From the IMG/VR virus record IMGVR_UViG_3300035704_000002, positions 1-64,000 of that record: a stretch of DNA of 64,000 nt. The stretch is one strand, 5' to 3'. The stretch is from a virus. The notes beneath the pieces were generated by a model. The model was not told the DNA's origin. It saw only the letters and a list, made by a program, of their open reading frames with translations, and ran no database searches. This document shows, piece by piece, positions 1 through 64,000 of this stretch. Position numbers and translations under genes: made by a program. Each line of letters begins with the position of its first letter. Position 1 is the stretch's first letter.

Positions 1-143
1 TGCCGGCTGGTCAGGATGCCGCCGAGGCGTTCTACCGGATCATCGATGCCGCCTACGAACGTCGTTCGATCGCGGTGACCAGCAATATTCACCCCAGCGG
101 CTTCGATTCGATCATGCCCAAGACCCTGGCTACCGAGTCGTAG
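1..143 (+). pseudogene. istB: IstB-like IS21-family helper ATPase, C-terminal fragment
   Basis: The plus strand, read from base 3, gives a peptide containing AAYERRSIAVTSNIHPSGFD and then MPKTLAT before a TAG at 141-143. This is the conserved C-terminal part of IstB, the AAA+ helper of IS21-family transposition. The 5' part lies outside the window. The normal tail after PKTLAT (usually VDRLLHHAH) is missing and the frame stops within two codons, just where the truncated hydrolase on the other strand loses its similarity. I infer a recombination or insertion junction near 132-140. No IstA or IS end is visible. Confidence 0.7.
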
Positions 144-400
144 GTGGCGCCGTGCACGAGGATCAGCACGGTGCGCGGCGAGCGGCCACGGGGGGCGCAG
201 TCGTGCGCGGCCAGTGTGACAGCTTGCCCGGTCGGCAGGCGTGCGGGGATGGTGACCAGGTGACAGGAACCCAGCCGGGCGGGCGGGTCGGCGAAGGGCG
301 GCAGCCCGAACGGCGTGGCGGTGGTATGCGCCGACGCGGCCGGCGCGAACGTGAACAGCAGGAGCAGGGCCGCCAGTAGGGCGGTGATCCGATTTATCAT
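89..400 (-). pseudogene. Truncated secreted alpha/beta-hydrolase, N-terminal part
   Basis: The 103-aa frame starts with a clear signal peptide (basic N-terminus, LLAALLLLFTFAPA core, ASA cleavage site). A region typical of secreted actinobacterial alpha/beta-hydrolases follows, including VLILVHGATYDS, where HG is the oxyanion-hole strand. After TYDS the similarity ends and the last residues come from the IstB fragment. The nucleophile and the rest of the catalytic domain are absent, so it is probably inactive. The ATG at 400 lies 6 nt after a -10 box of the window-wide promoter type. Confidence 0.55.
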
Positions 401-406
401 TCGCTG

Positions 407-435
407 AGACTAGCCTGGTTGACCAGGTCAGTTGC
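407..435 (-). promoter_or_regulatory. Degenerate family promoter before the hydrolase fragment
   Basis: Minus strand: -10 TAGTCT, then 6 nt to ATG 400. The spacer holds CCTGGTTGACCAGG, but the -35 (GCAACT) is poor. Compared with intact copies, about 4 bp of the CTTG block seem to be missing. Confidence 0.4.
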
Positions 436-440
436 TCTGG

Positions 441-484
441 CGGATCGCAGCCTGCCGGGCGGCGGATCGCAGCCTGCCGGGCGG
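441..484. repeat. Perfect 22-bp tandem duplication
   Basis: Two adjacent identical copies (441-462 and 463-484) start with CGGATCGCAGCC and end with GGGCGG. They lie between the hydrolase fragment and the truncated phage gene, so they may mark a rearrangement joint. Confidence 0.9.
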
Positions 485-626
485 CGGAACGTGAACGCAC
501 CCGGCGTGGCGACCGGTCCTGCGGACCGGCGGCGGAGGAGCGGCGCAGGTTCTGCACGCGGGAAACGCGCACGGGTGCGGCGTAGTCCTGGCCTTCGGTG
601 AAGCCGAACCGCTTGGCCTTGCTCAT
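485..626 (-). pseudogene. 5' end of a phage gene that has lost its stop
   Basis: An ATG at 626 overlaps the TGA of the upstream gene (ATGA) and has a good Shine-Dalgarno (GAAGGAG). The protein starts MSKAKRFGFTEGQDYAAPVR. The frame then runs with no stop through the tandem repeat, the promoter and the hydrolase to the window edge, where its translation looks meaningless. The natural 3' end therefore seems to have been replaced. Function unknown. Confidence 0.5.
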
Positions 627-1033
627 CGTCCGCTCCTTCGCGATTCGGTGGAGTTGTCCCATTCTTCGCTGGTCGCGTCGAAGATGGACACGTTGCCGGG
701 CCTGACGTCGGCCGGCTCGCGGTTCGCCGCGCGGGCTGCCGCCAGGTCGAGAGCCAAACTCGTGGCAGTCAATGAAGCCGAAGGCGTCGCTTCTTTCTCG
801 TGAGTGATCCACTCCAGTACGGTGGCGCGCTTGCCACGCTGACTGTTTCCCACGATCGCGGACAGGTTGTCGGCGAAGGTCACGGCACCGGCGCGGGTGA
901 ACTTGACCCGGATCGTGTCGGTGCCGCGCGTGCACGTGGCGTGCGTGATGTCGCGCTGCTCCACGTGCCAGCCGGCATCGATCGCGGTGGCGACGATCTC
1001 GGCGCGAGCGCTGGAGAACGTGGTGGTGGGCAT
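623..1033 (-). CDS. Hypothetical phage protein, 136 aa
   Basis: Not recognised. The N-terminal half (about residues 1-70) is mixed alpha/beta with a regular hydrophobic pattern; the C-terminal part is Ala-rich and polar. It is the first gene of a minus-strand unit: the ATG at 1033 is 6 nt after the -10 of the promoter at 1040-1068, with no ribosome binding site, so a leaderless start is predicted. Its stop overlaps the next start (ATGA). Confidence 0.75.
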   Translation of the reverse strand: MPTTTFSSARAEIVATAIDAGWHVEQRDITHATCTRGTDTIRVKFTRAGAVTFADNLSAIVGNSQRGKRATVLEWITHEKEATPSASLTATSLALDLAAARAANREPADVRPGNVSIFDATSEEWDNSTESRRSGR

Positions 1034-1039
1034 GCCACT

Positions 1040-1068
1040 AGTGTAGCCTACCTATCCAGGCTTGACAA
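1040..1068 (-). promoter_or_regulatory. Family promoter/operator for the gene at 1033
   Basis: Minus strand: -35 TTGTCA, 17-nt spacer starting AGCCTGG and ending TAGGC, -10 TACACT, then 6 nt to ATG. Confidence 0.85.
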
Positions 1069-1954
1069 GCTCATGGAACCACGGCAGCGGCACCGGTAGA
1101 TCCTGCTTGCGCAGTAGTTCCAGCCACCACCGCGTGGCGTACTTCAGGCAGTAGGTGCACCGGGCGTGGTCGCACTCGGGCAGTCGGATGTCGTTCTTGC
1201 GAGCATGCAGCGACCACGCCTGAGAGTCGCAACTGGTCACGCAGTCGCCGATCAGCGTCAGGCCGGATGCCTTGAGGCCGAACCCGTGCAATGGCAGGTA
1301 CTCCGGGTCGCGGGCGCACGAGCGGATCGTGTCGAACACGTCACGGATCTCGGCCGTCGACTGTCGCGTGCACACCGACCCGACACCGATGATCGGCACG
1401 TTCTCCAGGTCGATGTTCGGCCACGGTCGACCGACCAGTGTCCGCGTCGCTCGGTCCGGGTCGTGGAACAGTTCCCAGCACTGTCGGTAGCCCCCGATTG
1501 TCCAGGACTGCAACACGGGCATGATCGGGTTTTCCGGGTGGTTGGTTTCGCCGCGCTCGGCCGCGTCCTCCCACAACCTGTACAGGGTCACGTAACTGGC
1601 GACCGAGCGGCGTTGGTGTTCCAGTTCGGACAGTCCGGTGCGGGCCAGTATTGCCGGTTCACACATCCAGTCTTGCGGTGACACCCAGCACAGGTTTCCG
1701 ATCTCACGGTCGTAGCGCAAAATGTCGATCATGTATCGCTCGGCACTGATCGTCCAGCGGCCGTGTTCCTCCAGCTCCTTGAAGCCGCGCGAATCCAGCG
1801 CCCACGTGCCGTACTGCGGTGACCGGGGCAGCTTGCGCACCAGCCGGCGCAGCCGTCCGTAGGACACGAACAGCGGCACCTCGGTGCGCTCGATCCAGGC
1901 CGGTTCGGGCGCGCCGAGGTAGACGAACGTGCTCCGTCCGTCGTACTCGCTCAT
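1052..1954 (-). CDS. dpdA: DpdA-like tRNA-guanine-transglycosylase-fold DNA base exchange protein
   Basis: This 300-aa protein resembles phage DpdA enzymes, relatives of queuine tRNA-ribosyltransferase that exchange guanine in DNA for a 7-deazaguanine. Visible landmarks in family order: the DSRGF loop (about 54-58), SPQDWMCEP (about 92-100), PVLQSW (about 145), the GVGSVCTRQ loop (about 190-198), LHGFGLKASGL (about 223), CDSQAWSLHAR (about 240-251), and a zinc-type cluster CDHARCTYC (about 260). Length fits phage DpdA. The start overlaps the preceding 30-aa gene (ATGA). No 7-deazaguanine synthesis genes (folE, queC, queD, queE) are in the window, so the base would come from elsewhere in the phage or from the host. 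Substrate identity is inference. Confidence 0.75.
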   Translation of the reverse strand: MSEYDGRSTFVYLGAPEPAWIERTEVPLFVSYGRLRRLVRKLPRSPQYGTWALDSRGFKELEEHGRWTISAERYMIDILRYDREIGNLCWVSPQDWMCEPAILARTGLSELEHQRRSVASYVTLYRLWEDAAERGETNHPENPIMPVLQSWTIGGYRQCWELFHDPDRATRTLVGRPWPNIDLENVPIIGVGSVCTRQSTAEIRDVFDTIRSCARDPEYLPLHGFGLKASGLTLIGDCVTSCDSQAWSLHARKNDIRLPECDHARCTYCLKYATRWWLELLRKQDLPVPLPWFHELVKPG

Positions 1955-2043
1955 GGTGCGGTGACCGTCACGTTCGCGGTGCGGACACCGGTGCCGTCAC
2001 GGTGCGAAGGAGGGAGGGCGTCCGGGACGTCCACGTGAGTCAC
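1951..2043 (-). CDS. 30-aa coupled small ORF
   Basis: A GTG at 2043 overlaps the stop of the upstream gene (GTGA), and its own TGA overlaps the dpdA start (ATGA). No clear ribosome binding site is seen. Four-nt overlaps at both ends support translation by coupling. The peptide begins MTHVDVPDALPPSHRDG and has no recognisable motif. It may serve mainly to carry ribosomes to dpdA. Confidence 0.5.
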   Translation of the reverse strand: MTHVDVPDALPPSHRDGTGVRTANVTVTAP

Positions 2044-2360
2044 AGCGCGGCCGGCGAGGTGTCCGGGTCGGGCACCCACGGTGTGCAGATTTCGCACAGC
2101 ATCGCGATCGGGCCGTCACCACGGCGGGCAAGGCTGAGGCATTCCCACTTGGTGTACTCGTCACGGTCGCCTTCCAGCACGAAGCCGACGATGTCGCCGC
2201 ACCGCGCACATAGCAGGCTGTCCACCTGTTCGCCGATGACGCCGAGAGCTTCCCGGTACGGCTCCGGCAGATCATGGTACTGATCGGCGATGCAGCCCGG
2301 TTCGGTGCGCGAGAACGGTGGTTCCTCGAAGTAGATGAATTCGATCGCGGTGAGGGACAC
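2040..2360 (-). CDS. Hypothetical protein with two CxxC pairs, 106 aa
   Basis: Two cysteine pairs (CARCG at about 51 and CEIC at about 90) suggest a single zinc site. The N-terminal half is acidic. The GTG at 2360 follows AGAAGGG at about 10 nt. It sits in the dpdA operon. Function not recognised. Confidence 0.65.
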   Translation of the reverse strand: MSLTAIEFIYFEEPPFSRTEPGCIADQYHDLPEPYREALGVIGEQVDSLLCARCGDIVGFVLEGDRDEYTKWECLSLARRGDGPIAMLCEICTPWVPDPDTSPAAL

Positions 2361-2366
2361 CGGTTT

Positions 2367-2642
2367 CTACCCTTCTGTTGGATCAACCCGGAAGATCGAA
2401 CCGTTCTGGCGCAACCACAGTGCCAGTCGCAGGTACTCCCGGTAGTCCTCCCGGCGGCAGGCGCGCTGCGCCGCCAGCAGGTCGGCACGGGGCCGGCCAG
2501 CGTCGGCGGGAATGGCGGACTTCGGGCGGTAGCGCCGTAGACGCCCCTGAAGGGTGCGGCTGTTGTGCAGTTTCTTGGTGGGTGTACCGACTCGGGCCAG
2601 CTTCGCCCGGACGCTCGGTCGTGTCGAGTAGGGGTCCACCAT
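2367..2642 (-). CDS. Basic hypothetical protein, 91 aa
   Basis: The start at ATG 2642 shares its A with the TGA of the upstream 42-aa gene (TGATG). The frame is open further upstream, but that part overlaps the coupled gene. Very Arg/Lys-rich (SVRAKLARVGTPTKK, LQGRLRRYRPK), so nucleic-acid binding is possible. No named family recognised. Confidence 0.6.
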   Translation of the reverse strand: MVDPYSTRPSVRAKLARVGTPTKKLHNSRTLQGRLRRYRPKSAIPADAGRPRADLLAAQRACRREDYREYLRLALWLRQNGSIFRVDPTEG

Positions 2643-2770
2643 CACGACGGGCATGTAAACGCACCACACGCCTGACGGTTGTTCGCACTCCGGCACTTGA
2701 TGCGCAGCCCATCCAGCTCGACCGGCGCCAGTTCCCGATCGGGCGGCGTTGGTGATGTGGCCATCGGCAT
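2642..2770 (-). CDS. 42-aa cysteine-containing small protein
   Basis: It starts at ATG 2770, directly after the stop at 2772-2774, and ends by a TGATG overlap with the next gene. The peptide contains IKCRSANNRQACGAFTCPS with three cysteines, which looks like a small metal-binding knuckle. Unrecognised, but the coupling at its end supports it. Confidence 0.5.
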   Translation of the reverse strand: MPMATSPTPPDRELAPVELDGLRIKCRSANNRQACGAFTCPS

Positions 2771-2771
2771 C

Positions 2772-3011
2772 TCAGATCGGTTCGATGTGGACGGATTCCA
2801 CTCGGATGTGAACGCGCGCCCGGCTGGTCGGCATACCGGCCGGCAGTTGGCCGACGCGGTGGAACGACACTGGCGTGACCTTCACGACGCGCGTTCCGTC
2901 CGGCAGTGTGATCAGGCTGGCGTTGAACTGGCCGAGCGCGCTCAGGATGTCGATCGGTTCGCCGGTGATCGTCTCGGCGGTAACCAGGAACTCGATCGAG
3001 TTCGGCGTCAT
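2772..3011 (-). CDS. Hypothetical protein, 79 aa
   Basis: The ATG at 3011 overlaps the upstream stop (ATGA). The sequence looks like a small beta-rich fold (IEFLVTAETITGEP, TRVVKVTPVSFHRV, ARVHIRVESVHIEPI). No family recognised. Confidence 0.7.
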   Translation of the reverse strand: MTPNSIEFLVTAETITGEPIDILSALGQFNASLITLPDGTRVVKVTPVSFHRVGQLPAGMPTSRARVHIRVESVHIEPI

Positions 3012-3334
3012 GGCGACACCGCGAGGGTGGCGGCCAGCCGGTCGCGGTGCGCGGTCAACTCCGTGATCACCTTGTTCAGGTCGGCGACGATCTGCCCGGT
3101 GAACTCGCGTACCTTCGCGTCGACTTCCCCGCTCGGGTAGCAGGTTCCGAACGCCACCGTGTTGACCGTGACGGTCTCGCCGGACACGTCCACATACTCA
3201 GCGTTCAGGCCGTGGTGATGGAACGGCGCGCTGGCCAGCACGCCGAGCTGGCGATGCAAGCTCGGGTGCCGACAGCACTCCAGCGGCGCGCGGGTGTCGA
3301 GCACCCACCGGGACGCGGTGCCCTCCCGGTTCAT
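3008..3334 (-). CDS. Hypothetical protein, 108 aa
   Basis: ATG 3334 overlaps the upstream stop (ATGA). The N-terminal half has CCRHPSLH and FHHHGLN, rich in Cys and His; the last 40 residues are predicted helical (VADLNKVITELTAHRDRLA). A metal site is possible. Function unknown. Confidence 0.7.
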   Translation of the reverse strand: MNREGTASRWVLDTRAPLECCRHPSLHRQLGVLASAPFHHHGLNAEYVDVSGETVTVNTVAFGTCYPSGEVDAKVREFTGQIVADLNKVITELTAHRDRLAATLAVSP

Positions 3335-3597
3335 GCGATCACGGTCCAGCAGGCTTCGATCAGGCCGATGTCGCTGCGAACGGATTGGGCGTCGGTGACC
3401 AGTTCCCGCGCGCTGGCCAGGAATCGGCGCTTACCGTCGCTCGTGGACGCGGCCAGCGCGCTGTTCACCGCGTCGTCGGCCTGCGCCAGCAGATCGGCCT
3501 CCTGCGCGATCAGCTCGGCGTGGCGGGCGTCCAGCGCGGTGGTCGCGCTGGCCAGGTCGGTGATGGACGACAGGCCGGTCAGGGTTGGGGCGGACAT
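3331..3597 (-). CDS. Helical coiled-coil-like small protein, 88 aa
   Basis: ATG 3597 is preceded by CGGAGGTC at good spacing. Residues 13-55 are Ala/Gln/Glu/Asp-rich with heptad-like hydrophobics (HAELIAQEADLLAQADDAV), suggesting a coiled coil. It is followed by ATGA coupling to the next gene. Not recognised. Confidence 0.7.
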   Translation of the reverse strand: MSAPTLTGLSSITDLASATTALDARHAELIAQEADLLAQADDAVNSALAASTSDGKRRFLASARELVTDAQSVRSDIGLIEACWTVIA

Positions 3598-3638
3598 GAT
3601 GACCTCCGGGGTGATTGATGGGGTGAAGTTCGCGGGGG

Positions 3639-3911
3639 TTAGCACGCCGCGATGGCGGCCTGGATCAGCGCCCTGTAGCGGGCGCGCAGTCGGATGGAGA
3701 AGCAGTGCAGGCACAGGTGCGAGAGCTTGACCTCATTCGCCAGCAGCACATCGCAGGTGTCGGCGTCATCGGGCACCTCGGCGATCGTGATGGCGGTGGC
3801 GAGCCGAGCGGCACCGTGGCGGCACAGGATGTGCTGCGCGTCGACACCGTGGGCCAGGTGGACCTTGCGGTCCTCGCTGATGCGCCCGATGGTGGTCCGG
3901 TATTCGCTCAT
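3639..3911 (-). CDS. Hypothetical protein, 90 aa
   Basis: First gene of its unit: ATG 3911 lies 6 nt after the -10 of the promoter at 3918-3946, and no Shine-Dalgarno is present, so it is predicted leaderless. It contains CxxxxxxxxC and LCLHCFSIR, possibly a zinc site. Function unknown. Confidence 0.75.
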   Translation of the reverse strand: MSEYRTTIGRISEDRKVHLAHGVDAQHILCRHGAARLATAITIAEVPDDADTCDVLLANEVKLSHLCLHCFSIRLRARYRALIQAAIAAC

Positions 3912-3917
3912 GTTGCT

Positions 3918-3946
3918 AGTCTAGCCTAGCTATTGCGGCTTGTCTA
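3918..3946 (-). promoter_or_regulatory. Family promoter/operator for the gene at 3911
   Basis: Minus strand: -35 TAGACA, 17-nt spacer AGCC...AGGC, -10 TAGACT, 6 nt to ATG. Confidence 0.85.
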
Positions 3947-3964
3947 GTCTTGCCGTGGGACGCG

Positions 3965-3996
3965 GCAGCGCCCGACGCACGGACGCCGGGCGCTGC
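3965..3996 (-). terminator. Hairpin terminator after the 24-aa gene
   Basis: A 10-bp stem (GCAGCGCCCG with CGGGCGCTGC) and 12-nt loop lie just after the stop at 4006 and before the next promoter. No strong T-run follows. Confidence 0.7.
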
Positions 3997-4005
3997 TGAT
4001 GCGGG

Positions 4006-4080
4006 CTACTTGCCGTTGCCCTTGGCCTTTTCCAGAATCTCGTTGGCTTCCTCGATCTCGGTGCCGCCACCGGGGATCAT
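4006..4080 (-). CDS. 24-aa acidic/lysine-rich peptide
   Basis: ATG 4080 follows GAAAGGCGG at suitable spacing. The peptide starts MIPGGGTEIEEANEILEKAK and is a single predicted helix after a Gly-rich start. It lies last in its operon, right before a terminator hairpin. Function unknown; similar mini-proteins are common in actinophages. Confidence 0.55.
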   Translation of the reverse strand: MIPGGGTEIEEANEILEKAKGNGK

Positions 4081-4106
4081 GCGTACCGCCTTTCCTCTCG
4101 AACATC

Positions 4107-4145
4107 ACGCCTGACGGTTGCCGGACGCGAAAACAAATGGGTGCA
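4107..4145 (-). CDS. 13-aa coupled mini-ORF
   Basis: ATG 4145 shares its A with the upstream stop (TGATG). It encodes MHPFVFASGNRQA and then stops. It is too short to judge alone. It could be a coupling leader for the 24-aa gene. Confidence 0.25.
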
Positions 4146-4484
4146 TCAATGGTCGTCGTCGGGTGGTGGTCCGATCAGTTGGCGGCGTGTTGCCGCCAGA
4201 TCGGTGACACCGCGAGCGATCCAGGCGGCTTCAGTGGTCGGACACGGCCACGGGCCGCCGTAGCCACAGGGGCACCGGTCCATACCCGCGTACACATCGG
4301 GCGCGATGCACGTGGTCGTGAGTCGCTTCGCGATCTCGGCCAGTCGCGTCGTCAGGCGCTCCGTCTCGTCAGCCAGCCGTTCGGCCGCGCGCGCCACGTT
4401 CAGCACTTCGGGCTGATAGGTCGCGGTGGGCATGTCGAAATCATGCGTTCGGCGCACGATGTCGATGTCGTCGCTGATCGACAT
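4146..4484 (-). CDS. Hypothetical protein with a Cys cluster, 112 aa
   Basis: Residues 25-60 form a likely helix pair (ARAAERLADETERLTTRLAE). It is followed by CIAPDVYAGMDRCPCGYGG and PWPCPT, four to five cysteines that may bind zinc. The start is 1 nt from the upstream stop. Unrecognised. Confidence 0.65.
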   Translation of the reverse strand: MSISDDIDIVRRTHDFDMPTATYQPEVLNVARAAERLADETERLTTRLAEIAKRLTTTCIAPDVYAGMDRCPCGYGGPWPCPTTEAAWIARGVTDLAATRRQLIGPPPDDDH

Positions 4485-4685
4485 TCAATCATCCTCACTT
4501 CGGTCGTGCTTGGGCACGTAGCAGCCGATAACAGGCGCGGCGATCAGCAGAACCAGCGAGATGATCAGGTCTGCGACGAACCACCCTTCCTGGCCGGCGA
4601 GACCGAGTCCGGCGCCAAGTAGGAAGATGGCGCCACCGGCGCCGGTCAGCGTCGCGGCGACCAGGTCGCGAACGGGCACGGCCAC
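4485..4685 (-). CDS. Small membrane protein, 66 aa
   Basis: Two hydrophobic segments (about 8-28 and 36-56) with a short polar loop predict a two-pass membrane protein ending in an acidic tail (KHDRSEDD). GTG 4685 is chosen because it follows GAGGAAG about 10 nt upstream, inside the end of the previous gene. Function unknown. Confidence 0.6.
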   Translation of the reverse strand: MAVPVRDLVAATLTGAGGAIFLLGAGLGLAGQEGWFVADLIISLVLLIAAPVIGCYVPKHDRSEDD

Positions 4686-4690
4686 GACGT

Positions 4691-4894
4691 TTACGCTTCC
4701 TCGTCGTCGTCCTCGGTGTTGCACTCCTCGCAGGATTCGCGTGGCTCCTCCTCGTGCTCGGGGCACATTTCGGCCGCGTACGCCTCACTGTCGCCGGCCG
4801 CACGGTGCGCGTCGCGTGCCTGTTCGGCCAAGGCAAAGGACCACAGCCCGCTCTCCACGCAGCCCTCATCGTTGAACACGCCAAACTCGATCAT
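4691..4894 (-). CDS. Acidic protein with Cys motifs, 67 aa
   Basis: Starts at ATG 4894. Acidic C-terminus (CEECNTEDDDEEA) and CPEH/CEEC cysteines suggest metal binding. It lies within the operon that starts at 5273. Not recognised. Confidence 0.6.
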   Translation of the reverse strand: MIEFGVFNDEGCVESGLWSFALAEQARDAHRAAGDSEAYAAEMCPEHEEEPRESCEECNTEDDDEEA

Positions 4895-4910
4895 CGTGGT
4901 CTCGTTTCGG

Positions 4911-5273
4911 TCAGGCGGCTGCGCGGATGCGGGCAGCGGCGGCGTGGTAGCAGCGCCGGCCGTGGCGGCCGGCAGGGCAGGTGCAACCACCGGTGGCGGC
5001 GTCGACCTCGTAGGTGGCGTCACCGCGCGAGCTGCGGACGAAGTAGAGCTTGTGGATGCGGTGGCGGATGGAGCCGTCGGCGATCAGCGTGACGGCCTTG
5101 GTCATCTGCTCATCGGTGTAGTCGCCGGTGACGGCGACGGCGTAGGTGGCGGCGGCGAGTTCGGCGACGCGCTTGACGGCGCAGGTCGGTCCGTAGCCGC
5201 GAGCGGTGGAACGCGGGTCGGTGAGTACGCGGTGGCAGCGTTCGCACTTGACGGTGGTCGCGTTCTCGTTCAT
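4911..5273 (-). CDS. DUF6011-like protein with SWIM-type zinc finger, 120 aa
   Basis: An N-terminal CERCHRVLTDP...GYGPTC (about 10-31) is the cysteine pattern of DUF6011-like zinc ribbons. The C-terminal CTCPAGRHGRRCYH (about 98-111) fits a SWIM finger (CxC...CxH). It is the first gene of its unit: ATG 5273 lies 6 nt after the -10 at 5280-5285. A role in nucleic-acid binding is inferred from the fingers. Confidence 0.75.
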   Translation of the reverse strand: MNENATTVKCERCHRVLTDPRSTARGYGPTCAVKRVAELAAATYAVAVTGDYTDEQMTKAVTLIADGSIRHRIHKLYFVRSSRGDATYEVDAATGGCTCPAGRHGRRCYHAAAARIRAAA

Positions 5274-5279
5274 ACGGCG

Positions 5280-5308
5280 AATCTAGCCTAGTTGAACCGG
5301 CTAGGCAA
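5280..5308 (-). promoter_or_regulatory. Family promoter/operator for the gene at 5273
   Basis: Minus strand: -35 TTGCCT, 17-nt spacer AGCCGG...TAGGC, -10 TAGATT, 6 nt to ATG. Confidence 0.85.
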
Positions 5309-5392
5309 GCTCAGGGTTTTCAGGGTTTCCAACTCGCGCGCGCACCATGCAACCCGTTCCCGCCGACCGGGCCGGGCGACACGCTCAGGTGC

Positions 5393-5987
5393 ATGACCAC
5401 TACCTACATCACGCCGCTCTTGCCGGTCACCACAACGATGTTCGAGACCGCGCGGGTCGGAATAGCCCAGCACGCACCAGGGTTACCGTCGCTCACGTGG
5501 GATCGGTTCACCGACACGACACAGTGGACGCTCATTCCCGATGACCGTGGCGCGCTGTCCAAGGCCGAAACCACCTTGCTGCGCACGAAGTTCCGCACGG
5601 TGCGACTGAACATCTGGTTCCGGGCCGACCTGCGCGGTGGCGACAAGCCGATGCCGCACTCCCACCCGTGGGAGTCGTTCACCGCACATGTGCTCGCGCA
5701 CGGCTACACCGAAGATCGCTATGACGTCACCGAGCACGGCCTGGCCGTGCCCACCTACGGCGTCACGCACGAGAGCCCCGGCACCAACCGCGTCGATCAC
5801 GCCACCTACCACGAGGTCACCGAGGTGCACGAGCCCGGCGCCACCCTGAGCCTGATGGTGTGCGGCGCCGGCCGGCGCGGCGACTGGGGATCTGGATGTG
5901 GACAGCGGGCAACACCGGCCGGCGCTGCTCGATCCCGACTTCACCGCGATGCTGCGCGCGCTCAATCCGCACCTGGGCGCGCTGTAA
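5393..5987 (+). pseudogene. Cupin-like protein with an apparent +1 frameshift near 5885-5890
   Basis: The only plus-strand gene in the left arm. ATG 5393 opens a frame with a cupin-like core (MPHSHPWESFTAHVLAHGYT, then GATLSLMVCG). At RRGDWG the first frame runs on into low-quality sequence. The frame one base ahead, starting at 5889, gives a sensible C-terminus (DLDVDSGQHRPALLDPDFTA) ending at TAA 5985-5987. The switch falls in a run of four G. One inserted base, a sequencing error or programmed +1 slippage would each explain it. The intact protein would be about 197 aa. Confidence 0.6.
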
Positions 5988-6075
5988 CCGTTACCTGTTC
6001 GTGATTGGAATCGCGGGGGGAACCGTACGTGGCCTGACCTATACCTATAACGAGCACTTGCGGAGGCAGCGAAAC

Positions 6076-6100
6076 GGCCCCCGAAACTGGAACGGGGGCC
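6076..6100. terminator. Hairpin between convergent genes
   Basis: An 8-bp stem (GGCCCCCG / CGGGGGCC) with a 9-nt loop lies between the ends of the plus gene at 5987 and the minus gene at 6162. Confidence 0.7.
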
Positions 6101-6161
6101 GGCCCGCGCGCGGCTCCCGGCACCACCAGGAGGCCGCCGAACCTACGGCTGTAACCGGGAC

Positions 6162-6746
6162 TCAGTGTATCTCGGGCTCCGGGTGCGCCAGGTTGCCATC
6201 GGCGCATGTCGACAGCGGCACGGACACGGTGGTCCGCACGGCGTGCCAGTCCTGCCAGTGCACGCCGCGCGCCGACTGCGGAACCCAGCGGGTCGGCTGG
6301 ATCGTCAGACCGCACGTGGTGCATGTCGCGGTCGGCGCGGGCGGGGCCAGCACGATGACGTCGGCCTGTCCGAACACGGGCGCGTCGTTCAGGATCGCCG
6401 CCAGCTCGGTTCGCTGCGCCTCGAACGTGGCCAGGTCTTCACGCGCCCACTCACGCCACCGGGCCGCCGTGTGCGCGCTCATCCCCATGCGCGCGATGGC
6501 GCGCTCGGCGTTGCCGCGCAGCCGGTCGCGGTAGGAGGTCGCGAAGGTAGGCAGGCGCACGGTTCGCACGAGGTCGGTCACGCAGTCGCGGGCCGAGGTG
6601 CCGTTGACGCCGGTGGAGATGTCGCGGTTGCGGTGGGAGTGGCCGCACTCGAACACGATGCGACGGCCGGACCGCAGAACGCCCGAGTAGCCGGCATCAC
6701 CGCTCTGGGTGCCGATGATGAAGCGCGGGGCGGTGGTCATCGTCAT
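6162..6746 (-). CDS. Hypothetical phage protein, 194 aa
   Basis: It has an N-terminal beta-rich region (RFIIGTQSGDAGYSG, RIVFECGHSHRN), a central helix-rich segment and a C-terminal CTTCG zinc-type pair. First gene of its unit: ATG 6746 lies 6 nt after the -10 of the promoter at 6753-6781. Function unknown. Confidence 0.75.
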   Translation of the reverse strand: MTMTTAPRFIIGTQSGDAGYSGVLRSGRRIVFECGHSHRNRDISTGVNGTSARDCVTDLVRTVRLPTFATSYRDRLRGNAERAIARMGMSAHTAARWREWAREDLATFEAQRTELAAILNDAPVFGQADVIVLAPPAPTATCTTCGLTIQPTRWVPQSARGVHWQDWHAVRTTVSVPLSTCADGNLAHPEPEIH

Positions 6747-6752
6747 GTAGTT

Positions 6753-6781
6753 AGTCTAGCCGTATTAGCTAGGCTTGTCTA
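6753..6781 (-). promoter_or_regulatory. Family promoter/operator for the gene at 6746
   Basis: Minus strand: -35 TAGACA, 17-nt spacer AGCCTAGCTAATACGGC, -10 TAGACT, 6 nt to ATG. The -35 overlaps the stop of the next upstream gene. Confidence 0.85.
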
Positions 6782-6967
6782 GCCATGACCACGCGCGTTG
6801 TCCCCGTTGAGTGCGTCAGTGAACCGCAACGTGTCCGACGCCGACTCTGTCGCCGAGCGCGTCGTGGAACTCAGGCCGGCCGGGCGGCCGGTGCTCGACT
6901 CCACCACCTCGCCCCGGAACCGGCCGTCATCGGTCGGCGTCACTTTGGCCACATACTGTCTACGCAC
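6779..6967 (-). CDS. Hypothetical protein, 62 aa
   Basis: GTG 6967 is preceded by AAAGGCGGG and overlaps the end of the upstream gene by 8 nt. The polar sequence (TPTDDGRFRGEVVESSTGRP) looks like a short beta-hairpin followed by a Ser/Thr-rich helix. Not recognised. Confidence 0.6.
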   Translation of the reverse strand: MRRQYVAKVTPTDDGRFRGEVVESSTGRPAGLSSTTRSATESASDTLRFTDALNGDNARGHG

Positions 6968-7283
6968 TGTCCCGCCTTTGGCTCGTTTCTACCTGACGCA
7001 AAAACTCCTCGGGGTGCCGCGACGGCATCATCACCCGGCAGCATTCATCCTCGCGCCACTGCCCGTCACGGAAGTTCAGCGTTCCCGCGTACACCGCGTT
7101 GTACTGCTCCTCTGTCATCGACTTGCCGGGGCACTCATCCGGCCATGCGCCTTCGAACGCCCGGCACCGCGTGCACGCCGACAAGCCACCCGCACAGAAC
7201 ATGCACGACCAGCCGCCGTCCTCATGCTCACCGGGGCACACGAAGTCGATGTGCCCGTCGGACTTCGCTTCCTGGTTGCTCAT
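6960..7283 (-). CDS. Zinc-ribbon-like protein, 107 aa
   Basis: Many cysteines in pairs: FVCPGEHEDGGWSCMFC, ACTRC and DECPG at about residues 15-52. They suggest one or two zinc sites, followed by a mixed domain (EEQYNAVYAGTLNFRDG). ATG 7283 is preferred over GTG 7292 because AGGTGATCACG stands in front of it. Function unknown. Confidence 0.65.
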   Translation of the reverse strand: MSNQEAKSDGHIDFVCPGEHEDGGWSCMFCAGGLSACTRCRAFEGAWPDECPGKSMTEEQYNAVYAGTLNFRDGQWREDECCRVMMPSRHPEEFLRQVETSQRRDSA

Positions 7284-7306
7284 CGTGATCACCTATTCCG
7301 TTTCAC

Positions 7307-7711
7307 TTAGCCGGGCCAGTAGTCCGCCAGGACGACCCGAGGCCGTGAGCGTGGCGTAGCGGAACCAATCCGTATGATTTTGAGTCGCTCCGGTCGCCAC
7401 TCGTTCGGCATCTGGTGGGGATGCCAGTGTGCTCCACGTGTGGCGCTTTTCGGGTTTAGCGCCATCGCGGCTTCCGGGGAGGCTGCGATGACCACAGCAC
7501 CGCAAAATTCGTCGTAATTTTGCTGGTCAACCCGCTTGATCAGGTAGATGTTCATGGTGTGTCCGGCTCGGCGGGCGCGCATCCGTGTCAGACGTTGCTG
7601 ATCCGTCGGCGCTGCCCAGCCGTGCCAGCCGACGGAGTCCGTGTAGCGCTGGCAGTGCATTCGTTGCGGGATGTCGCAGTGCCGGCACGCGTCCGGGTCG
7701 GCGATGATCAT
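7307..7711 (-). CDS. Hypothetical protein with CxxC ribbon, 134 aa
   Basis: The N-terminal CRHCDIPQRMHCQRY...GWHGW...RMRARR pattern (about 9-45) recurs in small actinophage proteins. The C-terminal half (AVVIAASPEAAMALNP) is a separate alpha/beta region. ATG 7711 overlaps the stop of the upstream 54-aa gene (ATGA). An internal ATG at 7555 could give the C-terminal half alone. Confidence 0.6.
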   Translation of the reverse strand: MIIADPDACRHCDIPQRMHCQRYTDSVGWHGWAAPTDQQRLTRMRARRAGHTMNIYLIKRVDQQNYDEFCGAVVIAASPEAAMALNPKSATRGAHWHPHQMPNEWRPERLKIIRIGSATPRSRPRVVLADYWPG

Positions 7712-7872
7712 TCGGTGCCGCGCCGAACAGGCGCGTTCTCGCGCGGCACGTTGGTGCTGACGAACGCGCCGGCCTCCCGGTAGGAGTTGCCCAGACCGAC
7801 CGGGTCTTGCGTCCACGTCACGATCACTTGATTCGGCGGGAAGGCCACCGTAAGCCTGTAAGTGGGCATCAT
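7708..7872 (-). CDS. 54-aa hypothetical protein
   Basis: It starts at ATG 7872 (or 7869), preceded by GGGAGCGCGA. It begins MMPTYRLTVAFPPNQVIVTW, a likely beta-hairpin, and ends in an ATGA overlap with the next gene. The overlap and ribosome binding site support it. Function unknown. Confidence 0.6.
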   Translation of the reverse strand: MMPTYRLTVAFPPNQVIVTWTQDPVGLGNSYREAGAFVSTNVPRENAPVRRGTE

Positions 7873-7896
7873 TCGCGCTCCCGTCCTTCCGCAGGA

Positions 7897-8334
7897 TCAG
7901 TCTTCTGTGGATTCGTCGCGGTTCAGCCAGAAGCAGGCGTCACTCCAGATTCGCGCCGCGCTGCGCGCCGGCCGCGTTCGCGGCGCCGAGTCGGGCCGCC
8001 GCGCGGTGCTCCAACCGGTCGGCCCATCCATGCGCGCTGCCCGGTCGGCCTCACGCTCCTCCATCGGGCGCGGGTCGTTGTCGATCTCGGGCTCGGCGAC
8101 GTCCAGACCGGCGGCGCGCAGTGCGGCCACGGCGGCGTTGATCATCCAGTTCTTGGCCAGACGATCGCGGCTCTGTCGGATGCCGCACATGCTCAGGCTG
8201 CGAAACCAGCGCCATCCCGAACCGGTCAGGATCCCGTAACTGCCGTCGCCGCGCGTCGTGCCCTGAACCAGGGTGCCCTCGGCGAAGCTGTGGGTAATGG
8301 TGATCACTGTGAGGCTCTCCTCGCTGGTGGACAC
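7897..8334 (-). CDS. Hypothetical protein, 145 aa
   Basis: A GTG at 8334 lies 7 nt after the -10 of the promoter at 8342-8370, so it is predicted leaderless. A compact N-terminal half (ITITHSFAEGTLVQGT, YGILTGSGWRWFRS) is followed by a helical segment and a basic, disordered tail. It is not recognised. Confidence 0.7.
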   Translation of the reverse strand: MSTSEESLTVITITHSFAEGTLVQGTTRGDGSYGILTGSGWRWFRSLSMCGIRQSRDRLAKNWMINAAVAALRAAGLDVAEPEIDNDPRPMEEREADRAARMDGPTGWSTARRPDSAPRTRPARSAARIWSDACFWLNRDESTED

Positions 8335-8341
8335 ACCTTTG

Positions 8342-8370
8342 AATATAGCCTGATTAACTAGGCTTGTCTA
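8342..8370 (-). promoter_or_regulatory. Family promoter/operator for the gene at 8334
   Basis: Minus strand: -35 TAGACA, 17-nt spacer AGCCTAGTTAATCAGGC, -10 TATATT, 7 nt to GTG. Confidence 0.85.
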
Positions 8371-8380
8371 GCTCGGGTAG

Positions 8381-8590
8381 CTAGCTTACCTGCTGCTGCG
8401 CCGCGATCTGCTCGCGTAGCCCGACCGGCGCCGCGCCCCACTTGTAGATGGCCAGAAGCCACCCGCCGTCCCGTTCGCGCTGTTGCCGGGATGCCCTTAC
8501 CTGACGCAGTGTTCCGATGTCCAGCTTGATCGGAACACTGTCCACGTAGGCCGGATGCGATCCCCACAGCGTCCATTCCCCGATAGTCAT
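8381..8590 (-). CDS. Hypothetical protein, 69 aa
   Basis: ATG 8590 follows AGAGGCC. It contains WTLWGSHPAYVDSVPIKLD and a basic helix (RQVRASRQQRER). It is the second gene of the unit starting at 9051. Function unknown. Confidence 0.65.
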   Translation of the reverse strand: MTIGEWTLWGSHPAYVDSVPIKLDIGTLRQVRASRQQRERDGGWLLAIYKWGAAPVGLREQIAAQQQVS

Positions 8591-8607
8591 TACGGCCTCT
8601 TTGGTGA

Positions 8608-9051
8608 CTAGTCGTTGTCCCAGATCTGCACGCTGAATGTGCCGTCAGAACCCTTGTACTGGGTTGCGCCGGGGTTGTTGTAGTAAATGCGCCCTTCGCC
8701 GTGGGCGCCGGAGTGCACCGTGCGGTAACCGCTCCGGCGACGCGGCTGGTAGTCCAAGGCGTCTTCGCCGGGCACTGGCTGGCGCTCGGGATGCTGTGAC
8801 ACAGCGGCCGGGTCGTTGCGGCTGAACTCCCACACCGCGTACTCCACGCCCAGCTTGGTGTTGGCGTTGTTGAGGTTCGTCGGGTAGACGATTGTGGTCG
8901 ACCCGTTCGACTTGCTGACGGTGACACGTTCGCCGATGCGCAGGTCGGCGGTCGGACCGATGATCATCCAGCAGTCGCGGGCGCGGGTGAAGACGGTACG
9001 ACCCGCCTTCACGTGCTCGAACAGCTGCCGCGCCTTGGCTTTTGCGTCCAT
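8608..9051 (-). CDS. Hypothetical protein, 147 aa
   Basis: A basic N-terminal helix (MDAKAKARQLFEHVKAG) precedes a beta-rich region (WMIIGPTADLRIGERVTVSK) and a C-terminal Gly/Tyr-rich part. ATG 9051 lies 6 nt after the -10 of the promoter at 9058-9086. Unrecognised. Confidence 0.75.
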   Translation of the reverse strand: MDAKAKARQLFEHVKAGRTVFTRARDCWMIIGPTADLRIGERVTVSKSNGSTTIVYPTNLNNANTKLGVEYAVWEFSRNDPAAVSQHPERQPVPGEDALDYQPRRRSGYRTVHSGAHGEGRIYYNNPGATQYKGSDGTFSVQIWDND

Positions 9052-9057
9052 AACTTA

Positions 9058-9086
9058 AGTGTAGCCTAGTTGACACGGCTTGTCGA
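9058..9086 (-). promoter_or_regulatory. Family promoter/operator for the gene at 9051
   Basis: Minus strand: -35 TCGACA, 17-nt spacer AGCCGTGTCAACTAGGC, -10 TACACT, 6 nt to ATG. Confidence 0.85.
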
Positions 9087-9099
9087 GCAGGAATGCCAG

Positions 9100-9127
9100 C
9101 CGGCCCGCACGAGATCGTGCGGGCCGG
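9100..9127 (-). terminator. Perfect palindromic hairpin terminator
   Basis: CCGGCCCGCAC pairs with GTGCGGGCCGG around GAGATC (11 bp, 6-nt loop). It lies just past the stop at 9141 and before the next promoter. Confidence 0.75.
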
Positions 9128-9140
9128 TCAGGTGGCGGGT

Positions 9141-10100
9141 TCACCAGCGCGGGAAGCGGATGTGCTCGTCGGTGTCCACGCTGCCCCAGTAGTTGCGGTC
9201 AAAGTGGTCAACCATCGAATCGGAGTTGTCGTAGTTGTACGCACCGTGAGCGCCCTGTACGGCTGCGTAGAACGCGGCGCACGCCGGGGTGGCTTCCTTG
9301 ATCGACTGGCCGTACTGGTCGGTGCTCTCGTTCCAACCCCACTCGGCCGGGATGCTGGAGATCTTGACGCGGATCGCGCCGCCGCCGGAGAAATACTCCG
9401 TCCGGACGCTGATCTTGATCTGCGCGGGCGCGTCGCCCAGCGGGTCGATCGTGGCGACCTCGCCCGGCTTCGGGGCGGTCCGCTTGCCCAGCTTGCGGGC
9501 CAGTTTGATGTCGGCGCGGATCCGGGCCGCGATCCGGGTGAGCGTCTCTCGACGCATCTCCTGGTACCGCTCGCCCATCCAGGCGCCGGGGTTGGTCAGC
9601 CACCGCTGGCCGTCGGCCAGCCGCGCGACGTCGGCGCCGGTGTCGTTGATGCCGGGCACGACGTAGGTGCTCAGCAGGACGGCCAGGCGATGGCGGGCGG
9701 CTTCCTGTTCGTTGGCGTCCACGTGCTCGGTGCGCTGTACCCAGTGGCGCAGTACCTTGTCTAGCTCTGGATTCACGCATCCCGCACGGGATTCACGAAT
9801 CACGATTGACGGGTGCTTGGTCAGCCATCGCTCGCACGCCGCCACGTCCTCCACGTCACCGCAGAGGTGGGCGCGCACAAGATCGCGGCGCACCAGCTCG
9901 CGCTCACGTTCCCGGCACACCGATTCGCGCGTTGCCGCGCCCGTCAGGACGGCCAGGCAGTCAGCGCACGGGTGTGGGCCGCGCTGGGTCACACGTTGGC
10001 CGCCCAGCGGCCACGGCCGGCCGCATGCGGGGCGTTGGTCGTCGGCCACCAGGTGCGTGCGGCGAGTGCCCGGCGCGATGAACCACTGGCGGCGCGCCAT
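9141..10100 (-). CDS. LPD29-like phage protein, 319 aa
   Basis: The C-terminal half (about 210-319) contains RTEYFSGGGAIRVKISSIP and YNYDNSDSMVDHFDRNYWGS, resembling the LPD29 'large polyvalent protein associated' domain of phages and mobile elements. The N-terminal part has a zinc-type region (CGRP...HPCADC) and a long helical middle. ATG 10100 overlaps the upstream TAA (TAATG). A role in DNA metabolism or host takeover is only a guess. Confidence 0.65.
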   Translation of the reverse strand: MARRQWFIAPGTRRTHLVADDQRPACGRPWPLGGQRVTQRGPHPCADCLAVLTGAATRESVCRERERELVRRDLVRAHLCGDVEDVAACERWLTKHPSIVIRESRAGCVNPELDKVLRHWVQRTEHVDANEQEAARHRLAVLLSTYVVPGINDTGADVARLADGQRWLTNPGAWMGERYQEMRRETLTRIAARIRADIKLARKLGKRTAPKPGEVATIDPLGDAPAQIKISVRTEYFSGGGAIRVKISSIPAEWGWNESTDQYGQSIKEATPACAAFYAAVQGAHGAYNYDNSDSMVDHFDRNYWGSVDTDEHIRFPRW

Positions 10101-10402
10101 TAGCACGCGACGCGCTCGTGCAGGGCGTAGCTGTTGGCGGCTGGCCGATCGGCGACAGTGGGCAAGCCTAGTCGAGTGTTGAGCTTGCCGCCGGGTAGTG
10201 GCCCGTCGGTGAGCGGCAGTACGGACACGGTGCCGAACTCGTAGAAGTGCGCCCACGAGTCGACCTTGACCGCTTCGGTGCGGGTCGACTCCACGAGGTC
10301 ATCCGCCTGTTCGCGCGTGTCGCAGGGGCCGGCCAGCAGTCCGATGGCGGCAGCGTTGCGCATGTAGACATAGAAGCAGTGGTTGTGCTTGGCGGCGCTC
10401 AT
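10100..10402 (-). CDS. Hypothetical protein, 100 aa
   Basis: The start overlaps the upstream stop (TGATG at 10402). Alternating hydrophobic strands (CFYVYMRNAAAIGLLAGP, EFGTVSVLPLTDG) suggest a small alpha/beta fold. Unrecognised. Confidence 0.65.
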   Translation of the reverse strand: MSAAKHNHCFYVYMRNAAAIGLLAGPCDTREQADDLVESTRTEAVKVDSWAHFYEFGTVSVLPLTDGPLPGGKLNTRLGLPTVADRPAANSYALHERVAC

Positions 10403-10620
10403 CACGTGCCGACGGCACTGGTGGCGAACAGGTCGCCCTCATCGGTGATCCAGGGCGTCGCGGCCGGCGCGTCGGCGCTGTAGGTGACTTCCCAGCCGCC
10501 GCTGATGGGCTTGATCAGCGCGCCGTAGCCCTGAAGTTCGATGAGCAGCACGGCGGCTGCGTCACCGCGCGCGGCGGCCAGACTGGTGGCGGCGGCGGTG
10601 GTGGTTTCGTTTGTCGTCAT
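10402..10620 (-). CDS. Hypothetical protein, 72 aa
   Basis: Thr/Ala-rich N-terminal helix (TTAAATSLAAARGDAAAVLL), then a beta-rich C-terminus. ATG 10620 lies 6 nt after the -10 at 10627-10632. Unrecognised. Confidence 0.7.
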   Translation of the reverse strand: MTTNETTTAAATSLAAARGDAAAVLLIELQGYGALIKPISGGWEVTYSADAPAATPWITDEGDLFATSAVGT

Positions 10621-10626
10621 GCCGCT

Positions 10627-10655
10627 AGTGTAGCCTAGCTAATTAGGCTGGTCAA
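10627..10655 (-). promoter_or_regulatory. Family promoter/operator for the gene at 10620
   Basis: Minus strand: -35 TTGACC, 17-nt spacer AGCCTAATTAGCTAGGC, -10 TACACT, 6 nt to ATG. The spacer is close to a perfect palindrome. Confidence 0.88.
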
Positions 10656-11146
10656 GCGATGACCAGATGGCTCCAGCCTTCATCGATCAACGAGGGAATG
10701 TCGCCTTTGATCTCGTCGTACATTTTGCGCACCACGTCTTCCGGAACGCGCCGCGAATATCCGCAGGCTGGGCACGCCGCCGCATCGCGGCGGGCGTTGC
10801 GCTCCAGCACGGTGCCCAGCGAAGGCAGCAGCACCCACGCCACGGTGTGCACGCGGTGCTGCTGGGCGACCGCGAGCAGGTTCAGTCGGTGCTCGCGGCG
10901 TGCGTTCGTCGCATCCCACACCACGCTCTCGCCCTGTCCCAGGTGTTGGTGCAGGCTGTCGAACGCGTTGTGCACCGCCTGTTCGGTGACGGACATGTCT
11001 TCCTCGCCACCACACGCGGACAACATCGACCGGTGCTGATCAATCGAAATTCGCGCGATACCGTTCAGCACCTTGTCGCAGTATGTGGTCTTTCCCGCGC
11101 CCGGCGGCCCGATCAACGCGAACAGGGTCGTTCCCGACACGATCAC
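10652..11146 (-). CDS. P-loop kinase of the polynucleotide kinase-like AAA_33 type, 164 aa
   Basis: The Walker A motif GPPGAGKTT lies at about residue 11. SIDQHRSML and VVWDATNARREHR (about 64-76) follow the PNK/zeta-toxin-like kinase layout, and a C-terminal CPACGYSRRVPEDVV forms the lid region. The GTG at 11146 is chosen because AAGGAG precedes it and it overlaps the upstream stop (GTGA). It probably phosphorylates a nucleic-acid 5' end or a small substrate. No phosphatase domain is present. Confidence 0.75.
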   Translation of the reverse strand: MIVSGTTLFALIGPPGAGKTTYCDKVLNGIARISIDQHRSMLSACGGEEDMSVTEQAVHNAFDSLHQHLGQGESVVWDATNARREHRLNLLAVAQQHRVHTVAWVLLPSLGTVLERNARRDAAACPACGYSRRVPEDVVRKMYDEIKGDIPSLIDEGWSHLVIA

Positions 11147-11475
11147 GACTGCTCCTTCTCCGCCGGGCGCACCCGTGGCGCCTGTTCGTCGGGAAACAGC
11201 CACCTGGCCTTGAAAATGGTGTGGTAGGCGTCCACCACGGCGGTCTCCTCGGCCGAGAACCACACCGCCCACTCGTGTCGGCATGCCTCGTTCGGACACT
11301 TCAGCTCGGCGCCGAGCCGGTCACGCAGCATCACTATCGGCGCGGTGCCGCATCGACACGGGGGCACGATCGGCCACGGATCGAAGAAACAGCGGTTCGT
11401 GGTGAAGCACTGGAACGAGTCGCACGGTGCGACCTGTGTCGACCGGAGAACGCATGGTTGGCCGGCGGTGCTCAC
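11143..11475 (-). CDS. Zinc-ribbon protein, 110 aa
   Basis: Cys pairs CRCG (about 42) and CPNEACRHEW (about 60) suggest a zinc ribbon, and the N-terminus has additional cysteines. GTG 11475 overlaps the upstream stop (GTGA) and the end overlaps the kinase start (GTGA). Translation with the kinase suggests a joint role. Unrecognised. Confidence 0.65.
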   Translation of the reverse strand: MSTAGQPCVLRSTQVAPCDSFQCFTTNRCFFDPWPIVPPCRCGTAPIVMLRDRLGAELKCPNEACRHEWAVWFSAEETAVVDAYHTIFKARWLFPDEQAPRVRPAEKEQS

Positions 11476-11612
11476 GACGCGGTCCGGTCACCACTGGTCG
11501 GCTCGATCAGCTCCGCGTCGGATGCCAAGCGGCGGAACGGATGCGCACCGAACCGTCGGGTGTCCCAGCGCGCGAACCACAGCACCACTATCAGCATGAT
11601 CGTTTCGGTCAC
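11472..11612 (-). CDS. 46-aa small protein, possibly membrane-associated
   Basis: GTG 11612 is preceded by CGAGGATGCC. The N-terminal VTETIMLIVVLWFARW is hydrophobic. The rest is polar and basic. It is linked to the next gene by GTGA. Confidence 0.5.
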   Translation of the reverse strand: MTETIMLIVVLWFARWDTRRFGAHPFRRLASDAELIEPTSGDRTAS

Positions 11613-11625
11613 GGCATCCTCGCGT

Positions 11626-11841
11626 TCAGGGCAGCCGGCGCACCGTGCGCGCCAGCATCTTGTGTGATGGTGGACCGTAGCGCCGCCAGTCCGCGCCGGG
11701 TACGAACTCCCAGCCACGCCGGTGCAGCAGGTCGCCGGTTGACGCGTTCCCCAGCACGATGCGCTCGTGCACGGCGTCGCTCTCGTCCACGATGATGGCG
11801 ATCGTGGCGTCGGTGCCCGTGGGTAATCGAAGTTCGAACAC
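11626..11841 (-). CDS. Hypothetical protein, 71 aa
   Basis: GTG 11841 starts a small beta-rich protein (FELRLPTGTDATIAIIVDES) with a basic C-terminus. No clear ribosome binding site; coupling from the upstream gene 12 nt away is likely. Unrecognised. Confidence 0.6.
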   Translation of the reverse strand: MFELRLPTGTDATIAIIVDESDAVHERIVLGNASTGDLLHRRGWEFVPGADWRRYGPPSHKMLARTVRRLP

Positions 11842-11853
11842 CGACGCCGGCCG

Positions 11854-12315
11854 CTAGTGGTCGGAGACGAAGAAGTCGATACTGGCCGCGCCGGTGGCGG
11901 CGGCGGGCGGGTCCGGCTCGGCGTAGTCCTCCAGCGGCCAGACCATCAGCATCTCCTGCGCCACGGCCAGTAACAACGCTTGGTTCCGCTCGTCCACGTC
12001 ACGCCACAGTGGCGGATGACCTGATTGGTGGCCGAACTCGGCGGCCACCCGTTCGGTTACCTCGTGCAGGCAGCGCGCGAACGTGGCGGCGTTGGGCAAC
12101 TTCGCGACCGCCTGTCGGATTAACTCGCGCAACTGGGCCACCTCCAGGCGTAGGGCCATCGTGTTGTCGGAGGGGACGGCGGTGTGCAGCACGACCTTGC
12201 TCGGGTCCAGCACGGCCCCGTCGTACTCCACCGCGATACCGAACAGCGCGCGCACCTGGTCGATCCGCTCGTGCCGTGCGCGATCCCTGGCCTTCGGGAT
12301 ACGGGAATAGTCCAT
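11854..12315 (-). CDS. Hypothetical helical protein, 153 aa
   Basis: Predicted mainly helical (ALRLEVAQLRELIRQAVAKL, HEVTERVAAEFG, ALLLAVAQEMLMVW), with an acidic, Ala-rich tail. It lies directly downstream of the HD hydrolase. Not recognised. Confidence 0.65.
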   Translation of the reverse strand: MDYSRIPKARDRARHERIDQVRALFGIAVEYDGAVLDPSKVVLHTAVPSDNTMALRLEVAQLRELIRQAVAKLPNAATFARCLHEVTERVAAEFGHQSGHPPLWRDVDERNQALLLAVAQEMLMVWPLEDYAEPDPPAAATGAASIDFFVSDH

Positions 12316-12321
12316 GATGTG

Positions 12322-13065
12322 TCAGCTTTCTGTCCAGGACGACGCGGTCACGACTTCGCGCCGCCGACCGGTCGTGTCACAGAGCGGGTGGTGGCCGTTC
12401 GGGCGCGGCACCCGGATGTCGCCCGCCCACGCCCGGCACGGGCACGTGGACGCGGTCTTGGTGCTCAACAGCTCGGCTACCCGCCGCGTCAGCTCGGCGT
12501 GCAGATCCAGCAGTTCGCGGAACTCGCCTGCGTAGCCGGCCATGTCCACGCGCTGGCGGCCCATTCGTTCGGTCAGCTCGGCCGCATCCATGCCCTGCTC
12601 GATCAGGCCGGTCGCGCCGTCCAGCAGGTGCACGATCTTGGGCAGGATCTTGTCCAACGCGCGCACGAATCGTGCCTCGGGCAGCACCTGACTCTCGTAC
12701 GCGCCGATCATGTGCGTGAAGTAGGGCAGCGTCGGCAGGAACTGCGTGTCCAGCCGCCGTATCGCCTCCTGCTCGGCCTCCGCTTTCGTGGCGGCCACCT
12801 CGGCCGTGAGGCGCAGCGTCGGCGTGTCACCGGCGTACACCTCGGGCGCGTCGTGGATCAGTGCGAACTGGGCCACCAGGCCGGGATTCAGGTCCGGGTA
12901 CCACAGTGCGGCCAGGGGGCAGGCCAGCCAGCCCAGCATGATCGTGTGATCGGCGTCGGACTCGGGAGTGACTCGGTCGGCGTGGTAGCAGGCCGTCCGG
13001 TCGATGCGGCCGAACCGCAAGGCCAGCGCGCCCAGCTCGATGATGGACTCGGTCAGATCAGTCAT
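12322..13065 (-). CDS. HD-domain phosphohydrolase, YfbR/HDDC-like
   Basis: 247 aa. HD motifs are visible: CYHADRV (about 27), ESDADHTIML (about 35-44) and ALIHDAPEVYAGD (about 68-80), then a helical domain. The pattern fits 5'-deoxynucleotidase or HD-type nucleotidases that adjust dNTP pools. The last 40 residues (CPCRAW..., HPLCDTTGRR) are an unusual Cys/His tail. ATG 13065 has GAAGGACGG upstream. The exact substrate cannot be read from sequence. Confidence 0.75.
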   Translation of the reverse strand: MTDLTESIIELGALALRFGRIDRTACYHADRVTPESDADHTIMLGWLACPLAALWYPDLNPGLVAQFALIHDAPEVYAGDTPTLRLTAEVAATKAEAEQEAIRRLDTQFLPTLPYFTHMIGAYESQVLPEARFVRALDKILPKIVHLLDGATGLIEQGMDAAELTERMGRQRVDMAGYAGEFRELLDLHAELTRRVAELLSTKTASTCPCRAWAGDIRVPRPNGHHPLCDTTGRRREVVTASSWTES

Positions 13066-13140
13066 GTTCCGTCCTTCGGGGTTGGCGTTTCGCTCGGTTG
13101 GTCGGTCGGGCGGATCAGACCAGCGGCGATCAGCTATTCA

Positions 13141-13593
13141 TCAGAGTTCGACCAGTTCACCGCTGATCGGCCAGCGCAGCACCGCGTGTTCTTTGCGGTG
13201 CGTCTGCCAGGTGCGACCCAGACCGGACTCCACATCGCTGAACCAGTAGCGCTCCACATCGCCCTGATCCTCACCGCTGCGTACCAGGTAGGCGTTCACG
13301 TCGCAGCACGATCCGGCCGCGAGCACTTGCGCGGCCATCTCGTCAAGATCCTTGGCCAGCTCAAAAGCATAGATCGGCTCATCACTGGCGGGCACGATTC
13401 CAGCTACGTAGAGCGCGATTCCGGTGCCGTACACCGGATCGGTGATCGAACGTTCCTCCACATGGAACATGGCGCCCATTCCGACACTGCGCTGTGAACG
13501 CATGCCGGGGAGGAACTTCTGGCTGGACAGTCGAGAAGCGTGGAACGGTGGCGTCACCGGGATCGTCCCGCTGATGCGCGAGTTGTAGCCCAT
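13141..13593 (-). CDS. Hypothetical protein, 150 aa
   Basis: Middle section has regular strands (VYGTGIALYVAGIV, AYLVRSGEDQGDVERYWF) with CC in the centre. It lies between the HD gene and an operon of unknown genes. The roughly 75 nt upstream of the HD gene contain only its ribosome binding site. Unrecognised. Confidence 0.65.
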   Translation of the reverse strand: MGYNSRISGTIPVTPPFHASRLSSQKFLPGMRSQRSVGMGAMFHVEERSITDPVYGTGIALYVAGIVPASDEPIYAFELAKDLDEMAAQVLAAGSCCDVNAYLVRSGEDQGDVERYWFSDVESGLGRTWQTHRKEHAVLRWPISGELVEL

Positions 13594-13596
13594 GGT

Positions 13597-14193
13597 TCAG
13601 TCCTCGCGATTGATCGGGGTCAGCACTTCGGGGGTCGCGCGTGGCGGCATTGCCGCGAGTGCTTTACGCACCAAGCGGCGGGCTTCGCGGATCTTCTCTC
13701 GCAGTGGACCGTCCGGATTGTGACGGCCGTCCTTGCCGATCGGCGCGAGCGGAAGCAAGTTGTGCACGGTATCCAGTGCGTCGGCGATATCGGTTCGCCC
13801 ACGGGCGATCAGCGCCGCGCGGGCCTGATCGAGAGTGTCTTTTGCGATTGTCATGCCGCGCCTACGACGTACCTGGAGGGACGCTGTTCGATACTGGGCA
13901 ACCAGCACCGGAATCGATGTCGCGTTCGCGTCGCGGCTGGTGAGGTGGAAGTGGTTGCGCCAGCGGCAGCAGTACGGGTGCTGTGTGATGCCGAGATCAC
14001 GTAGTGCCGCAACGGCTTTGCTGACCTGTTCCTCGCTGTCGAAGATGAGTTTCACGCTGCTCGGTGGGCCGCCCTGGGTGCACTGTTCAAACCGGCCAGG
14101 TACGAGCACGTCGTTCCGAACGAGCGGGCGGGCGTAGCGACTCGCTGCCAGCGCCGCCCTGGCGTCCCAGTCGGCGTAGTCCGGCCTGATCAT
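13597..14193 (-). CDS. Hypothetical protein, 198 aa
   Basis: ATG 14193 follows GGGAGAG. Residues 45-110 are alpha/beta (SVKLIFDSEEQVSKAVAALR, HPYCCRWRNHFHLTSRD). The C-terminal part is basic and helical (LREKIREARRLVRKALAAM). Function unknown. Confidence 0.65.
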   Translation of the reverse strand: MIRPDYADWDARAALAASRYARPLVRNDVLVPGRFEQCTQGGPPSSVKLIFDSEEQVSKAVAALRDLGITQHPYCCRWRNHFHLTSRDANATSIPVLVAQYRTASLQVRRRRGMTIAKDTLDQARAALIARGRTDIADALDTVHNLLPLAPIGKDGRHNPDGPLREKIREARRLVRKALAAMPPRATPEVLTPINRED

Positions 14194-14195
14194 GG

Positions 14196-14549
14196 TTACT
14201 CTCCCAGTCGCGCGTTCCCGCAAGCGATGCGGGCCGCGTCGCGGTCGAGTAGTTCGATCTGGGACTGGCGGACGGTGCGCCGCATCGGCGCGTCGGCGTG
14301 GACGCATACGGCCAGCGCGGCCAACTGTTCGCCGGAGATGGTGCGCCAGCCGGTCGCGGTGCCGTCGGTCTCGCGGTAGGTCAGCGCCTCGGCGAGCACC
14401 TCCAGTGTCGCGCGCACCGCGCGAGCGGCCTGGCGCACCTCTCGCTCGGCCGACGTGATGCTGTTGTCGGGCTGTTCGACAGCACCGATGGCGTGATCGA
14501 TCATCCGGTCCAGCGTGGTCTCGCCGGAGTCGGCGGGCAGGCGATCCAT
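14196..14549 (-). CDS. Hypothetical helical protein, 117 aa
   Basis: ATG 14549 follows GGGAGGAC. Almost entirely helical (EREVRQAARAVRATLEVLAE), ending in a basic region. Second gene of the unit that begins at 15041. Unrecognised. Confidence 0.7.
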   Translation of the reverse strand: MDRLPADSGETTLDRMIDHAIGAVEQPDNSITSAEREVRQAARAVRATLEVLAEALTYRETDGTATGWRTISGEQLAALAVCVHADAPMRRTVRQSQIELLDRDAARIACGNARLGE

Positions 14550-14552
14550 CGT

Positions 14553-15041
14553 TCAGTCCTCCCAGTTCAGGCGCGCGAGCACGGCGACGCGGCGCGGGTC
14601 GTCGGCGCGGTACATGTGGGCGGCGTAGGCCGGTTCGGGCTGTTCGTCCACGGCGTCGAGGTCGCGGCGTGTCTGTTCGACGGCGCCAGCGATGGTGCGC
14701 AACCGCTTGCCGGACAGCGCGCCGTAGTCGAAGTAGTGTTCACCGTTGATCAGGATCTCGATCGCGGAGAAGCCGTCGCGCTTGCGGCGGATCGCGGTGA
14801 TGCGCCGGCCCTTGTACTCCAGCGAGACGCGCGGGCGGCCCAAGCCCAGTTCGGGCAGGCGCGGGTCGTCGCCGTCGATGATGCCCTTGGCGGTGAACAC
14901 GAGATCGCGGTGGGCGGTGAGGCTGATGTGCTCGGACAGCGCCACGCCGTCGATCGTGGTGGTCATGCACTCAGTGCCGTTGCGTACGGTATCGGCAATG
15001 ACGATCTTGCGACCCTGGTGGTAGATCGTGGTGGTGGCCAT
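14553..15041 (-). CDS. Hypothetical protein, 162 aa
   Basis: First gene of its unit: ATG 15041 lies 6 nt after the -10 at 15048-15053. Repeated strands (IYHQGRKIVIADTV, LVFTAKGIIDGDD, VSLEYKGRRITAIRRKRDG) are followed by a C-terminal helix. Function unknown. Confidence 0.75.
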   Translation of the reverse strand: MATTTIYHQGRKIVIADTVRNGTECMTTTIDGVALSEHISLTAHRDLVFTAKGIIDGDDPRLPELGLGRPRVSLEYKGRRITAIRRKRDGFSAIEILINGEHYFDYGALSGKRLRTIAGAVEQTRRDLDAVDEQPEPAYAAHMYRADDPRRVAVLARLNWED

Positions 15042-15047
15042 GTTGCT

Positions 15048-15076
15048 AGTATAGCCTAGTTATCCGGGCTTGACTA
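15048..15076 (-). promoter_or_regulatory. Family promoter/operator for the gene at 15041
   Basis: Minus strand: -35 TAGTCA, 17-nt spacer AGCCCGGATAACTAGGC, -10 TATACT, 6 nt to ATG. Confidence 0.85.
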
Positions 15077-15262
15077 GCTGGTTCGAACCCAGAACATGCG
15101 CCCGCACCGTGAACACGTTCCGACCAGCCTGCGCCACCGCAACAGCGCGACCGGTCGTACGTCGTCCAGCGGCACGTGAACCACGATGCCCTCCAGCAGC
15201 GAGGCGTCGCAATCCGGGCAGCACGGCCGCGCCTGGCTATCGAGAATCGCTCGACGCGGCAT
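15074..15262 (-). CDS. 62-aa double zinc-ribbon protein
   Basis: CCPDC (about 14) and CSRCGRMF (about 49) form a classical four-cysteine ribbon. ATG 15262 is preceded by GAGGAGAGCGG. It may bind nucleic acid; not assigned further. Confidence 0.65.
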   Translation of the reverse strand: MPRRAILDSQARPCCPDCDASLLEGIVVHVPLDDVRPVALLRWRRLVGTCSRCGRMFWVRTS

Positions 15263-15836
15263 CGTCCGCTCTCCTCGGGTTCGCGTCGGCCGTGCGTGCC
15301 AACTCGGCGACCAGGCCAGCCAGAGTGCAGTTGGCCTCCGCGTCACCCACCTCGTGGATGACCGTTCCGCTGCATCGGCACAACAGCACCGGGTCGGGCA
15401 TCGGCCCGTTGGGTGAGCGCAGCGCCGTCGGCGCGTGCTCCCCGTCCGGCCACATACTTCTCGGCGCCAAGGCGCAACCGTTGTCCGCGTGATCTCGCCA
15501 TACCGACCAGCCGATTTCGGCGCTGGGCTTGTGGATGTCACGGGCGCACCAGCGGCAGATGCTCTGGTGTGGGAACGGATGCGGTGTCACGCCGCCCATG
15601 GCGCACAGATCGTCCACCAGGTCGGCCGTGGGCGCGTCCGACCAGTCGATGTTCAGCGCGGACAGCAGCCGGCCGCGCGCCTGGCGCAACTCCTCGGCGA
15701 TCTCGTCGCGCTCAGCTTGCACGCGGGCAAGTCGGTCAGTTGGCCTGACGGTACCGCTGGACATCCTGGGCGGTGGCCCGATCTCGCCGGCCGACTTTCC
15801 GCCGGAGTAGCCACCTGTCGCGTCCGGACCGTTCAT
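15237..15836 (-). CDS. Hypothetical protein with Cys/His motif, 199 aa
   Basis: A coiled-coil-like stretch (about 35-62, RLARVQAERDEIAEELRQAR) precedes a Cys/His region (HQSICRWCARDIH...HADNGCA) that looks zinc-binding. ATG 15836 overlaps the upstream stop (ATGA). Unrecognised. Confidence 0.65.
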   Translation of the reverse strand: MNGPDATGGYSGGKSAGEIGPPPRMSSGTVRPTDRLARVQAERDEIAEELRQARGRLLSALNIDWSDAPTADLVDDLCAMGGVTPHPFPHQSICRWCARDIHKPSAEIGWSVWRDHADNGCALAPRSMWPDGEHAPTALRSPNGPMPDPVLLCRCSGTVIHEVGDAEANCTLAGLVAELARTADANPRRADDAASSDSR

Positions 15837-16501
15837 AGCCCAGTCACCCGGAACGAAGCACTGCCCGAGTCGTAGGTGTTCGCGATGTCGGTGAGGATGT
15901 CACTCGGCGTCCAGGTGCCGGCCGGCGCCGGATCGATGCGGTGGGAGTAACCGAGCCGACGCTCCGCTTCGGACAGCCAGACCTTGAGTTGTTCGGGATT
16001 TTCCTCGAATGGCGGCGGTTGGAGGTCGGAGAATCCGAGCCATGGTAGCCGGCGCAGGACGTGCGAACGCACGGCGACCGCCGCGCTGGGGATCTGGCTG
16101 CACGCGCCGGCCATCACCGGTCCGCTCACGAGGTGTTCCAGCGCGAAGTGCAGGTGCGCGATCTCGTAGGCCAGCAGCCGGCCCGTGGTGATGCTCAGCA
16201 GCGTCGCCAACCGCAGGTACATCGCGCCCGGCCACGCTGCTACAGGGTATTGATCTTCCTGGTAGCTGAAGGCGCGGCCTGCGGCCAAACCGTCCAGTGC
16301 GCTCAGCTCGCCGGTAGCGGTGCGCCTGACGATCCACGGGTCGTTGAACGGCGTCTGGCGACAGTAGGTCCAGCGCGCCTCTGGTCGGCCGTCGATGATC
16401 ACGGTGTCGACGGACGCGGCGGTCCAGACTTCGGGACCGTGTGGGCCGGGCCGATATACGGTGAGTTCGGGCTGTAGCTGCGTCAGCGGGGAAGTCGTCA
16501 T
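15833..16501 (-). CDS. Hypothetical protein, 222 aa
   Basis: ATG 16501 follows AGGAACC. The N-terminal third is beta-rich. A central helical region (YLRLATLLSITTGRLLAYEI) is amphipathic to hydrophobic. No motif recognised. Confidence 0.7.
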   Translation of the reverse strand: MTTSPLTQLQPELTVYRPGPHGPEVWTAASVDTVIIDGRPEARWTYCRQTPFNDPWIVRRTATGELSALDGLAAGRAFSYQEDQYPVAAWPGAMYLRLATLLSITTGRLLAYEIAHLHFALEHLVSGPVMAGACSQIPSAAVAVRSHVLRRLPWLGFSDLQPPPFEENPEQLKVWLSEAERRLGYSHRIDPAPAGTWTPSDILTDIANTYDSGSASFRVTGL

Positions 16502-16510
16502 GGTTCCTGC

Positions 16511-17089
16511 CTACCTCGTGGTGACCGCGCCGGGGCGCAGGCCGTCGGATCGGATGTCCCACTGGTGCGTGCGGGGGTGCCACATGACCAGGTCGCCGGT
16601 GATGGCGACGTCGGCGGCCGGTCCGAGCTGGGGAGCGCGCACGGTGTGCAGCACGCGCACGCCGCGCACGGTCAGTGTCGCGCGTTCGTCACGGCCCAGC
16701 ACACGACCGGTGATCCACTGGGCGTCATCGGTGTTGCGCAGCAGCCACACCGCGCAGTCGGGGCAGTGCCGGCCGAACATGCCCAGCAGGTGCGGCGTGT
16801 CGGCGTCCAGCGGCGCGTACTCGGTGTTGGCCAGGATGGCGGGCATGAGGTCGGCGCCCACGACGGTGGGTCTGTAGGAGCTGGCGGTGAGCACGCACGC
16901 GGCGCACGTCTCGGCCAGTGCGCGGGCGTTGATGTAGGCGTCGCGGTAGTCGCTGGTGGTGAACAGCACCTGGGTGGCCTTGCCGCCGGGGGTGCTCAGC
17001 ACGATGGCCAACCGGGCGGGGTCGTGGTGCAGGTTGAAGTCGTCGCGCAGGCTGGCGGTCATGGGCTCGACGGTGATCGAGTCGGGCAT
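16511..17089 (-). CDS. Hypothetical protein, 192 aa
   Basis: ATG 17089 follows AAGGAG. The N-terminal part (LAIVLSTPGGKATQVLFTTS) looks alpha/beta; the middle has HCPDCAVWLL. It lies between two family-promoter genes in a short operon. Unrecognised. Confidence 0.7.
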   Translation of the reverse strand: MPDSITVEPMTASLRDDFNLHHDPARLAIVLSTPGGKATQVLFTTSDYRDAYINARALAETCAACVLTASSYRPTVVGADLMPAILANTEYAPLDADTPHLLGMFGRHCPDCAVWLLRNTDDAQWITGRVLGRDERATLTVRGVRVLHTVRAPQLGPAADVAITGDLVMWHPRTHQWDIRSDGLRPGAVTTR

Positions 17090-17092
17090 CGG

Positions 17093-17314
17093 TCAGTCTC
17101 CTTGGGCCAGGTAGCGCAGCACATTGCCGCGCTTGTCCACGTCGAAGGCGCGAGTATCGGTGTGCGCCTCGGTCAGGCCACCGGTCGCGCTGAACGTCAT
17201 GGACACGAAGCGCTCGCCACGTCGCAGCACCAGCACGCGGCCGGTGAAGCGCTCGTCCACGGTCCACTCGTGCCGCTGGGCGGCGAGATGGATTTGGAGG
17301 CGCGTCGTGCTCAC
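17093..17314 (-). CDS. Hypothetical protein, 73 aa
   Basis: GTG 17314 lies 6 nt after the -10 at 17321-17326, so it is predicted leaderless. A compact beta protein by pattern (TGRVLVLRRGERFVSMTFSA). Function unknown. Confidence 0.7.
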   Translation of the reverse strand: MSTTRLQIHLAAQRHEWTVDERFTGRVLVLRRGERFVSMTFSATGGLTEAHTDTRAFDVDKRGNVLRYLAQGD

Positions 17315-17320
17315 GAGTAG

Positions 17321-17349
17321 AGACTAGCCGAACAAGCTAGGCTATGCAA
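17321..17349 (-). promoter_or_regulatory. Family promoter/operator for the gene at 17314
   Basis: Minus strand: -35 TTGCAT, 17-nt spacer AGCCTAGCTTGTTCGGC, -10 TAGTCT, 6 nt to GTG. Confidence 0.85.
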
Positions 17350-17620
17350 GGTCATTGACCCAGTCCGGCACCAACAGGAGCAGCACCGACGCCAGTTCCG
17401 GATGCGCCGTGGCCAGCGCGCGGCCGACGGCGATGTTCACCGCGTCCGACCACTCGCGCGCCGCGACGGTCCACGCCGTCGCGGGAAAGATCTCACGGTG
17501 TCGGATCGCGATTTCCCACCAGAGCCAGCCGGGCTGCTCGCTCACCGGCAGCGTGTCGCGCGCAGTGATCGTGACCAGGTCGGTTTTCTGGCTGTCCGAC
17601 CGCCATGTCAGCGTGATCAT
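17342..17620 (-). CDS. Hypothetical protein, 92 aa
   Basis: ATG 17620 shares an A with the upstream TGA (TGATG). Contains LWWEIAIRHREIFPATAW and a hydrophobic C-terminal helix (LASVLLLLVPDWV). Its stop lies inside the promoter of the next unit. Unrecognised. Confidence 0.65.
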   Translation of the reverse strand: MITLTWRSDSQKTDLVTITARDTLPVSEQPGWLWWEIAIRHREIFPATAWTVAAREWSDAVNIAVGRALATAHPELASVLLLLVPDWVNDLA

Positions 17621-17844
17621 CACAGCGCGCTCGGGTCCGGACGCCACACCAGGTGTTCATTGGCGCTCAGCTCGCCGGTGCCGCGTAGGTAGTCGGTCAA
17701 CTGCCTGGCAAGAGACTGTCCAGGAAATGTCCAACGTCGCGCCGACCGGACAGCCGGCGGCTCGATCGGCCGGCCAGGATCTTCCTGCGCCAGCAGCGCG
17801 TCGCAGCGCTCGATCAGTTCGCCGGCCGCCCGGTAGGCGCCCAT
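17620..17844 (-). CDS. Hypothetical protein, 74 aa
   Basis: The start shares an A with the upstream TGA (TGATG at 17844). Begins MGAYRAAGELIERCDALLAQ, a clear helix. The C-terminus is also helical (SLARQLTDYLRGTGELS). Not recognised. Confidence 0.6.
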   Translation of the reverse strand: MGAYRAAGELIERCDALLAQEDPGRPIEPPAVRSARRWTFPGQSLARQLTDYLRGTGELSANEHLVWRPDPSAL

Positions 17845-17972
17845 CAGGAACTCGGCCGCACGTCGGCCGCCTCGGCCTGTTTCGCGGCGCCGGCTCCGGC
17901 GCCGTCCTCGCAGTAGCGGCACAGCGTGTCGTGGATGATGTTGGCGATCGCGTCGCGCAACGTGGTGGACAT
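17844..17972 (-). CDS. 42-aa small protein
   Basis: ATG 17972 follows GAGGAG at 5-6 nt. The helix LRDAIANIIHDTLCRYCEDG ends with a CxxC. It is the first gene after the promoter at 18000-18028, whose predicted leader (about 20 nt) holds the ribosome binding site. The end couples to the next gene by TGATG. Confidence 0.6.
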   Translation of the reverse strand: MSTTLRDAIANIIHDTLCRYCEDGAGAGAAKQAEAADVRPSS

Positions 17973-17999
17973 GGGTGCTCCTCGGGGAAGGGCGCATCG

Positions 18000-18028
18000 A
18001 GTCTAGCCTGGTTAGCGAGGCTTTCCAA
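18000..18028 (-). promoter_or_regulatory. Family promoter/operator with a short leader
   Basis: Minus strand: -35 TTGGAA, 17-nt spacer AGCCTCGCTAACCAGGC, -10 TAGACT. The start codon is about 28 nt downstream of the -10 and has its own ribosome binding site, unlike the leaderless copies. Confidence 0.8.
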
Positions 18029-18158
18029 ACACGGCCCGTCGCAGTCTCCGCATCCAACCCGGCCGGCCGAGGCGCCTAGTGTCACGCCACACCGCGCCAC
18101 GGGCCGGCGAGTTCAGCATCCGCTCCATCGCCGCGAGTTCGTCGCTCCACTCGGTCAC
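18012..18158 (-). CDS. 48-aa basic small protein
   Basis: GTG 18158 overlaps the upstream stop (GTGA). The peptide begins with an acidic helix (MTEWSDELAAMERMLN) and ends very basic (WMRRLRRAVFGKPR). Its stop lies within the promoter spacer of the next unit. Confidence 0.55.
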   Translation of the reverse strand: MTEWSDELAAMERMLNSPARGAVWRDTRRLGRPGWMRRLRRAVFGKPR

Positions 18159-18421
18159 AGCTCACGCACCAACGCGCGAATGGCGTCCTGTGCCGGTTCG
18201 TCCAGGGTCGGCGTCGCGGCTCCCTGGAGCACCGCGTGGGAGAGCACGTGCGCCACGCGGTCATCGGCCTGTGACGGTGCACCCTTCAGGGTGTACGTAC
18301 CGTCCAGTACCTCACGGCCCCGGTAGGCGATGCGCCATGACCAGGTGGTGGAGTCGCGGCTGGTGGCGAGATTGGACAGCTCCGCGCGGGCACCGCTGGT
18401 CGGATTGAATATGACAATCAC
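18155..18421 (-). CDS. Hypothetical protein, 88 aa
   Basis: GTG 18421 is used, with AGGAAGGAA about 11 nt upstream; an ATG at 18505 would add 28 residues. Pattern: short beta start (VIVIFNPTSGARAEL), then WSWRIAYRGREVLDGTY and a helical end. Unrecognised. Confidence 0.55.
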   Translation of the reverse strand: MIVIFNPTSGARAELSNLATSRDSTTWSWRIAYRGREVLDGTYTLKGAPSQADDRVAHVLSHAVLQGAATPTLDEPAQDAIRALVREL

Positions 18422-18455
18422 CTGGGGGTATTCCTTCCTCTGTTCAGCCCAGTGT

Positions 18456-18632
18456 CTACGGTCTGTGACCGAGGCCGACGGGCCAGGTCTGTGGGTTGTC
18501 ACCATCGATCAGGTTGGTGGTGACGGTGCCGCGCAGTTTGTTGATCAGTTGTTCGTCGCCACGCAGTTCGCGGCGGGTGACGCGCTCGCCGGTGTCGGTG
18601 TCGCGTCTCTGACTACGCCGGATGGTTGCCAT
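18456..18632 (-). CDS. Hypothetical basic protein, 58 aa
   Basis: ATG 18632 follows GGGGGA at 5 nt; an in-frame GTG at 18653 is possible. Starts MATIRRSQRRDTDTGERVTR, strongly basic. It is the first gene after the promoter at 18668-18696, diverging from terL. Confidence 0.6.
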   Translation of the reverse strand: MATIRRSQRRDTDTGERVTRRELRGDEQLINKLRGTVTTNLIDGDNPQTWPVGLGHRP

Positions 18633-18667
18633 GTGGTCCCCCAGGATGATCACGCGCTTATCCGGTT

Positions 18668-18696
18668 AGAGTAGCCGAGCTTACCCGGCTTCACAA
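18668..18696 (-). promoter_or_regulatory. Family promoter/operator diverging from terL
   Basis: Minus strand: -35 TTGTGA, 17-nt spacer AGCCGGGTAAGCTCGGC, -10 TACTCT, followed by a leader with ribosome binding site GGGGGA. Confidence 0.8.
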
Positions 18697-18734
18697 GCTG
18701 CGTCCCGTGCGTCGCACTCCTGCCGACCGACCGC

Positions 18735-20237
18735 GTGAGCGACACTCCCGACATGAGCGCGCCCGTGATCGCCGATCTCGCCGATGAAGCGGGGTTCTTC
18801 GAGGCACTGGCACTGCTGTGGGACACTGACGCCACCACCGCGCAGGTCGAAATCGACTGGACCGACCTGGGTGTCGGCGACCCGTTCGCGCTCGATCCGC
18901 TCACCCGCGAGATCCTGGAAAGCCTCGAACCCGGCGGCGTTCGGCCGTGGCGGGCCACGGCCCGCGAGAAGCAACTTCCGCCACCGGGCAACTGGTTGTA
19001 CTGGTTGATCCGGGCCGGACGTGGCTTCGGCAAGACCTTCACCGGTGCCAACGTGCTGGCCGAGTGGGCCGTGGAAGAAGTCGGCGATTACGCGGTCGTG
19101 GCGCCGACCTTCGGTGACGCCGTCAAGATCTGCGCCTCGGGGCCGTCCGGCCTGGTCAAGGCACTGGGCGACGATTTGGACAATTTCAACAAAAACGATT
19201 ACGTCCTGTACTTGAAGAACGGGTCACGCATCGTTCTGGCCTCCGCCGACGCGCCCGACCGCATCCGTGGCTGGAACCTCTCTGGCGCCTGGTGCGACGA
19301 GATGGGCTCCTGGCGCAGCAACGACGTGTGGTACGAGGGACTCCAGTTCGCGCTGCGCATCGGCACCCGGCCGCGCTGCGTGATCACCACCACGCCCCGG
19401 CGCGGCTCGCTGATCCTCAAAGAACTGGACGCGCGCGCGGGTGACGGCTCCGGCGAGGTCGTACTGACGCGCGGCTCGATGATGGAGAACGTCGCCAACC
19501 TCAACCCGGCCGTGGTCGACATGCTGCGCCGCCGCTACGAGGGCACCACGCTGGGCCGCCAGGAGCTGGACGGCGAGCAACTGGACGAGGTCGAAGGAGC
19601 GTTGATCACCGGCGCGCTGATCAACGCCACTCGCGTCGCCGTGGCCGATGTGCCTGAGCTGCACCGCATCGCGGTCGCCGTCGACCCGGCCACCACCAGC
19701 AAGATGGGCTCGGACGAGACCGGCATCATCGTCATGGGCATCGGGCCGGCGCCGCGCGGCTGGCAACCACCACTGGGCAAGGTGGTACTGGCCGGCACGC
19801 CGCACCTGTACGTGCTGGAAGACCTGTCGCGGCGCAGCACTCCCGAAACGTGGGGCCGTGTCGCCCTTGGCGCGGCCGACGAATGGGAGGCCGATGTGCT
19901 CACCGGCGAGGTGAACCAGGGCGGCGACCTGGTGGAGACCACGATCCGGCTGATCGCGCAGACCGAAGATCTCTACATGCCCGCCTACCTCGGCGTGTCG
20001 GCCAGCAAGGGCAAGAAGGCGCGTGCCGAACCGGTGGCCGGCGTGTGGGAGCAGCACCGGATGCACATCGTGGGCACCATGCCCGCGTTGGAGGATCAGT
20101 GGACCGGCACCGTGTTCACCGATGTCAAGGAGTCGCCCGACCACCTGGACGCGCACGTGTGGGGCTCGGTCGCGCTCATGCCGGAGCTGAGCGTGAAGTC
20201 CGGAACACAGATTCGACTGATCTCGGGCGCGGCCTGA
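18735..20237 (+). CDS. terL: Terminase large subunit
   Basis: 500 aa. The ATPase domain has a Walker-A-like LIRAGRGFGKT (about 95-105), a Walker B at WCDEMGSW (about 190) and a coupling-type TTTPRRG (about 220). The nuclease domain starts at VAVDPATTSKMGSDETG (about 313-329) and ends with an acidic DHLDAH (about 470). The order and spacing fit phage terminases of the Terminase_6/HK97 group. It cuts and translocates concatemeric DNA into the procapsid through the portal. GTG 18735 or ATG 18753 could be the start. It stands alone on the plus strand, about 31 kb from the portal, with no small subunit beside it. Confidence 0.93.
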   Translation: MSDTPDMSAPVIADLADEAGFFEALALLWDTDATTAQVEIDWTDLGVGDPFALDPLTREILESLEPGGVRPWRATAREKQLPPPGNWLYWLIRAGRGFGKTFTGANVLAEWAVEEVGDYAVVAPTFGDAVKICASGPSGLVKALGDDLDNFNKNDYVLYLKNGSRIVLASADAPDRIRGWNLSGAWCDEMGSWRSNDVWYEGLQFALRIGTRPRCVITTTPRRGSLILKELDARAGDGSGEVVLTRGSMMENVANLNPAVVDMLRRRYEGTTLGRQELDGEQLDEVEGALITGALINATRVAVADVPELHRIAVAVDPATTSKMGSDETGIIVMGIGPAPRGWQPPLGKVVLAGTPHLYVLEDLSRRSTPETWGRVALGAADEWEADVLTGEVNQGGDLVETTIRLIAQTEDLYMPAYLGVSASKGKKARAEPVAGVWEQHRMHIVGTMPALEDQWTGTVFTDVKESPDHLDAHVWGSVALMPELSVKSGTQIRLISGAA

Positions 20238-20244
20238 AACGCAG

Positions 20245-20277
20245 CAACGCGTCCGGCGCGATGAACCGGACGCGTTG
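20245..20277. terminator. Bidirectional terminator between terL and whiB
   Basis: A 12-bp stem (CAACGCGTCCGG / CCGGACGCGTTG) with a 9-nt loop lies between convergent genes ending at 20237 and 20289. Confidence 0.8.
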
Positions 20278-20288
20278 TGCTTCCCCGT

Positions 20289-20822
20289 CTACAAAGCCGA
20301 GGTTATCAGGTCGCTCTGTTCGGTCATCTTCTCGGCCTCGACCTGCTCGGCCAGTTCCTTGGTCAGCGTGCCATTGATATGCAGGGTCTGGCTCACCTTC
20401 GTGCGCGTCCAGCCCAACGCGAGCAGGTGTCGCATGGCGAGCAACAGCACGTCGCGGCCGGGCTTCTCCAGTCGGCCGGCGATGCACAGTTCCACGTCTA
20501 CCGGCAGTTCGGCCGACCCTGGTCGAACCGGGTCGGCCGAACCGTCCGCGTCCGATTCGCCCTCGGTCGCGTTCTGGATGCGGGACAACGCCGTGCGACG
20601 CCGCGTCAGGGCGCGCCGCTCGTCCTCGCTCATGCCGCCCCACACGCCGGCATCCTGTCGGTTGTCCAGCGCCCAGGACAGGCAGGCGGACGCGACGGGG
20701 CAGCGGAAGCACACTGCCTTGGCCTTGGTGATCTGGAGCAGCGCGGGGCCGGTGTTGCCGACCGGAAAAAACAGTTCGGGGTCTTCGGTGCGGCAGGCCG
20801 CACGGTGACGCCAGTCCATCAT
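20289..20822 (-). CDS. whiB: WhiB-family iron-sulfur transcription factor
   Basis: 177 aa. The four-cysteine cluster site is present: AACRTEDPELFFP (Cys about 9), then CFRCPVASAC (CxxCx5C), followed by the GVWGG turn and SEDERRALTRRR. That is the Wbl layout for a [4Fe-4S] regulator that partners sigma factor. The 90-residue extension after it, with a helix-turn-helix-like MRHLLALGWTRTKVSQTLHI, is unusual for a Wbl protein. ATG 20822 has an excellent AAAGGAGGT. The promoter lies about 100 nt upstream (20925-20953), giving a long leader. Phage WhiB proteins such as that of TM4 can alter host septation and superinfection. Confidence 0.92.
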   Translation of the reverse strand: MMDWRHRAACRTEDPELFFPVGNTGPALLQITKAKAVCFRCPVASACLSWALDNRQDAGVWGGMSEDERRALTRRRTALSRIQNATEGESDADGSADPVRPGSAELPVDVELCIAGRLEKPGRDVLLLAMRHLLALGWTRTKVSQTLHINGTLTKELAEQVEAEKMTEQSDLITSAL

Positions 20823-20924
20823 GGTGACACCTCCTTTATACAAAGGACAGACAATGCGGATGCTTTGGGGCGCATGGCAACGATGGATGTGACGTTGGTG
20901 GGATTGCCCTGCGGTGCTGTTCTT

Positions 20925-20953
20925 AGTGTAGCCGGTTCAGCCAGGCTAGGCGA
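20925..20953 (-). promoter_or_regulatory. Family promoter/operator for whiB
   Basis: Minus strand: -35 TCGCCT, 17-nt spacer AGCCTGGCTGAACCGGC, -10 TACACT, about 100 nt ahead of the start. The gene thus has a leader with its own ribosome binding site. Confidence 0.8.
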
Positions 20954-20958
20954 GTGTT

Positions 20959-21165
20959 TTACAGGCTGAACACCCAGTGCGCCGCGACCATGACGGTGTT
21001 CCACACGGTCACGATCGTGCTGTCCACGAAGTACAGCGGCGGCAGCGCGATCGACCGGACGGCCGGCATGGTCAGAACGGCGACCACGGCCAGCACGCCG
21101 ATCAGGGCGGCTACGGCGAACACGGTGTTCGATTCGGCGGCCTGGACTCTCTGCGTTTCGCTCAT
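20959..21165 (-). CDS. Small two-pass membrane protein, 68 aa
   Basis: ATG 21165 lies 6 nt after the -10 at 21172-21177 (predicted leaderless). Hydrophobic segments at about 15-35 (VFAVAALIGVLAVVAVLTM) and 42-66 (PLYFVDSTIVTVWNTVMVAA). Function unknown; superinfection exclusion is one possibility. Confidence 0.7.
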   Translation of the reverse strand: MSETQRVQAAESNTVFAVAALIGVLAVVAVLTMPAVRSIALPPLYFVDSTIVTVWNTVMVAAHWVFSL

Positions 21166-21171
21166 AAAGCT

Positions 21172-21200
21172 AGAGTAGCCCTGTTAGTTAGGCTAGTCAA
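21172..21200 (-). promoter_or_regulatory. Family promoter/operator for the gene at 21165
   Basis: Minus strand: -35 TTGACT, 17-nt spacer AGCCTAACTAACAGGGC, -10 TACTCT, 6 nt to ATG. Confidence 0.85.
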
Positions 21201-21209
21201 GCCTAGCGG

Positions 21210-21617
21210 TCAACACAGGATGAGCTGCGCGTTCCGCACCACGCTCAGTGCCTGCGCGTGATTCCACACCGATATCGAGTCCGACAACTCCGCCGCGACC
21301 GCGTCCTGCGATCGGCCAGCCGCGAGCTGGCCACACACGCCGCGACCGATCAGCACTTCCGAATCGCCCGCCTTCGAACGCGGCACACCGTCGTGATCCA
21401 GCGCGGCCAGGAACGCCGCGCGTTGCCCGGCCGACGCGGTTGGCGAACTCGGTGACACCACGGTGATCAGGGTCGACGTTGAGGCAGACACCGTGAGCGG
21501 CGGCGTGATGGCCGACGTGGCCGGTTCGCGTGGTGCGGTGCTCGTACAGGCCAGCACCGCCATGCCGGTGGCCAGCAGCACGCCGCACACACTCAGGATC
21601 GCCAGCTCTCTGCGCAC
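21210..21617 (-). CDS. DUF732-type lipoprotein, 135 aa
   Basis: A lipoprotein signal (VCGVLLATGMAVLAC, lipobox LAC) is followed by a Thr/Ser-rich linker. A DUF732-like domain comes next (FLAALDHDGVP, LIGRGVCGQLAAG, NAQLILC) with the two usual cysteines. DUF732 is typical of mycobacteria and relatives. GTG 21617 lies 7 nt after CACACT, so it may be leaderless. Exported to the envelope; a role in host surface change is inferred. Confidence 0.7.
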   Translation of the reverse strand: MRRELAILSVCGVLLATGMAVLACTSTAPREPATSAITPPLTVSASTSTLITVVSPSSPTASAGQRAAFLAALDHDGVPRSKAGDSEVLIGRGVCGQLAAGRSQDAVAAELSDSISVWNHAQALSVVRNAQLILC

Positions 21618-21659
21618 GGTGCCCAGTGTGACCCACTGACGTCACGCCGGCCAACGACA

Positions 21660-21746
21660 TCAGGACCCGGTGCGTCGAGCCGGATCTGACTTCGCGACGA
21701 ACGTTCGCACCCATCCGGGCGCGGTGCTCAGCAGCGGGCCGAACAT
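21660..21746 (-). CDS. 28-aa ORF coupled to mazG
   Basis: ATG 21746 shares an A with the mazG stop (TGATG). The peptide MFGPLLSTAPGWVRTFVAKS then ends DPARRTGS. Only the coupling supports it. Confidence 0.35.
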   Translation of the reverse strand: MFGPLLSTAPGWVRTFVAKSDPARRTGS

Positions 21747-22267
21747 CAGTCGCGGGTTGTGGCGCGCCTCGAACCGCAGGTAGCGCCACGCGAGAACACG
21801 ATCTCCAGCTTGGCCTCGATCGCGGCATCCAGGTCGATGCGCAGCACGCCGGACAATCCGTAGACCATCCGCGCGATCCCTTCCAGTTCCTCGCGTATGT
21901 CACCTTTCCGCGCCCAGTGTTTGCTCAGGTATCCCACCGCACGAAAGATCGCCATGACGTACGGCCATGCGTCGGCGGGCTCCACGCCGTACATCAGGCG
22001 CACCGGCACCGTGGTCAGCTCATACCCCAGGGTGATCGCCGTGACATGCGCGGTGATCACCATGTCGGCCAGTTCGGCTTGCAGCTCCTCGATCGTGCCG
22101 GTACGGCGGGCGCGCCCCGTGCAGCGTCGCAAGGCGCCGACGACTTCGCCGGCCTCCTCCATCAGCGCCAGCATCTGCGCTTCGCCATCGTCGGGCTCGA
22201 ACCCGTTGGCGCGCAGGTTGACGACGATCTTCCGGGCGATGCCGGGCAGTTCGGTGGTGATGTTCAC
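21746..22267 (-). CDS. mazG: MazG-like NTP pyrophosphohydrolase
   Basis: 173 aa. Visible motifs: LMEEAGEVVGALRR (the EExxE site, about 37-50) and EELQAELADMVITAH (the ExxD site, about 61-75). That is the MazG/all-alpha NTPase metal-binding helix pair. It cleaves (d)NTPs or (p)ppGpp-like nucleotides. The C-terminal 90 residues add further helices. GTG 22267 is taken because AAGGAGGATGAC precedes it. The leader contains nested inverted repeats around the ribosome binding site (22279-22308) that could control translation. Confidence 0.8.
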   Translation of the reverse strand: MNITTELPGIARKIVVNLRANGFEPDDGEAQMLALMEEAGEVVGALRRCTGRARRTGTIEELQAELADMVITAHVTAITLGYELTTVPVRLMYGVEPADAWPYVMAIFRAVGYLSKHWARKGDIREELEGIARMVYGLSGVLRIDLDAAIEAKLEIVFSRGATCGSRRATTRD

Positions 22268-22278
22268 GTCATCCTCCT

Positions 22279-22308
22279 TATTCAAGTAAAACGGTGTTTC
22301 CTTGAATA
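22279..22308 (-). promoter_or_regulatory. Hairpin beside the mazG ribosome binding site
   Basis: TATTCAAG (22279-22286) pairs with CTTGAATA (22301-22308). In the mRNA the 3' arm touches the AAGGAGG site directly. The same TATTCAAG sequence recurs in the terminator stem just upstream, so alternative pairing is possible. Confidence 0.45.
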
Positions 22309-22350
22309 GCGCCGACCCCTATTCAAGGCAGCCTGAATAGGGGTCGGCGC
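22309..22350. terminator. Long perfect hairpin terminator
   Basis: A 17-bp perfect stem (GCGCCGACCCCTATTCA and its complement) with an 8-nt loop lies between the lipoprotein stop at 22355 and mazG. Confidence 0.85.
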
Positions 22351-22354
22351 CACG

Positions 22355-22645
22355 TCAGCCCGCGCAGGCAGGATCGTTGGCCAGCACGGCGATGCCGGAG
22401 GTGATCGCGTCGGTCGTCTGGCCGTGCGAGGTGACGTAGACGCCCGTCGTGCCGTGGCACTCGAACGCGACGTTGCGGAAACCGTCGGGGTACTGCATGA
22501 CGGCCTCGTTGGTGCCGGGATGGGTGTTCGCGGCCGTCGGGTCGGGTGCGTCGGTGTGGCTCGCGCCACAGCCGGCCAGCACCACGCTGAGAGCGGTGGC
22601 GATCAACGCGAAAGTGCAGATAGCAAGGCGGGTTCGGGTGGTCAT
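22355..22645 (-). CDS. Lipoprotein, 96 aa
   Basis: Signal peptide TFALIATALSVVLAGC with lipobox LAGC, then about 70 residues with two cysteines (ECHG, DPAC) that may form a disulfide. ATG 22645 follows GAAAGGAC and overlaps the upstream stop (TGATG). Envelope localisation is predicted; function unknown. Confidence 0.7.
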   Translation of the reverse strand: MTTRTRLAICTFALIATALSVVLAGCGASHTDAPDPTAANTHPGTNEAVMQYPDGFRNVAFECHGTTGVYVTSHGQTTDAITSGIAVLANDPACAG

Positions 22646-23016
22646 CAGATGTCCTTTCGGGTGATATCGGCGGCAGTGGACGAGGCGTCGGACCGCCGGT
22701 CGGTCATGGGCAGGTGGTCGGGCAGTTTCTCGGTGAACTCGATCAGCGTCTTGATCATGGTGACGATGTCGGTTCGAAAGTCCACCGAACACGTCATGCC
22801 GTCCGGTTCGGACCAGGCCAGTGTGACCAGCACGATCGGTCCGGTATCCGCGCGCCAGGCGTAGAACTTACGCACGGTGGGGCGCCGCGCGATCCAGGCC
22901 GGCTGTCGCTTCAGCGACCACACCAACAGCATGAGACCGAGCCGGTCGTACCACGGCGGTTTGGGCAGTCGGCCCAACCGATCCAACGGCGAACGGGTCG
23001 GCAGGTGCCGGCTCAC
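22645..23016 (-). CDS. Hypothetical protein with one hydrophobic segment, 123 aa
   Basis: GTG 23016 overlaps the upstream stop (GTGA). Residues 22-35 (WYDRLGLMLLVWSL) are amphipathic/hydrophobic; the rest mixes strands and a polar tail. Co-transcribed with the lipoprotein. Unrecognised. Confidence 0.65.
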   Translation of the reverse strand: MSRHLPTRSPLDRLGRLPKPPWYDRLGLMLLVWSLKRQPAWIARRPTVRKFYAWRADTGPIVLVTLAWSEPDGMTCSVDFRTDIVTMIKTLIEFTEKLPDHLPMTDRRSDASSTAADITRKDI

Positions 23017-23312
23017 GAGACGGCCTCATTCGTATGCCAGCGGGCCAGGATCGGGTCGGCGGCGGCCAGCGCGGACCGTAGCGCGCGCAGGTGGTCGCCG
23101 ACCTCGTGGCGGCTGGACTCCCACGCGGCCGAGTAGGCGTTGGCGGCGGCGTCCAGCGCGGTGCGGGCCAGTATCGGCGGCACGTAGCGTTCCCAGATCT
23201 CGCCGGCCCGTACGGCCTCGTGGCGCATCTCGGTCTGGGCGTCCAGGTGTCGGGTGATCGCGTCGGCGCCTCGGTTGGTGGATAGCTCGACGCTCGGGTC
23301 GATGGGTAGCAC
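23013..23312 (-). CDS. Hypothetical helical protein, 99 aa
   Basis: GTG 23312 is preceded by GGGAGG. Helix-rich (ALDAAANAYSAAWESSRHEV, LRALRSALAAADPILARW). First gene after the promoter at 23343-23371. Unrecognised. Confidence 0.65.
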   Translation of the reverse strand: MLPIDPSVELSTNRGADAITRHLDAQTEMRHEAVRAGEIWERYVPPILARTALDAAANAYSAAWESSRHEVGDHLRALRSALAAADPILARWHTNEAVS

Positions 23313-23342
23313 GGTGGCCCTCCCAGGGCTTTGGTTCTCGTG

Positions 23343-23371
23343 AGTCTAACCTAGCGAGCTAGGTTAGGCTA
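23343..23371 (-). promoter_or_regulatory. Variant family promoter with a perfect palindrome
   Basis: Minus strand: -35 TAGCCT, 17-nt spacer AACCTAGCTCGCTAGGT, -10 TAGACT. AACCTAGC and GCTAGGTT are exact complements. A leader with its own ribosome binding site follows. Confidence 0.75.
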
Positions 23372-23565
23372 GGTGGCAGCGGTACGATGATCATCGGAAC
23401 GCGGACCCACACCACGGACCAGTCGTGCACTCTGTCCACGTAGATCACGCGGCCGGTCAGTCGGCTCGCGCCTACCCAGACCACCACCACATCGCCGTGC
23501 CTGCGGCGGCCCACCGGTGAAGCGGGCACGTGCTCCGTGAGCATGACCGTGTCGGCGTCGATCAC
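23359..23565 (-). CDS. Small beta-rich protein, 68 aa
   Basis: GTG 23565 overlaps the upstream stop (GTGA). Repeated strands (HGDVVVVWVGASRLTGRVIYV, WSVVWVRVPMIIVPL) suggest a small beta barrel (SH3-like). Its 3' end overlaps the next promoter. Unrecognised. Confidence 0.65.
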   Translation of the reverse strand: MIDADTVMLTEHVPASPVGRRRHGDVVVVWVGASRLTGRVIYVDRVHDWSVVWVRVPMIIVPLPPSLT

Positions 23566-23837
23566 GGGTCGTCAACCGTCAGCGGACTGGGCGCATAGCC
23601 GATCATCACGTTCTCGACGACCTTGCGAATGCAGGCCGCACGATGCGCGTAGAACGGCTTCGTCTCGAAGGCGACCCCGTCACCGGTGGGAACCTCGACC
23701 GTGCCCATGATGCCGGTGTCGACCATGCCGCCGACCGTGACCAGCCCCATGAGGTTGGCCGGCCGGTCATCGTCACCGATGCCGCCGGTGGTGTAACCGC
23801 ACGCGTCGCACACGTACACGGTGCCCTGACGTTTCAT
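23562..23837 (-). CDS. Zinc-ribbon start protein, 91 aa
   Basis: ATG 23837 has GAAAGGA 8 nt upstream. The N-terminal CDACGYTTGG and a later HRAACIRK suggest one zinc site. The middle is beta-like. Co-transcribed with the TOPRIM gene. Unrecognised. Confidence 0.65.
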   Translation of the reverse strand: MKRQGTVYVCDACGYTTGGIGDDDRPANLMGLVTVGGMVDTGIMGTVEVPTGDGVAFETKPFYAHRAACIRKVVENVMIGYAPSPLTVDDP

Positions 23838-23855
23838 GCGGGCCATCCTTTCGGG

Positions 23856-24761
23856 TCAGTCTTCATCCGTCAGGTAGTCCGCCACGGCATCCCAGCGTGA
23901 CGCTACCGCCGTCAAGATTTCGCGCTGGGTTTCCATCGCGGCCGTGTCGCGCTCCCACTGCTCATCGTCCCGGTAGGACTCAACGGCGTCGGTGATGAGC
24001 TGATCGAGCACGGCCGGGTCCAGCGCGTCCAGCTCCCACGACGACGCGCCATGCTTCTCGATGTAGTTCTCGGCTCGCGAGTCGGTCAACTTCGCCGGGT
24101 TGGGCGGCGGGTTGTACTGCCGGACCTGCGGCATGTTCAACGCGATCCGCCAGACCTTCGTGTCAGCGTTGAACAGTTCGAGCCGATCGGCGATGTCGCG
24201 TGACATGTCCACGCCCGACGGGTCGTGGTCACCCAGGTGGATCACCATCACCTGTTGGCCGTCGCGCTCGTAACCTTGGTGTCGCCGAGCCGCGCTCCAC
24301 AACTCGGACTGGCTGGTGTAGCCACGGCAGGAGAACCACGGCACGTCCAGCCGCTCGGCGGTGCGACCGATCACGCCGGTGAGCGCGTCTTTCTCCACCC
24401 ACACCTCTACGCGGTACTTCTGCGACGCCCACCGGTCGGTGCGGTACTGCTTGGCCACGGCGCTCACGATCGACTCGGGGTCGTCCCAGTGCGCCAGGTC
24501 ACGCAGGTTGCGGGTCCGGTCCACCAGGTGACTCCAGTCCAGCAGTCCGGCCAGACGGGCGTCGTTGATGATCGACCCGAGGCGCTTGTACTCACTCTGC
24601 TTGTTGGGCAACAGGTCGCGCGCCACGAACTGGTAGTACAACTGTCTCAAGGTCAAGTCGTAGCCCTGTGCGGCGTAGTTGAGACAGATCTGGTCGGCCT
24701 GCTGGATGATCTCCAGGCTGCTGGCGGAGAAGCGCTTGGGCACGTACTGAATTCGGGGCAT
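23856..24761 (-). CDS. TOPRIM-domain protein like topoisomerase VI subunit A / DUF2399 relatives
   Basis: 301 aa. An N-terminal winged-helix-like part (TLRQLYYQFVARDLLPNKQS, about 35-55) precedes a TOPRIM fold. The glutamate is in RVEVWVEKDALTG (about 130-142) and the DxD motif in VIHLGDHDPSG (about 182-192). This matches the catalytic layout of Spo11/TopoVIA-type proteins, although the active-site tyrosine is not assigned. It may nick or cut DNA, or act in defence or recombination. It is immediately followed by a DUF262 gene upstream in the same operon. Confidence 0.7.
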   Translation of the reverse strand: MPRIQYVPKRFSASSLEIIQQADQICLNYAAQGYDLTLRQLYYQFVARDLLPNKQSEYKRLGSIINDARLAGLLDWSHLVDRTRNLRDLAHWDDPESIVSAVAKQYRTDRWASQKYRVEVWVEKDALTGVIGRTAERLDVPWFSCRGYTSQSELWSAARRHQGYERDGQQVMVIHLGDHDPSGVDMSRDIADRLELFNADTKVWRIALNMPQVRQYNPPPNPAKLTDSRAENYIEKHGASSWELDALDPAVLDQLITDAVESYRDDEQWERDTAAMETQREILTAVASRWDAVADYLTDED

Positions 24762-24778
24762 GGGGGCGTCTTTCTCTC

Positions 24779-25438
24779 TCAGGTCAACACTTCGACGGTT
24801 TCGGTGGTCCAGGTGTGGCCGTACTCGTCCTGGTGGTCCCAGCCGTGCGGCGTGGTGATTACGCACTGGGGCGCGGTCGATTCCGTATGACGCGGGTCGG
24901 GGCAGCGCGATTCGCAGTGCAGGACCACGTGGTCGCTCAGGGCGCCGATCTGGAGCATGTCGACGCCGGCCAGCGCGCGTGCCTTGAGCATGTCCGTGTC
25001 GCTGTGCGGGGTGCCGCCGCCGTTGATCAACAGGTATAGCTCGGCCTCACCGCGCAGGTTGGGCAGCTTGGCCTCCACCATCGGCAGATGGAAGGAACGA
25101 CCGACGAACCGGCGGCCGACCGTCTCCAGCCGCTGCTTGCCGTCCACGACCGACCAGCAGGGCTGGAAGTTCTCGCGATGCCCGTCGGCGTAGATCGAGC
25201 CTTCGTTGGCCGTCCACTCGTCGTTGTCACGGTTGTTCAGGATGATGGCGGGCACCGGGATGCCCATGATCCAGGAGCGGATCAGCGCTATGCGCTGGTC
25301 GGTGGTCCACACGGCGCCGCGCTGGTAGGGCGGCTGCATGTCGATCTGGTCCAGCATGGTGGTCACCAGGCCGTACGCCTCGCGGTTGGTCGCGTTCAGG
25401 CGCCACTCACGCAGCGGCTCGGGCGTCTGGAGCGTCAT
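24779..25438 (-). CDS. DUF262 (GmrSD N-terminal/ParB-like NTPase) protein
   Basis: 219 aa. YQRGAVWTTDQRIALIRSW then GIPVPAIILNNRD, and WSVVDGKQRLETV, form the DUF262 signature, including the DGKQR catalytic loop. A C-terminal Cys/His tail (HCESRCPDPRHT) follows. The large GmrSD nuclease half is absent, as in stand-alone DUF262 proteins. ATG 25438 is preferred on GGGAG spacing. It may use (d)NTP hydrolysis in DNA sensing. Confidence 0.8.
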   Translation of the reverse strand: MTLQTPEPLREWRLNATNREAYGLVTTMLDQIDMQPPYQRGAVWTTDQRIALIRSWIMGIPVPAIILNNRDNDEWTANEGSIYADGHRENFQPCWSVVDGKQRLETVGRRFVGRSFHLPMVEAKLPNLRGEAELYLLINGGGTPHSDTDMLKARALAGVDMLQIGALSDHVVLHCESRCPDPRHTESTAPQCVITTPHGWDHQDEYGHTWTTETVEVLT

Positions 25439-25454
25439 GGCGGTCATCTCCCGT

Positions 25455-25664
25455 TCAGGTGGTGGCGAACCAGGCCAGTGCTGCCGCGTCGTCGTTGTCG
25501 GCGCGCGCCGAGAGCAGGTTCACAATGAAGTCGATGCGCTTCTGGCGGGGTGAGAAGTTGGTGCAACGGCCCTTGTAGGACGAGATCGCCGCGTCGTACT
25601 GGCCGATCAGCTCGGCAGTGGCCAGCGCGTGGAGCCTGTCGCGGCGGATTGTCGTCGTGGTCAT
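25455..25664 (-). CDS. Hypothetical protein, 69 aa
   Basis: ATG 25664 lies 6 nt after the -10 at 25671-25676 (leaderless). A basic helical protein (TIRRDRLHALATAELIGQYD, FSPRQKRIDFIVNLL). It precedes the DUF262 and TOPRIM genes in their operon. Confidence 0.7.
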   Translation of the reverse strand: MTTTTIRRDRLHALATAELIGQYDAAISSYKGRCTNFSPRQKRIDFIVNLLSARADNDDAAALAWFATT

Positions 25665-25670
25665 AGTGCG

Positions 25671-25699
25671 AGTCTAGCCGACGTAGCACGGCTTGTCTA
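25671..25699 (-). promoter_or_regulatory. Family promoter/operator for the DUF262-TOPRIM operon
   Basis: Minus strand: -35 TAGACA, 17-nt spacer AGCCGTGCTACGTCGGC, -10 TAGACT, 6 nt to ATG. Confidence 0.85.
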
Positions 25700-25957
25700 G
25701 CCGCACGGATGCGCGGTATCGAAGATCAAGTTTGTCTGCTGCGCCCAGCGGGCATCGGTTGAACCGTCGTTCAGATAGCTCCACGAGTCGCCGTTGGGAC
25801 ACGTACCGCAGACGTAGCCGGCCGAGCACGCGGTGGACAGGTGCGCGACGACCGGCCCGCCGACACCCGGCGCGGTGGCCGGAGTCGGCGGGTTGGAGAT
25901 CCTGCTGGCGATCAGCATTGCCAGGAATGCCAGGCAGACCAGCATGCGAACGGTCAT
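25697..25957 (-). CDS. Secreted cysteine-containing protein, 86 aa
   Basis: An N-terminal hydrophobic signal (RMLVCLAFLAMLIAS) is followed by CSAGYVCGTCPNGDSW and a final HPCG. The four cysteines suggest two disulfides outside the membrane. The stop lies inside the next promoter. Function unknown. Confidence 0.65.
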   Translation of the reverse strand: MTVRMLVCLAFLAMLIASRISNPPTPATAPGVGGPVVAHLSTACSAGYVCGTCPNGDSWSYLNDGSTDARWAQQTNLIFDTAHPCG

Positions 25958-25958
25958 G

Positions 25959-26567
25959 TCAGTCGCTGCTCAGCGCGTCGTAGAGCGCCTGCGTTTCGAA
26001 CCGGTCGTGCAGCGGGATCGGCCGGTGCGAGCCCGTCAGCGCGGCGAAACGCGGGTCGTCGGACACGATCCAGGCACCCGAGGCCATCGGGCCGAGCAGG
26101 CCGGCGGGCGACGTGGCCGGCCGGGCGACCAGGTAGCCCGGTGCGGTCTCGCCGAGCCGGATGGGCGGCGAGTCGGCGCTGGACGGCCACAACCGCACCG
26201 GCACGCGCCCCCGGTTCTTCATCGTCTCGGTCAACTTCGCCAGGCGCTCGTCCAGCAGTACCGCGTTGCGATGGGCGGCGGAGATGCCGCCGTTGGAGCA
26301 GTCGCTACCAGCGGTGGTCAGTACCCAGCACATCAGCCCGCGCTCGGGCTCCACCACGGGCTTGGTCATCAGCTCGGGCACGGTCGCGGACTCGATGACC
26401 ATGCAGCGGATGCCTTCCTCGCGGTAGCGCCCGGCGATGTCGCCGGCCAGTTCGCGCCCGGCGATGGTGTTGCTGTAGGGGCCGAGGCAGACGTGTCGGC
26501 CACTCAGGCGGGGGCCGTCGGTGGGGATCACGTAGATCTTTGTGGTCGGGGTTTCGCTCTGCGTCAT
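25959..26567 (-). CDS. Hypothetical protein, 202 aa
   Basis: ATG 26567 lies 6 nt after the -10 at 26574-26579. Alpha/beta pattern (KIYVIPTDGPRLSGRHVCLG, GIRCMVIESATVPELM, GLMCWVLTTAG). No family recognised. Confidence 0.7.
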   Translation of the reverse strand: MTQSETPTTKIYVIPTDGPRLSGRHVCLGPYSNTIAGRELAGDIAGRYREEGIRCMVIESATVPELMTKPVVEPERGLMCWVLTTAGSDCSNGGISAAHRNAVLLDERLAKLTETMKNRGRVPVRLWPSSADSPPIRLGETAPGYLVARPATSPAGLLGPMASGAWIVSDDPRFAALTGSHRPIPLHDRFETQALYDALSSD

Positions 26568-26573
26568 GCCCTG

Positions 26574-26602
26574 AGTGTAGCCTAGCTATCGAGGCTTGTC
26601 GA
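26574..26602 (-). promoter_or_regulatory. Family promoter/operator for the gene at 26567
   Basis: Minus strand: -35 TCGACA, 17-nt spacer AGCCTCGATAGCTAGGC, -10 TACACT, 6 nt to ATG. Confidence 0.85.
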
Positions 26603-26619
26603 GCATGTTCCGAACAAGG

Positions 26620-26657
26620 CCGGACCCCGGCGGGCCGATCCTCCTGCCGGGGTCCGG
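26620..26657 (-). terminator. Hairpin terminator after the gene at 26674
   Basis: 12-bp stem CCGGACCCCGGC / GCCGGGGTCCGG with a 14-nt loop. Confidence 0.75.
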
Positions 26658-26673
26658 TGCTCGGTGCGGGGTG

Positions 26674-26925
26674 CTACTTCCGTGGTACCTTCGAGAGCAC
26701 CCACCGGAAGGTTTGCGGCTTGCCGTAGTCGCCGTTGTCCTCGCGCGGTTCGTCCTCGCCCAGGCAGCGTTCGAACGTGGCCACCAGTTCCACGTCGCCG
26801 ATCTCGTTCACCTGCCCAATCGTGAATCCGAACTTGCCGCCGGTGCCGTCGATCTCCTCGTCCAGGTCGTTCTCGAACATCTGGCCGATCTTGCCGACCT
26901 CCTCCAGGGCGGTGGCCTGGTTCAT
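26674..26925 (-). CDS. Acidic hypothetical protein, 83 aa
   Basis: ATG 26925 follows GGAGAGACC. Acidic (FENDLDEEIDGTG, GEDEPREDNGD) with a basic end (VLSKVPRK). No similarity recognised. The upstream 80 nt hold an inverted repeat rather than the family promoter. Confidence 0.65.
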   Translation of the reverse strand: MNQATALEEVGKIGQMFENDLDEEIDGTGGKFGFTIGQVNEIGDVELVATFERCLGEDEPREDNGDYGKPQTFRWVLSKVPRK

Positions 26926-26963
26926 GGTCTCTCCATTCTCGGTGTCACATGATTCGTGTAATT

Positions 26964-26995
26964 GCGAACTTGGTGCGGTGTGATGCTGTTCGCAC
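26964..26995. repeat. Inverted repeat upstream of the gene at 26925
   Basis: TGCGAA (26964-26969) and TTCGCA (26990-26995) flank a GGTGTGATG core. A separate operator or RNA hairpin is possible; no family promoter is present here. Confidence 0.35.
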
Positions 26996-27004
26996 TAAGG
27001 CGAA

Positions 27005-27586
27005 CTACGCCGAGGCGATCGTGATGGGCAGCTTCAGCACGTGCTCACGCAGGTGCACCAACACCCGCGTGACCTGCTCGGCTAGCGCGACAATCCGCTG
27101 GCCAACCAGTTCTACCGGCACGCACGCCAGTGGGTCACCGGCGAACAGCGGTGCCAGGGTCGTCGTGTCGATCGTGATCAGAGGCAGTTCGGAAGACTGC
27201 GAGTCGGTATCCGGGCCGGCCGCATCGTTGAAATGGTCTACGATCAGTCGAATGTTCCGGCCGGTCTCCAGGTCCGTGTCGGCCCGGTAAAAGTCGCTGT
27301 CGATCCAGTTCAGCGTGTAGGTGTTGCCGTCGGCGTCCACCTGCGTAACGGTGAACAGAAGCAGGTCTTCCGGGTCGAAGTCGTACATGTCCGATGATGC
27401 TCCGATGGCCAGACCCACGGTCTCACCAACGAGTTGGGCCGGTTGGTACTTCCAGTCGACCCATGCCTCCTCAACGAGCCACGCGCCGAGTGTCGAATCG
27501 CCGAGCAGTTCGGTCTCCGCAAGCCACCGGTTCACGCCAGCGGCGATGCCGTCGTCGTCCAGTGACGTGATCTCAATGGTGTCCAT
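27005..27586 (-). CDS. Hypothetical protein, 193 aa
   Basis: ATG 27586 follows GAGAGGAC. An acidic N-terminal half (EITSLDDDGIAAGVNRWLAE) and a beta-rich middle (LLLFTVTQVDADGNTYTLNW). Unrecognised. A GC-rich open frame upstream of this start looks non-coding. Confidence 0.7.
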   Translation of the reverse strand: MDTIEITSLDDDGIAAGVNRWLAETELLGDSTLGAWLVEEAWVDWKYQPAQLVGETVGLAIGASSDMYDFDPEDLLLFTVTQVDADGNTYTLNWIDSDFYRADTDLETGRNIRLIVDHFNDAAGPDTDSQSSELPLITIDTTTLAPLFAGDPLACVPVELVGQRIVALAEQVTRVLVHLREHVLKLPITIASA

Positions 27587-27615
27587 TATGTCCTCTCGGG
27601 GGGGATGGATTCGTT

Positions 27616-28590
27616 CTACCGCTTGAGGGTGTAGACCTTGTCCGTCACGCGCACCGGTGCGTCCTGCGGTCCGCGCCAGTGCGTCTCGATGTCCCGCCGT
27701 TCGCGTACCAGTTCGCCCGTCTCCGGGTCGCGTACCCAGTAGTGCCGCGTGTGTGACTTCACCGGCACCCGCCACGCCAGTGGTGTACCGGTGCCGGTCT
27801 CGGCCGAGTGTTCATTGCGGCGCAACGAGATCACGGTGACGCGCGGTGGAATGTTGGCCCGACGCGCACGCCTGGACTCGGCACGGTGCAGTGGTTCGTC
27901 CACCACGTTGGCTACGGACTGCGCCATCAGTTCCCAGGTGGCCAGAACGTGATGCAGCGGTGAGTTGAGCCGCTCGGCGATCGATCGTCCCTGCGCCCGT
28001 AGTTCGACCTGCTTCTCCTCGGGAACCGGATGCCAATACGGCCCGATCCGGATGTCACGCGGCATCGGGATGATGTAGATCGGGTACAGGCCGCCGAACA
28101 TGTCGATCACCGTTTGCAACTCTGAGTTTTCCTGTAGTGCACGGGTGAACGAGTTGTTGATACGGCGCGTGTCCCACCACAGCGTGAACAGGGTGCCGGT
28201 GTGGACGTCCTGGGCGTCGGGGCGACCGACCCGCACCGGACCCCACGTGATGATGTTGACGTGCTGAGTGTTGCCGGACACTTCCTCGACATCCCATGGC
28301 TGATCGAGGGTCAGCACGCCGCATGCGCTGGGCGGCTCGAACTGCTCGATCCTGCTTACTTCGCGCAGTTGTTCGCCGTGTTGTAGCACGGTGCTGGCCA
28401 TGCGTACGTCAAGGTGGTAGGTGTCGGCGACGGCCAGGTGGTTGCGCAGCGCGGTGATCAGCACCTGATGATCGATATTGGGCACTCGCAGACTGATGCG
28501 TGTCATGGCCGTGATGTAGCGCTGCGCCGGTGTCGTGCCCATCACCTCGGTGAGTAGCGCGTGAATGTCCAGCGCTTCGGCCGGTCGCAC
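27616..28590 (-). CDS. Conserved actinobacterial mobile-element protein, 324 aa
   Basis: GTG 28590 follows AAGGAG. The C-terminal region (PPRVTVISLRR, VKSHTRHYWVRDPETGEL, HWRGPQDAPV) has the look of proteins found in actinomycete phages and integrative elements, where a variable domain is followed by an HWR-type tail. The N-terminal 200 residues form an alpha/beta domain. Biochemical role unknown. Confidence 0.6.
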   Translation of the reverse strand: MRPAEALDIHALLTEVMGTTPAQRYITAMTRISLRVPNIDHQVLITALRNHLAVADTYHLDVRMASTVLQHGEQLREVSRIEQFEPPSACGVLTLDQPWDVEEVSGNTQHVNIITWGPVRVGRPDAQDVHTGTLFTLWWDTRRINNSFTRALQENSELQTVIDMFGGLYPIYIIPMPRDIRIGPYWHPVPEEKQVELRAQGRSIAERLNSPLHHVLATWELMAQSVANVVDEPLHRAESRRARRANIPPRVTVISLRRNEHSAETGTGTPLAWRVPVKSHTRHYWVRDPETGELVRERRDIETHWRGPQDAPVRVTDKVYTLKR

Positions 28591-28591
28591 G

Positions 28592-29173
28592 TCACACTCC
28601 TTCGCGTCTCGGACCGAACATCGGCGTCAGATCCATGTCGATGATCAGACGACAGCCGGCGCACTCGCAGGACGAGGGGCCGTCGGCGCCCAGGCCGGCG
28701 TGCAACGCCTTGCCGAACTCCTTTACGAAGGTGCGCAGCCGGTCGATCTCCCCGTCCCGATCGCGAATCGCGGTCATGGCAGCGGTTTCCGCCAGCTCGC
28801 GACTGATCTTCAGCTCCCACGTCAGCCGTTCGGCGTTCGTCACCAGGTCGGCCAACGTCTGCTTCTTGGGGCGTTCACCCAGGTTTTGCGCCCGGTGCGC
28901 CAACGCGCTCGCCGAGTGGGTCACCGCGTCCAGTCGTTGCCGACCGGCCAGTTCGAACACCGTGCCGGCATCGAAGATCGCCGAGCGGCGGGCAGCCGAC
29001 CACACGCGTTCGTCGTGCCGTGTCTGGCCGATCAGCAGCCGCATGTACTTGTCGTGCTCGTCACGCTTCTCACGCAACGCGCGCGCCAGGCATTCGCGCA
29101 GTTCCTCGTCCGGCATGCCGGCGGCGATCTGATCGAACACGTCCGGCGCGGCCGGTCGCACGTCACTGGTCAT
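28592..29173 (-). CDS. Hypothetical protein with C-terminal Cys motif, 193 aa
   Basis: ATG 29173 overlaps the upstream gene by 11 nt. Long helices (LRECLARALREKRDEHDKYM, LIGQTRHDERVWSAARRSAI, EIDRLRTFVKEFGKALHAG) suggest a coiled-coil protein. It ends CECAGCRLIID, a small metal site. Unrecognised. Confidence 0.65.
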   Translation of the reverse strand: MTSDVRPAAPDVFDQIAAGMPDEELRECLARALREKRDEHDKYMRLLIGQTRHDERVWSAARRSAIFDAGTVFELAGRQRLDAVTHSASALAHRAQNLGERPKKQTLADLVTNAERLTWELKISRELAETAAMTAIRDRDGEIDRLRTFVKEFGKALHAGLGADGPSSCECAGCRLIIDMDLTPMFGPRREGV

Positions 29174-29555
29174 GTTGGGCCACCCGTGCGCCGTTGACCA
29201 TGTTTCGCGCGTTGAGCGCCTGGGCGTAGGTGTCGGTGCGGTACAGCGAGGGAACGGCCGCGTCGCCGCCACCGATGATCCGACCGGTGAGCGGATTCAC
29301 CGCTACGTAGGCACAGTTGTGGATGAAGGGCGGCACGTTTACCAGGTGGCCGCGTGGCACGACGGTGGCGCCGGCTTCCACGTACTCCTGCTCGAATGAG
29401 GCGATACGCTCGATGACCCAGCCGGCCGACAGACTGGTTCGCGTGGCACGGAAGCGCAGGCTGTCCACCACGGCGTAGTGGGGTACGTCGACATCGGGCG
29501 CATTGGTGAACATGGCAGCGGCCGAGATGACCGCACTAGGAACGGTGATGTCCAT
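29163..29555 (-). CDS. Hypothetical protein, 130 aa
   Basis: ATG 29555 follows GAGGAC. Mostly beta (VDVPHYAVVDSLRFRATRTS, ATVVPRGHLVNVPPFIH, CAYVAVNPLTGRIIGGG). Not recognised. Confidence 0.65.
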   Translation of the reverse strand: MDITVPSAVISAAAMFTNAPDVDVPHYAVVDSLRFRATRTSLSAGWVIERIASFEQEYVEAGATVVPRGHLVNVPPFIHNCAYVAVNPLTGRIIGGGDAAVPSLYRTDTYAQALNARNMVNGARVAQHDQ

Positions 29556-29578
29556 GATGTCCTCACGGGTTGGGTGTC

Positions 29579-29616
29579 CCGACGGGCGCGGGCGGGAGGC
29601 AAGCCGCGCCCGTCGG
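29579..29616 (-). terminator. Hairpin terminator after the gene at 29621
   Basis: 13-bp stem CCGACGGGCGCGG / CCGCGCCCGTCGG, 12-nt loop. Confidence 0.75.
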
Positions 29617-29620
29617 GGGC

Positions 29621-30028
29621 TCAGACGGCGAACGCGTCGTGGTCGTCCTGCTGGCGCAGGGCCGAGGCGCAGACCCATTCCAGCGCGAACGTCAGGGCGG
29701 CCTCGGCGCTGCGGAAGTCGTCGGCCTGCACGACGCCGGACTCCGGTGTCTGGTAGGTGGCGGCCAGCGCGCTCTCGCCGGTCTGGTCGGGCGAGACGCC
29801 CATGGTGGCCAGCACGGTGATGCCGGAGTAGTCCTGCGCCACCTCGATGAGCTGGAGCACCCAGGTGTTGGGCCGGGGCACCCACACGTCGATGTGGGCG
29901 ACGCCTACGCCGAACGACGTGTGGGTGCCGACCGGCATGGTCGTCACGTTCGTGACGGTCCGCGCGAACCGCTGGGCCGGCGTGCGGCCACGCAGCGCGG
30001 GGATCGTCTCGGTGATGGTGGCGGCCAT
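29621..30028 (-). CDS. Hypothetical protein, 135 aa
   Basis: ATG 30028 follows AGGAGGT. The N-terminal part contains RTPAQRFARTVTNVTTMP, similar in style to the APAQRYITAMTRI start of the gene at 27616, so the two may be distant paralogues. The rest is beta-rich. Single-gene unit between a promoter and a terminator. Confidence 0.65.
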   Translation of the reverse strand: MAATITETIPALRGRTPAQRFARTVTNVTTMPVGTHTSFGVGVAHIDVWVPRPNTWVLQLIEVAQDYSGITVLATMGVSPDQTGESALAATYQTPESGVVQADDFRSAEAALTFALEWVCASALRQQDDHDAFAV

Positions 30029-30077
30029 GTGGACCTCCTGGGTGAGGGAGTGGTGGGCCGGTCGGCCCGATAAAGCA

Positions 30078-30106
30078 AGATTAGCCGCTCTAGCTAGGCT
30101 TGTCAA
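30078..30106 (-). promoter_or_regulatory. Family promoter/operator with leader
   Basis: Minus strand: -35 TTGACA, 17-nt spacer AGCCTAGCTAGAGCGGC, -10 TAATCT, then about 50 nt to ATG 30028 with its own AGGAGGT. Confidence 0.82.
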
Positions 30107-30107
30107 G

Positions 30108-30641
30108 CTACGAGTCGGCCGGTCCGCACCCATCCCAGAACGCGCCCCTGGACAGCGGGTTGTCCTCTCCGGTCACCACGATCGAAGGCACCTCGCCGGA
30201 CTCGATCACGCCATGCTGGATCCGCCGGTTCCGCTCGACCCGCTTGGATATCGAGTCGTCATCCTCGTAGCGCACGACCACCTGGCCGCCCAGGTGCGCC
30301 ACGTGCTGCATGACGATCGTCTGGTAGTTGGGGGAGGTCGCCACGAACTGCCCGTTCACCCAGACACTGAAACCGCTGTAGCTGTCCGCCGGGCGGTACA
30401 CGGCGATCACGTCGGTCACCGCGTCGGGGCTGGACTCGTCCAGCACGACGATCGTGTCGACACCGGCCGCGTCCGCATCCGCATCGCAACCGGGGCACGA
30501 GCTGGTCAGTAGATAGTCGTGCCGGCATTCCGTCCGACTGGCCACCTCCCGGCCGGGGCCGGCGATGAAGAACTCGGGCCAGCGCCGGACGTCGTCCACG
30601 GTGGGCGGTCGACACAGGACGTTGGCGGGTGGGATGCGCAT
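30108..30641 (-). CDS. Hypothetical protein, 177 aa
   Basis: ATG 30641 follows AAAAGGAG. An N-terminal Cys/His region (CRHDYLLTSSCPGCDADAD) suggests a zinc site. An alpha/beta middle follows (VWVNGQFVATSPNYQTIVM, HLGGQVVVRYEDDDSISK). Unrecognised. Confidence 0.65.
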   Translation of the reverse strand: MRIPPANVLCRPPTVDDVRRWPEFFIAGPGREVASRTECRHDYLLTSSCPGCDADADAAGVDTIVVLDESSPDAVTDVIAVYRPADSYSGFSVWVNGQFVATSPNYQTIVMQHVAHLGGQVVVRYEDDDSISKRVERNRRIQHGVIESGEVPSIVVTGEDNPLSRGAFWDGCGPADS

Positions 30642-30664
30642 GGTCACTCCTTTTGTTCGACGGG

Positions 30665-30696
30665 TCCGGCCGGGCGCGCCCTGGCGCCCGGCCGGA
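30665..30696 (-). terminator. Hairpin terminator after the gene at 30701
   Basis: 13-bp stem TCCGGCCGGGCGC / GCGCCCGGCCGGA, 6-nt loop. Confidence 0.78.
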
Positions 30697-30700
30697 TGCT

Positions 30701-31666
30701 TCAGAACTTGTTGCGCTGGCGGCGCTTGCCTTCGGCCCACACGCGCACCGTCTCGATCGGCTGGTCGCGATGGGCGGCCAGGGCCACGATCGCCGGCTCG
30801 CGCTTCTCGGCGTCCTCGAACGGGTCGCTGGCCAGCAGTTCGGTCGCCCGTACCGTCTTGATCTCGGCGTTGCGGCCGGTCCCGACGACCAGCTTGCCCA
30901 GTGCGGCGGCCTTCTCGGCCAGCCGTCGCGTCTCGGCGGCCACGGTGAAGTGGGTCTTGTAGTTGAGTCCGGCGGTGACCGTCTGGACCTGCTTGCAATC
31001 CGGGCAGACGGCGCACTTGCCGTAGGCGCGCTGTAGGCCGCGCTCGTTGCCCGCGAACCGCACTCCCTTGCCGCTGCCGGTGCACATGTCCGGGTCGACC
31101 GGCTTGTCCATCACGGGCGCACTGGGGAAGCAGTGCGAGCACAGGGTTTCGGCGGCTTGCTGCAACGTGGCGATGGCCGTGGCTTCGTCCATCCCGCTGA
31201 ACTCGGGGCGCCAGAACCGCTCCGAGCGGTATTCGGCTCGGTCCAGTGTGCCGCCGACACAGTGGTAGCCGGAGTGGATGTGCACGCACTGCACGAACCG
31301 CGTCCAGCCGCCGCGCCGGGTGAACTCGGCGTCCAGCCGGTCGAACTCGGCCCGGTTGAGGTTCACGGCCAGGAACGCGGTGGCTAGGCCGACCAGCGCC
31401 TGAGTGGCGGTCACGTCGCCGGAGTTGCGGCGCTCCCGGCAGGTGGCTTCGGCCTGCTCGTGCGCCATGACCCACTGCTCGTTCTTGTGCACCAGCCGGC
31501 GCTGCTTGGTGTCTCCAGCGGCCTGGTGGACGCGCTCCAGGGCGATACGGACTCCCTGGTGCAGGCCGGGCAGCGTGTGGTCCAGGCCGGCCAGCGCGGT
31601 GTCGATGTCGACCGGCGTGGCGGTGGTCGGGTCGGTGATCGCTTGGGCTCTGGTCATCGCGTCCAT
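30701..31666 (-). CDS. Phage zinc-cluster protein, 321 aa
   Basis: ATG 31666 lies 6 nt after the -10 at 31673-31678. The middle contains HIHSGYHCVGGT (about 130), LCSHCFPSAPV (about 177), DMCTGSGK and CAVCPDCKQVQ (about 215-225), a set of Cys/His motifs recurring in actinophage proteins of unknown role. A long N-terminal helical domain and a basic C-terminal tail (WAEGKRRQRNKF) complete it. Nucleic-acid binding is plausible. Confidence 0.68.
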   Translation of the reverse strand: MDAMTRAQAITDPTTATPVDIDTALAGLDHTLPGLHQGVRIALERVHQAAGDTKQRRLVHKNEQWVMAHEQAEATCRERRNSGDVTATQALVGLATAFLAVNLNRAEFDRLDAEFTRRGGWTRFVQCVHIHSGYHCVGGTLDRAEYRSERFWRPEFSGMDEATAIATLQQAAETLCSHCFPSAPVMDKPVDPDMCTGSGKGVRFAGNERGLQRAYGKCAVCPDCKQVQTVTAGLNYKTHFTVAAETRRLAEKAAALGKLVVGTGRNAEIKTVRATELLASDPFEDAEKREPAIVALAAHRDQPIETVRVWAEGKRRQRNKF

Positions 31667-31672
31667 AAACCA

Positions 31673-31701
31673 AGTATGACCGAGTTAGCTAGGCTTGTCA
31701 A
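31673..31701 (-). promoter_or_regulatory. Family promoter/operator for the gene at 31666
   Basis: Minus strand: -35 TTGACA, 17-nt spacer AGCCTAGCTAACTCGGT, -10 CATACT, 6 nt to ATG. Confidence 0.82.
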
Positions 31702-31774
31702 GCCTGGCCAACCCGGTCACACCGGCGCCGTCCACCATCCATCCACTCTCTGTCCACGGACGTGTGGTAGCGGC

Positions 31775-32272
31775 CTACCAGCCCATCAGCATCAGGTGCG
31801 AGAGCAGATCACCGGCCTGCTCGGGCTGGGCGACCAGGTCCAGCAGCATCGTGCGCGCCTCGGTCAGCCAGTCGCGCGTGCCGGCCACGGTGCACCGGTC
31901 GACATCGTGCGTGCGTAGGGCGCCGGTGGAGTTGCGGGTGATCACCTGCATCGCTTCGCGCAGACTGATCGACAGGTCGCCGTGCAATGCCAGTTCGTGC
32001 CAGATGTGAGCGCGGGTCTCCGTCCGGATCAGCCGCTCGCCGTAGTAGTCGACCACGGCGGCCATGGCCCAGTGCTTCGTGGTGAGGTCGGCGATCAGTT
32101 CGGCGCGCCATTCGTTGATGCTCTTGCGCAGTTCTCGGCGCGCCTGGATAGCCGCTATGCGCACCTGGTCGCGATCGTCATGCTGCACGGCGACGTAGCC
32201 GGAGCCGGAGCACGAGACGATCATCTTGTCGTCCACGCGGTGCTCGGCGACGACTTTGGTGTTCGGCTTCAA
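31775..32272 (-). CDS. Hypothetical protein, 165 aa
   Basis: TTG 32272 is taken as start since the coding pattern is good from there (MKPNTKVVAEHRVDDKMIVS). An ATG at about 32227 is the alternative. Helical C-terminal half (ARTMLLDLVAQPEQAGDLLS). It lies 10 nt after the 31-aa gene. Unrecognised. Confidence 0.6.
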   Translation of the reverse strand: MKPNTKVVAEHRVDDKMIVSCSGSGYVAVQHDDRDQVRIAAIQARRELRKSINEWRAELIADLTTKHWAMAAVVDYYGERLIRTETRAHIWHELALHGDLSISLREAMQVITRNSTGALRTHDVDRCTVAGTRDWLTEARTMLLDLVAQPEQAGDLLSHLMLMGW

Positions 32273-32281
32273 CGTGACGTC

Positions 32282-32377
32282 CTAGAGGCAGATCAGGCAG
32301 GTGGGGAGCGACTTGACGCGTTCCGCGACGGGAAGCAGGTTGATGAGCTGTTCGGCGGTGGGCGTGGTGATGGACAT
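32282..32377 (-). CDS. 31-aa peptide ahead of the gene at 32272
   Basis: ATG 32377 follows GGAAGGACC. Begins MSITTPTAEQLINLLPVAER and ends CLICL with two cysteines. First gene after the promoter at 32412-32440. Confidence 0.55.
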   Translation of the reverse strand: MSITTPTAEQLINLLPVAERVKSLPTCLICL

Positions 32378-32411
32378 CGGTCGGTCCTTCCGATACGGGT
32401 TGTGTGATGTG

Positions 32412-32440
32412 AATGTAGCCTAGCTATCAAGGCTTGACAA
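32412..32440 (-). promoter_or_regulatory. Family promoter/operator with leader
   Basis: Minus strand: -35 TTGTCA, 17-nt spacer AGCCTTGATAGCTAGGC, -10 TACATT, then about 35 nt to ATG 32377. Confidence 0.82.
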
Positions 32441-32556
32441 GCCTAGATGTGGGACCAGCACGCCACCAGCGCCGATGACCGGCGCTGCTCCCGCACTCGG
32501 CCGCACCGGTGCGCCACACTGCGCACCGACCAAACCTCACGGAGGGATCACCGCTC

Positions 32557-33030
32557 ATGTGCGCGTTCTACAACGGGGCCGGCTCTCGGCTCACCAAGAC
32601 TCAGGTGCTGGCGCTGACCCAGACGCCGGCCGTGGCCGACCCGCCGTTGCAGTTCACGGCGCCGGTGTACCAGACCTACTCCGAAGACAACGACCCGCGC
32701 GACTTCGAAGACCTCAACCGCGTGATGTGGACGACCGGCGAGGTGGTGCCCACCAGTGTGATCACCGGCGCGTTCGTGCTCGCCACGATCGCGTCGATCA
32801 CGCCGAACGCGGGCCTGGCGGCCGGCGGTACGGCCATCGTGATCAAGGGCACCGACTTCGGCGGCACGGTCGGCGTGACCATCGGCGCCGTGGCGTGTAC
32901 CAGCGTCAAGGTGGTCGACTCCAAGACGATCACCGCCGTCTCGCCGGCCAAGACGGCCGGCACGTACGACGTCATCGTGCAGGACGACGCGGGCAACGTC
33001 ACGGCCACGGCCGCGTTCACCACGGCCTGA
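32557..33030 (+). CDS. IPT/TIG-domain protein, likely virion or surface protein
   Basis: 157 aa. ATG 32557 follows GGAGGG. Residues 75-157 form an IPT/TIG fold: ITPNAGLAAGGTAIVIKGTD, GVTIGAVACTSVKVV, TITAVSPAKTAGTYDVIVQD. IPT/TIG domains decorate phage capsids and tail fibres. The N-terminal 70 residues are a separate region with LNRVMWTTGEVVPTS. It is flanked by hairpins and stands alone on the plus strand, so it is probably expressed as one gene. Confidence 0.75.
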   Translation: MCAFYNGAGSRLTKTQVLALTQTPAVADPPLQFTAPVYQTYSEDNDPRDFEDLNRVMWTTGEVVPTSVITGAFVLATIASITPNAGLAAGGTAIVIKGTDFGGTVGVTIGAVACTSVKVVDSKTITAVSPAKTAGTYDVIVQDDAGNVTATAAFTTA

Positions 33031-33033
33031 TCA

Positions 33034-33075
33034 GACGCCGGGCCGCCTACTTTTGATGACGGGCGGCCCGGCGTC
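33034..33075. terminator. Bidirectional terminator between the IPT and HNH genes
   Basis: 14-bp stem GACGCCGGGCCGCC / GGCGGCCCGGCGTC. The loop contains a T-run on the plus strand. Confidence 0.85.
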
Positions 33076-33562
33076 GTGCGCTGTTGCGATTGGAAGCCAG
33101 AACGCAGATCTTGCAGCGTCGGTATGTTCGACCGCGCCCCTGGTGGTAGTACGTATTTTCTTCGGTGAGTGCGTGACCATTCGAGCAATGATCTTTATCT
33201 AGATTGGCACGCGAGGGCGATCGGCCACGTAGCCAGTTTTCGCGCTGTGTCACTGGCTCTAGGTGAGCCGGGTTGACGCATCTGCGATGGGAACAGTCCA
33301 ATCCGCCAGGGCAACTCTGATCTTGACTGTGACATATGTGATCGAGACCCATGTTGTCAGGGATGGGTCCTACCAGAAGCGCGTAGACCAATCGGTGCGC
33401 TTTGATCTGAACTTTTTTCCCGACTGATCGGCGCCCGTAACCGCTGGCCGCATTGATATTGCCTTGCCAGGGCCAGCATCCTGACCTGGTTTCGTGCGCA
33501 CGGGATTCCGCGATGAGTTGTTCTACGGTCTTCACCGTGCCATGATGACTCTGGCACGCCAT
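33047..33562 (-). CDS. HNH homing-type endonuclease
   Basis: 171 aa. The core HRLVYALLVGPIPDN, LDHICHSQDQSC, CVNPAHLEPVTQRENW is an HNH nuclease with zinc-binding cysteines. It ends with a second Cys-rich element (DHCSNGHALTEENTYY, RRCKIC). ATG 33562 or GTG 33535 could be the start. The region is clearly poorer in GC than its neighbours, and its 5' end overlaps the start of the next plus-strand gene, as expected of a recently inserted free-standing homing endonuclease. Confidence 0.85.
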   Translation of the reverse strand: MACQSHHGTVKTVEQLIAESRAHETRSGCWPWQGNINAASGYGRRSVGKKVQIKAHRLVYALLVGPIPDNMGLDHICHSQDQSCPGGLDCSHRRCVNPAHLEPVTQRENWLRGRSPSRANLDKDHCSNGHALTEENTYYHQGRGRTYRRCKICVLASNRNSARRRAARHQK

Positions 33563-34486
33563 GATGACAAGTTACTGGGGTTGATCGAATTGATGGCACT
33601 TGGGCACGCGAAGACCGGCGTCGTCGTCGGCCTCGTCGCCGCCGATCTCGCTCACACCAGCATCATCGCCGGGCTTGCCCTGACCATGCTCACGGCCGGC
33701 GCCGCGCTGCTGCCCGACCTCGACCATCCCTCGGCGACCGCCGCGCGTGCGTTTGGTCCCGTTACCGAGCTGATCGCCGGCCTGCTGGATCGAGCGGGAG
33801 TGTGGATCTACAACGCCACCGCCACTCGATACGACCGGCGGGTACGCGACGGACACCGCACCATCACCCACACCGCGATCTTCGCACTGCTCGCCGGCAC
33901 TGGCGTCGGCGCGCTGGACGCCGCCGTGGGCCGCTGGGCGCTGCTGGGCACGCTGTTCGTGCTCGCCTCCCTGGCCGTGCGCGGACTGACCGCCTCGCCC
34001 CGGCGCGATCCCCGCGCGCACCGCGTCCTGCACCGCGTCCGGGTGATCAGCCGCGCACTGCACTGGAGCGCGCGAACCCGCAAGCGCGCGCACCGCTTCC
34101 ACGCCAACGCCCTGAGCGTCAGCGCGTACGCCATCGTGTTCACCGCCGCCTGCTACTTCGCTGTGCCCCAGATCGATCCGTTGCTGCTGGGCGAATGTGT
34201 CGCACTGGGCTGCTGGACGCACTGCCTCGGCGACTCGTGCACCCTGGCCGGCTGCCCGTGGCTGTGGCCGCTGCGCATCAAGGGCCGGCACTGGTACCCC
34301 ATTGGCACACCGCAGTTCCTGCGCTTCCGCACCGGCGGCAACAACGACGGCGGCGTCAGCGGTGAATACCGGTTCGGCGTCGCGCTGAATCTCGCGATCA
34401 TCGCGGCGGCGGCCGTCCTGATCGACCCGTGGGTCGTCACGGTCATCCGCGACGCGCACGGTGCCTACAACGCGCTGACACCCTGA
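33542..34486 (+). CDS. YdjM-like membrane-bound metal-dependent hydrolase
   Basis: 314 aa. MALGHAKTGVVVG (His about 37), LLPDLDHPSAT (about 74-83) and RTITHTAIF carry the His/Asp residues of the YdjM/DUF457 family of membrane-bound metal hydrolases. At least four hydrophobic segments are seen. ATG 33542 overlaps the HNH gene; ATG 33593 would remove the overlap and may be the original start. Its role in phage is unknown; YdjM is LexA-regulated in E. coli. Confidence 0.7.
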   Translation: MMTLARHDDKLLGLIELMALGHAKTGVVVGLVAADLAHTSIIAGLALTMLTAGAALLPDLDHPSATAARAFGPVTELIAGLLDRAGVWIYNATATRYDRRVRDGHRTITHTAIFALLAGTGVGALDAAVGRWALLGTLFVLASLAVRGLTASPRRDPRAHRVLHRVRVISRALHWSARTRKRAHRFHANALSVSAYAIVFTAACYFAVPQIDPLLLGECVALGCWTHCLGDSCTLAGCPWLWPLRIKGRHWYPIGTPQFLRFRTGGNNDGGVSGEYRFGVALNLAIIAAAAVLIDPWVVTVIRDAHGAYNALTP

Positions 34487-34704
34487 TCGTCACACCACAC
34501 CAACGCGGTCTCGCCGTCCCGCAACACGATCTGCGTATCAGCGCCCCGATATCCCGCCGGGGCGCTGTCCGCGTAGCGCACATCCACGATGAACTCGGCC
34601 CGGTCCACCCGCCAGCGCCAGCCCTCCACGTGCGCGTGCAGCGCGCCGCACCGGATCAGCGCGCCGGTGGCCAGATCCTGCGGCGGCACCGGCGTCCAGG
34701 CCAT
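34465..34704 (-). CDS. Hypothetical protein, 79 aa
   Basis: ATG 34704 shares its A with the upstream TGA (TGATG). Beta-like (LIRCGALHAHVEGWRWRVDR, AEFIVDVRYADSA, TQIVLRDGETALVW). Its 3' end overlaps the convergent plus gene by 22 nt. Confidence 0.6.
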   Translation of the reverse strand: MAWTPVPPQDLATGALIRCGALHAHVEGWRWRVDRAEFIVDVRYADSAPAGYRGADTQIVLRDGETALVWCDDQGVSAL

Positions 34705-34907
34705 CACGCCGACCGATCCACGCGCTGCCACGCCATCCCCAGCGCCGGCCCGACAAGGCAGGCCAGCCCGAAGCCGCCCAGACCCCAGTGCAGGCGCGCC
34801 GGATCGAGTGGGCCGGTACTCACGTAGCAGGCCAGGGCCAGGAGACCGGACACGTACACCAGCGTGCTCCACGCGACGACGCGGACACGGCGGTAAGCCA
34901 GACGCAT
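34704..34907 (-). CDS. Small membrane protein, 67 aa
   Basis: ATG 34907 is used (GGGGA upstream). Two hydrophobic segments (AWSTLVYVSGLLALACYV and WGLGGFGLACLVGPALGM). Function unknown. Confidence 0.6.
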   Translation of the reverse strand: MRLAYRRVRVVAWSTLVYVSGLLALACYVSTGPLDPARLHWGLGGFGLACLVGPALGMAWQRVDRSA

Positions 34908-34942
34908 TGGAATAATCCCCGAGTTCGTTGGTGTCAAAGACA

Positions 34943-34979
34943 ACGGCGCCCGGCCTCCGCGAAAGAGACCGGGCGCCGT
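34943..34979 (-). terminator. Terminator after the helix-turn-helix gene
   Basis: 11-bp stem ACGGCGCCCGG / CCGGGCGCCGT. In the minus direction it is followed by a T-rich stretch (TTGTCTTTG). Confidence 0.82.
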
Positions 34980-34994
34980 CTTCCTGTTGTTGTT

Positions 34995-35594
34995 CTACAC
35001 CGCCACCGCGTCAGGTTGCGGTGTGGCCGCCTTCTCGGCGCTCTGCCGGCGCGTGGTACGGCCACGTGGCGCACGCTCGCGCAGCCATACGCGCACCGCC
35101 GCGCCTTCGTGCACGACGAAGGGAACGCCGGAGTGGCCGTCCTCGTCGCGCTCGCGCAGCGCCACCGGCGGCGGGAAGTGCGCGTCACGCGCCTTCCAGC
35201 GGCGGATCGTCTGCTCGTGCACCCTGGCCAGCGCGGCGATCTCCACGACGGAGAGCAGGTCGCGCGCGGCGGCGTCCTCGGCGCTGACCTTGGGCAGCGG
35301 CGTGTAGGTGCCGCCCAGGTTCAGGTCGGTGGACGCGTTGCGCCGCTTCAGGCAGTCCTCGACCTGCGTGGTGCTGTAGTAGGGGTTGGTGCCGATGCGG
35401 GCCGCCGGCCGGGACAGCGCGCCCAACGGGTTGATGGCGGAGGTGATCGGCTCCCTGGACAGTAGGTCGGTGATCGTGGTCGGGCTGAACCCGGTCAGTT
35501 CCGATACCTGAGCCACGGTCAGATACGTCCGTGCGGTCTCCAGGTCGTCGTACAGGTCCGGGACGTTCGCGATCCACTGAGCCCTGGTGTTCAT
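34995..35594 (-). CDS. Two-HTH DNA-binding protein, 199 aa
   Basis: Two helix-turn-helix elements: TYLTVAQVSELTGFSPTTIT (about 24-43) and SVVEIAALARVHEQTIRRWK (about 115-134), the second MerR/excisionase-like. ATG 35594 has AGGAGGTGAC. The promoter is 40 nt upstream and is itself one of the family, so autoregulation is possible. This is a reasonable candidate for the factor that reads the palindromic spacers. It could also be an excisionase or replication regulator. Confidence 0.72.
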   Translation of the reverse strand: MNTRAQWIANVPDLYDDLETARTYLTVAQVSELTGFSPTTITDLLSREPITSAINPLGALSRPAARIGTNPYYSTTQVEDCLKRRNASTDLNLGGTYTPLPKVSAEDAAARDLLSVVEIAALARVHEQTIRRWKARDAHFPPPVALRERDEDGHSGVPFVVHEGAAVRVWLRERAPRGRTTRRQSAEKAATPQPDAVAV

Positions 35595-35632
35595 GTCACC
35601 TCCTGTGTGCGGGTGCGTGCGTGCTTGCGGCT

Positions 35633-35661
35633 ATGCTAGCCGAGTTACCCCGGCTGGTCAA
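35633..35661 (-). promoter_or_regulatory. Family promoter/operator for the HTH gene
   Basis: Minus strand: -35 TTGACC, 17-nt spacer AGCCGGGGTAACTCGGC, -10 TAGCAT, about 40 nt leader. Confidence 0.82.
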
Positions 35662-35670
35662 GCTGGCTGA

Positions 35671-36012
35671 TCACGAGCCCGGAATGGGATGCCACACCCA
35701 GTGCTGTCGGCGTCCCCGCTCGGTCAGCACCCAGTGCTGGGCATCACGCACCCGCACCCAGCCCACCTCTCGGATGTGCCCCAGTGCGGCCTCCTCGGCG
35801 TCGGTCCACGGACTGCCCGGCACTGTGCCGATGTGCCGGAAGCCCGCCGCGTGAAACGGTGACGTCCAGCTCGATCGGCTTGACCGCGCCAGGAACACCA
35901 CACTGCCGGACTGCACAGCCATCAGCATGTCGCCTTCCGGGCTATCCCGCTCGATCGCCAGCTCGGCCGGCGACGACTCCTCGGTCCGCGTCTCGACCTC
36001 CGAATCCGTCAT
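35671..36012 (-). CDS. Hypothetical protein, 113 aa
   Basis: ATG 36012 overlaps the upstream stop (ATGA). Acidic N-terminus. The C-terminal half (SPWTDAEEAALGHIREVGWV, HWVLTERGRRQHW) resembles a winged-helix pattern. Unrecognised. Confidence 0.65.
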   Translation of the reverse strand: MTDSEVETRTEESSPAELAIERDSPEGDMLMAVQSGSVVFLARSSRSSWTSPFHAAGFRHIGTVPGSPWTDAEEAALGHIREVGWVRVRDAQHWVLTERGRRQHWVWHPIPGS

Positions 36013-36290
36013 TGCAGCGGCACCTCCACTCCCTGCTCGGCTGCCGCCGCGTTCAACTGCTCGCGCGTCGCCGGGTCGAACCAGTCACCCTCCACCATCT
36101 CGGCGGCCGGTACCGGTGGCAGTGGCAGCGCTTCGGCGCGCCACACCGGCATGCCGAGCAGCATCCACACGCGCAGCGTGTGCGCGGCCCGTGTCGCCAG
36201 GCCGGGCGCGGGTAGCCGTGGTGACCACGAGGTGGACAGGATCACCGTGGTGCGCACCGGTGGGTCGGCTCTGTCACCTGGCGCGCTCAC
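36009..36290 (-). CDS. Hypothetical protein, 93 aa
   Basis: GTG 36290 overlaps the upstream stop (GTGA); its own stop overlaps the next start. Central helix (GLATRAAHTLRVWMLLGMPV) and acidic end. Unrecognised. Confidence 0.6.
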   Translation of the reverse strand: MSAPGDRADPPVRTTVILSTSWSPRLPAPGLATRAAHTLRVWMLLGMPVWRAEALPLPPVPAAEMVEGDWFDPATREQLNAAAAEQGVEVPLQ

Positions 36291-36793
36291 CGTGTCGTGC
36301 TGACGTCGCCGGGCGGACGGTCGTCGCTCATCGCCGCGTGCTGCTGTACCCACTTCTGCGGCAGCACCGTGACCGCGATATCGACCGTGGCCACCTTCGT
36401 CCTGTCGTTGCGCAGGAAGGCGACCGATTCGGGGGCGTGCGTGGTGTGCAGGTGAAGCCCGATCGGGATGACGTCCCGTTCGATACATTCGCGCATCACG
36501 GAACGCAGTGCGGCCACCAGGGAATTGATCGGGTTGTTCAGTGTCTGCGCCTGGTGGGCGAGGATGCCGAGAAGCTGTTCAGGGCTGAGCGAAGCGCTCA
36601 CGTCCGCCGCCGTCGCCCCGGATTGCCGCCACGTCCAATGCAGTGTGCCGACCATCACGCCCTGGTCCTGAATGACGTCGATGTGGATCGGTGTTGGCGG
36701 TCGATCCTGACGGGTAACTACGTTGCGGCCAATGTTGTAGAACCGGTCGATGTCCCGTTCGCTGGTCGCGGATGCGCTGCTGGAATCGCTCAC
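36287..36793 (-). CDS. Hypothetical protein, 168 aa
   Basis: GTG 36793 overlaps the upstream stop (GTGA). Strand-rich (PIHIDVIQDQGVMVGTLHW, IPIGLHLHTTHAPE) around a helix (LSPEQLLGILAHQAQTLN). Unrecognised. Confidence 0.65.
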   Translation of the reverse strand: MSDSSSASATSERDIDRFYNIGRNVVTRQDRPPTPIHIDVIQDQGVMVGTLHWTWRQSGATAADVSASLSPEQLLGILAHQAQTLNNPINSLVAALRSVMRECIERDVIPIGLHLHTTHAPESVAFLRNDRTKVATVDIAVTVLPQKWVQQHAAMSDDRPPGDVSTTR

Positions 36794-37230
36794 GTGGCCG
36801 CTCCCGATTCGGCGACCGGTGTGACGTCGGCTGGCTGCACCGGTGGTTCGGCGTACGCGGCCGACAGCACGGCCAGCGCGAAGTCGACCATGTCGGTGGG
36901 TGGCATGCGCACGGACACGACGGCGGGTCCGTGCTGGAGGGTCAGCGCCACGTGCTCCGCACTCTCGCGATGTACGGCCAGAACCGGGTACTGCGCGCCT
37001 TCGTCCAGTTCTGCGGCGCGCAGCAGGCCGTACCAGTGCCGTTCGCGCGCCAGATCGTCCCGATAGGTCGGCACGGCGGGCACGGGGGCGCCGTCGGCGA
37101 ACACGGCGATGGCCGCGTCGGCGAGCGGACCGAGAGGCGCGGCCAACGCCATGCTGCTGGGCATGTGCATGGTGGCGCTGGAGAGTTTGGCGCGGAATTC
37201 CTTGATCAAGGTGGCTCGAAGATCGGTCAC
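36790..37230 (-). CDS. Hypothetical protein, 146 aa
   Basis: GTG 37230 follows AGGAGGAAC. Alpha/beta pattern with a C-terminal Ala/Pro/Val tail. First gene of a four-gene overlapping operon behind a divergent form of the family promoter. Confidence 0.65.
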   Translation of the reverse strand: MTDLRATLIKEFRAKLSSATMHMPSSMALAAPLGPLADAAIAVFADGAPVPAVPTYRDDLARERHWYGLLRAAELDEGAQYPVLAVHRESAEHVALTLQHGPAVVSVRMPPTDMVDFALAVLSAAYAEPPVQPADVTPVAESGAAT

Positions 37231-37270
37231 CAGGTGTTCCTCCTCGGGCGTCGGGATGGTTAACCTGCGA

Positions 37271-37299
37271 ATACTAGCCCCGGCTAGTCGTACCTAGCT
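37271..37299 (-). promoter_or_regulatory. Diverged promoter with overlapping operator halves
   Basis: Minus strand: -10 TAGTAT, but the -35 position holds AGCTAG. A second half-match (AGCCGGACTAGCTAGGT) overlaps upstream. Either two operators overlap here or the copy is decaying. Confidence 0.45.
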
Positions 37300-37327
37300 A
37301 GTCCGGCTACCATTGACGGCGAGAAGT

Positions 37328-37567
37328 TCACCCTGGTGAGCGGATCAAATGATCGTGACACCGCCGTCGCCTCCCGAATGTCCATGGGAGCGGGCGGTTC
37401 GCGTAATGCCTATTCTGTCTGGTCAGCCTCCTGGTGTGCGCGGGCGCGACGAAGTCGGGCAGCGCGGTCAGCACGTCGGCCGCGTCGACATCGATGTTGT
37501 AGTCACCATTGCTGAGAACGTCGGCAATGTCGTTGGCCAGCATGTCCATGTCGAATTTCCTGTTCAT
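37328..37567 (-). CDS. Hypothetical protein, 79 aa
   Basis: ATG 37567 lies 7 nt after the -10 at 37575-37580 (leaderless). Acidic N-terminal half (DMLANDIADVLSNGDYNIDV), very basic C-terminus (FGRRRRCHDHLI). Unrecognised. Confidence 0.65.
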   Translation of the reverse strand: MNRKFDMDMLANDIADVLSNGDYNIDVDAADVLTALPDFVAPAHTRRLTRQNRHYANRPLPWTFGRRRRCHDHLIRSPG

Positions 37568-37574
37568 GGTACCT

Positions 37575-37603
37575 AGCGTAGCCTGATTATCCAGGCTTGA
37601 CAA
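37575..37603 (-). promoter_or_regulatory. Left half of the divergent family promoter pair
   Basis: Minus strand: -35 TTGTCA (complement of 37598-37603), 17-nt spacer AGCCTGGATAATCAGGC, -10 TACGCT, 7 nt to ATG 37567. Confidence 0.85.
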
Positions 37604-37625
37604 GCCTAACTAGTTCGGCTAGCCT
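37597..37625 (+). promoter_or_regulatory. Right half of the divergent family promoter pair
   Basis: Plus strand: -35 TTGACA (37597-37602) overlapping the minus -35 by 5 bp, 17-nt spacer AGCCTAACTAGTTCGGC, -10 TAGCCT, 5 nt to ATG 37631. Confidence 0.88.
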
Positions 37626-37630
37626 GACAC

Positions 37631-38818
37631 ATGTCAGCCGAGAGCGAACGGCAGGAGCCCCCGATGATCTGGACCCTCACCCCCGCCGAACTGGAAGCCA
37701 CCGAAGCGAAGATCGCGACGATCAACGCGCGCGCCGCCAAGCGCGGCTTCACCGGCCGACTGACCGTCGACTCGCGCCGCACCGAGGTCACCGAGGTCAC
37801 CGAATCCGGTTTGTCGGTCACCGAGGTGCGCTACGAAACCACCCTCGGCGGCGACGCCCCCTGCTACAACGGCTGGACGCTGTTGGCCGTACTGGACTGG
37901 GAGGGTGAGGACGGCCTGATCGTGCGCACCGCTCCCGGTGTCGAGTCGGTCAACCGCGACAGCCTGGTCCGCGACTACTGCGGTCACTGCAACACCACCC
38001 GCAACCGCCGCAAGATCTACCTGGTCGGCAACGCCGACGGCACCCAGGTGCAGGTCGGTTCCACCTGCCTGAAGGACTTCCTGGGCTGGACCGGCAACCC
38101 CGTGTTCTACGGCGTCGGCCAGATCACCGACGAGATCGACGGCATGCTGGGCGCGGGCTGTTGGGAGCACACCTACACCACCGAGACCGTGCTGGCCGCC
38201 GCATGGGCCGCCACCACGATGTTCGGCTATGTCAAGACCAGCGACTGGAGCAAGACGCCCACCAAGAACGTGGTGCTGTGCCTGCTGGATCCCCGTAGCC
38301 AGGCCGATCGGGAGCTGGCCCGCGACTGCGCGCCGGTGATCGCCAACGCCGCCGGCACGGCCGCCAAGGTCCGCGAGTTCATCTTGTCCGAGGCGTTCAG
38401 TGGTGAGGGCGAGTACGTGCGCAACCTCAAGGTGCTGGCCGGCCTGGATGAGGTGTCCTCTCGCAACATCGGCATCCTGGCATCGGCTCCGCAGGCGTGG
38501 GCGCGCGCACAGGAGCGCACGCTGATCCGCGAGCGGGAGCGCGCCGACGTGCTCAACGAGTTCGTTGGCAGCCCCAAGGCGCGCCTGGTGCTCACGGTGC
38601 GCGTCAAGGCCGTCCAGTTCATCCCCGGCGACTACGGCACGACGACGCTCTACACGATGACCGATGAAGCCGGACACCAGTTCAAGTGGTTCGCCCGCAC
38701 GGACGCCCTGGGCGAGGAGCCCAGCGAGACCCTGGTGACCATCAGGGGCACCGTGAAGAAGCACGAGGAGTACCAGGGCCAACGTTCCACCGTGCTGACC
38801 CGGTGCGCGGTGCAGTGA
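37631..38818 (+). CDS. Large zinc-finger/OB-fold-like phage protein, 395 aa
   Basis: ATG 37631 lies 5 nt after the -10 (predicted leaderless). The middle has DYCGHCNTTRNRRKIYLVGN and VGSTCLKDFLG (about 115-155), a four-cysteine zinc site. The C-terminus (about 320-393, LTVRVKAVQFIPGDYGTTTL, HQFKWFART, VTIRGTVKKHEEYQGQRSTV) has the strand pattern of an OB-fold. Similar proteins occur in actinobacterial phages and plasmids. Single-stranded DNA handling is a fair inference. Confidence 0.7.
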   Translation: MSAESERQEPPMIWTLTPAELEATEAKIATINARAAKRGFTGRLTVDSRRTEVTEVTESGLSVTEVRYETTLGGDAPCYNGWTLLAVLDWEGEDGLIVRTAPGVESVNRDSLVRDYCGHCNTTRNRRKIYLVGNADGTQVQVGSTCLKDFLGWTGNPVFYGVGQITDEIDGMLGAGCWEHTYTTETVLAAAWAATTMFGYVKTSDWSKTPTKNVVLCLLDPRSQADRELARDCAPVIANAAGTAAKVREFILSEAFSGEGEYVRNLKVLAGLDEVSSRNIGILASAPQAWARAQERTLIRERERADVLNEFVGSPKARLVLTVRVKAVQFIPGDYGTTTLYTMTDEAGHQFKWFARTDALGEEPSETLVTIRGTVKKHEEYQGQRSTVLTRCAVQ

Positions 38819-38826
38819 CCGGCGCG

Positions 38827-38860
38827 GAGGGGGACTTCCGTTGGCCCGGAAGTCCCTCCC
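38827..38860 (+). terminator. Hairpin terminator after the gene ending at 38818
   Basis: GGGACTTCCG pairs with CGGAAGTCCC (10 bp, 6-nt loop), extended by GGAGG/CCTCC with one bulge. Confidence 0.75.
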
Positions 38861-38971
38861 CTGTGCTCGGCCGGGTCACACGATGCTCGGGAACGGGCGA
38901 TGTTCTGCCTGGTCGTGAGGCTAGCGAACGTGGCGGCGGCGGGTGGTCTCGTTGGATGCCCTTGAACTACC

Positions 38972-39000
38972 TTGACAAGCCTAGTTAAGTAGGCTTCACT
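38972..39000 (+). promoter_or_regulatory. Family promoter/operator for the gene at 39031
   Basis: Plus strand: -35 TTGACA, 17-nt spacer AGCCTAGTTAAGTAGGC, -10 TTCACT, then 30 nt with AGGAGG before GTG. Confidence 0.8.
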
Positions 39001-39030
39001 TAAGACTCACCCCGCGATCAGGAGGCCACC

Positions 39031-39315
39031 GTGAACGACACGACGACCGGCACCGAATTCGTTCGCCACACCTGCAACGCCGCTCGCCCCGGTCAGCCGC
39101 TGCCCTTCGGTCGCAAGGCGCCCGAGGGTGCGTGTCCGCGTTGCGACGAACTGCGCGCCGGTGCTCCGGCCCGCGAGGCGCACCCGGCCATCCGCGCCGT
39201 CGTCGCCCGCCGGGCCGACGACGCCCAGCGCGTGCTCGACAATCGGGCGCACTTCGCCAGCCAGACGCACCGCTCGGGCGGGTGCGGCCCGGTGTGCACT
39301 TTCGGGGAGTGGTAA
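39031..39315 (+). CDS. Cysteine-rich hypothetical protein, 94 aa
   Basis: GTG 39031 has AGGAGG. CNAARPGQPLPFG..., CPRCDEL (about 39) and a C-terminal SGGCGPVCTFGEW give zinc-ligand candidates at both ends of a helical region. This resembles a common small actinophage zinc protein. Function unknown. Confidence 0.65.
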   Translation: MNDTTTGTEFVRHTCNAARPGQPLPFGRKAPEGACPRCDELRAGAPAREAHPAIRAVVARRADDAQRVLDNRAHFASQTHRSGGCGPVCTFGEW

Positions 39316-39318
39316 CCC

Positions 39319-39516
39319 GTGGTTCGCGTGAACTTCGTCGTAGAACCGGGCGGTGTCGCACTCGGCACCCTGGTCGCCCTGTTCATCGCCGCCAAGGGTG
39401 TCGGGCTCGTGACGTGGTCATGGCTGTGGGTGCTGGCTTCGCTGTGGGTTCCGGCCGGAATCGCGCTGCTGACCGTACTGGTGATCGGCTTCCTCGGTTT
39501 GCTGATCGCCGAGTAA
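39319..39516 (+). CDS. Small membrane protein, 65 aa
   Basis: GTG 39319 (or 39328) starts 3 nt after the upstream stop. Two hydrophobic helices (GTLVALFIAAKGVGLVTWSW and AGIALLTVLVIGFLGLLIA). Function unknown. Confidence 0.65.
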   Translation: MVRVNFVVEPGGVALGTLVALFIAAKGVGLVTWSWLWVLASLWVPAGIALLTVLVIGFLGLLIAE

Positions 39517-39523
39517 TCGGAGC

Positions 39524-39546
39524 TTGTCAAGCCTAGTTATCCCGTC
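39524..39546 (+). promoter_or_regulatory. Partial family element (no clear -10)
   Basis: TTGTCA followed by AGCCTAGTTATCC. The right palindrome half and -10 are not conserved, so it may be an operator relic or a stand-alone binding site. Confidence 0.35.
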
Positions 39547-39575
39547 CTGCCCACCCGTGACAACGAGGAATGATC

Positions 39576-39977
39576 ATGCCCGAGTCCACTGCGCGCATCG
39601 TCTTCGGCGACTGCGTTCTGACCTACATTCTTAGCGCGGAGGCGTGGTACGCGTACGCGCTCAGCAGCCTGGAACAGGCCGACCTGCTGCTGTTGGCTCG
39701 GTCACCGTCCGGAGTTGTGCACTGGGAGGTGCGCGTCATCGACCGCGCCGACCTCGGCCAGCCGCTGGTGGAGATCCGACTCACCGGTGACGACGTCGCC
39801 GCGTTCGTTGACGTGCCGGACTTCTTCGCCGCACTGGCGACCGGACAGCCACGCGACCTGGTCGCGGTGCGCGCCATCGCCGATGCCATCGGCGCGATCG
39901 ACGGCACGCCGCGCGAGCGTCCGCCGCTTCCCCCGTTGGACGAGGGAACGGCGCGCGCCATCGGCGAGGTGTCCTGA
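39576..39977 (+). CDS. Hypothetical protein, 133 aa
   Basis: ATG 39576 follows GAGGAA. Compact alpha/beta: ARIVFGDCVLTYILSAEAWY, VHWEVRVIDRADLG, LTGDDVAAFVDVPDFFAALA. Unrecognised. Confidence 0.65.
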   Translation: MPESTARIVFGDCVLTYILSAEAWYAYALSSLEQADLLLLARSPSGVVHWEVRVIDRADLGQPLVEIRLTGDDVAAFVDVPDFFAALATGQPRDLVAVRAIADAIGAIDGTPRERPPLPPLDEGTARAIGEVS

Positions 39978-39978
39978 C

Positions 39979-40284
39979 GTGGCCTGGGAGCGCGGTCAGC
40001 TCGTGCGTGTGAACGGCTGGCCGGCTTGGGTGTGCCACCAGCACCGGCGCAACAGCCAGGACGGCGTCATGGTCTACACGCTGCCCCGATTACCGGGTCG
40101 GTCGGTGCGCGGGGCACCGGATGTCGGTATCCAGATGTGGGCGCCACTGCCGGACGTGGGACGCACCTGCCAGCACCAGGCCGTCGATCGTGAGACGGGG
40201 GTGTTGTACTGCGGTCAGCCACCGGCGATGAACAGCGTGTACTGCGTGACTCATCAGGTTGATCACGGTGAACTGGACTGGTGA
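39979..40284 (+). CDS. Hypothetical protein with Cys/His cluster, 101 aa
   Basis: GTG 39979 is 1 nt after the upstream stop. CHQHRRN, CQHQAVD, YCGQPP, YCVTHQVDHG are scattered Cys/His groups suggestive of zinc. Unrecognised. Confidence 0.6.
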   Translation: MAWERGQLVRVNGWPAWVCHQHRRNSQDGVMVYTLPRLPGRSVRGAPDVGIQMWAPLPDVGRTCQHQAVDRETGVLYCGQPPAMNSVYCVTHQVDHGELDW

Positions 40285-40291
40285 GATGCCT

Positions 40292-40320
40292 TTGACCAGC
40301 CTGGATAACTAGGCTAGCCT
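40292..40320 (+). promoter_or_regulatory. Family promoter/operator for the gene at 40327
   Basis: Plus strand: -35 TTGACC, 17-nt spacer AGCCTGGATAACTAGGC, -10 TAGCCT, 6 nt to ATG 40327. Confidence 0.87.
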
Positions 40321-40326
40321 CACGCC

Positions 40327-40794
40327 ATGAGCAGCAAATATTCCACCACCGGCTGGAACGGCGCCCGACGTGGACACAAGGCCGAACACGCCGCCGGAGG
40401 TGTTCGCCGACACTCCGGTGGCACCACCACCGTCCTGCCCGACAACGCCGGCTTCAGTTGGAGCAGCCCCGGCGGTCAACTGTTCGTGCCCTTCGCGTCC
40501 ATCGGCGGCGGCTACAGCCCCGACATCCTGGACCGGCTACACCGTTCCCTGCTGGCCTTCGAGGACGTCGACCAGGCGCATGGCACCACCGCGCCGTTTC
40601 CGCCGGGCGTCATCCGTGCCGCCGAGATGCACACGCCGCCGATGGGCGCCGCCGTGTCAGTGCTCGCCGTGCCCGAGTCGGACGTGGATGACACCGAGCC
40701 CGGCTCGGCCCTCGATGGGTCGGTGACCGACACCGATTCGATCGCGCGGGCGGATCTACCCCTGCTGGATCAGTACCGAGAATTGGACATTTAG
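40327..40794 (+). CDS. Hypothetical protein, 155 aa
   Basis: Predicted leaderless ATG. Basic N-terminus (SSKYSTTGWNGARRGHKAEH), a middle with FVPFASIGGGYSPDILDRL and an acidic C-terminal third. Unrecognised. Confidence 0.7.
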   Translation: MSSKYSTTGWNGARRGHKAEHAAGGVRRHSGGTTTVLPDNAGFSWSSPGGQLFVPFASIGGGYSPDILDRLHRSLLAFEDVDQAHGTTAPFPPGVIRAAEMHTPPMGAAVSVLAVPESDVDDTEPGSALDGSVTDTDSIARADLPLLDQYRELDI

Positions 40795-40891
40795 TTTCTC
40801 GCGAGAATCGAACAAACGCGACAGCGAGAATCGGACATTTCGCAGCGAGACGAGAACGAGAATCCACCGCGCCACCGAGACGAGACACAGC

Positions 40892-41242
40892 ATGCGAGCG
40901 AGACGAGAACGAGAATCCACCGCGCCCACCAGCGAGACGAACCCGGCTGGCCAGCGAGACGAGAGCGAGACGACGCCCAGTGCCGACAGCAAGACGAGAC
41001 GAGAATCCACCGGCCTGCTGCGCGACCTCGTCTCGCTGCTCGCACTGCTGGCCGGCATCGCAACCGCTGTGCTGTGTCTCGTTCACCTCGGCTGGTGGAC
41101 TGTCGGTCTCGTTGTCTCGCTGGTAACCGCGAGTAGCGGTCTGCTGGGTGCGCTACGCCGTTACGGTGATGAGCCTGCGGCACCGGTGGAGCACCTGATC
41201 GAGATCCGGCATACCGACGAATGGCCCACATCGGACGAGTGA
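40892..41242 (+). CDS. Membrane protein with repeat-encoded charged N-terminus, 116 aa
   Basis: ATG 40892. The first 42 residues are encoded by the CGAGAC tract and are Arg/Glu/Ser/Thr-rich (RARRERESTAP, DESETTPS). Two membrane segments (LVSLLALLAGIATAVLCLV, WWTVGLVVSLVTASSGLLG) and an acidic tail follow. No clear ribosome binding site. Function unknown. Confidence 0.6.
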   Translation: MRARRERESTAPTSETNPAGQRDESETTPSADSKTRRESTGLLRDLVSLLALLAGIATAVLCLVHLGWWTVGLVVSLVTASSGLLGALRRYGDEPAAPVEHLIEIRHTDEWPTSDE

Positions 41243-41244
41243 GC

Positions 41245-41273
41245 TTGTCAAGCCTAGATAGCTAGGCTATACT
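41245..41273 (+). promoter_or_regulatory. Family promoter/operator for the gene at 41302
   Basis: Plus strand: -35 TTGTCA, 17-nt spacer AGCCTAGATAGCTAGGC, -10 TATACT, then a leader with GAGGAG. Confidence 0.87.
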
Positions 41274-41301
41274 CGGGTTATACCGACGCCGAGGAGTCCC
41301 G

Positions 41302-41616
41302 ATGCCCCGTATCACCTGCGGAAACTGCCAGAACACCCACCACTCTGTTGACGCTGTTCGTCGCTGCTACGCCGGCACGGCCTGGGCCTGCACCTGGCTG
41401 CTGGAACGGTGGGGCGAAGACGGCATGTACGTGGTCGAATGCGGTGCCCTGGCCTGGGAAGATGAGCGCGGCTACGGATGCGAAGCAGGTCATAGCCACG
41501 TCTACGCCGAGGTGCGTGACGCCGAAGGCTGGGACTACGCCAGCGACGCCGAAGAAGCTCAGCTCATGCGCCGCAACGGCCTGGACGCCGTCGGTCCGGA
41601 CGGCGGTTCCATCTGA
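41302..41616 (+). CDS. Hypothetical protein, 104 aa
   Basis: ATG 41302 follows GAGGAG. ITCGNCQNTHHSVDAVRRCY (about 4-22) is a zinc-ribbon-like start seen in many actinophage proteins, followed by an acidic middle (WERWGEDGM..., DEEAQLM type). Function unknown. Confidence 0.68.
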   Translation: MPRITCGNCQNTHHSVDAVRRCYAGTAWACTWLLERWGEDGMYVVECGALAWEDERGYGCEAGHSHVYAEVRDAEGWDYASDAEEAQLMRRNGLDAVGPDGGSI

Positions 41617-41640
41617 CTGAGTCGGACACACTCTGTTACA

Positions 41641-41679
41641 ACAGCAGCCCCGCCGGGTACCTACCGGCGGGGCTGCTGT
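41641..41679. terminator. Strong bidirectional terminator
   Basis: 16-bp perfect stem ACAGCAGCCCCGCCGG / CCGGCGGGGCTGCTGT with a 7-nt loop, after the gene ending at 41616. It separates the plus operon from the tra-like minus operon. The following 41680-41897 contains no gene, only CGAGAC repeats. Confidence 0.88.
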
Positions 41680-41897
41680 GCTGTCTCGTCTCGGCGTGGG
41701 CGCGGACCCAAAACGAGACGCCGACCGAGATCACCGTCTCGGTCGGCACTCAGCGTGTCTCGCTCGCGGCGAGACGTGCACCGAGACACCGAGCGAGAGA
41801 CGTCTCGCACCGAGCGAGACGCCGAACGAGAATCCCCACCCCCGCGCCACGCGCCGCGCCGGCTCGCGACGCGGCATCGACCGAGACGGCGTCTCGC

Positions 41898-42488
41898 TCA
41901 CGACTGCGCCGGAGGGTTGCTGATCGCGTTGGCGAACACACCCGGCGCCTGCCCCGGCGCGGGGCGAGACGAGACGGTAGCCGGCACCATGGGGGCGTTG
42001 TTGATGAGCTTGTCTCGCTCGTCCCCGGCCGCCCGCATCGCCGTGATCGCCTGGTGCCGATCGTCCAACAGCAGGCTGCGCCGCCGCACCATCGTCCACG
42101 CGGCGAAGCCGCCGATCGCCAGCATCGCCAGCCCGACGACGCCCGCGATCGTGCCCCACGAGCTGACCGCCATCACCAGCAAGAACAGCCCGAACAGCAC
42201 CATCAGGATGCAACGGACGAAACGGCCAGGGCGGAACTGGGTCAGGTCACGGTCGGCGCACTGCACCGCGTAGCTCGCGTTGACCACGCGCTGATCCAGC
42301 TTGCGCAGCGCGGGCGCGCGATCCTGTATCGCGAACAGCCTCCGGGTCATAGTGTCGATCTCGCCCTGGAACCGCGCGCAGTTCGCGCTGTCGGCCGCCT
42401 GCGCGTCGCGCAGCACCTTCGCTTCGATGATCCGCGTGCGCAGAGTCTGCACCTGCTCGTCGTAGAGATCCGGTTCGTCGTCTGTCAT
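41898..42488 (-). CDS. Membrane protein of the tra-like module, 196 aa
   Basis: ATG 42488 has GAGGAG. A coiled-coil-like N-terminus (YDEQVQTLRTRIIEAKVLRD, FQGEIDTMTRRLFAIQDR) leads to two membrane helices (about 105-150, CILMVLFGLFLLVMAVSSW and AGVVGLAMLAIGGFAAWTMV) and a Pro/Ala-rich tail. Last gene of the module. It may act with the translocase in spreading DNA, by position only. Confidence 0.6.
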   Translation of the reverse strand: MTDDEPDLYDEQVQTLRTRIIEAKVLRDAQAADSANCARFQGEIDTMTRRLFAIQDRAPALRKLDQRVVNASYAVQCADRDLTQFRPGRFVRCILMVLFGLFLLVMAVSSWGTIAGVVGLAMLAIGGFAAWTMVRRRSLLLDDRHQAITAMRAAGDERDKLINNAPMVPATVSSRPAPGQAPGVFANAISNPPAQS

Positions 42489-42536
42489 GGCTCCTCGCTC
42501 TGTCACTGTGGGTGGTGGTGTCCGGGGGGTAATCGG

Positions 42537-42652
42537 CTCACTCACTCACTCACTCACCGGTGTGGCAGGGCGGGGTCGTCGCCCGTAACACCCGGTCAGA
42601 CCCCTACGAGGGGGGCCTGTCGGTGAGTGAGTGAGTAGGTGAGTGAGTTGAC
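42537..42652. repeat. Inverted CACT/GTGA microsatellite repeat with central hairpin
   Basis: A run of five CACT units (42537-42558) faces GTGA runs (42622-42649) about 65 nt away; the arms are complementary. Between them GACCCCTACGAGGGGGG can also fold. It lies between the translocase gene and the gene at 42488. Confidence 0.75.
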
Positions 42653-42657
42653 ATTGG

Positions 42658-45063
42658 TCACTCGTTGTCACTCCCTGTGGTGTTGCTGTTCACGGTGTCG
42701 TACACCCGGCCGGGCAGCCCGTACCGGTCGCTCTCGTCCTTGGTCAGCCGGCCGGAGTCGACCAGCTTGCGCAGCAGGTTGTAGACAGCGATGTCGTTGT
42801 CCACCGCGTCACCGCATCCGCGCAGCGCCGCGATCAGCTCGGCCGACCGCATCGGCACCGTCATGGCATCCAAGATCGCCAGGATCGCCTCTGTCCGCGT
42901 CGGCTTCGTCGCGCCCGGCCTGCCCTGCGCCACCGTGGCCGGCGAGGGCCGCTCGCCGTCGCCTGTCCAGTTGGTGCGCGCGCCGGACGGATCGAGCACA
43001 ACCGGCGCTGCGGTGCGCGGGGAGACGGGCACCGCGTCCTGGACCGCGTCGGCCGGCACGGCATCCTCCACCGGCTGTTCACCGCCGACCGTGTAGCCGG
43101 CCGGGTCGGCGAGGAAGCGGCGGAACTCGATCAACGATCCGAACTCGTTCGCGATCGCCTCCACGAACCCGCGCTGCTCGAACGGCGACATGCCGGCCAC
43201 GTCAACGCCGCCGACCCGCGCCGCCTCCAGCACCTCGACCACGTTCAGCGGCTCCGGTCGGCGCATGGTCGACTCGCTCATGGACGCGACCGAGTTGCCG
43301 CCGGTGTAGGCCAGGAACTCCGGCGTGACTCGCTGGTGTCGGTGGGCGTACGCCGGGCCGGCCGCGCGGGCCGATTCGGCGTCCAGCGGCCGGCGGAAGT
43401 GGCGACGCGACCAGGACACGTCCGCGATGGTGAGGCCGTCGTGCAGCCGTCGTTTGGTCGGATCGACCTCCTGGATGTAGGGCGCCTTGACCAGTTGTGG
43501 CCCTTCCTCGCCTTCCTCGCCACCGCCGTTGAGCCAGAACTCACCTTTCTGATGCGGCATGGGCAGCCGGTAGTCACCCATGAGACGGCCGATCGTGGCC
43601 TGGTCGCTGATCTTGAACGCCGTTGTGAACCCGGTCTGCGCGGCGATGTCGCCACCCCGGTCGCCGAGCTGGTCGTTCGTGTCGCGTTGCGTGGCGTAAT
43701 GCAAAAAGCAGTTCGCCGAGCCCGCACCCTGGCCGATGTTGCCACCCATGTCACTCATGGTGACCGGCTGGCCGTCGTAGACGTCCAGCACCATCTTGTT
43801 TTTCAAGGCGAAGCTGGCCTCATCCATGATGCAGATGATCGTGGGCCAGCGACGCTGCGACATCGACACGGCCTGCCGATAGCGGGCCACGTTCATCAAC
43901 GAGATCATCATGGCCAGCGTGTCCTCGGGGCCACGCGCGACCCAATCGAAAGGCGGGTCGAAATCAGTCCCCAGGTACACCTCCAGCCACGCCGCCACGA
44001 GGTCGTACAGCTTCTCCGTTCCGCAGATCCAGATCACACAGTTGTCCAGCTCGAAGTCGTTGCCGGCGCACGCTGTCATGAACGCCAGCAACGTGTGGAT
44101 AAGCGATGTCTTGCCGCTGCGTGTTTTGCCGATGTGCTGGCCGTGCTGGGTGAGCAGCAACTGCACCGGCTTGGTGTCGATGCCGTAGCCGCACACCGCC
44201 GGCCGGCTGATCTGCTGCTGAACGCGCGGATCGTGATACGGGTACAGACGGCCCATCACGTCCTCGATCACCGTGGTGATCGAGTACAGGCCGGCCGCCG
44301 GCAGCTTGCGTACCCCGACGAACCGCGACTCCAGTTGCACGCCGATCTGCTCGGACAGCGCGATCGCGATCGGCTCGGCCGCGTCCGGCGGCACGACAGC
44401 CTTGTTCGCGCCGTCGGTGGCCAGCCGGGACGCCGGCACACGCACCTGGAACGCGACACCGAACACCCGCGCCGCGTCCCTGATCGGCTCGCCGCCCACC
44501 ATGACCAGCCAGCCCAGGCCAGCCGAGGCCAGGGCCGCCATCATCACCTGCTCGTCATGCGAAAGGTCAGCCCAGTCGCGAGTGCGGGCCAGCGTGCGCA
44601 CCCGGTCGGGCTCCACTTCGCCGACCGGACGCACCATCACCTCGGCGCTCGGTGCGTCCACGGGTGCCGGCGTTACGGCCGGCGTGGCGCGACGTAGCCG
44701 GAACCAGTGCAGGTGCAGCAGGTGCGACACCCCGATCTGGGTGGCCACCACCACACAGACCAGCGCCAGCCACTGCAACCACCAACCGGCGCTGGTGACC
44801 ACCAGCACCATCGTGGTCGCGGCGTAGGCGGCGACCGCGCCGCCGATCCACCACAGCGCCGCGCGCTGCACGTCTTTGCTCCAGTTCTCACACGGCTTAC
44901 TACGCCGCACGCCGTGCGTACTGATCAGCAACGCCAGGCCGGCCAGCACCACGATCACGACGGCGGTCGCGGCCACGGAGGCGTGCAACAGCACCGCCAG
45001 TAGTCCCGTCACAGCGGTGAGCACGCCGGCCAAGGCGGCGTAGAAGACCTTGAAAGACACCAC
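42658..45063 (-). CDS. traB: TraB/FtsK-type DNA translocase
   Basis: 801 aa. The N-terminal 130 residues hold three to four membrane helices (FYAALAGVLTAVTGLLAVLL, VVIVVLAGLALLIS, WWLQWLALVCVVVATQIG). A RecA-like motor follows: Walker A GKTRSGKTS (about 320), VIWICGTEKLYDLVAAW, and Walker B TIICIMDEAS (about 415). The last 75 residues (TRTEAILAILDAMTVPMRSA..., NDIAVYNLLRKLVDSGRL) form a winged helix like FtsK-gamma and the TRS-binding end of Streptomyces TraB. In mycelial actinomycetes TraB alone moves double-stranded plasmid DNA. GTG 45063 is preferred (GAGAGGAG). Its presence next to Spd-like genes and a GntR repressor in a phage genome is unusual. Confidence 0.82.
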   Translation of the reverse strand: MVSFKVFYAALAGVLTAVTGLLAVLLHASVAATAVVIVVLAGLALLISTHGVRRSKPCENWSKDVQRAALWWIGGAVAAYAATTMVLVVTSAGWWLQWLALVCVVVATQIGVSHLLHLHWFRLRRATPAVTPAPVDAPSAEVMVRPVGEVEPDRVRTLARTRDWADLSHDEQVMMAALASAGLGWLVMVGGEPIRDAARVFGVAFQVRVPASRLATDGANKAVVPPDAAEPIAIALSEQIGVQLESRFVGVRKLPAAGLYSITTVIEDVMGRLYPYHDPRVQQQISRPAVCGYGIDTKPVQLLLTQHGQHIGKTRSGKTSLIHTLLAFMTACAGNDFELDNCVIWICGTEKLYDLVAAWLEVYLGTDFDPPFDWVARGPEDTLAMMISLMNVARYRQAVSMSQRRWPTIICIMDEASFALKNKMVLDVYDGQPVTMSDMGGNIGQGAGSANCFLHYATQRDTNDQLGDRGGDIAAQTGFTTAFKISDQATIGRLMGDYRLPMPHQKGEFWLNGGGEEGEEGPQLVKAPYIQEVDPTKRRLHDGLTIADVSWSRRHFRRPLDAESARAAGPAYAHRHQRVTPEFLAYTGGNSVASMSESTMRRPEPLNVVEVLEAARVGGVDVAGMSPFEQRGFVEAIANEFGSLIEFRRFLADPAGYTVGGEQPVEDAVPADAVQDAVPVSPRTAAPVVLDPSGARTNWTGDGERPSPATVAQGRPGATKPTRTEAILAILDAMTVPMRSAELIAALRGCGDAVDNDIAVYNLLRKLVDSGRLTKDESDRYGLPGRVYDTVNSNTTGSDNE

Positions 45064-45109
45064 GGCGAACTCCTCTCGGGTAGACGGGACTACTGGCGGC
45101 GGTGAGGCA

Positions 45110-46807
45110 TCAGGAGCGCGAGCTGACGAGATTGCGCAGCGCGGCGTAACCCCTGGCCAGACCATTCCGCGTCTCGGCGGTCCGCTCCAGGTTGGTGGCC
45201 TCCTGGTTCAGCCGGTCCGCTGCCGGCGCCATGTCGGGCACGCCGGACAGTCGACCGGCCTCGGCCCGCGCGTCCCGTGCCTGCTCGGTCAGGTTGCGGG
45301 CCGAGCTGACGGCGGTGGACTCGGCGGTCGAGTAGGCGTCCGTGCGGGTCGCGGTGGTGGAGGCGTCCTGGATCGGAGTTGCGGTTCCCATGGTGTTACT
45401 CCCTGTGTGTGCGGTACCCGCTGGTGCGGGCGATGCTGGTAGTGCTGTTACCGGCGTCCAGTGGGTGCCGGTCCATCGGTGCCCGGTGGTGGGCGGGTTC
45501 GGGATGACCTCGGCGTTCACGATGTTGCTGATGCCGGGAACGCTTCGGGCACTGGGCGGGTCGGGCGTGTAGACGCGGTGGGGCGGTAGCGTCACCGTGG
45601 TGGTCGGTGCCGGCCCACCCTGGTCACCGCTTGGCGTGGTGGCGTTGCGTCGCCTGTTCCACCACCGCTGCCTCGGTGGTGCTGCCGGTGGCGGCGGCGG
45701 TCCGGCCAGCGGGATGCCGGCCGGCATCGGTGGCGGCGGCGTGGTGGGACTGGTGCTCGCGTTGGTGCTGCGGCGCTGCCACCACCGGCGCTTCGTCGGG
45801 CCGGCGGAGGCGTTGCCCGTGGGGCTGCTCGAGGGCGGTGTCGCCTTGGGGCCGGGGTTGACCTTGGTGCTTGGTGGTGTGGTAGCGGCGTTCGTGCCGG
45901 CGTTGTTACCCCTGGTGCCCTTGGTGCTCCACGGCCAGCGACGCCCGCTACCGGGTGGCGTCGTGGTCGCGGTGGAGTTGGTGCCGTTGGGCCCCTTGCC
46001 GGTCGGGCTGTTCGGCGTGGTCGCACCCTTGCCGGGGCCACCGCCCGGACCGCCGTTGGCACCGGGGTTGACCGTGTTCTTGGTGCTCCATGGCCAGCGG
46101 CGCCCGGTGGGCTTCTTCTCCGGTGTGCCCGTGGGCGAGCCGGCGCTGTCGGGCTTCTTGATTGTCGGGTTCTTGCCGGTGGGATCGGTCGCCTTCTTGC
46201 CGGCCTCCGGCTTGTCGGCCGCGTTCTTCCTCGTGCTCCACGGCCAGCGGCGACCGCCCGACGGCGCACCCTTCGGCCCGGCGCCCGGTCCACCGGGGCC
46301 GGACCCTCCTGGGCCGTTGCCGGGAGTGCCGCCCGGCGACCGCCGATTGCGGTCGAAGGGCCACAGGTGCCGGCGGTTGTGTTCGCGCGCGGCGTTCTTC
46401 TCCGGGTTCTTGGCGTTCTTCTTGGCCGCCGCGTCGCCACCGCGTCGACGATGCAGCCACCGGCGCCACAGGTGGATTAGCAGGGCGGCCAGGATCAGGG
46501 CGAGTAGGAACAGGGCGGCCATCGGGGACATCCTCCACAGCGCGATGAGCAGAACCAGGACGACAGCGCTCACCAGGACCAGCGCCAGGTGGTTGCCGTG
46601 CACGCCCGACTTCGCCGTGTCGGCGGTCTCGCCGGCCTTCGTGTCGCTCGTACTGGGCTTCTCCGTCGGGCTGGCCACCGTGGTGTCGGTCGACGGCTTG
46701 GGTGTTTCGCCGCTCGTCACGGCCGGCTTGGCGGCTTTCTCACCCTTCGTCGCCGGCTTGGGCGGTTCGCTGGGCGGTGGCGCGCTGGTGAACACGTTCT
46801 CTGCCAT
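45110..46807 (-). CDS. Spd-like membrane protein with RRWPWST repeats, 565 aa
   Basis: Domain order: Pro/Thr-rich cytoplasmic start (1-70), two membrane helices (about 75-118, LALVLVSAVVLVLLIALWR, ALFLLALILAALLIHLW), a basic stop (RRWLHRRRGG), a 280-residue low-complexity region, and a helical C-terminus with coiled-coil character (NLTEQARDARAEAGRLSG). The low-complexity part carries spaced aromatic-basic blocks: HLWPFDRN, RRWPWSTRK, RRWPWSTKN, RRWPWSTKG, RRWWQRR, RQRWWNRR. Size, topology and place next to traB recall plasmid spread (Spd) proteins; no sequence family is claimed. Confidence 0.65.
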   Translation of the reverse strand: MAENVFTSAPPPSEPPKPATKGEKAAKPAVTSGETPKPSTDTTVASPTEKPSTSDTKAGETADTAKSGVHGNHLALVLVSAVVLVLLIALWRMSPMAALFLLALILAALLIHLWRRWLHRRRGGDAAAKKNAKNPEKNAAREHNRRHLWPFDRNRRSPGGTPGNGPGGSGPGGPGAGPKGAPSGGRRWPWSTRKNAADKPEAGKKATDPTGKNPTIKKPDSAGSPTGTPEKKPTGRRWPWSTKNTVNPGANGGPGGGPGKGATTPNSPTGKGPNGTNSTATTTPPGSGRRWPWSTKGTRGNNAGTNAATTPPSTKVNPGPKATPPSSSPTGNASAGPTKRRWWQRRSTNASTSPTTPPPPMPAGIPLAGPPPPPAAPPRQRWWNRRRNATTPSGDQGGPAPTTTVTLPPHRVYTPDPPSARSVPGISNIVNAEVIPNPPTTGHRWTGTHWTPVTALPASPAPAGTAHTGSNTMGTATPIQDASTTATRTDAYSTAESTAVSSARNLTEQARDARAEAGRLSGVPDMAPAADRLNQEATNLERTAETRNGLARGYAALRNLVSSRS

Positions 46808-46811
46808 GGGG

Positions 46812-47024
46812 TTACCCGAATGCCTTACTGATGCCGTTGGTGATCTTGGCGATGAGATCGATCAGCGCGGTGACGAGCCCCTTAACCAGGCTCACAATCT
46901 TGAGGATGAGGCCGCCGATCATGTCGGCGACGCCGGCCGGGTCGTGGGCCACCCAAGCGATAAGAGTGATCACCGCAGTCCAGAAGACCAGGACCCACAT
47001 CCAGTGAAACAATGTTCGAGTCAC
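46812..47024 (-). CDS. Small Spd-like membrane protein, 70 aa
   Basis: GTG 47024 overlaps the upstream stop (GTGA). Two hydrophobic stretches: MWVLVFWTAVITLIAWV and a long amphipathic segment (IGGLILKIVSLVKGLVTALI). Short membrane proteins of this kind sit beside traB in actinomycete plasmids. Confidence 0.65.
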   Translation of the reverse strand: MTRTLFHWMWVLVFWTAVITLIAWVAHDPAGVADMIGGLILKIVSLVKGLVTALIDLIAKITNGISKAFG

Positions 47025-47854
47025 TGCCCACTCGCCTCCTTGCGCTGGTCTTCCCAGGCGCGGCGGACGCCGCGTCCGTAGTTGCGAGTTCCGAACTCCT
47101 TGTCCAGGTCGGCGCCAGTGGCGCCGGGGTTCTCATCCAGGTAGGCCAACATCTGCGCGCGGCGCGAGGCACCGGCCTGAATGGCCAGCACATTTCCGCG
47201 TGCTGCGATGGAAGCCGACGCGCCCGAGGGAATGGGCGTGGCTGCCTCGGGGAGCAGCTTGCGGGACACCTCGGGCGCGTCGACGGCCGGTGCGGTCGCG
47301 ACGGGGGATGCCTTGGCCACGTCGGTCCGCTGAGGGGTGGTCTTGGATGGGCGCTTACTACCGGAACGCCGGGTGATTACAAGAGCTGCTTTGGTGCTGG
47401 ATCGCTCTACGGCGATCAGCGCGGCCAGGTGCACGATGGCAGCCAGGCTCAGCGATGGCAGGCCGCCCACGGCCAGGCGGAGCCAGAGTGGCGCCATTTG
47501 CCCCTGCGGCACGGTGATCGCAAGATGCAGCGAGGCGCCCAGAAAACTCAACACCATGTCGGCGACCGTGATGAACGCGGCGTAGCGGCGGATTCCGGCA
47601 CCGAATCGAGTCGAGAGCCACACGCGGGTGCACACCACGGCCGACATGTCGGTGGCCACGGGCAGCACCCAGGCCAGCTTGCCTGACACACCGGCGAGCA
47701 CCGCTGTGTCGAACAGGCTGCGGGCGGAGAACGCTGCAACCGCAAGGCCGACCACGGCGATCCCGACCAGCGCGAGCAGGTCGACACCAGGCGCATCGCT
47801 GCGCGTATCCGCCCGTGGCGATACGTCCGGTGTGGTGGTCGGCGGAGTATTCAT
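47021..47854 (-). CDS. DUF2637-family protein with C-terminal HTH
   Basis: 277 aa. Residues 25-150 hold four membrane segments (LLALVGIAVVGLAVAAFSAR, AWVLPVATDMSAVVCTRVWL, FITVADMVLSFLGASLHLAI, LSLAAIVHLAALIAVER), the DUF2637 pattern of actinobacterial mobile elements. A basic linker and a helix-turn-helix-like end (RRAQMLAYLDENPGATGADL...YGRGVRRAWEDQRK) follow. ATG 47854 has GAGGGG. First gene of the tra-like operon, diverging from the GntR gene. Confidence 0.78.
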   Translation of the reverse strand: MNTPPTTTPDVSPRADTRSDAPGVDLLALVGIAVVGLAVAAFSARSLFDTAVLAGVSGKLAWVLPVATDMSAVVCTRVWLSTRFGAGIRRYAAFITVADMVLSFLGASLHLAITVPQGQMAPLWLRLAVGGLPSLSLAAIVHLAALIAVERSSTKAALVITRRSGSKRPSKTTPQRTDVAKASPVATAPAVDAPEVSRKLLPEAATPIPSGASASIAARGNVLAIQAGASRRAQMLAYLDENPGATGADLDKEFGTRNYGRGVRRAWEDQRKEASGQ

Positions 47855-47915
47855 CCGCATCCCCTCGGGCTATGGCGATCATGGGCCAAGTGTCGCTAGA
47901 CTGAAGATCGTAATA

Positions 47916-48047
47916 GGTGTAGATGTTTGCTTCGACCGACAATACCATCGACAGCTACGAACGTCTACAACTTCACTCTCCACCGCGTTTCGCAGATCAA
48001 CGAACTTGCCCTCCGCTAGCGAGGACTCAAACAAACGTCTACACTTT
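47916..48047. promoter_or_regulatory. Operator region between the tra-like operon and the GntR gene
   Basis: Three copies of a 13-bp sequence like AAACGTCTACACT lie here: AAACATCTACACC on the minus strand (47916-47928), CGAACGTCTACAA on plus (47958-47970) and AAACGTCTACACT on plus (48033-48045). The last supplies a -10 box (TACACT at 48040-48045) for the GntR gene. The layout fits KorSA-like autoregulation and silencing of tra genes. Confidence 0.65.
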
Positions 48048-48057
48048 TGGAGTTCAC

Positions 48058-48888
48058 ATGGCCGCTCTCACGCTCAAGCAGCGCATCGCGCAGGAACTGC
48101 GTCTGCTCATCCACCTCGGCGGCACCACGATCGCCGATCCGGCAGAGCCGAATTCCGATCTTCGTGACCGGTTCGGCCCGGTGATGGCGGGCGATACCCT
48201 GCCCTCCATCCGCGAACTCCAGGAGCACTACGACGTCGCTCGCGACACCGTCCGTGACGCGATCAGCGTGCTCGTGCACGAGGGGCTCGTCATTCCGCGC
48301 CGAGGTATCGGCACAGTGGTTCGCGACATCACGCCGGTGGTGGTGCCGTACAACCCAGACGCGCCTTCCCAGACCTGGCAGGAAATGATGGGCGCCGATG
48401 CTGTCGACCAGGTGATCACCGTTGAGTGGGAAGCAGCCGATCCGGAGACTGCGCAGTGGCTCGGTGTCACGCCCGGCGCGTCCGTGCTGCACCGCCTACG
48501 GCATCGTGGCCTGGCCGGCGTGATCGTGCAGACCCACCACCAATGGATCGTGGGAACGGTGGTGGATGACATTCGTACCCGCGTCGGCGTGGATCTGTCC
48601 GACCGGCGCACTCCGTTGTCAACGGACCTGTTCGTACTGATGGCGCAGGCCGGGCACCGCCTGAAGGAGACCGTCGAAAATGTGTCCTCTCGGATGCCTG
48701 ACGCCGATGAGCGGGAGTTGATGGACATCCCACTCGGTGTGCCGGCCACGGTGGTGAACCGGGTGACGCCCGAGGTGACCGGCGAACCACTGGAGGTCAG
48801 CCAGATCGTGGGTGCAGGCGATCGGATGGTGTACTCGTATCGGATGCCGATCGCCAAGCGGCTGCCATCGATTCCTACGGATAGGTAA
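48058..48888 (+). CDS. GntR-family regulator with UTRA-like ligand domain (KorSA-like)
   Basis: 276 aa. The N-terminal winged helix has LPSIRELQEHYDVARDTVRD then AISVLVHEGLVIPRRGIGTV (about 48-92), the GntR signature. The rest (about 110-270) has the UTRA-type beta layout (ETAQWLGVTPGASVLHRLRH, IPLGVPATVVNRVTPEVTGE, GDRMVYSYRMPI). Plasmid KorSA/KorA proteins of this kind repress tra genes and themselves. ATG 48058 has TTGGAG. It faces the tra-like operon across shared operators. Confidence 0.85.
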   Translation: MAALTLKQRIAQELRLLIHLGGTTIADPAEPNSDLRDRFGPVMAGDTLPSIRELQEHYDVARDTVRDAISVLVHEGLVIPRRGIGTVVRDITPVVVPYNPDAPSQTWQEMMGADAVDQVITVEWEAADPETAQWLGVTPGASVLHRLRHRGLAGVIVQTHHQWIVGTVVDDIRTRVGVDLSDRRTPLSTDLFVLMAQAGHRLKETVENVSSRMPDADERELMDIPLGVPATVVNRVTPEVTGEPLEVSQIVGAGDRMVYSYRMPIAKRLPSIPTDR

Positions 48889-48904
48889 AAGCAAAGGGAT
48901 TCCG

Positions 48905-49003
48905 ATGGGCGACTACTGGACCCAGGCACATACCCAGGCCATCAAGCCGGCCGGCGCACCCGTGCCGGCCATGTCGTCATCTACGCCGTCGGCCTCGTGT
49001 TGA
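48905..49003 (+). pseudogene. Small gene interrupted by an apparent frameshift, 5' part
   Basis: ATG 48905 follows AAAGGGATTCC. It gives MGDYWTQAHTQAIKPAGAPV and stops at 49003 after 32 codons. The frame one base back continues from about 48950 with a convincing membrane segment (HVVIYAVGLVLTVAGASETL) to 49119. One lost or gained base would join them into one protein of about 70 aa. A programmed -1 shift or a sequencing error are alternatives. Confidence 0.5.
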
Positions 49004-49119
49004 CCGTGGCAGGCGCATCCGAAACGCTCGGACTGCGCCTCCCGTGGCACCACCGGCTGGATCACCGTTGGATTGCGGGCGGACTGGCCGCCACCGCGAC
49101 TGGTGAGGTGCCCCGATGA
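48997..49119 (+). CDS. 3' part of the interrupted membrane gene, or a 40-aa ORF
   Basis: GTG 48997 could initiate a 40-aa peptide (MLTVAGASETLGLRLPWHHR...). The same frame upstream encodes more of the membrane segment but has no start codon. The stop overlaps the next start (ATGA at 49116), supporting translation in this frame. Confidence 0.45.
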   Translation: MLTVAGASETLGLRLPWHHRLDHRWIAGGLAATATGEVPR

Positions 49120-49472
49120 GAATCGTGGGTATCGCCTATTGCGCCCAGGCCAGCCCGAGATTGAGCGCACGCGGCTGGGTCGCGCCGCTCGATCTCGGTT
49201 ACGCCCTGCTCGACTTCAACTTCACGCGACAGGTCGGTCCTGTCGACATCCTGATCAGCACCGAGGGCACCATCACCGCCAGTATCGACATCGGACCGCC
49301 CCCCGAGACTCCTGATGACTTTCTGCGCTGGAACTTGTACGCCGCGCACCCCACGCTGGCCGTGGGTTACAGCGAGAAGCCAAACCGCCGGGAACCGCTG
49401 ACACTGGTCCGGGTGTCCCTGGTACGCATCAACGCGAACCCGGACACCCCCCCCTGGATAGTGGAGGGCTGA
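49116..49472 (+). CDS. Hypothetical protein, 118 aa
   Basis: ATG 49116 overlaps the upstream stop (ATGA). Beta-rich (VGPVDILISTEGTITASIDI, PLTLVRVSLVRINANPDTPP). Last gene of the GntR operon. Unrecognised. Confidence 0.65.
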   Translation: MRIVGIAYCAQASPRLSARGWVAPLDLGYALLDFNFTRQVGPVDILISTEGTITASIDIGPPPETPDDFLRWNLYAAHPTLAVGYSEKPNRREPLTLVRVSLVRINANPDTPPWIVEG

Positions 49473-49477
49473 GTTCA

Positions 49478-50041
49478 TCACCGCGTGCCGCTCGCCTCGA
49501 TCATGGCCACCGTCACCGCCAGCACATCGTCCAGACTGGAATACACCGGCATGCCCGGTCGCGCGAGTTGGCACAACATGTGCACGTCCGCCTCGCGCGG
49601 ATAGTCCGGGTGCGCACCCGCCGCGATGAGACGCCCCTCGCCCAACGCCTGCCCCAGCTCGAACATCGCGATCGGTTGCGTCGTCACCGAGGCATCGCAC
49701 GCCGGGAACCAGAACAGGGTGACCGCCGCCAGGTGCAGGTGGTGCTGTTCCCAACTGACCTGCTCCCAACTCGCGCTCGGATCGCCGATGGGAAACGAGG
49801 CACGATGCGGGTTCAGGATCACCACCGGCGTCGCGCCGGTCAGCACCTCGATCGCGCGGGCATGCCAGCGCTCGGCGACACCGGTGATGCCACCCGCGAG
49901 AAACACGGCCGGCGCGTCACAGCGCTGAGGCCGGTAGTAGGTGGGCGCCTCGAAGTACAGGTGCTGGGCGCCGCCACGAAACGGCGCGGCCGGCACATGG
50001 TGCGCGCTGGGCCGCCTGGCGGCACTGATCGCGGTGTTCAT
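49478..50041 (-). CDS. Nucleoside 2-deoxyribosyltransferase-like protein
   Basis: 187 aa. VFLAGGITGVAERW (about 47-60), VVILNPHRASFPIGDPSASW (about 71-90) and LFWFPACDASVTTQPIAMFELGQAL (about 108-132) form the fold signature, including the FELG glutamate position of the Nuc_deoxyrib_tr_3 family. ATG 50041 overlaps the upstream stop (ATGA). It may remodel deoxynucleosides or serve as a nucleotide-signal enzyme in phage metabolism. Confidence 0.78.
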   Translation of the reverse strand: MNTAISAARRPSAHHVPAAPFRGGAQHLYFEAPTYYRPQRCDAPAVFLAGGITGVAERWHARAIEVLTGATPVVILNPHRASFPIGDPSASWEQVSWEQHHLHLAAVTLFWFPACDASVTTQPIAMFELGQALGEGRLIAAGAHPDYPREADVHMLCQLARPGMPVYSSLDDVLAVTVAMIEASGTR

Positions 50042-50475
50042 GACGCCCGCTCCACGACCGGCTCACTGACGTGGTGGTGGGTCAGGCGTACGCCGTGGCC
50101 GGCCAGCGCGAGCCGTTCGGCGATTACCTCGGCCAGGGCGACGCTGCGGTGGCGGCCACCGGCGCACGCCAGGCCGATCCGCACCGGCCGCGACCGGCCC
50201 AGGCTGTCCAGCAGCGCCAGCGCGGTACCGACCAGGTAGCCGGCGAGCGCGACGGCGCCGGGCGTGGCCAGCACGTGCACCCGCGTCGCGAGGTCGCGCC
50301 CGGTGGACTGGCGCATCTGGGGCGAGGTATGCGGATCGCGTAGGAAGTCGCGCAGGTCGATCAGCAGGTCGTAGTCGCCGGGCGCGCCGTGTAGGTGTCC
50401 GAACGACTCGACGTGCACATCGGTGTCGCGCACCGTCGCCAGGGCGATGACGATGGGTGTCGTAGCGGGGCTCAT
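50038..50475 (-). CDS. Stand-alone RapZ C-terminal domain protein
   Basis: 145 aa. LIDLRDFLRDPHTSPQMRQSTGRD (in parts, about 38-60) matches the D-R-F-x-N-P-H region of RapZ. IGLACAGGRHRSVALAEVIA (about 100-119) matches its GCTGGKHRSV loop, and HHHVSEP the end. The N-terminal kinase-like P-loop half of RapZ is absent. RapZ's C-domain binds RNA and signals; a phage copy alone could act on host sRNA or nucleotide signals. ATG 50475 has GGAGAC. Confidence 0.75.
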   Translation of the reverse strand: MSPATTPIVIALATVRDTDVHVESFGHLHGAPGDYDLLIDLRDFLRDPHTSPQMRQSTGRDLATRVHVLATPGAVALAGYLVGTALALLDSLGRSRPVRIGLACAGGRHRSVALAEVIAERLALAGHGVRLTHHHVSEPVVERAS

Positions 50476-50557
50476 GTCTCCACTTCAGCGGGCCATCAGG
50501 CCGCTGACCAGGCGTTTCCCGTTCCGCACCGCGTTGGAAACTGGAAACCCGGACAAA

Positions 50558-51070
50558 TTACCGTCGATCGATCAGGTTCGGGTTGAAGTGGGGGTCCGAC
50601 TCCGGCGCGGCCTGGTGGCCGCACGCCTGACACTTCTCGCCACCGTTGCGGGTGGAGTGGTCGCAGCCGGGCAGGATCTCGCCGGCCCGGTGGCGCCGGT
50701 ACAGCTCACGCAGCGCGATGAGTGAGCTGATCATCTCATCCAGCCCGCACACGTGCAGGTAGTCGACATCGTCCGGGTTGTCCCGCCAGCTTTGTGGATC
50801 ACCGGCCGTCGTGGTGTTGCCGAACTCCCAGTAGTGCATGCACCCGATGATCTGCGCCGCGCGGGCGCCCGTCGGTGTGGCCGCGTTCAGCAGGCTGCCA
50901 TCCTGTTTGGTCACCACCCACTGCTCATCGGCGTGCGTGGCGATCGCGGCCAGGACCGCGTCGGCCCACTGGGCGGCCCGCTCAGGCGCCACCGTGCCGC
51001 CATCGTCGCCGAGGAGTTCGGCCACGGTGGTGGCGATGGTGTCGCGCAGGAAGTGATCATCGGATTCCAC
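50558..51070 (-). CDS. Hypothetical protein with Cys/His tail, 170 aa
   Basis: GTG 51070 lies 7 nt after a TACGCT -10, so it may be leaderless without the palindromic spacer. The N-terminal helical part (DTIATTVAELLGDDGGTVAP), a middle with QIIGCMHYWEFG, and a C-terminal CDHSTRNGGEKCQACGHQ zinc ribbon. The 82 nt between it and the RapZ-like gene hold no convincing gene. Confidence 0.65.
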   Translation of the reverse strand: MESDDHFLRDTIATTVAELLGDDGGTVAPERAAQWADAVLAAIATHADEQWVVTKQDGSLLNAATPTGARAAQIIGCMHYWEFGNTTTAGDPQSWRDNPDDVDYLHVCGLDEMISSLIALRELYRRHRAGEILPGCDHSTRNGGEKCQACGHQAAPESDPHFNPNLIDRR

Positions 51071-51183
51071 GCCGACCAGCGTAGGACGCGCCGGGGGCGC
51101 TCGTGCGCACCTGGGCGCGGCGTACCCGACCAGCCGCAACGCCCCGTTACCCTCGCGCTCGTCCGTGATCGTGGGAGTGGGAG

Positions 51184-52800
51184 GTGCCCGGCGTGGCGCA
51201 GCGGCGGTTCCTACCCGCGCTCCGGCGCATCTTCGCGCCCGCCCTGGAAAGCAAAGGTCTGCCCGAGCAGGTGCGCGCCAGTTCCCAGGCGTACCTCGTG
51301 CCTGGCGTCCCGTACTCGCAGAACTGGTCCACTCAGCGTGCCGTGCGCGAGGCGTACGAGCCGAATCCGCTGGTGTATCGGGCGATCGAGGTACTGGCCA
51401 CCAACGCGATCAGCCAGCGCATCGTGTTGCGCCAGGGTGACCCCGAGGAAGGCCCGATCATCGACACCGCGCACGACCCGACGCGGCTGCTCTACGTGTT
51501 CAACCGCCGCGCCAACCCGTGGGAGACCGCCAGGGTGTTCCGTCACCGGTTGGTGGCGCAGTGGCTACTGTCCTCACGCGGGCTGTTCGTGGAGATCATC
51601 CGCACACGCGGCGGCGGCATCGCCATGGTCAACCTGCTGGACCCCGACCTGGTCGACATGATCCCCGACCGGACCGACCCGATGCACGCCTTCCGGGTAC
51701 GCACCCCGAACTCCTCCACCGGATTCGACTACCTACCCCGCTTCGATCCGGCCAAGACCGCGCGCGAACAGCCCGCCTCCATCCTGTGGATGCGCAACCC
51801 GCACCCGACTGTGGCGTGGCAGGGCATGAGCCCGGTGCAGGCCGCCGGCCTGCCGATCGACCTGGATCGTTACGCCCGGCTCTACAACCGCCGATTTCTA
51901 CAGAACGACGGCCGGCCCGGCGGCCTGCTCTCGATCAAGGGTGTCGTGGCGCCGGCCACCATGGAGCTGATCCAGAGCCAGTTCATGGGCGGCCCCGACT
52001 CGGCCGGCCGTACCACCGTGATCAACGCCGACTCGGTGTCCTACGCGGACACCAGCGGCTCGCCCCGTGACACGCTCTGGGGCGACACGATGGACCGCAA
52101 CCGGCGCGAGATCTGCACCGCGTTCGGGGTGCCCGAGAGCGTGCTGGGCGACGCGTCCGGCCGCACCTTCTCCAACGCCGACGCCGAATACGCGATGTTC
52201 TGGGAACACCGCATGCTGCCGCTGGTGCGGGCGCTAGATGACCAACTCGACATCCTCACCGAGATCATGGGGCCGGATGTCTATTTGCGTCACGATGTGT
52301 CCAAGGTGTGGGTGCTGGGTCGCTACCAGCGCGAGCACGAGGACCGTCTGGCCGCCGACCAGCAGGCCGGCTACCGCACCATCGATGAGGTGCGGGTGGC
52401 CAAGGGCGAGAAGCCCCAGAACGTGCCCGCCACCCGCGTGCTGTGGATACCGCCGGGCAAGCTCGCCGTGGCCGACGCGAGTCGTCCGCACGACGCCGAG
52501 GAAGCCGCCGCCGCGCCGATCGGCGGCCCGGTCAACGCCGGCTCGGCCGGCTCCGGCGCCGCTCAGGCCGGCGTCAACCACCTGTCCGGCTCGGGCTACA
52601 GCGCCGGAGACACCGACTATCTGGGCAGCGGCAAGGGTGGCGGCGGCAACTCCGACCTGCGTTTGCTGTCCGGCTCCGGCGGCGGCCGGGCCGGTGGCGG
52701 CTTCGAGAACATGGGCGAGATCGACCCGGACGAACTGGAGGGTAAGCAGAGCGGCCCGCGACGCTGGGGCTCCCCCAGTGGAGCCCGCATCGCCGGTTAA
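51184..52800 (+). CDS. Portal protein (HK97/Phage_portal family)
   Basis: 538 aa. YEPNPLVYRAIEVLATNAIS (about 55-75), SRGLFVEIIRT, NPHPTVAWQGMSPVQAAGL (about 203-221), RRFLQNDGRPGGLLSIKG, FGVPESVLGDASGRTFSNAD (about 317-336) and EHEDRLAADQQ are standard portal landmarks. It forms the dodecameric vertex for DNA entry. The last 100 residues are Gly/Ser-rich with repeats (GSGYSAG, GSGKGGGGN, SGSGGGRAGGG). GTG 51193 fits the upstream GGGAGG better than GTG 51184. The end overlaps the MuF gene by 23 nt. Confidence 0.93.
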   Translation: MPGVAQRRFLPALRRIFAPALESKGLPEQVRASSQAYLVPGVPYSQNWSTQRAVREAYEPNPLVYRAIEVLATNAISQRIVLRQGDPEEGPIIDTAHDPTRLLYVFNRRANPWETARVFRHRLVAQWLLSSRGLFVEIIRTRGGGIAMVNLLDPDLVDMIPDRTDPMHAFRVRTPNSSTGFDYLPRFDPAKTAREQPASILWMRNPHPTVAWQGMSPVQAAGLPIDLDRYARLYNRRFLQNDGRPGGLLSIKGVVAPATMELIQSQFMGGPDSAGRTTVINADSVSYADTSGSPRDTLWGDTMDRNRREICTAFGVPESVLGDASGRTFSNADAEYAMFWEHRMLPLVRALDDQLDILTEIMGPDVYLRHDVSKVWVLGRYQREHEDRLAADQQAGYRTIDEVRVAKGEKPQNVPATRVLWIPPGKLAVADASRPHDAEEAAAAPIGGPVNAGSAGSGAAQAGVNHLSGSGYSAGDTDYLGSGKGGGGNSDLRLLSGSGGGRAGGGFENMGEIDPDELEGKQSGPRRWGSPSGARIAG

Positions 52801-55261
52801 CGGCCAAGACCTGCCCGCCATCGCGCCCGCCGACATCACCACCACCGAAGCCCATCCCGCCCCGGCGCCCGGACCCGATCGGGAAGCGCTGGTGCTGGCC
52901 AGCCGGGCACGCATCGACGCCGCCCAGGCCACGATGACCGGCGCCCTGGATGGCTACCTGTCCCGGCTGGACGGCGTGGTCACCTCGCGCGTCAGGGGGC
53001 CGCGTGTGCGCAAGGGCACGCGCTGGTGGGGCGAGAACGCCAAGAGCCTGCACACGCCGATCTCGCTGGGCGGCGTGACCGGCCTGGAGACCAAGGCAGT
53101 GGACACCGGGTACGCGCTGCCGGACAAGCTGGTCGCCGAGGCGGCCGACGTGGCCCGCCCGATCGCGCAGCGAATCGCGCACGACGCCGCGCTGGCCACC
53201 GCCCGGTCGCTGAGTGTGCGTGTGCCCGGCGATCCGGCCGATATCTCGTTCGCGGTGGACCATGTCGCCCTGGAGCAGGCCGTGGATCGGGCCGTGAGCC
53301 GCGTCCAGGCGGTCGCCGACCACCACGCCACCCTGATCCGTGACGCCATCGGCCACGCCGACGCGCACGCCGAAACACTGGACGAACTGCTGGGCCAGGT
53401 GCAGGCCGCGCATGCCCAGGGCGCCGCCTGGGTGCGCATGGCCGGCCGCGCGGTGACCAACGGCCTGATCCAGGATGTGTCCACCGGGCAGGCGCGCGCC
53501 CTGGGCGTCACCCACGCGCAGTGGCTCTGCGTTGCGGCGGACACCAGGGTTTGGGCGCCAGGCGCGATCAATGTCGCTCAGCGATGGAGTGATGAGGGAC
53601 TACTTCGGATCGCGACAGCGCGGACGGTAGGCACCAGAAATATCCTGTCCGTCACCCCGGATCACCCGCTCCTGACTCAACGCGGTTGGATTTCGGCGCG
53701 CGAGATTCACCCAGGAGATCGACTCGTTCGCAGCGCCTTCGCCCAGAGGGAATCGGGGGGTAACCCACACATAGAGAATCTTCCAGCCAAGATCAGCGAG
53801 ACGTTCCGCGCGGCGGCGCAACTTCGCCCGACCGAGCGGATTATGCGCGTTGCGCCATACTTCGATAGCGACAGGCGCGGCAGCTATGTCGATGTTGTAC
53901 CGATCGACAGCGAGCTGCGGGACTGTCTGCAATCCGCGTTCCATGAGCCACGCGCTCAACTGCTGCTCACCCTCTCCGACCTTGACTTGGAGGGCTTGCT
54001 TGAGCTTCGCTCGTTCCGCCACCACGGCATCAGGTTGGCGTCGTCCAACGTTGAGTCCCGCCAGAAAAACGTTGCGCCCAGCAGTAATGTCGACAGCCTC
54101 ATGAGCGATACGGTTGAGACCAGCGGCCGAGTGGCTCCGCCAGGTGATGCCACGCTCCGTTACGATGAGCTTGATCATTTTGAGGGAAGTGTCGAATTCG
54201 ACCGCCAGTGCTCGCGCGGCACGCCCCGCGACGTATCCGGCGACGATGCCTTCCTTGTCCAGTACGCGACGGTTCCAGCGCAGCGCTTGCGCGGCCCTGG
54301 ACTGCTCGGTAGCTTCGGGGTGAGTCGCGAAGCGGATACGAACGGCTTGCTCGGGGGATCGCAGGACACCAATGTCGCGCAGCCTTCTCCTGATGGTTTC
54401 CGCGCTGACTCCCTCCAGAGTTTCCGCGATCTCGCGGGGCGATTCTCCGATTTGGTAACGCTGGACCAGGTTGTCGATGTCGAGTTCGATCCGACCCCTT
54501 GTCACGTGTACGACCTCCAGACGGAAACTGGCTGGTTCGTAGCCGATGGTTACGTCGTACACAATAGTCGCCGTGACGAACACGTGCGCCCCACCCACGT
54601 GCGGGCCGACGGCCAGGTGCGCGAACTGGGCGCGCCGTTCCGAGTGGGCACGGTCGACCTCGCCTATCCGTGCGATCCGGCCGGACTACCCGACACCTGG
54701 CCCGAGGTGGCCGGCTGCCGATGCGGCCTCCTGTTCCGCGCGCCGGCCGCCGACCACGCCCGCGCCCTGGGCACCCTGTCGACCACCCGGCCCAGCCGCG
54801 CTGGGCCGGGTGCGTTGGCCCTGCTGGCGGCCGTGGCGGCTGGGGGCATCGCGGTACACGAGGTGGCCGCGCCGTTGGGGGTGGCCGGTGGCCCGGACGG
54901 CGCGCCGCCACCATCCCGGCAAGTCGTGACCCACCAGTCGGTGGTCGGCTACCGCGCGCTGGAGCAGGAGCTGGCGGTGACGCCGGGGCAGTGGCTGCGC
55001 CTGCCCGGCCCGATCGTGCTGGGGTTGAGTGCGCCGAGCCTGTTCGCCGAGGGCGCGCCGGTGCTCTCGGTGCTGATTCCGGCTGGCGTCACGCTGACCG
55101 TGGCCGGCGGCCTGGCGGTACTGGCGGCCGGCACGGCGCTGGAAGTGCTCTCCAACGGTCCGACCGGCGTACAGGTGCAGGTCGCGGCACCGCAGGCGTC
55201 CTACTCGAAACCTACTCGAAACCTTGCCGCCACGGACGCGATCACCGCGCCGGCCACGTGA
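52778..55261 (+). CDS. MuF-type head morphogenesis protein interrupted by an intein
   Basis: 827 aa as translated, about 481 after splicing. GTG 52778 overlaps the portal end. N-extein: Ala-rich helical, ending GVTHAQWL. Intein: 346 aa, starting at Cys 53528 (CVAADTRVW) and ending GYVVHN at 54565. C-extein begins SRRDEHVRPTHVRADGQVRE, the MuF core with DPAGLPDTWPEVAGCRCGLL. Joined, the exteins restore QWLSRRDEHVRPTH, so the insertion sits in the most conserved spot. The tail (about 130 aa) is a hydrophobic, beta-rich extension. Acts inside or at the portal during head assembly. Confidence 0.85.
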   Translation: MEPASPVNGQDLPAIAPADITTTEAHPAPAPGPDREALVLASRARIDAAQATMTGALDGYLSRLDGVVTSRVRGPRVRKGTRWWGENAKSLHTPISLGGVTGLETKAVDTGYALPDKLVAEAADVARPIAQRIAHDAALATARSLSVRVPGDPADISFAVDHVALEQAVDRAVSRVQAVADHHATLIRDAIGHADAHAETLDELLGQVQAAHAQGAAWVRMAGRAVTNGLIQDVSTGQARALGVTHAQWLCVAADTRVWAPGAINVAQRWSDEGLLRIATARTVGTRNILSVTPDHPLLTQRGWISAREIHPGDRLVRSAFAQRESGGNPHIENLPAKISETFRAAAQLRPTERIMRVAPYFDSDRRGSYVDVVPIDSELRDCLQSAFHEPRAQLLLTLSDLDLEGLLELRSFRHHGIRLASSNVESRQKNVAPSSNVDSLMSDTVETSGRVAPPGDATLRYDELDHFEGSVEFDRQCSRGTPRDVSGDDAFLVQYATVPAQRLRGPGLLGSFGVSREADTNGLLGGSQDTNVAQPSPDGFRADSLQSFRDLAGRFSDLVTLDQVVDVEFDPTPCHVYDLQTETGWFVADGYVVHNSRRDEHVRPTHVRADGQVRELGAPFRVGTVDLAYPCDPAGLPDTWPEVAGCRCGLLFRAPAADHARALGTLSTTRPSRAGPGALALLAAVAAGGIAVHEVAAPLGVAGGPDGAPPPSRQVVTHQSVVGYRALEQELAVTPGQWLRLPGPIVLGLSAPSLFAEGAPVLSVLIPAGVTLTVAGGLAVLAAGTALEVLSNGPTGVQVQVAAPQASYSKPTRNLAATDAITAPAT
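53528..54565 (+). mobile_element. Intein 1 (in the MuF protein)
   Basis: Block A starts with Cys (CVAADTRVW). Block B is SVTPDHPLLTQRGWISAREI, with DHPL in place of TxxH. C-terminal blocks F/G are PCHVYDLQTETGWFVADGYV then VHN, with Ser as +1 residue. The middle 200+ residues in this frame read as nonsense-like but stay open, because the endonuclease is encoded there on the minus strand. The intein is visibly poorer in GC than the exteins. Confidence 0.9.
53600..54505 (-). CDS. Antisense VSR/DUF559-like homing endonuclease inside intein 1
   Basis: 301 aa on the minus strand, wholly within the intein. GTG 54505 has a clear TGGAGGT about 8 nt upstream, itself inside the intein's C-terminal coding part. 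An N-terminal HTH (NLVQRYQIGESPREIAETLE, ETIRRRLRDIGVL) is followed by a linker. The nuclease end reads RYNIDIAAAPVAIEVWRNAH and AKLRRRAERLADLGWKILYV, like DUF559/VSR-type PD-(D/E)xK enzymes. The coding pattern is coherent along its length. Overlap with the splicing domains is about 160 nt at its 3' end and 60 nt at its 5' end. Confidence 0.82.
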   Translation of the reverse strand: MTRGRIELDIDNLVQRYQIGESPREIAETLEGVSAETIRRRLRDIGVLRSPEQAVRIRFATHPEATEQSRAAQALRWNRRVLDKEGIVAGYVAGRAARALAVEFDTSLKMIKLIVTERGITWRSHSAAGLNRIAHEAVDITAGRNVFLAGLNVGRRQPDAVVAERAKLKQALQVKVGEGEQQLSAWLMERGLQTVPQLAVDRYNIDIAAAPVAIEVWRNAHNPLGRAKLRRRAERLADLGWKILYVWVTPRFPLGEGAANESISWVNLARRNPTALSQERVIRGDGQDISGAYRPRCRDPK

Positions 55262-55565
55262 ACTGACCGGCCTCGTTGCCGTGCACGACCTTCTGCACCC
55301 AGTGGGTATCGGTGCCATCCAGCCACACCTGTCCGTTGACGGGCGTATCCGGGTCGATGGTGCGCGAGCCGTGCGGCAGCCCCCACAGCCGCACGATCAG
55401 CATCGGGAAGACCTGGCCCGGCGCCACGGCGTTGCCTCGGTGGATCAGTTCGCCGGCACCGTTGCGCGCCCGGCGCTGGTGCTCGATCTGGCGTATATCC
55501 TCGACGGTGAGTTGGTAGAGCACGAGTCGGGGCGGATTGGGCAGCGAAGCGTCCTGGGTTCCCAT
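55242..55565 (-). CDS. Hypothetical protein, 107 aa
   Basis: ATG 55565 lies 6 nt after TACCGT, with CCGACA 17 nt upstream, so it is predicted leaderless from a promoter lacking the palindrome. Beta-rich (PPRLVLYQLTVEDIRQIEHQ, VFPMLIVRLWGLPHG). The only minus gene in the head region; its end overlaps the MuF gene by 20 nt. Unrecognised. Confidence 0.62.
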   Translation of the reverse strand: MGTQDASLPNPPRLVLYQLTVEDIRQIEHQRRARNGAGELIHRGNAVAPGQVFPMLIVRLWGLPHGSRTIDPDTPVNGQVWLDGTDTHWVQKVVHGNEAGQFTWPAR

Positions 55566-55671
55566 GTCCGCACGGTAGTCGGACACCTCGATCGTGTCGG
55601 CATGCCGGCCGCGCCGTCGCGCTGGGCTAGATTCACCGCGACGATCACAACTATTACCCAGGAGTAACACG

Positions 55672-56955
55672 GTGGGAGCTGCACCCGAGGTCGCCGACCC
55701 GTGGTCATCCCTGCGTCACACGCTCGAACGCACCAACACCTGGTACACGATGGCGTCGGGACTGGTCAGCGGTGCGCGCAGCCTCTACGCGCACTGGCGG
55801 GAACACAGCACCTTCACCGTGTCGGTGTCCAGCGCCGATCCCGGCTACCAGGACGTGCACGACTGGCTCGTGAACGCCGTACCGCCGGCCCGGCGACGGG
55901 CGCTGATGGTGTGCTCCGGCCAGCCCTATGCCGACTCCTCCGACGCCGTGCCCGCGTCGGACTCGCCGCCGACCGCCAGCGCACCGGTGCGCCTGGCCTA
56001 CGACTCCGGCCACGAACAGACCGTGCTGGTGTCCGGCCGGGCGGTGCGGGTGGCGTTGGCGCGTGGCGAGGACGACAGCGCCGGCTCGGGCGGCATGCGA
56101 CGTGTCCCGCCGGACCGGATCGTGTTCCGATGCCCCAGCCAGGCGGCCCAGCAGGCCGTCATCGACCACCTGATCACGATCATCGGTGACCGTTCGAACC
56201 GGCGCCGGACACCCCAACTGCACGTGCTCTCCTCGTGGGGCGGCTGGACGCGCCGTTCCGACATCCCGCCGCGCAGCCTGGAATCGGTTGTGCTGCGTGC
56301 CGGCCAGATGGAGGAGTTGATCTCTGATCTGGGCGAGTTCCTGAGCGCCGAGACCGAGTACATCCGCAGGGGTCAGCCCTGGCACTACGGCTGCCTGCTG
56401 CAAGGTCCGCCCGGCACCGGCAAGACCAGCATCGTCAAGGCGCTGGCCAGCCACTTCGGCCTGGATCTGTGGCACGTGCCGCTCGGCGACCTCATCAGTG
56501 ACACCAGCCTGTCCACCCTGCTGGCGCAGGTGCATCCGCGTTCCATGCTGCTGCTGGAGGACGTGGACATCTACGCCGCCGCGACCAGCCGCAAGGCCGA
56601 GGCGGAACAGGTGTCGCTCTCGGGTCTGCTCAACGCGCTGGACGGGGTGATCACGCCACACGGCCTGATCATCGTACTGACCAGTAACGAGCCGGCATCC
56701 CTCGATCCCGCGCTGGTCCGGCCCGGCCGCATCGACCGGGTGGAGAACGTCGACCACCTCACCGACGAACAGGCACACCGGCTGTTCGTCACCTTCTACC
56801 AGCAGCCTGCGCGGCTGACCTGGACCATCGCGCCCGAGACCGCCAGCGCCGCCGTCATCGGCGTGTTCAAACACCACCTGCGCGACCCGGACGCGGCCGA
56901 GCGGGCGCTGTGCCGCGCACTGGCACACCAGCCTCCGCTCCCGGTACCGGTGTAG
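55672..56955 (+). CDS. BCS1-like AAA ATPase
   Basis: 427 aa. Residues 1-170 are an N-terminal domain of the BCS1 style. The AAA module has Walker A LLQGPPGTGKTS (about 240), Walker B SMLLLEDVDIYAA (about 290), sensor GLIIVLTSNEPASLDPALVR and arginine-finger RPGRIDRVENV (about 338-358). GTG 55672 follows CAGGAG. BCS1-type ATPases thread or remodel folded proteins; between portal/MuF and capsid genes it may serve head assembly. Phage copies exist but are not common. Confidence 0.85.
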   Translation: MGAAPEVADPWSSLRHTLERTNTWYTMASGLVSGARSLYAHWREHSTFTVSVSSADPGYQDVHDWLVNAVPPARRRALMVCSGQPYADSSDAVPASDSPPTASAPVRLAYDSGHEQTVLVSGRAVRVALARGEDDSAGSGGMRRVPPDRIVFRCPSQAAQQAVIDHLITIIGDRSNRRRTPQLHVLSSWGGWTRRSDIPPRSLESVVLRAGQMEELISDLGEFLSAETEYIRRGQPWHYGCLLQGPPGTGKTSIVKALASHFGLDLWHVPLGDLISDTSLSTLLAQVHPRSMLLLEDVDIYAAATSRKAEAEQVSLSGLLNALDGVITPHGLIIVLTSNEPASLDPALVRPGRIDRVENVDHLTDEQAHRLFVTFYQQPARLTWTIAPETASAAVIGVFKHHLRDPDAAERALCRALAHQPPLPVPV

Positions 56956-57011
56956 CCCCGGATCACCCAGTCGGCGAGCCTGACCGAGAAACCCCGCCGC
57001 ACGCTGCCACG

Positions 57012-60000
57012 ATGTCGCGCGTGGCGAACCGAGACCCCGAAGCAGACGGCCCGCGCACCTCGGGCATGGTGGCGCTGATGCCCACGGCGGCCGATGCCCA
57101 ACGTCTCGCCGTGGACGGCGGCGAAGACCCCGACCAGTTGCACCTCACGCTGGCCTACCTCGGTGACAACGCCACCGGCCTGCCGCCGGAAACCCAGCAG
57201 GCACTCCATCAGGTGATGGGGCACCTGGCAGCCGAGACACCGCCGGTGGACGCCCGCGCCGCCGGGCATCTGCTGCTGAATCCCGACGGTGGCCCGGACG
57301 GTGACCGCACGCCCGTGGCGGCCTACCTGATGTCCGACTCCGACGCGCTCACCCCGCTGCACGAGGCGGCGAAGGCGGCGGCCGGCGCGGCCGACCCGGC
57401 CCTGACCCAGTTCTCGCCGTTCATCCCGCACGTGTCCGGCGCCTACGACCGCGACGCCGGAGCGCTGGGCTACGCCGGACCGGTCAGCTTCGACCGGATG
57501 CGGGTAGCGATCGGCGACGGGCACACCGACTACCCGCTGACCGGCCCGGCGTCCGGGGGCACCGATCCGGATGCCGACGGCGACATTGATGACGGCACCG
57601 GCGTGAACACCGACGACGACCCCACCGTGGGCGATGACGGCGCCAGGTCCGACAAGCCGGAGGGCAAGTCCGTGATCAGCCTGGCCGAGTTGGTGGAGCT
57701 GGCCGAACTGACCAACCTGGTGAGCGAAACCAAGGGCGACGCCCCCGACGGCGGCAACTCCGACGCGCCGCCCCACTCGATGCCCGACGGCAGCTACCAG
57801 ATCAACCATCCCGGCCAGCTCAAGCAGGCCATCAACGCGCTGACCGCCTACCAGGTCGCCAAGGGCAAGCGCGGGGCGCTGCGCAAGCATGTGATGAAGC
57901 ACGCCGCGCGATTGCACGCGCAGAACATGGTGCCACAGTCCATTCAGGACGAAGGCGACGACGACCCCGACGCCAAGAAGGACGCCGCGCCGGAGCCGGT
58001 CGAGACGAAGAACGTCGTGGCCACCCAGGCCGGCGTGGCCAGGTACGGCAAGCCGATCGGGACCGTGCTGGGCGCGCCGCGTGATGCCGCCGCCGCGCAG
58101 GCGCAGAAGGACACCGGCGCGGTCACCGCCTACCAGGATCTGCTCGCCGGTAACACGCGGAGCGTGGAACCGCTGAACACGATGGACCCCAGCAGCCTCG
58201 AAGCACTCACGCGCGTCGCCTACAGCTACAAATCCTCCGATCCGAAGGTCGTGGCACTGCGCGTGCAACTGGCCAACGAGCTGGCCAAACGCGGCCTGAA
58301 GGTCACCAGTTTCGGCGCCCTGGGCGGTGGCGGACCGACCAAGCCCGCCAGGGGCAAGGCGCCGGTCAAGCCGAAGGCGCCCGCGAAGCCGGCCCCGACT
58401 CCAGCGCAGGTTGCCGGCGCGCGCGGCGTGGCCGCGCCGCACGTCCAGGCCAAGGGTGATCTGGACGTCACGGAGGTGGAGTACAAGACGAAGTACACCG
58501 CTGATGACCGGCGCACCATGGCCAAGAAGGGGCAGGCGCTGCCGGATGGTTGCCTCTCTGGTGACACGTTGGTGGCAACTCGCAATGGCTCCGTCCGCAT
58601 TGACGCCCTCCCGTCTGAGTGCGAATTGCTAACTGATCACGGGTGGACGCAAGCTACTGTCTGCGGATTTGGAGTACAGAAACTGCGAGCTGTTGAACTG
58701 TTTGACGGTGTGCGAACCGAGATCGTCCACGCTACGTCAGGTCACAGATGGCTGATTGATGGTGGCGACTGGAGACTCACAGACGATCTGATCGTTGGCG
58801 ACCGCATTCCCCATGTTGATGTATCGAGCAATGATTTCAATGCCGACCTCGTCAACACGGCCCATCAGCGTATTGCACGTAAGGCAAAGCAGACCCCGCA
58901 CCATTCCAGTGCGATGGTCGTGATCAACCTGGAAGCCGGTCCATGTACGACCGGTACGAGTGTTGGCACGATTGATCTTCGGGATGCGATGACAGATAGC
59001 ACACAGGCCGCGCTGACTGGCAAGAAGTGCGTCGAACTCCGCTTGTCCAATGCTGTACTTGCGCCGCAGCATTCCATCTCGGCGACGCATCCAGCGCTCA
59101 TCGGCAACATCCACCCGTTCAGCGCTGGTGCGTGCTCTGTTTTGGCAGCAGAAACGGCAGTCGGTTCGCCGACGCTGATTGCGGATATAGAAATCGGTAT
59201 GCGGTCGTTCGGCGCCGCAGGTGCGGCAGGTGACAAAACCGACATAGCCGACTGGTACACCCTTGGCGTAAACGGACACGGTCATCCCACGAATGCTACC
59301 CGTTCGTGGGAGGTTGTGGGTATCAAAGCCACGCGCCGCATCGAGGAGGTTTTTTGCGCACTGGTTCCAGACTTGCACCGGTTTGTACTAGCCAGTGGCG
59401 TTTTGACCGGAAATAGTTATCCGATCATGGACCGGTCCGACCTGGACTCCGCGATCCGACTACGCGGACGGCACAGCGAATACTCCGCCGATACGGTCGT
59501 CAAGCACATCGTCAAACGCGCCAAGGCGATCGACGCCACCGACATGCTGCCCGACGGCATGGCCGCCGGGGTGCAGGAGAAGCAACTGTCCTGGGACGGC
59601 GCGCCGGACGCGTTCACGGCCGGCGTGCTGCTCGGCCTGTCCGGCCTGGACACCGACGAAGCGCTGGAGCTGAAGGCCGGCCCGCCGGGACACACCTTCG
59701 CCTCGCCCGACCCGAACGCCGCACGGCTGCGCCGGTACTGGGTGTTCGGCAAGGGACGCGCAAAGATCAACTGGGGTGTTCCGGGCGACTTCGACCGCTG
59801 CGTCGCGGAACTCACCAAGTACGTCGGCGACCGCGCCAAGGGCTTGTGCAACATCTACCACCGCTCCGCGCTCGGCGTCGCGCCCGGCCAGGAGGACAAG
59901 CCCGGCCACGCCGTCGCCAAGGCCGTGGGTGCCATGGTGGGTGCCAAGAAGTCCGAGGACGACGAGACCGAAACCAAGGCGCTGACCGCGTTGTGGGTAC

Positions 60001-60755
60001 GCGACCCGGCCGCCGTGGACGGGTGGCGTGCCTACGCGCCCGCGTGGCCACTGGATGACGACCTGATCGCGGAAATGAAAGCGTTGCGTCCCAACAAGCC
60101 CAGCGGTGGCTACGTCGGGGCCGACGACGAGGAGGACAGCCCCGACGGCAACGCGCCCGACGATACGAACAACACCGACTCGGGCACCGACGACGACGTA
60201 CTGTCCGCGCTGGACAACTATGCCGCCATGGCACCACAGATCAGCCCCGAAGACGCCTACATGCAGGCCATCGGCGACCAGATCCCCTGGCAACTGGCCG
60301 CCACCGGCGATCTGGTCAACCCCGACTCGCCCGGTGGTGAAGTGCCTGTGCTACAACGCGAGGAAGCGCGGTTCGGTGAGGCCGGACCGTCCGACGCGGC
60401 CGTGGACGACCTGTCCGGCACCGACGAGGTACCCGACGCCGACGACGCCGGGGCGGATGACGACCCCACCTTCCCCGATGACGGTGATCTGAGCTTCGAC
60501 CCGGACGATACGAACGAGACCGATGACGGCACGGATGGCCCGGATGACGGCGCCGGGGACACCGGCGACGGTTCGAACGAGAGCGACACCGGCGCCGCCA
60601 TTCCGGAGGTGGCCGAACTGCTGGCCGACCTGATGGCCGAACAGGACACGGTGGCCGCGCCGACGGATGACGACGATGCTGGCGAGCCGGAGGAAGACAG
60701 CACGGCGATCACTACCGCCCCGAAGCGCCAGGCCGCCGCCAGTGTTACCGCGTAA
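57012..60755 (+). CDS. Capsid-region protein with 2H phosphoesterase domain and an intein
   Basis: 1247 aa translated, about 959 after splicing. ATG 57012 lies 6 nt after CACGCT. Residues 18-165 have the 2H (LigT-like) pair HLTLAYLGD and FIPHVSGAY. Next comes a helical motif (DGSYQINHPGQLKQAINALT, then HVMKHAARLHAQNMVP). It recurs after the intein (SYPIMDRSDLDSAIRL, HIVKRAKAIDATDMLPDGM), as in actinophage capsid-associated proteins. The intein splits the second DG-SYPI motif. A region with KINWGVPGDFDRCVAELTKY and an acidic tail of about 230 residues end it. Confidence 0.75.
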   Translation: MSRVANRDPEADGPRTSGMVALMPTAADAQRLAVDGGEDPDQLHLTLAYLGDNATGLPPETQQALHQVMGHLAAETPPVDARAAGHLLLNPDGGPDGDRTPVAAYLMSDSDALTPLHEAAKAAAGAADPALTQFSPFIPHVSGAYDRDAGALGYAGPVSFDRMRVAIGDGHTDYPLTGPASGGTDPDADGDIDDGTGVNTDDDPTVGDDGARSDKPEGKSVISLAELVELAELTNLVSETKGDAPDGGNSDAPPHSMPDGSYQINHPGQLKQAINALTAYQVAKGKRGALRKHVMKHAARLHAQNMVPQSIQDEGDDDPDAKKDAAPEPVETKNVVATQAGVARYGKPIGTVLGAPRDAAAAQAQKDTGAVTAYQDLLAGNTRSVEPLNTMDPSSLEALTRVAYSYKSSDPKVVALRVQLANELAKRGLKVTSFGALGGGGPTKPARGKAPVKPKAPAKPAPTPAQVAGARGVAAPHVQAKGDLDVTEVEYKTKYTADDRRTMAKKGQALPDGCLSGDTLVATRNGSVRIDALPSECELLTDHGWTQATVCGFGVQKLRAVELFDGVRTEIVHATSGHRWLIDGGDWRLTDDLIVGDRIPHVDVSSNDFNADLVNTAHQRIARKAKQTPHHSSAMVVINLEAGPCTTGTSVGTIDLRDAMTDSTQAALTGKKCVELRLSNAVLAPQHSISATHPALIGNIHPFSAGACSVLAAETAVGSPTLIADIEIGMRSFGAAGAAGDKTDIADWYTLGVNGHGHPTNATRSWEVVGIKATRRIEEVFCALVPDLHRFVLASGVLTGNSYPIMDRSDLDSAIRLRGRHSEYSADTVVKHIVKRAKAIDATDMLPDGMAAGVQEKQLSWDGAPDAFTAGVLLGLSGLDTDEALELKAGPPGHTFASPDPNAARLRRYWVFGKGRAKINWGVPGDFDRCVAELTKYVGDRAKGLCNIYHRSALGVAPGQEDKPGHAVAKAVGAMVGAKKSEDDETETKALTALWVRDPAAVDGWRAYAPAWPLDDDLIAEMKALRPNKPSGGYVGADDEEDSPDGNAPDDTNNTDSGTDDDVLSALDNYAAMAPQISPEDAYMQAIGDQIPWQLAATGDLVNPDSPGGEVPVLQREEARFGEAGPSDAAVDDLSGTDEVPDADDAGADDDPTFPDDGDLSFDPDDTNETDDGTDGPDDGAGDTGDGSNESDTGAAIPEVAELLADLMAEQDTVAAPTDDDDAGEPEEDSTAITTAPKRQAAASVTA
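58551..59414 (+). mobile_element. Intein 2 (in the 2H/capsid protein)
   Basis: 288 aa from Cys 58551 (CLSGDTLVATRNGSVRIDAL, block A) through TSGHRWLIDGGDWRLTDDLI (block B region) to RRIEEVFCALVPDLHRFVLA and LTGN, with Ser as +1. GC content falls sharply within it. The central frame is open but carries an endonuclease gene on the opposite strand. Confidence 0.92.
58737..59285 (-). CDS. Antisense endonuclease VII-like HNH homing endonuclease inside intein 2
   Basis: 182 aa from ATG 59285 (the frame is open to 59378). CRTCGAERPHTDFYIRNQRR...CRFC is a zinc ribbon. RRKYSIGQAEFDALLASQRG, LCAICHRI and FQVDHDHRTGMVRGLLC...CN form the recombination endonuclease VII core with its catalytic DHDH and zinc cysteines. 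The gene lies wholly in the intein on the opposite strand. The ribosome binding site is weak (GTGGG). Confidence 0.85.
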   Translation of the reverse strand: MTVSVYAKGVPVGYVGFVTCRTCGAERPHTDFYIRNQRRRTDCRFCCQNRARTSAERVDVADERWMRRRDGMLRRKYSIGQAEFDALLASQRGLCAICHRIPKINRANTRTGRTWTGFQVDHDHRTGMVRGLLCLTCNTLMGRVDEVGIEIIARYINMGNAVANDQIVCESPVATINQPSVT

Positions 60756-60774
60756 GGACAGGAGGGGCGCCCAC

Positions 60775-63700
60775 GTGGGTACGCCGACGATCATGGGTGC
60801 GGGGCTGCCCGCGTTCCTGGAGTACAAGACCGCACTGTCGGGCGCACCGCGTGAACTGGTCGAACCGGACGCGCCGATGGAGTTCAAGACCGCCGTGCTG
60901 ACCGCGCCGCCGGGCACGGTGCTTCGGCCCAGCGATGTCAGTGCGGACGCGCACGAGGTTACGGCCGTGATCGCGGTGACGGGCGTGCTGGACGAGGTGG
61001 GCGACGTGATCGTGCCGGGTGCGTTCGCCGACACGCTGCGCGAGCGGCCTCGGCCGAAGGTCTGCCTGGGTCACGACTGGAACCGGCCCATCGGTAAGAC
61101 GAAGTGGATCAAGGAACTGTTGCCGGGTGACCCCGGCCTGCCGCCGACCACCTATGACGGTAAGGCGTGGCCCGCCGAGGCCGGCGCCGTGCTGGCTCGT
61201 TACGTCCCGGACATGTCCACTCCGGATGGCAACAACGCCTACCACAGCGCCAAGTTCTTCGGCCCCGAGGAATCCACGTTCAGCTTCGGCTACAAGACAC
61301 AGAACTCCGAGCGCCGCAACGGCAGGCGCTACCTGAAGAAGCTCGCCGTGTACGAGTACGGCCCGGTGCTCAACCCGGCCAACCGGCTGGCCACGTTGCA
61401 GGAGATCAAGACCGACGAGCCGGACAGCCTGGAAAGCAAGGTCAAGCAGGTTCGTGACGTCGCGTACTGGGGCGAACCCTACGGCTCGCCGATCGGCGAG
61501 CACACGCACCCGCACGGGCCGAAGGCGCGGGCCGAGCGCCGGGCCGGTCGCGTGCCCTCCCGCTCGGTCGGCATCATGGAGCCCGGACACGCACCCCCCG
61601 TCGCACCCAAGATCAGCACGGCGGATCGTGCCGCCGAGATCGAACACACCGGCCTGTTCCCCGAGCCGGCGTCCGCCGCGCGCGCGCTGCCCGGTCCGCG
61701 CGCCACCGGCGCGGACCAGCAGCACATCGACGCTCTCGCCGGACACATCCGTGACGGGCTGGCCGAACCGGAGGCCGACGACGAAGACCGCGCCGCCGTC
61801 GACAAGGCGGTGCGCGGCCTGCTCACCGAGGCCATCACCCCGAACGAGGTGCACGACCGGCTCGCCGCCCATCCCGAGATCACGGCCGGCGCCGACGCGC
61901 ACAACGAGGCGGTGGACCGGGTCGGCCGCGACTACGCGGCGCGCTACGGCGCCCTGGCCGCCGAGCAACAGCGCGTGCGCACGCAGGCGGGTACGCCGCT
62001 GCCGCCGGAGCGGTTCACCGGGATGACCAACACCCAACTGCGCGGACACGAGAACGCCAGCCAGCAGATCCTGAGCGACCTGACCACATCGGGCGTCGGC
62101 CACGACGAACCGTCCGCACAGCTCGCCTCGGCCAACATCCAGGGCGCCCAGCACGAGATGGCGCTACGCGCGCGGGCCGCGCGTGAACATCCGGCCGTGC
62201 TCAAGGCGCACGCGCAGGGTGAAGCGCTGTTCCGCAAGAACCCGGCGCAGGCCGCGACGCGCGCCGATGCGATGCAGTCGGTACTGGAGGAGCTGCACCG
62301 CCAGCAGGCCGTGAAGCCACCACCGCAGGGCAGCCGCGCGGAGCGGATGCCGCACCAGATCCAGGCCATGATGCGGGGTCTGCGTGGCGTGTCGGGTGGC
62401 AGCAAGGAGACGCCACTTCCCTCGACTAACCGAGCTGAGCCGGCTAGTGTAGAGAGCATGCCCGAGGAGCCCGCCAAGCCAGCCCGCCGCATCCTGAGCG
62501 ACTTCAGCGACGCCGAACTGGCGAAGGAGAAGGACAAGGCCGCCCACACCGTGTTCATCCACGCGCAGCGGCCCGATGGCGCGCGTGCCCGAAAGCGCCT
62601 CGCTGCTATCCAGGTCGAACGAGACCGACGCAACGACGCCGCCCGACGCAGCGTGCCCGCCCACTCACTGGCGCCCGCCGACTACCAGGCCGCGCAGGAT
62701 CACGCCCTGAACACCCGGTTCGCGCAGCAGGAGATGACGCGGCAGAACGATCAGGTCGACAAGCACAACGCCCGCATCACCAGCGCCGAACAGACCGCCG
62801 CCAGCGCGCCGGCCACGATCGACCACGCGCCCGAGGGCACCGAGATCGTCGGCGGCGGTCGGCTACTGCTGGCCAATGGCACCACCAACTCCTGGTCCCT
62901 GCGCAGCGCGGACAACAAGCACCTGCTGGGTGCCGACGACTTCGCCACACTGAAAGGCGGCAAGGCGAAGCTGAGTCGGGCCAAGATCAACGACCTGGCC
63001 GACCACGTCGCCGGCATCCGTGACAGCAATGGCAACCGGGTGCCCTTCACCGCGCCCAACTCCGCCGACTGGGCGCCCGGCTTCCGCGACGAGCACGGTA
63101 ACAACCTGGTCGGCGCGAGCGCCCTGGCCGTGCGGGACTGGACCGGGCGTAACGGCGTCGGCGTGCACAAGAACTCACGATTCGCCCGTAACGTCACGCC
63201 GGCCGGCGGTCGCCTCTCCCGCACCGACAAGCCCGACGCCGACGGCTTCTATCCACGCCAGCCCATCGGCAACGCCCGACCCGGCGACGAGGTCACCACG
63301 CCCGACGGCCACGTCAAGACCGTGGTGCGCACCTCGCGCGCCGAGCACACGCACGACACGCGCGGCAACTACGTCCAACCCTCGCACCGCACCTCCACCA
63401 CCACGCTGCACTTCGGCGACGACACCAGCCACTCCGAACAGCGCAACGACTACGGCGGCAGGGGCACCATCGGCATCCGGTACGCCAACGGCGCCTCGCC
63501 GATGGACGCCTCGCGCGCGGCCGACCCCGGCATGGGCTTCACCTCCGCATCCAACATCGGCAGCCGACCCGGCAGCATCGACACCCCCTCGGCCAAGAAG
63601 TTCGACCAGGAGGCCGCCACCGCGCTACGCAACACCCCCGCCCCCGGCACCCGGTTCACCGAAGCGCGCAGCGAAGGGCAGGACTACAAAGATCAGCGAC

Positions 63701-64000
63701 CGAAGGTCGGCACGATCACCGATCGCGTCGGTCAGGTCCAGGGCGCTCCGGCCCGCGTGGTCGAGTACGACGACGGCACTTTCGACGCCATGACGCCGGC
63801 CGGCCTGGGCAAGATCAACGCTTCGCCCAGCGAAGATGAGGTCAACGAAGCGCGCTCCGCGTGGGGACTGCCGCGCACCGGGTCCGACCACGCCACCGAA
63901 GCGGCGCGCGCCGCCACTGAGGCCGCCGCGCCCGATCGTGCCGAACCGCGCCGGGTGGCGCCCAGCGAAGTGCCAACCCCGAAGACCCCGAACGTGCCCG
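60775..64000 (+). CDS. Prohead protease (peptidase S78) with a very long extension, partial
   Basis: GTG 60775 follows ACAGGAGGGG. Residues 50-200 form the HK97-type prohead protease: VTGVLDEVGDVIVPGAFADT, the catalytic His in KVCLGHDWNRPIG, and the Ser in EESTFSFGYK. It continues without a stop to the window edge, at least 1075 residues, with long helical segments (about 280-640) and beta-rich modules (GDEVTTPDGHVKTVVRTSR, ARVVEYDDGTFDAMTPAG). Normal S78 proteases are 200-300 aa. The extension may include scaffold or other fused functions. An internal promoter-like element and ATG lie at 62422-62458. Confidence 0.8.
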   Translation, partial: MGTPTIMGAGLPAFLEYKTALSGAPRELVEPDAPMEFKTAVLTAPPGTVLRPSDVSADAHEVTAVIAVTGVLDEVGDVIVPGAFADTLRERPRPKVCLGHDWNRPIGKTKWIKELLPGDPGLPPTTYDGKAWPAEAGAVLARYVPDMSTPDGNNAYHSAKFFGPEESTFSFGYKTQNSERRNGRRYLKKLAVYEYGPVLNPANRLATLQEIKTDEPDSLESKVKQVRDVAYWGEPYGSPIGEHTHPHGPKARAERRAGRVPSRSVGIMEPGHAPPVAPKISTADRAAEIEHTGLFPEPASAARALPGPRATGADQQHIDALAGHIRDGLAEPEADDEDRAAVDKAVRGLLTEAITPNEVHDRLAAHPEITAGADAHNEAVDRVGRDYAARYGALAAEQQRVRTQAGTPLPPERFTGMTNTQLRGHENASQQILSDLTTSGVGHDEPSAQLASANIQGAQHEMALRARAAREHPAVLKAHAQGEALFRKNPAQAATRADAMQSVLEELHRQQAVKPPPQGSRAERMPHQIQAMMRGLRGVSGGSKETPLPSTNRAEPASVESMPEEPAKPARRILSDFSDAELAKEKDKAAHTVFIHAQRPDGARARKRLAAIQVERDRRNDAARRSVPAHSLAPADYQAAQDHALNTRFAQQEMTRQNDQVDKHNARITSAEQTAASAPATIDHAPEGTEIVGGGRLLLANGTTNSWSLRSADNKHLLGADDFATLKGGKAKLSRAKINDLADHVAGIRDSNGNRVPFTAPNSADWAPGFRDEHGNNLVGASALAVRDWTGRNGVGVHKNSRFARNVTPAGGRLSRTDKPDADGFYPRQPIGNARPGDEVTTPDGHVKTVVRTSRAEHTHDTRGNYVQPSHRTSTTTLHFGDDTSHSEQRNDYGGRGTIGIRYANGASPMDASRAADPGMGFTSASNIGSRPGSIDTPSAKKFDQEAATALRNTPAPGTRFTEARSEGQDYKDQRPKVGTITDRVGQVQGAPARVVEYDDGTFDAMTPAGLGKINASPSEDEVNEARSAWGLPRTGSDHATEAARAATEAAAPDRAEPRRVAPSEVPTPKTPNVP
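62422..62450 (+). promoter_or_regulatory. Family-like promoter inside the protease gene
   Basis: Plus strand: TCGACT, 17-nt spacer AACCGAGCTGAGCCGGC, TAGTGT, 7 nt to in-frame ATG 62458. The geometry matches the leaderless family, although the left palindrome half is weak. Confidence 0.4.

Follow-up and report, generated by a model that had tools for sequence, protein, structure and literature searches.

A probable TraB-type DNA-transfer module beside the portal gene of a contractile-tailed actinomycete phage

A tra/kor-type gene module lies between the terminase and portal genes (positions 41898-48888) in the genome of a contractile-tailed phage of a high-GC actinomycete, with filamentous soil bacteria as hosts. 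The window, i.e. the whole stretch of DNA analysed, comprises 64,000 nucleotides and corresponds to bases 1-64000 of the 128,202-bp virus record IMGVR_UViG_3300035704_000002. Phages and conjugative plasmids are usually regarded as separate routes of DNA travel. From sequence comparison we propose that this module is a phage-borne TraB-type system that transfers DNA between cells, a reading to which we assign a probability of about two in three and under which, if true, the phage may travel without leaving its host. In such a mechanism, the GntR protein would repress the tra operon, with relief at some stage while the phage resides in the mycelium. A membrane-bound TraB hexamer would assemble on the circular DNA of the phage, load via its winged helix at a two-arm element that we predict to be its clt site, and drive this DNA, double-stranded and unprocessed, across the envelope or septum into an adjoining compartment or hypha; Spd-like proteins (565, 196 and 62 aa) and a DUF2637-like protein would aid membrane crossing. 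The phage would then have two routes, virions on the one hand and TraB-driven spread within and between mycelia on the other. In known systems, TraB and Spd proteins carry double-stranded DNA across mycelial membranes (PMC12857230).

The phage genome and the genes of the module

The first and last 91 bases of the record are identical, which makes it most likely a closed circle of 128,111 bp, and base composition is even. The virion gene set is full (terminase, portal, MCP, sheath, baseplate J and endolysin): the head genes encode the portal, a head protein and the major head protein (MCP), a tail sheath gene is present, and the MCP, sheath and baseplate genes lie to the right of the portal. 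There are also genes for baseplate J and a GH25/LysM lysin, for DNA metabolism (DNA polymerase/primase-like, helicase, topoisomerase-like and nuclease) and for a WhiB protein. The MCP is nearest to those of Gordonia and Brevibacterium phages (45-48%). Elsewhere in the window, a DpdA gene (1052-1954, Pfam E 8e-77) is a sign of 7-deazaguanine DNA modification, and genes for a nucleoside deoxyribosyltransferase-like protein and a RapZ C-terminal domain (49478-50475) sit between the module and the portal.

A first-pass annotation, made from the letters of the window, had described an actinomycete plasmid-transfer module with phage genes on both sides. These are confirmed as the terminase on the left and the portal on the right, and its boundaries are good, with small corrections to the starts of the GntR gene (better at 48058) and of the motor gene (GTG at 45063, preferred and in agreement with homologue starts). 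Its suggestion that the element is a phage-plasmid has so far gained no support: the search it proposed for partition and replication genes in the rest of the element, carried out with Pfam on almost every gene called in the closed genome (ORFs of <60 aa and one 1536-aa gene, at 60.8-65.4 kb, excepted), recognised no integrase, ParA/ParB or plasmid Rep, and therefore a plasmid state cannot be asserted. Likeness to pSAM2 stands for the regulator and the layout and fails for integration and replication, as Pfam found neither an integrase nor an excisionase or Rep of the pSAM2 type, by which an AICE would be assigned. Nor did Pfam find in the phage a relaxase or a VirB4-type ATPase, by which relaxase/T4SS conjugation would be assigned.

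A sister phage (G154; IMGVR_UViG_3300021510_000001, 55 kb), with identities to the window phage of 68% in the MCP, 64% in the sheath and 52% in the portal, carries a six-gene module in the same order, likewise adjoining the portal; its motor is 32-36% identical and free of stops. Since G154 has the module at the matching place and the record closes on itself, the module belongs to the phage, and the objection raised beforehand, that it could be a host chromosomal island merely abutting phage fragments, falls away. No such motor was found in 18 further records whose MCP is related (at least 46% identity), most of which may be fragments, nor in one record with a related terminase. TraB homologues do occur in two further phages with terminase and portal genes (G320 and G321), which brings the phage genomes that combine a transfer module with packaging or portal genes to at least four, and the module is held at one locus in two diverged relatives. 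Another is found in G227, a prophage-like contig whose phage nature is taken from neighbouring tail/lysin-like genes only. Scans with single TraB proteins returned none of these further viral relatives, which were found with alignment queries.

All named module genes are open, codon-typical ORFs. Five of them read leftwards as one operon, in the order DUF2637-like protein (277 aa), transmembrane (TM) peptide (62 aa), low-complexity protein (565 aa), motor (801 aa) and two-TM protein (196 aa), and a GntR/UTRA gene diverges from them (Table 1). The divergent GntR regulator had been recognised correctly: it shares 28% identity over 239 aa with the GntR protein adjoining the tra gene of pZL12 (E 1e-6), and its homologues adjoin tra in G154, in the G076 contig and in Kutzneria. 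Between regulator and operon, three 13-bp boxes look like operators, with a count that barely exceeds chance: allowing two mismatches, CAAACRTCTACAC-like boxes occur four times in the window against 1.25 expected, a modest excess, with three of the four inside the 200-bp gap.

The motor bears out the TraB/FtsK-type translocase of the first-pass annotation. It is membrane-anchored, of the FtsK/HerA type expected of a TraB module, and has intact Walker A (GKTRSGKT, about residues 312-319) and Walker B (IICIMDEA, about 408-415) motifs; it matches phrog_1358 ('FtsK/SpoIIIE-like', E 3e-8), and in hhalign its family matches pIJ101 Tra (E 1.8e-5) and pZL12.71c (E 2.8e-6). Neither Pfam FtsK_SpoIIIE (PF01580) nor NCBIfam plasmid_TraB (NF041214) matches it and, because phrog_1358 and the profile-profile alignments are the only matches, we regard it as TraB-like in its working and a distant relative, not a curated TraB. 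Full-length homologues are found in Kutzneria buriramensis (47%), Amycolatopsis saalfeldensis (44%) and other phages (32-42%); a search of 60 Pseudonocardiaceae genomes with pIJ101 Tra, run without a positive control, gave no match at E 1e-20. The C-terminal winged helix described earlier is borne out by an AlphaFold2 model of residues 700-801, with pLDDT of 80-93 across the domain and Z scores of 9-11 to winged helices; the full-motor model is poor (pLDDT 49) and was set aside, save that its winged helix agrees with that of the domain. The fold matches listed for the domain include neither an FtsK-gamma nor a TraB structure, an absence that carries no weight.

Hydropathy recovers the two Spd-like membrane proteins described earlier (196 and 565 aa) and adds the 62-aa peptide, which had been overlooked and which has same-size counterparts at the same position in G154 (37747-37953) and in plasmid G076 (37234-37416). 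As in TraB modules, spd-type membrane genes are thus found within the operon and a GntR-type kor regulator alongside it. The 565-aa protein combines RRWPWST repeats with a conserved helical domain at its C-terminus (about residues 480-560) that is 52% identical to a protein of the Kutzneria plasmid and 28-32% to those of G154 and G076. The 196-aa gene ends the operon and has homologues at the matching position in Kutzneria (26%, E 5e-16), G076 and G154. For the protein assigned to DUF2637, a membrane protein is indeed encoded at that position, and the Pfam match is sub-threshold (E 0.005); it is 40% identical over 254 aa to the version in the sister phage (E 5e-47), and similarity to the plasmid versions is undetectable.

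Table 1. Features of the module and its surroundings, in window positions.
Feature	Position	Strand	Basis and remarks
Terminase large subunit	18735-20237	+	Left of the tra module; Pfam Terminase_6N, E 4e-15
R2 array A	40846-41119		(AG)CGAGACGA repeats: 8 of + orientation, followed by 4 of - orientation
Cys-rich phage protein, 104 aa	41302-41616	+	Between the R2 arrays; 44% homologue at the same relative position in G154
R2 array B	41683-42017		Clustered CGAGAC sites in both orientations; overlaps the end of the tra operon; counterpart in G154 at 42839-42964
Spd-like protein, 196 aa	41898-42488	-	Coiled-coil-like N-terminus and two TM helices; hydropathy
Predicted clt	42537-42648		Two inverted CTCA/TGAG tetranucleotide arms, just 3' of traB, before the 196-aa gene
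FtsK/TraB-like DNA translocase, 801 aa	42658-45063	-	N-terminal membrane segments, HerA/FtsK motor, C-terminal winged helix
Winged-helix domain of the motor	42718-42903	-	C-terminal; third helix NDIAVYNLLRKLVDSG; AlphaFold2 domain model
Low-complexity membrane protein, 565 aa	45110-46807	-	Pro/Thr/Gly-rich; hydropathy
Membrane peptide, 62 aa	46812-47000	-	Hydropathy
DUF2637-like protein, 277 aa	47021-47854	-	Membrane segments and C-terminal helix-turn-helix-like tail
Three CAAACRTCTACAC-like operator-like boxes, 13 bp	47917-47929, 47958-47970, 48032-48044	-, +, +	In the gntR/tra gap
GntR/HutC-type regulator with UTRA, kor-like	48058-48888	+	Pfam UTRA 7e-17, GntR 4e-13
Portal	51184-52800	+	Right flank of the module; phrog_2662 E 6e-43, phrog_12 E 1e-39

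A predicted clt site and exchange with plasmids

The clt loci known so far consist of clustered 5-9 bp direct repeats and inverted repeats adjoining tra (PMC3583192), and TraB recognises 8-bp repeats through the third helix of its winged helix (PMC3583192; PMC12857230). Because known clt repeats adjoin tra and the TraB winged helix reads repeats, we call the two-arm element next to the motor gene a predicted clt, at which TraB would bind and load. On the sense strand of traB it reads CTCACTCACC-TACTCACTCACTCACC, about 60 nt and then GGTGAGTGAGTGAGTGAGTGAG, and it is the sole element of its kind in the 128-kb record. The Kutzneria plasmid has a two-arm element with the same motif, arms and position and with different spacer sequences, and the CTCA motif recurs at this position in prophage G227 and phage G320. 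A CAAA/TTTG version of the same architecture is found in G154, G076 and L103, and a CGAA version in L101. The element follows the traB stop directly in G227, G320 (L099) and L103, and the last operon gene in G154; in L101 it is found upstream of both traB and the low-complexity gene.

One scoring rule was used on all sequences. It places the element at the tra module in 8 of 10 TraB-family elements, with none in 358 kb of background viral DNA and 4 in 2.6 Mb of Markov shuffles; G227, G320, L103 and L101 were inspected after the prediction had been formed, and each has it. Under the same rule the element is missing at the modules of Amycolatopsis and G321, and off-target GC-rich matches occur in G154 and pGBA129-24a. 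The winged-helix sequence AVYNLL is found in three of the four CTCA members and in no other member; a strict code between winged helix and motif is weakened by G227, which pairs the CTCA motif with a different helix.

R2 (CGAGAC), the densest short repeat of the 128-kb record with 26 sites in 1.2 kb, was the first candidate for clt. It was rejected, since the motif is kept unchanged in G154 (42839-42964 and 43580-43776) though TraB and the two-arm element differ there. R2 had at first been grouped with clusters of repeats close to the motor genes in pGBA129-24a, pAmyja1 and PIS136, and this grouping was also rejected; the pGBA129-24a cluster sits in a low-complexity coding region. The R2 arrays are possibly a replication origin, a partition site or a regulatory site. 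A CTGGTACC cluster near 119081, in a gap at record positions 118850-119983, is a second candidate origin or partition site.

The closest relatives of the motor are not in the sister phage. The 51-kb Kutzneria buriramensis contig NZ_QUNO01000038.1 encodes ParA, a ParB-like protein, a relaxase and a tyrosine recombinase-like protein, and we take it to be a plasmid because of its ParA, ParB-like and relaxase genes. Homologous modules are also found on an Amycolatopsis contig (76 kb) and, with a more distant motor, on the G076 contig (95 kb); the terminase and portal families have no match on any of these three contigs, and two of the genomes match elsewhere. A 9-taxon tree joins the window motor to those of Kutzneria and Amycolatopsis (100/100), apart from the sister phage; in a 12-taxon tree the same clade also includes phages G320 and G321 (100/99), and the nearest fork joins window and Kutzneria (89/91). 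Gene by gene, the motor and the C-terminal domain of the low-complexity protein are clearly nearest to Kutzneria, where the two-TM protein also has its best score. By these comparisons the module is a plasmid-phage mosaic in which the DUF2637-like gene tracks the phage lineage and, as that gene is nearest to the sister phage and the motor to Kutzneria, a recombination joint probably lies within the module. Were a clt common to phage and plasmid, either element could mobilise the DNA of the other.

Two to three distant phage genes are also closest to the Kutzneria plasmid. At record positions 123813-126286 (L004:1813-4286), a 631-aa gene (49%) and a 181-aa membrane-protein gene (59%) have homologues there, and a kinase fragment is likewise common to both elements. 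The helical domain at the end of the 565-aa protein recurs at the start of the 631-aa protein, which is likely a distant partner of the tra module. Two module-bearing plasmids encode a MobA/VirD2-type relaxase (Kutzneria L033:6183-7835, by Pfam; G076:C1:55265-56746, by similarity); a relaxase is not needed in canonical TraB transfer and is unusual for TraB systems. In Amycolatopsis, a fragment of a second traB copy lies downstream of traB (G003:C59:14179-14382).

Alternative roles for the module

The main weakness of cell-to-cell transfer as the role of the module is that no plasmid-maintenance or lysogeny gene is recognised, so that no stage at which the phage would lie quiet enough for transfer is evident. 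Also weighing against it are the distance of the motor from canonical TraB, whose curated models do not match, the loose link between winged-helix sequence and clt motif (G227), the lack of a two-arm element in Amycolatopsis and its position upstream of traB in L101, and the MobA-type relaxase on two plasmids bearing the module. A bolder form of the proposal, which we put forward tentatively and with more doubt than conviction, does without a lysogenic plasmid life: TraB and the Spd-like proteins would pump the replicating genome through septa and hyphal contacts during productive infection, spreading it through a mycelium ahead of lysis, and the tra slot by the portal would be a standing part of the lineage, renewed by swaps of TraB and clt with plasmids.

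FtsK and SpoIIIE segregate and position chromosomes. It is conceivable, if unlikely, that the motor serves the intracellular cycle of the phage in a comparable way: it would load at the two-arm element and help to segregate, disentangle or position phage DNA as it replicates, at the septa of a filamentous host, and would transfer nothing between cells. A genome in which no ParA/ParB was found could need another segregation device, and FtsK-like genes are found in other phages (phrog_1358); yet the cassette, including Spd-like genes and a kor-like regulator, is common to plasmids, of which that of Kutzneria has its own ParA and ParB-like genes, and the motor is not seen in the 18 related-MCP records, fragmentary as most of these may be. 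A main role in mobilising plasmids that reside in the same cell and bear the same clt motif, or in competing with them, with only an indirect gain for the phage, would agree with the identical CTCA motif and position in phage and Kutzneria plasmid and with the plasmid-specific TraB-clt recognition of known systems (PMC3583192); such a role would not require the phage to retain a clt copy of its own, as it does, and we consider it improbable. The grouping of the window TraB with plasmid TraB rather than with the sister phage would also be expected of a recently acquired plasmid tra block that is functionless in the phage. With all genes open, the same slot filled in G154 despite a TraB identity of only 32-36%, and a DUF2637-like gene common to both phages, such neutral cargo seems highly improbable. 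Least credible of all is an assembly chimera of plasmid and phage: the record is of metagenome type and known here from assembled sequence alone, but the independent G154 contig shows the same junctions, composition is even and the record ends overlap by exactly 91 bp.

Comparison with known systems

Plasmids of the pIJ101/pSVH1 type resemble the module in their FtsK-like motor with a C-terminal winged helix, their Spd-type proteins and their repeat-rich clt, and the divergent GntR-tra order of pIJ101 matches it. They differ in that the likeness between motors is at profile level only, in that their clt is not a tetranucleotide two-arm element and in that they have no virion genes. The Kutzneria plasmid shares with the window a full-length TraB (47%), an adjoining GntR gene and an identical clt motif and position, and differs in having no terminase or portal on its contig and a different DUF2637-like gene. 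More remote motors (25-30%) are encoded, at loci not annotated as tra modules, by three phage or phage-plasmid elements of actinomycetes: pGBA129-24a, pAmyja1 and Saccharomonospora phage PIS136; the same scan finds no two-arm element at their motor genes, and pGBA129-24a and pAmyja1, unlike the window phage, carry recombinase or integrase genes. In PIS136, a second FtsK-like stretch (L005:13871-14905) immediately follows the first (PIS_039 after PIS_041).

The precedent for phage and conjugation in one element is pZL12 of Streptomyces (PMC3583192; PMC5431353), the transfer of which requires the major tra gene and two neighbours (PMC3583192) and which has been called a singleton (PMC7157519). 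Like the window phage, pZL12/phiZL12 (NC_013420) joins virion genes and a tra locus, and in the same order: a DUF2637-like protein, a low-complexity membrane protein and an FtsK-like motor, with a GntR gene pointing away. In contrast to the window phage, it is 90 kb long and has ParA, ParB and an integrase annotated, a sheath is not named in its annotation, its motor shows no BLAST similarity to the window motor, the two being related at profile level only (the hhalign match given above), and the same scan finds no two-arm element in it. One survey of phage-plasmids reports mobilisation genes in elements that have lost their phage genes (PMC10879196). Virions and conjugation in one actinomycete element, with this gene order, are therefore already known from pZL12. 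Apparently new relative to the literature are 1) the occurrence, in large actinomycete phages with contractile tails and in others, of TraB-type modules that keep a fixed place in two relatives, and 2) the exchange of motor and site with plasmids, together with a two-arm tetranucleotide element as their putative common cis site.

Follow-up and report, generated by a model that had tools for sequence, protein, structure and literature searches.

A phage intein with a predicted homing endonuclease encoded in codon register on its opposite strand

Introduction

To our knowledge, inteins are usually described with a homing enzyme in frame or with none. The window analysed here, a 64,000-nucleotide stretch of viral DNA (positions 1 to 64,000 of IMG/VR record IMGVR_UViG_3300035704_000002), carries an intein of seemingly the second kind with a long open frame on its opposite strand, and thus raises the question of whether one piece of DNA can serve both as a splicing element and as the gene for its endonuclease. 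We conclude, with a probability of about 0.87, that the locus is a homing intein with two functions on opposite strands of the same DNA, protein splicing on the plus strand and a homing endonuclease on the minus strand. The anatomy and conservation of the element, the coupling of the nuclease start site to a splicing motif, the empty sites in relatives and the discordant divergence of intein and exteins were established by computation.

Results

An intein and a nuclease gene in one codon register

A first-pass annotation made from the sequence alone had described a plus-frame intein with intact ends (Cys start, HN/Ser end) and no endonuclease motif, together with a coherent 301-aa VSR/DUF559-like nuclease on the minus strand that has its own Shine-Dalgarno sequence and GTG and overlaps splicing codons at both ends. 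The observation was confirmed in each of these respects (Table 1), and the interpretation of the nuclease as the homing enzyme of the intein is supported by the results below.

Table 1. Coordinates of the two inteins, their antisense genes and the dual-coded segments
Feature	Coordinates	Strand	Details
Intein-bearing head-morphogenesis (MuF-like) gene	52238..55261	+	Single open frame; limits are those of the open frame, not a start codon
Intein, 346 aa	53528..54565	+	Cys1...HN, then Ser+1 of the C-extein; frame open throughout
N-terminal splicing domain, residues 1-70, block B TPDHP	53528..53737	+	AlphaFold2 (AF2) pLDDT 82-97 per 10-residue block
Plus-frame middle of intein, antisense shadow of nuclease	53738..54448	+	AF2 model
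C-terminal splicing domain, residues 308-346, blocks F and G HVYDLQT...VVHN	54449..54565	+	AF2 model
Antisense nuclease gene, 301 aa	53600..54505	-	GTG 54505, stop 53602-53600; HTH regions and EDxHD/Vsr-like catalytic domain
Shine-Dalgarno GGAGGT	54513..54518	-	7-base spacer before GTG
Plus NILSVTPDHPLLT (intein block B) = minus SQERVIRGDGQDI (nuclease C-terminal strand)	53639..53677	both	Dual-coded
Minus DRYNIDIAAAPVAIEVWRN (nuclease active site) = plus VAPYFDSDRRGSYVDVVPI	53849..53905	both	Dual-coded
GTG start = reverse complement of block F His326 codon CAC	54503..54505	-	
Second intein, 288 aa, CLSGDT...TGN/S, in ORF 56910-60755	58551..59414	+	Motif
Antisense Endonuclease VII-type gene within second intein	58737..59285	-	Pfam Endonuclease_7 5e-17

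The 5' part of the host frame overlaps the portal gene (51184-52800). The gene is labelled MuF-like because its C-extein matches head-morphogenesis PHROGs (e.g. phrog_3517, 2.6e-9); Pfam Phage_Mu_F gave no match to the window precursor. Since the precursor forms a single open frame, a fractured gene with a split intein is ruled out. The frame contains Cys1, the block B TxxH motif and a block F/G ending in HN followed by Ser, and it matches Pfam Intein_splicing (PF14890) at 2.7e-8, with 34.2 bits just under the curated cut-off of 35.8. No endonuclease family was among the Pfam matches of the plus frame 53528-54565.

On the minus strand, the frame is open from beyond 54598 down to the nuclease stop. 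Its protein matches REase MTES_1575 (2.4e-5) and HTH families in Pfam, all short of the curated cut-offs, and has relatives in other phages (E down to 6e-28) that lie under annotated MuF or head-morphogenesis genes. The AF2 model of the 301-aa protein reaches a pLDDT of 86.6. Residues Y203, N204, D206 and E215 are invariant, and E180 nearly so, in the 60 nucleases aligned out of 67 representatives, seven with atypical starts being excluded (A3). A profile search matched the homing enzyme I-Bth0305I (PDB 3r3p) at 5.8e-4, and the same protein ranked first in Foldseek with the nuclease model, although its E-value of 0.025 was the best obtained and nothing was found at E<=0.001. A wider profile (A5) matched DUF559-like 3hrl (2.3e-5) and Vsr (0.015), with 3r3p missing at E<=1. 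D206, E215 and the nearly invariant E180 are candidates for residues of the EDxHD signature. Taken together, the profiles and the model indicate that the catalytic core is related to Vsr and I-Bth0305I. A sigma-70 scan of 53400-55000 on both strands found no promoter-like site.

The intein and nuclease frames have one common codon register. The nuclease covers intein residues 25-326 of 346, so that the splicing blocks are dual-coded at both ends.

The arrangement recurs in diverse phages

An antisense nuclease in register within an intein frame was found in 16 of 16 phage loci examined (L002-L017), which were picked from the matches of the relative searches, in all of the 80 viral-contig loci listed among 219 relatives, and in 6/6 genome-contig loci. 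The viral-contig relatives needed an alignment query (A1), the single-protein query P0002 having returned zero relatives from these contigs, and one of the two scan patterns is the complement of block B and favours such loci. Opposite the nuclease, the N splicing block was present in 80/80 viral-contig loci and the C block in 76/80, as judged with models trained on those same loci; the remaining 4 are cut by the contig end. Pfam Intein_splicing, which was not trained on these loci, matched 64 of 67 precursors at E<=0.01.

Within a single phylum, 34 of 396 genomes gave a match at E<=1e-6, many of them to the HTH or nuclease part only. Splicing blocks accompanied the 4 strong nuclease matches (one being locus L118) among 15 of these loci examined and were absent from the 11 weak, nuclease-only matches; a fifth place scoring >200 bits lies outside the 15. 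The antisense-nuclease intein is a widespread class, found repeatedly among diverse phages with inteins that seem to be endonuclease-free.

Empty sites and discordant divergence point to mobility

Phages of Gordonia and Salmonella also provide alleles without the intein, which are exactly 948 and 816 nt shorter and join precisely at conserved gene motifs; cultured carriers include Gordonia phage Vivi2, which has close intein-free relatives, with Vivi2 and the MuF gene of Shivanishola as the closest-matching pair. Between SGPC and E2010, the exteins are 31.6% and 20.5% diverged and the intein 4.8%. The intein is therefore far closer than its host genes, as homing predicts. Gordonia phages provide a counter-case, with the intein 13.6% diverged and the exteins 5.5% and 2.5%.

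Phage homing endonucleases can also exclude competitors. On a rival reading, both genes are real and the nuclease serves in rival-phage exclusion, regulation or a domesticated use. We regard this as improbable, given that the precise presence/absence polymorphism and the discordant intein divergence fit homing and that the nearest catalytic fold is that of an intron homing enzyme.

The plus strand retains a splicing domain

A Hint fold is predicted for the splicing domain of the window intein. AF2 assigns residues 311-346 a pLDDT of 94-96, and the best Foldseek matches of the intein model were the splicing domains of the Mtu RecA intein (E 3e-3). The C-terminal splicing domain has a profile match of 5.4e-17 to a model trained on this intein group. 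Residues 80-125 are predicted to be partly ordered and residues about 130-300 mostly disordered. This disordered middle would suit a locus in which only the nuclease still functions, the plus frame being a non-splicing remnant that interrupts the phage gene. Such decay is very unlikely, as T43, H46 and the terminal Asn (N346) are invariant across 49 aligned inteins, the in-register plus frame is open in 80/80 loci, the splicing domain is modelled with confidence and matched to the RecA intein, and empty alleles join precisely at conserved motifs. Nine loci with doubtful boundaries were excluded from this alignment (A6); Cys1 is likewise invariant in it, but the boundaries had been set on Cys.

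Both strands are constrained

With the two registers coinciding, the intein frame acquires a stop only where the nuclease uses TTA, CTA or TCA, and thus one sort of codon avoidance preserves both genes. These codons were seen 0 times against 333 expected in 67 non-redundant nucleases, so that the intein frame remains open, and 0 times against 204 expected in the 24 loci at 38-55% GC. Selection on the minus frame in homologues, which the first-pass annotation had set beforehand as a test of its own reading, came out in its favour. Across 20 pairs, in which each locus was used once although the pairs are not fully independent (phage Fosterous appears twice, as L004 and L018), extein substitutions at plus positions 1/2/3 numbered 2094/1769/3281, with the peak at position 3, whereas those in the nuclease middle numbered 1592/745/1153, with the peak at position 1, the nuclease wobble position. 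About half of the changed nuclease codons in Gordonia were nonsynonymous.

The nuclease start site is tied to block F. The Shine-Dalgarno sequence is the reverse complement of bases within the Asp-Leu-Gln codons of this block, and the Leu codon is CTC or CTT in 52 of 55 antisense-nuclease inteins, against a background of 0.371 and 5/10 ordinary inteins serving as controls; block F was missing, by the pattern used, from 17/30 controls, and 13 ordinary inteins had no block F His. The nuclease starts opposite the block F His in 81/91 loci, a count to which the genetic code itself contributes, since every His codon reads as ATG or GTG on the opposite strand. The statistics on start sites and codons exclude five viral loci without a C boundary.

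At high GC an antisense frame in register is often open, and the GC-rich window locus alone yields p of about 0.12 from codon usage, so that the statistical weight rests on the relatives; moreover, 3/13 ordinary inteins also attain the measured 300-codon limit of the antisense run. Openness was therefore rejected as sole proof in GC-rich loci. Nevertheless, we give almost no credence to the minus frame being a chance shadow of plus-strand coding, which is contradicted by its homology (E 6e-28), the four invariant residues and the substitution bias at plus position 1 within the nuclease, and against which the avoided codons in loci at 38-55% GC and the nuclease model also speak. A group I intron removed as RNA, for which antisense endonuclease genes have a precedent (PMC9548176), was rejected as practically negligible, because protein-splicing blocks stand in frame at either end of the insert and an Rfam search of 53000-55300 returned nothing with a cut-off as loose as E = 1.

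Other nucleases antisense to inteins

The second intein of the window had no Pfam match and only an E of 0.097 to an intein-containing NCBIfam model. Its Endonuclease VII-type gene shares its register and starts at ATG 59285, with a GTG start at 59378 also open. This protein matches 468 phage records. Its 11 relatives in viral contigs (L103-L113), nine of which are close to each other, are ordinary genes, with an in-register antisense frame open across the gene in 0/11. Antisense Endonuclease VII is thus one case seen, among the window gene and these 11 relatives.

A Gordonia phage intein holds an antisense LAGLIDADG-like gene, so assigned because of matches to I-MsoI (1.3e-3) and phrog_5046 (2e-15, labelled HNH); the Pfam LAGLIDADG score was poor (0.26, in one of two proteins). 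The protein had no relatives in the viral contigs and 18 phage records. Of these, the 9 from Gordonia lie antisense within MuF-type genes and the other 9 are distant.

Discussion

We infer splicing, antisense expression, cleavage and homing from these data. The plus strand would be translated as part of the phage head-morphogenesis protein, in which the two terminal blocks would form a splicing (Hint) domain and excise the insert, about 170 residues between them being a mostly disordered by-product. From the same codons, the minus strand would yield a free homing endonuclease of the EDxHD/Vsr-like type, equipped with DNA-binding helix-turn-helix regions, and the complement of block F would supply the ribosome-binding site and start codon of its gene. 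This enzyme would cleave the insertion site in alleles that lack the intein, whereupon repair of the cut allele would copy in the whole element.

Inteins with in-frame endonucleases, such as Mtu RecA and VMA, resemble the element in their Hint domain, insertion at conserved motifs, endonuclease between the N and C blocks and empty alleles. There, however, the endonuclease is a domain of the intein polypeptide, whereas here it is a separate protein from the opposite strand. The fractured genes of Dassa and colleagues (2009) reportedly combine split inteins and a free-standing Vsr-like (EDxHD) endonuclease with a host gene in separate frames. The likeness is a Vsr-like/EDxHD endonuclease located between intein halves; those systems are said to split the host gene, whereas the present precursor is unbroken and the endonuclease antisense and codon-aligned. 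The EDxHD catalytic domain of I-Bth0305I is the nearest solved fold and a profile relative of the nuclease. Unlike the intein-borne enzyme of the window, it is listed as a mobile-intron protein, and we know of no antisense relation between it and an intein.

Hidden HNH insertions in phage methylases (ShiLan/Pacc40; PMC11855218) likewise place an endonuclease in another frame of an in-frame phage-gene insertion. They lie on the same strand, without a splicing domain, and the authors of that report found no ribosome-binding site; this type was rejected for the window, where the nuclease is on the opposite strand and a splicing domain is present. The nuclear group I intron Dsq.L2066 carries an antisense homing endonuclease gene shown to be active and resembles our case in having such a gene inside a self-removing element, but it is an RNA intron in eukaryotic rDNA (PMC9548176), where the host strand has no protein reading frame to keep open. 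The Mu-like prophage of Methylococcus capsulatus also has an intein in its Mu F protein, which resembles archaeal IF-2 inteins and is described as being without a recognisable endonuclease (PMC517821). It is possibly a missed member of the class.

On balance, we think it likely that these elements represent an unrecognised 'two-strand' class of inteins that is common in the head genes of phages and has captured at least three unrelated endonuclease families (EDxHD/Vsr-like, Endonuclease VII and LAGLIDADG-like), each in antisense orientation and codon alignment. Block F would, in the main family, double as ribosome-binding site and start codon, and block B would also encode a structural strand of the enzyme. 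Many 'endonuclease-free' inteins would therefore be active homing elements with an overlooked enzyme whose expression is not coupled to that of the host protein. In dozens of diverse loci, the two strands of about 900 bases would code, one for a self-splicing protein and the other for a predicted DNA-cutting enzyme, and the 'mini-intein' label in databases would be reopened. The class would also show that dual coding can persist because registers coincide, and a conserved protein motif would explain an antisense start site. With 67 non-redundant natural examples of such tight antisense overlap, questions on the evolution of overlapping genes would become directly testable.

An intein carries a nuclease gene on its opposite strand

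The window is part of a virus record with a total length of 128,202 bases, and in it an intein lies within a single open frame whose C-terminal part matches phage head-morphogenesis (MuF-like) families. The first-pass annotation had described intact intein ends without an endonuclease motif in the plus frame, and a 301-aa VSR/DUF559-like nuclease with its own start signals on the minus strand. The splicing motifs were indeed present at both ends, and the intein matched Pfam Intein_splicing at 2.7e-8, with a score a little under the curated cut-off. No endonuclease family was found on its plus strand in a Pfam search, and the minus-strand protein, preceded by a Shine-Dalgarno sequence, showed HTH matches and a restriction-endonuclease-like domain in family searches.

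Coordinates of the features in the window and in two Gordonia phage loci (L100, L102)
Feature	Location	Strand	Remarks
Portal gene	51184-52800		5' neighbour of the intein-bearing frame
Single open frame	52238-55261	+	Head-morphogenesis matches
Intein	53528-54565	+	Cys1, block B TPDHP, block F HVYDLQT, block G VVHN, then Ser
Antisense nuclease	54505-53600	-	301 aa; GTG start; GGAGGT upstream with 7-base spacer
AAA ATPase gene	55594-56955		3' neighbour of the intein-bearing frame
Second intein	58551-59414	+	Motif recognition only
Endonuclease VII gene	58737-59285	-	Antisense, in register inside the second intein
Lennon/SchottB inteins	L100:1074-1898, L102:1064-1888
LAGLIDADG-like protein	L100 1775-1188; L102 1765-1178	Opposite to intein frame	196 aa

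The AlphaFold2 model of the minus-strand protein (51 sequences, pLDDT 86.6) has a helical N-terminal part followed by a mixed core, the last strand of which (residues 279-283) is the complement of block B. Foldseek ranked the EDxHD-class nuclease I-Bth0305I first (probability 1.00, TM 0.56 on target, E 0.025), with no match at E<=0.001, and profile A1 of this nuclease group also matched that entry (5.8e-4). The wider profile A5 matched the DUF559-like enzyme 3hrl (2.3e-5) and Vsr (0.015), with 3r3p, the I-Bth0305I structure, absent at E<=1. These matches support the proposed VSR/DUF559-like assignment. In the plus-frame model (overall mean pLDDT 64.0), both ends form a Hint domain matching the RecA intein and the middle is mostly disordered. 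Residues 80-125 (about 53765-53902) are partly ordered, with a helix and strands predicted at moderate to high confidence; this region may be a genuine subdomain, or its apparent order may reflect conservation of the antisense gene (shadow conservation).

Both strands are under constraint

Across the overlap, plus and minus codons are exact reverse complements. Because the registers coincide, the plus frame would acquire a stop only if the nuclease used TTA, CTA or TCA. Plus-strand VAPYFDSDRRGSYVDVVPI and the nuclease active site DRYNIDIAAAPVAIEVWRN are encoded by complementary bases, and in relatives a recurrent plus motif (consensus DFHGDG..G.V.VV) lies opposite nuclease VAVEV and YNxD. As had been proposed, the nuclease gene overlaps splicing-block codons at both ends: block B (SVTPDHPL) is the complement of the conserved nuclease segment ERVIRGDG, and the nuclease starts opposite the block F His.

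The proposal that both strands are constrained was borne out by two tests of selection. Among 67 loci, non-redundant at 70% identity, the nucleases contained no TTA, CTA or TCA against 333 expected from extein codon usage (204 of them in the 24 loci below 55% GC); processing for this test demands an open precursor, yet none of 80 viral-contig precursors was closed, and the five loci left out were excluded solely for a missing C boundary. For the window's nuclease alone, 2.0 such codons were expected (p 0.12). Moreover, in 20 pairs of relatives (no locus enters more than one pair, but phage Fosterous is present under two ids), differences peaked at plus position 3 in the exteins (2094/1769/3281 substitutions at positions 1/2/3) and at plus position 1, the nuclease's own wobble position, in the nuclease middle (1592/745/1153). 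This second test concerns relatives only, the window's own locus having no relative near enough.

Both intein ends were defined in 91 loci (75 viral, 15 phage and the window). The block F His codon faces the nuclease start in 81 of these, a count that is partly automatic because the complement of a His codon is ATG or GTG, and a Shine-Dalgarno-like motif preceded the start in 79. The informative part of this evidence is instead the codon choice in block F, where the complement of the Leu codon supplies the GAG or AAG of the Shine-Dalgarno. Of the 55 non-redundant loci in which this Leu could be located, 52 use CTC or CTT for it; the background frequency in the exteins of these loci is 0.371 (binomial 2.6e-19, the loci not being fully independent). 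As a control, we used 30 ordinary inteins from one phylum, of which 13 had a block F recognizable by our pattern; His was found there in 0/13, a Shine-Dalgarno in 3/13, and CTC or CTT as the Leu codon in 5/10 (background 0.49).

The arrangement is widespread

A tblastn search with the minus-strand protein retrieved 97 phage records at E<=1e-3. We read out 16 phage loci, from Gordonia, Mycobacterium, Pseudomonas, Salmonella, Shigella, Escherichia, Klebsiella and Vibrio phages and an enrichment virus (L004 and L014 being near-identical), and the nuclease was antisense to an annotated gene in all 16. A profile scan of viral contigs yielded 219 relatives, the best 80 of which were examined, two of them (L018 and L019) apparently IMG/VR copies of Fosterous and Angelicage. 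The in-register antisense frame was open over the whole match in 80/80, and the remaining two antisense frames reached at most 176 codons in all 80. Loci of this kind may have been favoured, since one of the two scan patterns was itself complementary to block B. In a scan of genome contigs with the active-site pattern only, 31 stretches matched, 6 of which encode relatives, and all 6 had the intein/antisense-nuclease architecture, with splicing motifs read by eye. A further survey of 396 genomes, from the phylum of the Gordonia locus L118, showed splicing blocks opposite 4/4 strong full-length matches read (one being L118's own locus) and 0/11 weak nuclease-only matches. In one locus, L128, the antisense nuclease frame extends to 532 codons, with part of the HTH region present in an extra copy.

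Pfam searches of the 67 precursors (E<=0.01) identified Intein_splicing in 64, Phage_Mu_F in 44, Phage_min_cap2 in 4, VG15 and Terminase_3 in 2 each, and RtcB and deaminase in 1 each. Besides MuF genes, the element thus sits in genes for deaminase (L009, Rctr197k) and, among these precursors, for RtcB and terminase.

Other endonuclease families show this arrangement as well. The second intein in the window, which has no Pfam match to the intein itself, encloses the Endonuclease VII gene, so that two unrelated endonuclease families share the antisense in-register arrangement in one phage genome. At the MuF site that holds the Vivi2 intein, Gordonia phages Lennon and SchottB have a different one, with the LAGLIDADG-like protein encoded on the opposite strand.

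Evidence of mobility

Intein-free alleles differ by the exact intein length, 948 nt for Shivanishola versus Vivi2 and 816 nt for SETP13 versus SGPC. The Salmonella MuF gene matched 348 phage records, of which 58 cover at least 80% of the gene; among the 60 matches listed, 46 cover 52-57%, corresponding to the exteins only. For Gordonia, 7 of 110 matching records cover at least 80%. Between Salmonella SGPC and Escherichia E2010, the intein is 4.8% diverged and the exteins 31.6% and 20.5%; the trend is alike between L045 and L057 (2.7% versus 7.7% and 12.0%) and opposite between Gordonia L002 and L003, with the intein more diverged (13.6% versus 5.5% and 2.5%). In L043, and likewise in L047, a single MuF gene contains two such inteins at separate sites. 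The first is inserted at a motif resembling that of the window's insertion site, and each of the two carries in its plus strand the signature of an antisense nuclease.

Relation to known elements and proposed mechanism

Among the best matches in open-access PMC full text, we found no report of an endonuclease antisense inside an intein; novelty is provisional because the search spans open-access papers. The nearest cases among these are the ShiLan insertion, with a hidden HNH on the same strand (PMC11855218), and a group I intron with an antisense endonuclease gene (PMC9548176). A MuF intein without a recognisable endonuclease is described in a 2004 genome paper, from a Mu-like prophage of Methylococcus capsulatus (PMC517821).

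We propose that translation from the host strand would yield a precursor that splices, and that transcription of the minus strand would yield the free nuclease. The latter would cut intein-free alleles during co-infection, and repair would copy the element in. Neither sigma-70 promoter-like nor terminator-like sites were found on either strand at 53400-55000. Expressed separately, the nuclease might act ahead of the late expression of the head genes or without depending on it.
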